DNA of 10,785 nt from Oscillospiraceae bacterium (GTDB lineage Bacteria > Bacillota > Clostridia > Oscillospirales > Ruminococcaceae), in contig JAEDNF010000032.1 of NCBI GenBank assembly GCA_016302655.1, positions 1 to 10,785 of the forward strand, given 5' to 3'. Below, one piece after another: positions 1 to 10,785 of the stretch; positions within the stretch are counted from its first letter, which is position 1; each line of letters starts with the position of its first letter. The notes beneath the pieces are model-generated. The model searched no databases and had not been told where the DNA came from. It worked only from the letters and a program-made list of their open reading frames with translations. A program made the position numbers and the translations under genes.

Positions 1-407
1 CAAAATTACCCGAATTCAGCGTTTCAGTTGAAGGGTACGAGGTTACCAATATAAGAGCAGACGGTATTATTTTCAGTACGCCGTCAGGTTCAACGGCATA
101 CTCTCTGTCTGCAGGAGGACCGATAATTTTCCCCGAGGCGAAATGCATTGAGTTTACTCCGTTGTGCGCTCATTCGCTTTTCGGAAGACCTATGATTTTT
201 TCTTCTGACCAGGAGCTGACCGTAAGCTTTACAGCTTATGAGAACAGCGGCGTTTCTATCAGCATTGACGGAAACGATGATATGGATTTTTATGAAGGTG
301 AAACGATAAGGATAAGAAAATCCGAACAACAGCTTTCGCTTATCGACATTAACGGAAGCAGTTTTTATAAGGCAGTACACAATAAGCTTATGCGTCCGCT
401 TAAATAA
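1..407 (+). CDS. nadK: NAD kinase, C-terminal part (5' end outside window)
   Basis: The open frame enters from the left edge (first complete codon at base 3) and gives the last 134 or so residues of an NAD kinase, which phosphorylates NAD to NADP with ATP in the cytoplasm. The diagnostic stretch is STPSGSTAYSLSAGGPI at about bases 75-125, the conserved NAD-binding segment of the family, and the beta-rich remainder fits the C-terminal domain. The catalytic GGDGT motif would lie upstream, outside the window. Family members are usually about 280-300 residues, so roughly half is missing. It is followed after 21 bases by argR, an arrangement common in Firmicutes, where nadK, argR and recN are often one transcription unit. 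Identification is firm; nothing can be said about its promoter. Confidence 0.95.
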   Translation, partial: KLPEFSVSVEGYEVTNIRADGIIFSTPSGSTAYSLSAGGPIIFPEAKCIEFTPLCAHSLFGRPMIFSSDQELTVSFTAYENSGVSISIDGNDDMDFYEGETIRIRKSEQQLSLIDINGSSFYKAVHNKLMRPLK

Positions 408-428
408 ACGGCGGCGAGAGGTGTCATA

Positions 429-866
429 ATGAAAAAGAAAAGACAGGCGGAGATACTGCGTATCATATCCACAAATGAGGTTGAAACTCAGGAAATGCTG
501 CTTTCGCTGTTGCGTGAGCGAGGATATGAGGTCACTCAGGCTACGGTTTCCCGTGATATAAACGAGCTGAATATAGAAAAAACCGTATCTGCAAACGGCG
601 TTAATTGCTATGCCAAAGCAGAAAAGGTTCACACTGTAAGATTTCATAATATTATTTCCGAAGCGGTTGTCAGCATAGATTTTGCTATGAATATAGTTTC
701 TATAAAATGCCACAGTGGTCTTGCAAATGCGGCTTGCGCAGGTCTTGATATGATGAATCTGTCCTATGTAGTCGGCACTATAGCAGGTGACGATACTATT
801 TTTGTCCTAACAAGGACAGAAAGCGACGCAAGAATGCTTGCACGCCATCTTAAAGAAATGCTTTAA
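429..866 (+). CDS. argR: Arginine repressor ArgR
   Basis: This encodes a 145-residue ArgR/AhrC-type regulator, close to the usual 149 or so. In this family a hexamer binds arginine and then ARG-box operators, repressing arginine biosynthesis and often activating catabolism. The N-terminal winged helix-turn-helix spans about residues 1-70, with TQATVSRDINEL (36-47) as the recognition region. The C-terminal oligomerisation and arginine-binding domain runs from about 70 to 145. It contains GLANAACAGLD and GTIAGDDTIFVL (116-127), whose aspartate pair (121-122) corresponds to the arginine ligands. The ATG is preceded by GAGAGGTG at 415-422. It sits 21 bases after nadK and 17 before recN with no promoter visible, so it is probably cotranscribed with both. 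I saw no convincing ARG box in the window. Confidence 0.96.
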   Translation: MKKKRQAEILRIISTNEVETQEMLLSLLRERGYEVTQATVSRDINELNIEKTVSANGVNCYAKAEKVHTVRFHNIISEAVVSIDFAMNIVSIKCHSGLANAACAGLDMMNLSYVVGTIAGDDTIFVLTRTESDARMLARHLKEML

Positions 867-883
867 AAAAGGAGGTCGGCGTT

Positions 884-2551
884 TTGCTTAAGGAATTGTC
901 AATTGAGAATCTGGCGGTCATTGAAAAGGCGTCGATTGCCTTTGATGATAAGCTGAATGTTTTTACCGGTGAGACCGGTGCAGGTAAGAGTATACTTATC
1001 GGCGGAATAAATGCTCTGCTCGGAGCAAGAGTCAGCAAGGATATTGTACGCTCGGGTGCTGAAAAAGCGGTTGTTACCGGACTGTTTGATAACATTCCGC
1101 CATCTGTCGAAAAAAAGCTCGAAGAAAACGGATTTGAAAAAGCCGATGAACTCCTTTTACAGCGAGATATCCATGCCGACGGAAAAAGTACGGCAAGGAT
1201 AAACGGCAGAGCTACTACAGCGGCGATACTTCGTGATATAGCCGGAGAGCTTATTGATATTCACGGTCAGCACGATAACCGTCTTATAATGGACAGCGAT
1301 AATCAACGGACGCTCCTTGATAACTATGCAGACAATGCGGACTTGCTTTCACAGTACGGTACGGCTTTCAAAGAATTTTCCTCTTTGTCGAGGAGAATCA
1401 AGGAGGTTTCTAAGAAGAGTGCCGAATCGGCTGAAAAAGCCGACCTGCTGAGAGAACGGCTTGAAGAACTTGACAGATACAATTTTTCTTCGGATGAAGA
1501 GTCAGTTTTAAAGCAGAAGATAGAAGAGCTTCGCAATATCGAATATATAAGCGAGAATCTTTACTCTGCTAATGCCGCTATTTCGGGAGATGATGAGATA
1601 GAGGGCGCTTACGGTCTGCTTGAACGCACCCGTGACTATGTGTCTTCGCTTACAGGTACTATCCCTGAGCTTGACAGCCTCACAGAAAGAATATCGGATA
1701 TACTCGTTAATCTTGAGGATATCCGTGAGGAGATTGCAGGGCGAATCCCCGATGATGATGAAGACACAGCGAGACTTCTCGGAATGTATGAAGAACGGCT
1801 AAGCGTGATTCTTCGCCTTAAGCGTAAATATTCCGCCGATCTCCCCGATATTCTTGATAAAGCAGAGCAATGGCGTGCAGAGCTTTATGAGATTGAAAAC
1901 GGCGATGATATGATAGAAGAGCTTACCGAGAAGAAAAAAGAGGCAGGAGAGAAGGTAAAACAGCTTGCCGCTTTGCTTACCGACAGCCGCAGAAAAGCCG
2001 CAGATGAACTGGCTTTGAAAATCTCGGAAGAGACAAGCTTTCTTGATATGCCTGACATTCGTCTTATTTTCGATATAACACAGGACAAGGTTACATTAAG
2101 CGGAATGGACAAGGTTGAGATGCTGATTTCCGTTAACAAGGGCGAAGACCTTAAGCCGCTGAGCAGAGTAGCGTCGGGCGGTGAGCTGTCAAGAATCATG
2201 CTTGCAATAAAGAATGTACTTGCCGATGCAGATGAAGTACATACTATGATTTTCGATGAGATAGATACAGGTATAAGCGGCAGGGCAGCGGCTAAAGTAG
2301 GCATTAAGCTGAGTGAGGCCGCAAGAAACCGACAGATACTCTGTGTAACGCATCTTGCACAGATAGCCGCCGCAGCGGATACGCAACTTTTGATAAAAAA
2401 GACAAGTGATGATAAACGCACATACACGGCTATAACAAAACTTGACTTTGAAGGTAGAAAACACGAAATAGCACGAATAATTTCCGGCGATGAAAATGAT
2501 GCTATTTCGCTTGAAAACGCCGAAAAGCTTTTGCTAAGGGATATTAAGTAA
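884..2551 (+). CDS. recN: DNA repair protein RecN
   Basis: This 555-residue SMC-like ATPase acts early in double-strand-break repair, gathering at broken DNA ends before RecA-dependent recombination. The length is normal. Visible motifs are Walker A GETGAGKS (29-36), a HGQHDN segment near residue 128, a charged helical middle region consistent with a coiled coil, the ABC signature SGGELSR (431-437), Walker B MIFDEIDTGISG (455-466) and the downstream VTHLAQIAA switch region (about 488-496). The start is TTG at 884, supported by GGAGGT at 871-876 with 7 bases between, and by the standard N-terminus LKELSIENLAVIE. It follows argR closely and ends before an intrinsic terminator. In many spore formers spoIVB and spo0A come next; here the spoIIG locus does. 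Confidence 0.97.
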   Translation: MLKELSIENLAVIEKASIAFDDKLNVFTGETGAGKSILIGGINALLGARVSKDIVRSGAEKAVVTGLFDNIPPSVEKKLEENGFEKADELLLQRDIHADGKSTARINGRATTAAILRDIAGELIDIHGQHDNRLIMDSDNQRTLLDNYADNADLLSQYGTAFKEFSSLSRRIKEVSKKSAESAEKADLLRERLEELDRYNFSSDEESVLKQKIEELRNIEYISENLYSANAAISGDDEIEGAYGLLERTRDYVSSLTGTIPELDSLTERISDILVNLEDIREEIAGRIPDDDEDTARLLGMYEERLSVILRLKRKYSADLPDILDKAEQWRAELYEIENGDDMIEELTEKKKEAGEKVKQLAALLTDSRRKAADELALKISEETSFLDMPDIRLIFDITQDKVTLSGMDKVEMLISVNKGEDLKPLSRVASGGELSRIMLAIKNVLADADEVHTMIFDEIDTGISGRAAAKVGIKLSEAARNRQILCVTHLAQIAAAADTQLLIKKTSDDKRTYTAITKLDFEGRKHEIARIISGDENDAISLENAEKLLLRDIK

Positions 2552-2569
2552 ATTTAGATATTGCTGTAA

Positions 2570-2604
2570 ATGCACCTCACAAATTTGTGGCGGTGCATTT
2601 TTTT
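2570..2604 (+). terminator. Rho-independent terminator after recN
   Basis: ATGCACCTCAC (2570-2580) and GTGGCGGTGCAT (2587-2598) form a hairpin with a small bulge and an AAATTT loop, followed by a run of T from 2598 to 2604. It lies 19 bases after the recN stop and closes the nadK-argR-recN unit, separating it from spoIIGA. Confidence 0.9.
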
Positions 2605-2614
2605 ATGCCCTTGT

Positions 2615-2648
2615 TACGACAAGTTTTTTCCGTTATTGCTTGTATAAT
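2615..2648 (+). promoter_or_regulatory. Probable spoIIG promoter with a Spo0A-box-like site
   Basis: A perfect -10 hexamer TATAAT lies at 2643-2648. There is no good -35 at 17 bases. Instead TACGACA at 2615-2621 matches six of seven positions of the reverse Spo0A box (TTCGACA), and its ACGACA part lies 21 bases upstream of the -10. The B. subtilis spoIIG promoter is known for a 22-base spacer and Spo0A~P binding over the -35, so the geometry fits. The box is embedded in a perfect CTTGT-N4-ACAAG inverted repeat (2610-2623). The assignment rests on position and motif only. Confidence 0.6.
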
Positions 2649-2665
2649 AAGCGAGGGGCATAAAA

Positions 2666-3523
2666 ATGGTTATTTATATTGATGTTCTGATTCTTATAAA
2701 TCTTTATGTTACATATTTCGAGATATCTGCTGTTTGTTTGCTTACTCACAGGCGAGTGAACACTATCAGAGTGATCATCGGTTCTGCTATCGGGGCGGCG
2801 GCGTCGCTGACTATTTTTATTCCGCAGGATATGACCTTGCTTCTGACTGTAATTAAGCTTGCATTGTGCTTTGTAATCACATTTGCGGTGTTCGGAAAAA
2901 GTAAAGCTTCGGATTTTTTAAGAGCGTTGTTGTTCCTGCTGTTAGTTAATTTTGTTTTTTCGGGACTTATGCTTTGTATATGGCTGTTTGCGGCTCCGAT
3001 GAATATGCTGTTTATAAACGGAACTGTATATTTCGGTATAGATATTTTAACTGTCCTTGTTTGTACGGCGGTATCATATCTTTTGCTGAGATTAATTCGA
3101 TTGATTCTTGATAAGAACGGCAGATGCGACAGAAAATATACCGTTGTTATCTCAAATCTCGGCAAAATGTGCCGTCTATGCGCACTTGCAGACAGCGGAA
3201 ACGGAATGGTTGACTGTTTCAGCGGACTTCCCGTGATTATTTGCAGAAAAGAAAACTGTGCAGATATTTCTCCGCCGTCGGTAAATACGATATATGAAAC
3301 TAAAGACCTGTCGGATATTTCGCCGTGTGACTTGAAGGGATTGCGTATTCTTCCGTTTTCTACGGTAGGTAAAAGCGGAATGGCGTGTACCTTCAGAGCC
3401 GACAGTATTTCTATTATCGACGAACAAAGCGGTAAGGAATACAATGTGAACGCTCTTATAGGAATTGTTATCGGCGGCAATCAGGAGTATGAAGCAGTTT
3501 TCAATCCTAAGATTTTAGTGTGA
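2666..3523 (+). CDS. spoIIGA: Sporulation sigma-E processing peptidase SpoIIGA
   Basis: This 285-residue membrane aspartic protease cleaves the pro-sequence from sigma-E in the mother cell after SpoIIR signalling from the forespore. The N-terminal half has about five hydrophobic segments (roughly 3-24, 34-52, 57-76, 86-108 and 119-147). The C-terminal half is the soluble protease domain, with the catalytic motif ADSGNGMVD (175-183); the catalytic aspartate is D176. The segments ILPFSTVGKSG (228-238) and EAVFNPKIL near the end are also family-typical. ATG at 2666 has GAGGGG at 2653-2658, 7 bases upstream. It precedes sigE, its substrate gene, with 8 bases between. Length and domain order match the B. 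subtilis protein (about 309 residues), though overall similarity is moderate, as is normal for this family. Confidence 0.95.
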   Translation: MVIYIDVLILINLYVTYFEISAVCLLTHRRVNTIRVIIGSAIGAAASLTIFIPQDMTLLLTVIKLALCFVITFAVFGKSKASDFLRALLFLLLVNFVFSGLMLCIWLFAAPMNMLFINGTVYFGIDILTVLVCTAVSYLLLRLIRLILDKNGRCDRKYTVVISNLGKMCRLCALADSGNGMVDCFSGLPVIICRKENCADISPPSVNTIYETKDLSDISPCDLKGLRILPFSTVGKSGMACTFRADSISIIDEQSGKEYNVNALIGIVIGGNQEYEAVFNPKILV

Positions 3524-3531
3524 GGTAATTT

Positions 3532-4251
3532 ATGTTAAGTATGATTAATATGATAAATAAGCTTTTGACAAAATTACGCTGTGGATGTATTACATCAGGC
3601 GAAGTCGATTATATTAACGGAGCCGATAAGCTTCCGCCGCCTCTGTCAAAGGAAGAAGAAGCAAAGACGCTTCTTATGCTTGACAGCGATTTTGAAAAAG
3701 CAAGGGAGACTCTTATAGTACATAATCTCAGACTTGTTGTGTACATTGCAAAAAAATTTGAAACTACCGGAATAGGTATAGAAGACCTTATTTCCATCGG
3801 CACTATCGGGCTAATTAAAGCTGTCAACACCTTCAGCATAGAAAAGAACATAAAGCTCGCCACATATGCGTCAAGATGTATCGAAAATGAGATACTGATG
3901 TATCTTAGAAAAACTAATCAGCAGAAATATGAAGTGTCTATAGATGAGCCGCTGAATGTGGACTGGGACGGAAATGAACTATTACTCTCCGATGTACTGG
4001 GTACCGATGATGATGTAGTCAGCGTCGATATTGAAACAGAAGCAGAAAAGCGGATGCTGCTTGAGGCGGTCGAAAAGCTTGATGAAAGAGAAAAGCTGAT
4101 AATGGAGCTTAGATTCGGGCTTAATAATCGCCCCGAAAAAACACAAAAGGAGGTCGCCGATATGATCGGGATCTCCCAGAGTTATATATCACGCCTTGAA
4201 AAACGCATTATCAAGCGGCTTAAGAATGAAATGGAAAAGCTATGCACCTAA
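3532..4251 (+). CDS. sigE: RNA polymerase sporulation sigma factor SigE, pro-form
   Basis: This 239-residue sigma-70-family factor directs early mother-cell gene expression. Region 2 is almost identical to B. subtilis Sig[13 protein letters not shown] (65-76), [18 protein letters not shown] (84-101) and [19 protein letters not shown] (108-126). [18 protein letters not shown] follows, and the region 4 helix-turn-helix has [19 protein letters not shown] in its core. Residues 1 to about 26 are the pro-sequence; alignment with the known B. subtilis site puts cleavage around D26-Y27, just before [17 protein letters not shown] at 3522-3526 overlaps the spoIIGA stop codon and supports the ATG at 3532, although ATGs at 3541 and 3550 exist. 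sigG, the usual next gene, is absent; instead the stop overlaps that of a convergent gene. Confidence 0.97.
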
Positions 4252-5849
4252 ATTCTTTCGGTGTATCTGCCAAGCACAGCCATAGCACACTTGATTCCGT
4301 CCATTGCGGCGGTAGTGATTCCGCCAGCGTATCCTGCGCCTTCTCCGCAAGGATATAAGCCTTTTACGCTTACCGAGTTCAGCGTTTCATCCCTGATGAT
4401 TCTTACAGGCGAAGAGCTTCTTGTTTCGGGGCCTGTAAGAACTGCATCCTTGTCTTTAAAACAACTGATTTTCTTTGCAAATTCGGGCAGAGCTTCTCTA
4501 AGCGCACTGCATACATAGTCCGGCAGATATTCGTCGGGAAGAACAAGAGAAGTCCCGATAGGATAAGAAGGGATGACTTTGCCGAATTTTCCCGTAATTT
4601 TTTTGTCAAGAAAGTCGCCTACGGTAACAGACGGTGCTTTATAACCGCCGCCTGCCGCAATATAGGCGGCTTTTTCAATTTGTCTTTGTAATTCTATTCC
4701 GTCAAAAATACTGTCGCCGAGGTCATCGGGCGTGACACTTACAAGAACTGCGCTGTTTGCGTTTTCTTTATCTCTTGCATAGTAGCTCATACCGTTAGTA
4801 ACAACAGTATCTTTTTCGGATGATGATGCGGTAATCACTCCGCCGGGACACATACAAAAAGTATATACGCCTCTGCCGTCTTTACAATGCATTGAGAGCT
4901 TATAGTCAGCCGCAGGCAGAGCAGGATTGTCGCACATTTCTCCGAACATACAGCGATTAAGCTCTTCCTGCTTATGTTCTATGCGTACTCCTACAGAAAA
5001 GCTCTTTTGCTGCATAGCTATATCTTTGTCGGCAAGCATATAAAAGACATCTCTTGCGCTGTGGCCAACAGCGAGGATGATATTATCGGTAGATATTATG
5101 TGCTGTTGTCCGTCTTTTTCGTAAATTGCCGCTTTCACACGATTGTTTTCACATTCAAAACCTGTGAATTTAGCCCCGAATATGACAGTTCCGCCAAGAG
5201 AAATGATATCTTCTCTGATATTCTTTACGGTATCGGATAGTCTGTCTGTACCGATATGAGGCTTTGACTCGTACATAATTTCAGGAGGAGCGCCGTGACG
5301 GACAAATTCTTCAAATACTATCCTTGAAAGAGGATCGTTTACACCTGTGTTCAGTTTTCCGTCTGAAAAAGTACCTGCACCGCCTTCGCCGAACTGAACA
5401 TTGCACTCTGTATCAAGTTTACCGTTTTCCCAGAACTGTCTTACTTTTTCTTTACGGCTGTCAACATCAAGCCCTCTTTCAAGAACGATCGGCTTAACTC
5501 CGCATTGTGCGAGATACAGCGCCGCAAACATTCCTGCAGGGCCTGTACCTACAACGACAGGTGGCTTTGAAAGCGTAGCTTTTTTAGGAAGTGTATATTC
5601 TTTATGCTCATATAATGAAATGTTTTTTATCATTCTGTTCTTTTTCATTACGGCATTGTCATCGTTTGTCACAAAAGCGACAGTCAGTACAAAGTGGATG
5701 TTATCCTTATGCCTTGCATCAAGCGACTTTTTAAGCAGGATAATGTCCTTTTCGCAAAGGCGTGGCAGCTTCAGTTTTTTTGATATATATGCCGTTAATT
5801 CATCAGAAGTGTATTCAAGCGGCATATTTATATTGCTTAGTTTTATCAT
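4248..5849 (-). CDS. FAD-dependent protein of the COG2509 family, function unknown
   Basis: The 533-residue product is a predicted cytoplasmic flavoprotein. A family-typical N-terminal extension of about 95 residues precedes the dinucleotide-binding segment [17 protein letters not shown] (98-114), with the ribose-binding acidic residue at E124 (VLERG). Other family signatures are [18 protein letters not shown] (152-169), the [13 protein letters not shown] region, [15 protein letters not shown] near 480, and the C-terminal FAD motif [19 protein letters not shown] (500-518). The substrate is unknown. I chose ATG at 5849, not the ATG 57 bases upstream, because GGAGAG lies just before it and it forms an ATGA overlap with the stop of the upstream gene, implying translational coupling. 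Its stop (4250-4248) overlaps the sigE stop on the other strand. Confidence 0.9.
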
Positions 5850-7078
5850 TTTCTCTCCGTTAGTGAAACAGCGGCATTTTTTCCGGCGGTATATCCGCTT
5901 TTCCATGCCCAGTCAAGATTGTATCCGCCGCATTTTCCCTGAATATTAAGTATTTCTCCGCAAAGATACATTCCGTGTGCTTTAGTTGACTCAAAGCTAT
6001 CTGTTACCTCATCCGCAGGAATACCTCCGCATGTGACTTGAGCAAGGCTCCAGTCGGAAACGGCTTTTATAGGGAATCGCCAGTCTTTAGCCTTGCTTGT
6101 AATTGCTGAAATTTCTTTGTCTTTAATATCTTTGCACAGCGTAGTAAGCGGTATCCCTGCATGTTTTAATATAGCCTGACCTATACGCTTGTGATAGAGT
6201 CCTGTCAGAAGCTCGTCACAGGTAAGATCGCTTCGTATCTTTGATGTGCTTTTGATAAGCGAGAATAATTCGCTGTCGGTGATATCGGGAGCTGTATCAA
6301 GCGATATTTCTCCGCTTCCTATATATTCACAGGCTTTTGCGCTGATATTAAAGATACATATTCCCGATAATGCACCATCGGTAAACTGAACTTCGCCGGC
6401 TTCACTGCATACAGTCCGACCTTGAGAAATAAGCGAAACTACAGCAGGAGTCCTCAGTCCTTTTACAGCTTTTACAAGCTCTGTCTGAGTTCTTATCGGT
6501 GCTAAAGCGGGATATAGCTTTGTTATACTGTGACCGAGCTTTTTGCAAAGCGTATATCCGTCACCGCTGCTTCCGAGCGAAGGTGCGGCACAACCGCCTG
6601 CAGCCATAATTATTTTCTTTGCAATAATTTCTGAATCATCACAGACGATTCTAAAACCGCCGTTAGTTTTTAATATATCATTGACCGTTGTATCGCAGAT
6701 AACTTCTGCACCGCCTGCTTGCACGGAAAAACGCAAAGCGTCAAGTACAGAGGTAGCCGACATTGAATAAGGATATATTCTGCCGCTGTCATCTTTTCTG
6801 CATAATAACCCGATCGAAGAAAAGAACTCGGTAATATTATCAGCTTCTTTTGCGATGTATGACAAAAGCTGTGTATCGCCGCTGTAATCATTTTCACTTA
6901 TTGTTGTATTTGAAAGATTGCATCTACCGTTCCCGGTTGAAAGAATCTTTTTGCCAACTCTTGGCATCTTTTCGATAAGCGTGACTTTCTTTGCCCCGTA
7001 TCGCACCGCTGCAATAGCGGCGACAAGTCCTGACGCTCCTGCACCGATAACTGCAATATCGGTAAAAAATTTTTCCAT
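5846..7078 (-). CDS. NAD(P)/FAD-dependent oxidoreductase, HI0933/BaiN family
   Basis: This 410-residue flavoprotein belongs to the HI0933/COG2081 family, which includes the clostridial bile-acid protein BaiN and B. subtilis YtfP. The Rossmann motif is VIGAGASGLVAA (10-21) with E36 as the ribose ligand. The family signature GKKILSTGNGRCNLSN is at 42-57, and the C-terminal signature CGEILNIQGKCGGYNLDWAW at 373-392. The family's physiological substrate is mostly unknown, so no bile-acid role should be assumed. ATG at 7078 is preferred over an in-frame ATG 48 bases upstream: GGAG lies 6 bases before it, and the protein then begins directly at the FAD-binding fold. It is the first gene of a two-gene unit; its TGA overlaps the next gene's ATG. 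A promoter and a possible MarR operator lie in the divergent region upstream. Confidence 0.93.
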   Translation of the reverse strand: MEKFFTDIAVIGAGASGLVAAIAAVRYGAKKVTLIEKMPRVGKKILSTGNGRCNLSNTTISENDYSGDTQLLSYIAKEADNITEFFSSIGLLCRKDDSGRIYPYSMSATSVLDALRFSVQAGGAEVICDTTVNDILKTNGGFRIVCDDSEIIAKKIIMAAGGCAAPSLGSSGDGYTLCKKLGHSITKLYPALAPIRTQTELVKAVKGLRTPAVVSLISQGRTVCSEAGEVQFTDGALSGICIFNISAKACEYIGSGEISLDTAPDITDSELFSLIKSTSKIRSDLTCDELLTGLYHKRIGQAILKHAGIPLTTLCKDIKDKEISAITSKAKDWRFPIKAVSDWSLAQVTCGGIPADEVTDSFESTKAHGMYLCGEILNIQGKCGGYNLDWAWKSGYTAGKNAAVSLTERK

Positions 7079-7095
7079 TGCTACTCCATTCAAAG

Positions 7096-7111
7096 TTGTT
7101 AAATTTAATAA
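7096..7111. promoter_or_regulatory. Candidate MarR-type operator palindrome
   Basis: TTGTTAAATTTAATAA is a near-perfect inverted repeat: seven of eight base pairs match around the perfect core TTAAATTTAA (7099-7108). AT-rich dyads of about this length are typical MarR-family sites. Bound protein would cover the -35 of the regulator's own promoter and sit about 10-25 bases downstream of the predicted flavoprotein start. The function is inferred, and AT-rich intergenic DNA yields such dyads by chance fairly often. Confidence 0.45.
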
Positions 7112-7123
7112 TCCGTTTATAAT
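7096..7123 (+). promoter_or_regulatory. Predicted promoter of the marR-family gene
   Basis: TTGTTA (7096-7101) and a perfect TATAAT (7118-7123) are separated by 16 bases on the plus strand, with initiation expected near 7130. It lies back to back with the minus-strand flavoprotein promoter. Its -35 forms one arm of the 16-bp near-palindrome described separately. Confidence 0.55.
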
Positions 7124-7126
7124 CAA

Positions 7127-7155
7127 AGTATACCATAATAGCAGATAAATCGCAA
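7127..7155 (-). promoter_or_regulatory. Predicted sigma-A promoter for the two flavoprotein genes
   Basis: Reading the minus strand, TTGCGA (7155-7150) and TATACT (7132-7127) are separated by 17 bases. Initiation is expected near 7120, giving a leader of about 40 bases before the ATG at 7078. The -35 matches four of six consensus positions and the -10 five of six. Confidence 0.6.
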
Positions 7156-7180
7156 TAGTACATTTTAGGAGGAACTAAAA

Positions 7181-7639
7181 ATGGACAATAAAGATAAAAT
7201 TGCTAAACTGATAGTTGCTCTCGGTAAGTTTTCATCACAGCCAAGAGAATTTAAACTGATAGACGGACTTAATGCGAGCGAAAGCGGAGTATTCAGAGCA
7301 ATGACTCAGATTGTTGCAGAAAAACCCGGAACGGAATTGTTCGGACTGAGCGAGCTTAACAGCTACCTCAACTTTACAAGACCTAATCTTTCTCAGACAA
7401 TAAATAAGCTTGAAGATAAAGGGTATGTAGAAAGAGTAGTGCTTAAGGACGACAGACGGGTAACATATATAAGGCTTACCGAAAACGGTCTCAAAACCGT
7501 TACCGATGGATTTAATGAAGTTTTTTCAAGGCTTGAAAAGATTTCAAAGATTCTTGGCGAAGAGGATACAGAAAAGCTAATTGATTTAGTTCTGCGTTTC
7601 TGCGATGCTTTTGAAAAATCCCGTGAAATGACGGAATAG
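7181..7639 (+). CDS. MarR-family transcriptional regulator
   Basis: This is a 152-residue winged helix-turn-helix protein. SGVFRAM (35-41) begins the DNA-binding domain. The recognition helix is in TRPNLSQTINKLEDKGYVER (66-85), and the beta-wing is LKDDRRVTYIRLTENG (88-103), the classical MarR signature with the DDRR pair. The flanking N- and C-terminal helices would form the dimer interface. GGAGGA sits at 7169-7174, 6 bases before the ATG. Two TAG stops follow each other at 7637-7642. The gene diverges from the two flavoprotein genes, so regulating them and itself is the simplest guess; the ligand is unknown. It has no CXXC or lone N-terminal cysteine suggesting an OhrR-type redox sensor: the only cysteine is near the C-terminus. 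Confidence 0.93.
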   Translation: MDNKDKIAKLIVALGKFSSQPREFKLIDGLNASESGVFRAMTQIVAEKPGTELFGLSELNSYLNFTRPNLSQTINKLEDKGYVERVVLKDDRRVTYIRLTENGLKTVTDGFNEVFSRLEKISKILGEEDTEKLIDLVLRFCDAFEKSREMTE

Positions 7640-7663
7640 TAGCGTGTAAACAAACAATAATCC

Positions 7664-7695
7664 GCAATTTTGCATAATTTGAAAGCAAAACTTGC
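7664..7695. repeat. Imperfect inverted repeat between the marR and xre genes
   Basis: GCAATTTTGC (7664-7673) pairs with GCAAAACTTGC (7685-7695) through ten pairs with one bulged base and an 11-base loop. No T-run follows, so it is not a standard terminator. It lies 20 bases upstream of the -35 of the next promoter and could be an operator or a weak marR transcript end. Confidence 0.35.
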
Positions 7696-7715
7696 AGATT
7701 TAGTGCAATTAGCTG

Positions 7716-7743
7716 TTGACTTTTTCTCAAAAAAGCGTATAAT
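7716..7743 (+). promoter_or_regulatory. Predicted sigma-A promoter for the XRE regulator gene
   Basis: TTGACT (7716-7721) and a perfect TATAAT (7738-7743) are separated by 16 bases. Transcription should start near 7750, only a few bases before the stem-loop that follows. The first ATG/GTG with a good ribosome site downstream is the GTG at 7816. Confidence 0.75.
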
Positions 7744-7753
7744 TAATAATAGC

Positions 7754-7788
7754 AAAGGTGCAGAAACATTGTATTTCTGTGCCTTTTT
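7754..7788 (+). terminator. Terminator-like hairpin in the XRE gene leader (possible attenuator)
   Basis: AAAGGTGCAGAAA (7754-7766) and TTTCTGTGCCTTT (7774-7786) form a 13-bp stem with two G-U pairs and a 7-base loop, followed by TTTTT and a further T-rich stretch. This is a good intrinsic terminator in the plus direction only. It begins about 4 bases after the predicted start site of the promoter at 7716-7743, so it could attenuate that transcript, end marR read-through, or protect the 5' end. No antiterminator pairing was identified. Confidence 0.65.
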
Positions 7789-7815
7789 CTTATTTTACAA
7801 CGGAGGTTGATATCT

Positions 7816-8490
7816 GTGGATAAGAAAGAGTTTAAAGAAAGACTTGCGGAAAACGAATATGAAAATATAAATGTTCTGCAGCTTTTCGGTTTGCAGGACG
7901 ATGTATATGTCGGCGGAAGTATTGAGATTTATCACAAACCCTGCGGTCATACCGACTGCGTAAATTTCAGACAAGGAATATACGAGAATACGGTTGTTGA
8001 CTGTATCAACGACTATTGTTCGGAATGTCGCAGAAAGATGAACAATACCGTAGAATTTGTAAAAGACTATATAGAGTGGTTATATGTTGATGTAACAAAC
8101 GATGCACACGGCAGAATAAGCATTATAAAAGAAGGAGATTACAGAGAGTTTTTCAAGAGCGATATCAATCTTGAAAAGTTTGCAAAGCTTCACTATTCAT
8201 CTTCACCCTCAGCACTTATGAAAGCCATAGATGAATATATTGTCAATGAGTCAAAGGCGTGCGAATCTCAGGGTAAGCGCACCGTTAAGATAGACAGCAT
8301 AAAAAACAGAATGACGCATTTCAGAAACAAGAGCGGTATAACACGAAAAGAGCTTGCCGACAGGAGCAAAATCGCTTTCAAAACAATAGAAAACTATGAA
8401 CTCGGCAGAACTAAGCTGACTTCCGTATCGGTTGAAAATGCATTCCGTATTTCAGAAGTGCTCGGAATCCGTCCCGAATATCTGATATAA
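7816..8490 (+). CDS. XRE-family regulator with an N-terminal Cys/His cluster
   Basis: The 224-residue protein has a C-terminal helix-turn-helix of XRE/Cro type at about 162-224: IKNRMTHFRNKSGITRKELA, then KIAFKTIENYELGRTKL and the closing LGIRPEYLI. I do not recognise the N-terminal 150 residues as a named family. They contain PCGHTDC (42-48) and DYCSECRRK (66-74), with C63 between, which could form a zinc-binding site from C43, H45 or C48 and C68, C71. GTG at 7816 is chosen because GGAGG (7802-7806) is 9 bases upstream; an in-frame TTG at 7807 would have no spacing. The gene has its own promoter and leader hairpin. The following hydrolase pair, 67 bases downstream with a separate promoter, is a plausible target but not a proven one. 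Confidence 0.8.
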   Translation: MDKKEFKERLAENEYENINVLQLFGLQDDVYVGGSIEIYHKPCGHTDCVNFRQGIYENTVVDCINDYCSECRRKMNNTVEFVKDYIEWLYVDVTNDAHGRISIIKEGDYREFFKSDINLEKFAKLHYSSSPSALMKAIDEYIVNESKACESQGKRTVKIDSIKNRMTHFRNKSGITRKELADRSKIAFKTIENYELGRTKLTSVSVENAFRISEVLGIRPEYLI

Positions 8491-8498
8491 CTTGTTTC

Positions 8499-8527
8499 TT
8501 GACATCGGCTGTTAAATAGAATATACT
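8499..8527 (+). promoter_or_regulatory. Strong sigma-A promoter for the hydrolase pair
   Basis: A perfect TTGACA (8499-8504) and TATACT (8522-8527) are separated by the optimal 17 bases. The start site should be near 8534, giving a leader of about 24 bases to the TTG start at 8558. A near-consensus promoter of this kind is likely to be strong unless repressed. Confidence 0.85.
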
Positions 8528-8532
8528 TAACA
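8510..8532. promoter_or_regulatory. Candidate operator dyad over the hydrolase promoter -10
   Basis: TGTTAA (8510-8515) and TTAACA (8527-8532) form a perfect 6-bp dyad with 11 bases between, and three further inner pairs match, so 9 of 11 positions are symmetric around base 8521. It covers the -10 hexamer and would block the promoter if bound. The adjacent XRE protein is the obvious candidate binder; this is inference from position. Confidence 0.4.
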
Positions 8533-8557
8533 TATTGAAAACTTCGGAGGCGATGAT

Positions 8558-9490
8558 TTGTTACAGGATGTTGTTTCGGTTCAACTGCCAATTAATGAAC
8601 GGATCAGTATAAAGAAAAACCATTTCGAGCCGTATTCTCTGACAGGGGACGAAAAGAGGATATGTATAGTTACGGGTATTCACGGTGATGAGCTTGAAGG
8701 TCAGTATGTCTGTTATGAGCTGATACGCAGGCTGAGCGAGAACTGCCATCTCCTTAAAGGTATTGTTGATGTTTACCCCTCTATGAATCCTCTCGGTATG
8801 GATTCGATAAAGCGTGAAATGCCTATATTTGACCTTGATATGAATATGATATTTCCCGGCTCCGAGACCGGAGCTGTTGCAGAGCATATTGCGGCTGCTA
8901 TTATGAACGATATAAAAGGTGCGGATATATGTATTGATCTTCACGCAAGCAATATTTTTTTAAGAGAGATTCCTCAGGTTCGTATATCGGAAGAAACGGC
9001 TCCTGTGCTTCTTCCTTATGCAAAGATGCTGAATGTTGACTTTATCTGGGTACATTCAAGCGTAACGGTTATGGAGGCAACTCTGTCTCACAGCCTCAAT
9101 AAAGCAGGCACACCGACTCTCGTAGCCGAAATGGGAGCAGGAATGAGGATTACAAAGTCATACGGCGACCAGCTCCTTGACGGCATTTTCAACCTGATGT
9201 CAAAAATGGGTATATGGGCCGGCGAAGTCAAAAAAGTATCTCATCCTATAGTTTCAACCGACGGAAATGTATCTATTGTCTATTCCGATGCCTCAGGTAT
9301 ATATATCCCTGCAATAAAGCACTGGGCAGGTATTACAAAGGGCGACCATATCGGCGATATTCTTAATCCTCTTACCGGTACGGTAGAACAGCAGATATTA
9401 GCTCCCTGCAGCGGTATTGTATTTACTCTCCGCGAATACCCCGTTGTTTATGAAGGCTCGTTGCTTGTAAGAATATTAGGAGGATGCTGA
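8558..9490 (+). CDS. Succinylglutamate desuccinylase/aspartoacylase-family zinc hydrolase
   Basis: The 310-residue product belongs to the AstE/AspA metallohydrolase family (related to M14 carboxypeptidases), whose members cleave amide bonds of N-acyl amino acids or peptides. Zinc-ligand motifs are intact: TGIHGDE (39-45) supplies H42 and E45, and DLHAS (127-131) supplies H129. AEMGAG (190-195) supplies the likely catalytic glutamate E191. The usual N-R substrate motif before FPG is changed: MNMIFPG (95-101) has M97 where arginine is expected. The C-terminal 70 or so residues (SGIYIPA onward, with GTVEQQILAPCSGIVF) form the family's beta-rich domain. TTG at 8558 is supported by CGGAGG (8545-8550), 7 bases upstream. 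No signal peptide is visible, so it is probably cytoplasmic. The substrate is unknown. A degenerate paralogue follows after one base. Confidence 0.88.
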   Translation: MLQDVVSVQLPINERISIKKNHFEPYSLTGDEKRICIVTGIHGDELEGQYVCYELIRRLSENCHLLKGIVDVYPSMNPLGMDSIKREMPIFDLDMNMIFPGSETGAVAEHIAAAIMNDIKGADICIDLHASNIFLREIPQVRISEETAPVLLPYAKMLNVDFIWVHSSVTVMEATLSHSLNKAGTPTLVAEMGAGMRITKSYGDQLLDGIFNLMSKMGIWAGEVKKVSHPIVSTDGNVSIVYSDASGIYIPAIKHWAGITKGDHIGDILNPLTGTVEQQILAPCSGIVFTLREYPVVYEGSLLVRILGGC

Positions 9491-9491
9491 A

Positions 9492-10427
9492 ATGACCGTA
9501 GAAAATATATTCGGACTTAAATCGACCTACCGTGATGATTTTCAGATAAGCGGTTATCGTTTCGGCAAAGGTGAAAAGACCTGCTGTATAGTAGGCGCTA
9601 TGAGAGGAAACGAAGTACAGCAGCTGTATGTATGCTCTCAGATAATAAAGGCGCTCAGCGCAATCGAAAAAAAGGGTGATATCGCTCACGGAAAGCAGAT
9701 ACTTGTAATACCGTCGCTTAATCCTTTTTCAATGAATATTCAGAGAAGATTCTGGTCGGTCGATAATACCGATCTTAACCGTATGTTCCCGGGTAATGCC
9801 GAAGGCAAAACCACTCAGCGTATCGCCGCAGGAATTTTCGATGTAATTAAAGAATATCAATACGGTATTCAGTTTACTTCATTTTATATCTCCGGAGATT
9901 TCATTCCTCATGTGAGAATGATGGATACCGAGCATAAGAACATAGGTCTTGCAAATTTGTTTGGTTTGCCGTATATTCTGCTGAGAAAACCTAAACCGTT
10001 TGATACTGCAACTCTTAATTTTAACTGGCAGAACTCCAATACAAGCGCATTCTCGGTTTATACAAACGAAACTGAGCATATTGATGAAGAGTCGGCACAT
10101 ACAGCAGTAGCCGCCGTTCTGAGATTCCTGTCACGAATGGGCGTAATAAAATATCAGAGTCACGGCGGATATATGGCAACAACGCTTGAAGAAGAGCTTC
10201 TTATGTCCGTACACGCAAAATCCGGAGGCATATACCGCAGGATAAAGCAGCCGGGAGATGAGGTAGAGCAGGGTGAACCAATGGCAGAGATTCTTCATCC
10301 GTTTGAAGGCACAGTAACAGAAGAAATACTGGCTCCGGCAAACGGAATAGTGTTCTTTGCACATAAATCTCCGCTTGTCCTGGAAAATTCGGTGGTATAC
10401 AAGATTATAAAAAGACTTCATATATAG
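9492..10427 (+). CDS. AstE/AspA-family paralogue lacking zinc ligands (probable pseudoenzyme)
   Basis: The 311-residue product aligns with the preceding hydrolase almost without gaps: shared NP, FPG and IPxVR positions carry the same numbers, and the C-terminal GTVTEEILAPANGIVF is close. The active site has been dismantled. GxHGxE reads GAMRGNE (35-41), so the histidine is R38. DLH reads QFT (127-129), so H129 is T129. The candidate catalytic glutamate aligns with Y190. In contrast DLNRMFPG (94-101) keeps the N-R substrate motif that its partner has lost. The frame is intact and coding, so it is not a decaying pseudogene. AGGAGG at 9478-9483 gives the ATG an 8-base spacing, and only one base separates it from the upstream stop, so the two are surely cotranscribed. 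A regulatory or structural subunit is the likeliest role. Confidence 0.85.
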   Translation: MTVENIFGLKSTYRDDFQISGYRFGKGEKTCCIVGAMRGNEVQQLYVCSQIIKALSAIEKKGDIAHGKQILVIPSLNPFSMNIQRRFWSVDNTDLNRMFPGNAEGKTTQRIAAGIFDVIKEYQYGIQFTSFYISGDFIPHVRMMDTEHKNIGLANLFGLPYILLRKPKPFDTATLNFNWQNSNTSAFSVYTNETEHIDEESAHTAVAAVLRFLSRMGVIKYQSHGGYMATTLEEELLMSVHAKSGGIYRRIKQPGDEVEQGEPMAEILHPFEGTVTEEILAPANGIVFFAHKSPLVLENSVVYKIIKRLHI

Positions 10428-10431
10428 AATT

Positions 10432-10467
10432 AAGCCGTGTAAAGCAAGGGAACTTTACACGGCTTTT
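10432..10467 (+). terminator. Rho-independent terminator of the hydrolase operon
   Basis: AAGCCGTGTAAAG (10432-10444) and CTTTACACGGCTT (10453-10465) form a perfect 13-bp stem with an 8-base loop, followed by a short T-run. It starts 4 bases after the stop codon. The short A/T flanks on both sides might let it work weakly in either direction. Confidence 0.88.
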
Positions 10468-10521
10468 AAACTGCTATATGTGCAATCAGAAACATCTGTC
10501 GGTTTTGGGAGGTTTTTCACG

Positions 10522-10608
10522 ATGGGAAAAATTCCGACATACACTGCTCAGAATTTTCACAATAACAGTTTACATTATATATATTCATATTTGGGTGCGT
10601 TTTGTTAG
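10522..10608 (+). CDS. Possible 28-residue small protein (uncertain)
   Basis: ATG at 10522 is preceded by GGGAGG (10507-10512) with 9 bases between, and opens a 28-codon frame ending at TAG. The predicted peptide begins MGKIPTYTAQ and ends YLGAFC; it has no clear membrane segment and no recognisable family. The start region lies inside a potential stem-loop. No promoter is visible after the upstream terminator, and a frame this short with a GGAGG can arise by chance. Confidence 0.15.
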   Translation: MGKIPTYTAQNFHNNSLHYIYSYLGAFC

Positions 10609-10610
10609 CG

Positions 10611-10638
10611 AAAAAAGACGAATAATTTAAAATTCGTC
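10611..10638 (-). terminator. Possible terminator for a minus-strand unit beyond the right edge
   Basis: On the minus strand GACGAAT and ATTCGTC form a perfect 7-bp stem with an 8-base loop (10638-10617), directly followed by TTTTTT (10616-10611). The stem is short, and no minus-strand gene is visible in the window, so it may serve a gene ending just outside or be accidental. Confidence 0.45.
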
Positions 10639-10785
10639 ACTATAGCTAAATATGTATATTGATATTTGTTGATTATGACGATACTGTTTGCTGAATTACA
10701 AAAATATGTCAGATTACTTCGTTGTTTTCGTAATCGTTGATACAAACGAAATCCAGTAACCCACTTACATATATCTTATATCAGC

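Follow-up and report, generated by a model that had tools for sequence, protein, structure and literature searches.

In Clostridia, a zinc enzyme of the AstE/AspA type (A) and its zinc-less twin (B) form a real and widely kept gene pair. The window, that is, the whole stretch of 10,785 nucleotides that was analysed, carries one such pair, with A and B head to tail and one base between the stop codon of A and the ATG of B. Residues, predicted fold, conservation, co-inheritance and gene order were observed; from them we infer the lack of catalysis in B, physical contact between A and B, ligand binding by B and the class of substrate, in a reading to which we give about one chance in two: A and B would make up one bicistronic unit, consisting of a zinc amide hydrolase and a ligand-binding, zinc-less partner in a heteromer, with the product of a gene cassette as the ligand where this cassette is linked. 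The features of the window are:

8558 to 9490, + strand: gene A, AstE/AspA-type (M14-like) protein with zinc and catalytic residues intact, TTG start, 310 aa
9492 to 10427, + strand: gene B, zinc-less homolog of A, ATG start, 311 aa
8681 to 8692, + strand: codons H42-G-D-E45 of A, with the zinc ligands His and Glu (H42 in 116/117 and E45 in 117/117 distinct sequences)
8942 to 8944, + strand: codon H129 of A, third zinc ligand (117/117 distinct sequences)
9128 to 9130, + strand: codon E191 of A, general base position (117/117 distinct sequences)
9603 to 9614, + strand: codons R38-G-N-E41 of B, replacing H-G-D-E (R38 in 121/121, E41 in 120/121)
9876 to 9878, + strand: codon T129 of B, replacing the third zinc His (A 81, T 34, P 4, S 1 and V 1 of 121)
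10059 to 10061, + strand: codon Y190 of B, replacing the general base Glu (Y 120 and F 1 of 121)
8499 to 8527, + strand: candidate sigma-70 promoter TTGACA-17-TATACT, 5' of A (11/12 consensus match)
10432 to 10465, + strand (scan: - strand): candidate terminator hairpin 3' of B, 14 pairs and then a short T run (pattern match)

Regarding the residues, the preliminary description had named H42, E45, H129 and E191 in A, and R38, E41, T129 and Y190 in B, within nearly collinear adjacent frames of 310 and 311 residues; both frames are present where it had placed them, all eight residues were read back, and the zinc enzyme next to a zinc-less homolog is a confirmed observation. By BLASTP, A and B share 27% identity over 290 columns (E 2e-31), nearly their whole length, and their profiles align with an HHalign probability of 99.9; BLASTP, MAFFT and HHalign all place the eight residues in matching columns. 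When the profile of B is aligned with PDB 2qj8, the catalytic Glu pairs with T191 and not with Y190, a shift of one residue; neither of the two is an acid, and the other three alignments (BLASTP, MAFFT, HHalign) give Y190. Both proteins are members of the Pfam family AstE_AspA_cat (PF24827, cut-off 25 bits), with 82.7 bits for A and 54.9 for B, and the single chains of both are predicted to adopt the AstE/AspA fold.

The closest group of known proteins is that of the AstE/AspA-like M14 deacylases, DoeB/EutE (6twl, 6twm), 3cdx, 2qj8 and 3na6, but A and B lie far below the equivalog cut-offs of NCBIfam: the DoeB model (402.7) is not reached by A (50.3) or B (33.9), the AstE model (305.65) is not reached by B (17.3), and the aspartoacylase model (180) is not reached by A (12.2) or B (13.9). 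These deacylases carry the zinc ligands, unlike B: the HxxE motif, the distal His ligand and the catalytic Glu that mark a zinc deacylase are all found in A, and B has in their stead R38, E41, A/T/P/S/V at position 129, and Y190. CphZ (8ein, 8eip) is a relative that shares the fold of the pair at an identity of 15-18%; to our knowledge, it has no zinc-less twin. It hydrolyses a cyanophycin dipeptide and acts in cyanophycin metabolism, where it too has an ATP-grasp ligase as neighbour (PMC10206079).

The residue pattern is not due to chance, given its near-invariance across the listed homologs: in window A and 119 of them, H42 is found in 117/118 rows that have no gap at this position, E45 in 118/118, and H129 and E191 in 120/120; in window B and 120 homologs, R38, E41 and Y190 are present in 121/121. 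The same holds for the distinct sequences of the fetched loci (117 for A and 121 for B), to which the counts in the feature list refer. Among the 121 of B, there is no variation at R38, Q43, Q44, N96, R97, N176 and Q180, while E41 and Y190 are found in 120 each, H140 in 117, and position 129 is never His; N96-R97 is the counterpart of the Asn-Arg pair of the aspartoacylase substrate site, with R97 in 121/121. The preliminary description had spoken of a dismantled zinc site in B, which is right as to the loss of the ligands and falls short as to what took their place, namely the equally conserved set R38-G-N-E41-x-Q43-Q44, N176, Q180 and Y190; the pocket of B is rebuilt rather than merely dismantled.

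As for selection, NG86 dN/dS values against the related locus L004 over 234 codons are 0.008/0.328 for A and 0.015/0.658 for B, and indicate purifying selection on both; together with the conserved motif set, they bear out what had been proposed for B, a full-length homolog without a zinc site that is under purifying selection. In addition, each of the two proteins is an old clade of its own: in a tree with 106 rows, the 45 of A and the 49 of B each group as one clade, with SH-aLRT values of 99 and 100 obtained by a quick method, the outgroups being on very long branches and L155 joining between the two clades. It is therefore very improbable that B is a decaying copy that persists only through its link to A; the zinc ligands are gone, as such a duplicate would have it, but B is full length, it is under strong purifying selection, and its new motifs, with the invariant residues listed above and E41 and Y190 in all relatives but one, are those of a protein that does not decay. 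Only a very recent spread would rescue the idea of decay, and the depth of both clades argues against it.

B might also owe the strict conservation of its pocket to a catalytic activity of a different kind, with another chemistry or another metal. R38, E41, Q43, Q44, N176, Q180, Y190 and H140 are conserved as in a catalytic site, and H140 and E41 were considered as candidate alternative metal ligands; however, at most one of the three zinc ligands is left and the base position is occupied by a non-acid residue in every alignment, which makes an active B unlikely. Judging by its residues, B would lack catalysis, and within the preferred reading of an enzyme with a ligand-binding partner, the rebuilt pocket would serve for recognition.

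The preliminary description had asked whether the two proteins always occur as a pair, and had held that a B commonly found alone would speak against it. A scan of genome contigs gave 80 loci among the matches listed, with A directly 5' of B in 67 and without an adjacent A in 13; leaving out the one at a contig edge (L039), the genomes with an unlinked B all carry A elsewhere (12/12 searched), beside its own second B in 4 and with no B within the fetched flank in 8, so that a B commonly alone is not what is found. Co-occurrence was then counted in two genome samples, which share some genomes with the 80 loci and are not independent of them; a completeness filter was requested, and the output gave no completeness values. 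The first was an even sample of 293 genomes from the class of G001: strong A occurred in 11 (at least 340 bits, next best 98), strong B in the same 11 (at least 266 bits, next best 89), and the two were adjacent in 10. In the second, 245 genomes from the order of G313, A occurred in 34, B in the same 34, and they were adjacent in 34/34. Overall, 43 distinct genomes have the pair, adjacent in 42, and the set with A is the set with B, so A and B go together in 43/43 positive genomes; G001 and G313 are the seeds, in which B was already known, and the positives are 41 without them.

A and B are probably one functional unit, since they are inherited together and often stand behind genes that resemble a peptide-making machinery. 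Of what the preliminary description had expected, the pairing is confirmed, and the heteromeric enzyme/pseudoenzyme complex would be the likely form of the unit. It is rather unlikely that B is instead a stand-alone ligand-binding or sensing protein, coupled to A through a shared metabolite and not physically bound to it. The strictly conserved pocket residues suit such a protein, and so does the fact that A and B are encoded apart in at least 8 genomes, which means that translation coupling is not needed; on the other side stand the adjacency in 42 of the 43 sampled positive genomes and the frequent overlap of stop and start (4 bases in 45/111 pairs, B taken as 312 codons), common for the subunits of complexes. 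A mirror-tree comparison of A and B gave r 0.73 over 903 pairs, with 0/500 shuffles as high, and adds little because species relatedness was not corrected. In two proteins (P0001, P0002), a shortened A is fused to a full B, by natural deletion or assembly error. Finally, the loci with a lone B in Oscillospiraceae share upstream neighbours, three of them with an aminoacyl-tRNA editing domain, NYN and thymidylate synthase by Pfam, and this is read as conserved gene order.

The proposed heteromeric unit gains a possible substrate from its neighbours, a link that the preliminary description had missed and that is a new lead here. In 33/80 loci (among the matches listed; phmmer), A and B close a five-gene run composed of a CP-ATP-grasp, an Alpha-E, a transglutaminase-like protein, A and B, on a single strand and in the same succession in every case; two more loci are interrupted by contig ends and have an incomplete cassette. 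One representative of each was assigned by Pfam: CP_ATPgrasp_2 with 450.8 bits, Alpha-E with 80.6, and Transglut_core with 79.7 together with Bact_transglu_N with 34.4; the transglutaminase-like proteins retrieved have the Cys, His and Asp typical of transglutaminases in 63/63. Three loci depart from the usual gene structure: at L118 7486-9024 (G214), Alpha-E is inside a longer frame of 514 aa, perhaps joined to the transglutaminase-like part, and at L063 6249-7579 and L057 2273-3413 the ATP-grasp gene is in two or three ORFs, by decay or sequencing error.

When Alpha-E was searched independently, it was found in 7/293 genomes, all 7 among the 11 with the pair, and in 23/245 genomes, 22 among the 34 with the pair; hypergeometric values are 1e-11 and 1e-21, with genome relatedness not corrected. 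Over both samples, 28/29 distinct Alpha-E genomes carry the A/B pair, and in 26 of these 28 a single contig carries the five genes in order, the other 2 having them split over contigs; the exception, G522 (L122 8535-11281), has the three genes of the cassette but no strong A or B. Such figures argue against a pair unrelated to the cassette, brought next to it only by a shared promoter for unrelated functions. This explanation keeps a modest chance, as the pair comes with no cassette in the window and in many relatives, and the trees of A and B require 5 to 6 changes in the state of the cassette.

Indeed, the full cassette is absent from 34/67 linked loci (among the matches listed), 2 of which end at contig ends, and Alpha-E is present in 6/32 and absent in 26/32 genomes of the locus set, picked mostly for having no linked cassette. 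In the window, no ATP-grasp/Alpha-E/transglutaminase cassette is beside the pair, and two HTH/MarR-type genes, a MarR-type gene and another HTH gene, are upstream instead; its nearest relatives L001, L003 and L004 are in genomes without Alpha-E, and the genome of L002 has Alpha-E on another contig. A substrate link through the cassette is therefore not general, and the repeated changes of state imply that some lineages, including that of the window, run the pair without it. Among 45 cassette-less loci (overlapping loci and short contigs included), no neighbour gene is common to more than 8, so the context is silent on the substrate of the window pair itself. Four loci, L009, L012, L014 and L111 (Clostridium where named), have genes 5' of the pair that we take to be aminotransferase-like and PucR-like.

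An operon with ATP-grasp, Alpha-E, transglutaminase and the proteasome-like Anbu has been described, and Iyer 2009 proposed for it a peptide-synthesis or tagging system; in the available parts of the papers, it has no confirmed role (PMC5666114, PMC6376114). Like the 33/80 loci (among the matches listed), it opens with these three genes in that succession, but it ends in Anbu and the loci here end in A and B. A proteasome-family protein was above the cut-off in 1/29 cassette genomes, on another contig, and below it in 2 more; the control for this search was positive in 10/14 genomes, including Caulobacter and Synechococcus, both also positive for Alpha-E. In Clostridia, A and B thus occupy the place that Anbu has elsewhere.

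Combining these elements, A, a member of the AstE/AspA-like M14 group, would hydrolyse amide bonds by means of zinc, and B would be its ancient paralog, which lost the two zinc His and the catalytic Glu and kept the fold, N96-R97 and a newly fixed polar pocket. B would then most likely bind the same kind of ligand as A without cleaving it and join A in a heteromer, where it would tune, position or gate the substrate of A. In linked lineages, the ligand would probably be an amide or peptide product of the ATP-grasp/Alpha-E/transglutaminase-like system, with A and B filling the hydrolase slot taken elsewhere by Anbu; in lineages like that of the window, the pair would work without a linked cassette. 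A wider version, speculative and with the odds against it, sees in the pair the hydrolase and the zinc-less reader of an undescribed peptide- or amide-tagging system of Clostridia: the cassette would attach or build an amide, A would remove it, and B would recognise it and gate A as a subunit, the pair replacing Anbu and, in some lineages, having survived its cassette to act on a different amide. For the widespread ATP-grasp/Alpha-E/transglutaminase system, no substrate is known in the accessible parts of the papers; should a small amide or tag be what A releases, the identity of the latter would name the product of the cassette.

Pairs of an enzyme and a pseudoenzyme exist elsewhere, zinc-less M14 carboxypeptidase-like proteins of animals among them, and likewise place active and inactive paralogs side by side; what differs here is the bacterial AstE/AspA-like group, the obligate co-inheritance and the link to an amidoligase cassette. 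The pair offers a clear natural example in which an enzyme and a re-tooled, presumably inactive paralog have stayed side by side across a whole bacterial class, and literature searches outside Iyer 2009 listed no paper that describes it. The rimK-rimB loci of two plasmids also have an ATP-grasp ligase beside an AstE/AspA-like protein and a RimK/LysX-family protein, but their ATP-grasp is of a different family and they have a single AstE/AspA-like gene versus two here. These neighbourhoods, of rimK, the RimK/LysX-family gene and the AstE/AspA-like gene, are at L162 1009-3400 and L163 1452-3837, on Phaeobacter and Vibrio plasmids; they were found in 2/4 plasmid or phage records examined, and those 2 are the best proteobacterial hits. 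The plasmid matches to B were set aside as general AstE/AspA relatives (below 60% identity, those listed 23-27%), and the matches in phage collections, unannotated 'Bacteriophage sp.' records from faeces, were read as probable host DNA; among the latter, the unverified record L165 (MT835471.1) has a B 91% identical and is probably host DNA.

As for the flanks of the window pair, the candidate promoter upstream of A is only suggestive, since the whole region has 9 sigma-70-like sites against a shuffle mean of 10.0, with no excess; the hairpin after B is likewise a candidate, by pattern match. Immediately 5' of the pair, at 7807-8490, is encoded a protein with a C-terminal HTH_3 domain and a cysteine-rich stretch. 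Finally, residue 97 of window A (8846-8848) is Met, where 107/117 distinct relatives have Arg beside N96 and 4 have Met; the substrate site of A may differ in the clade of the window.
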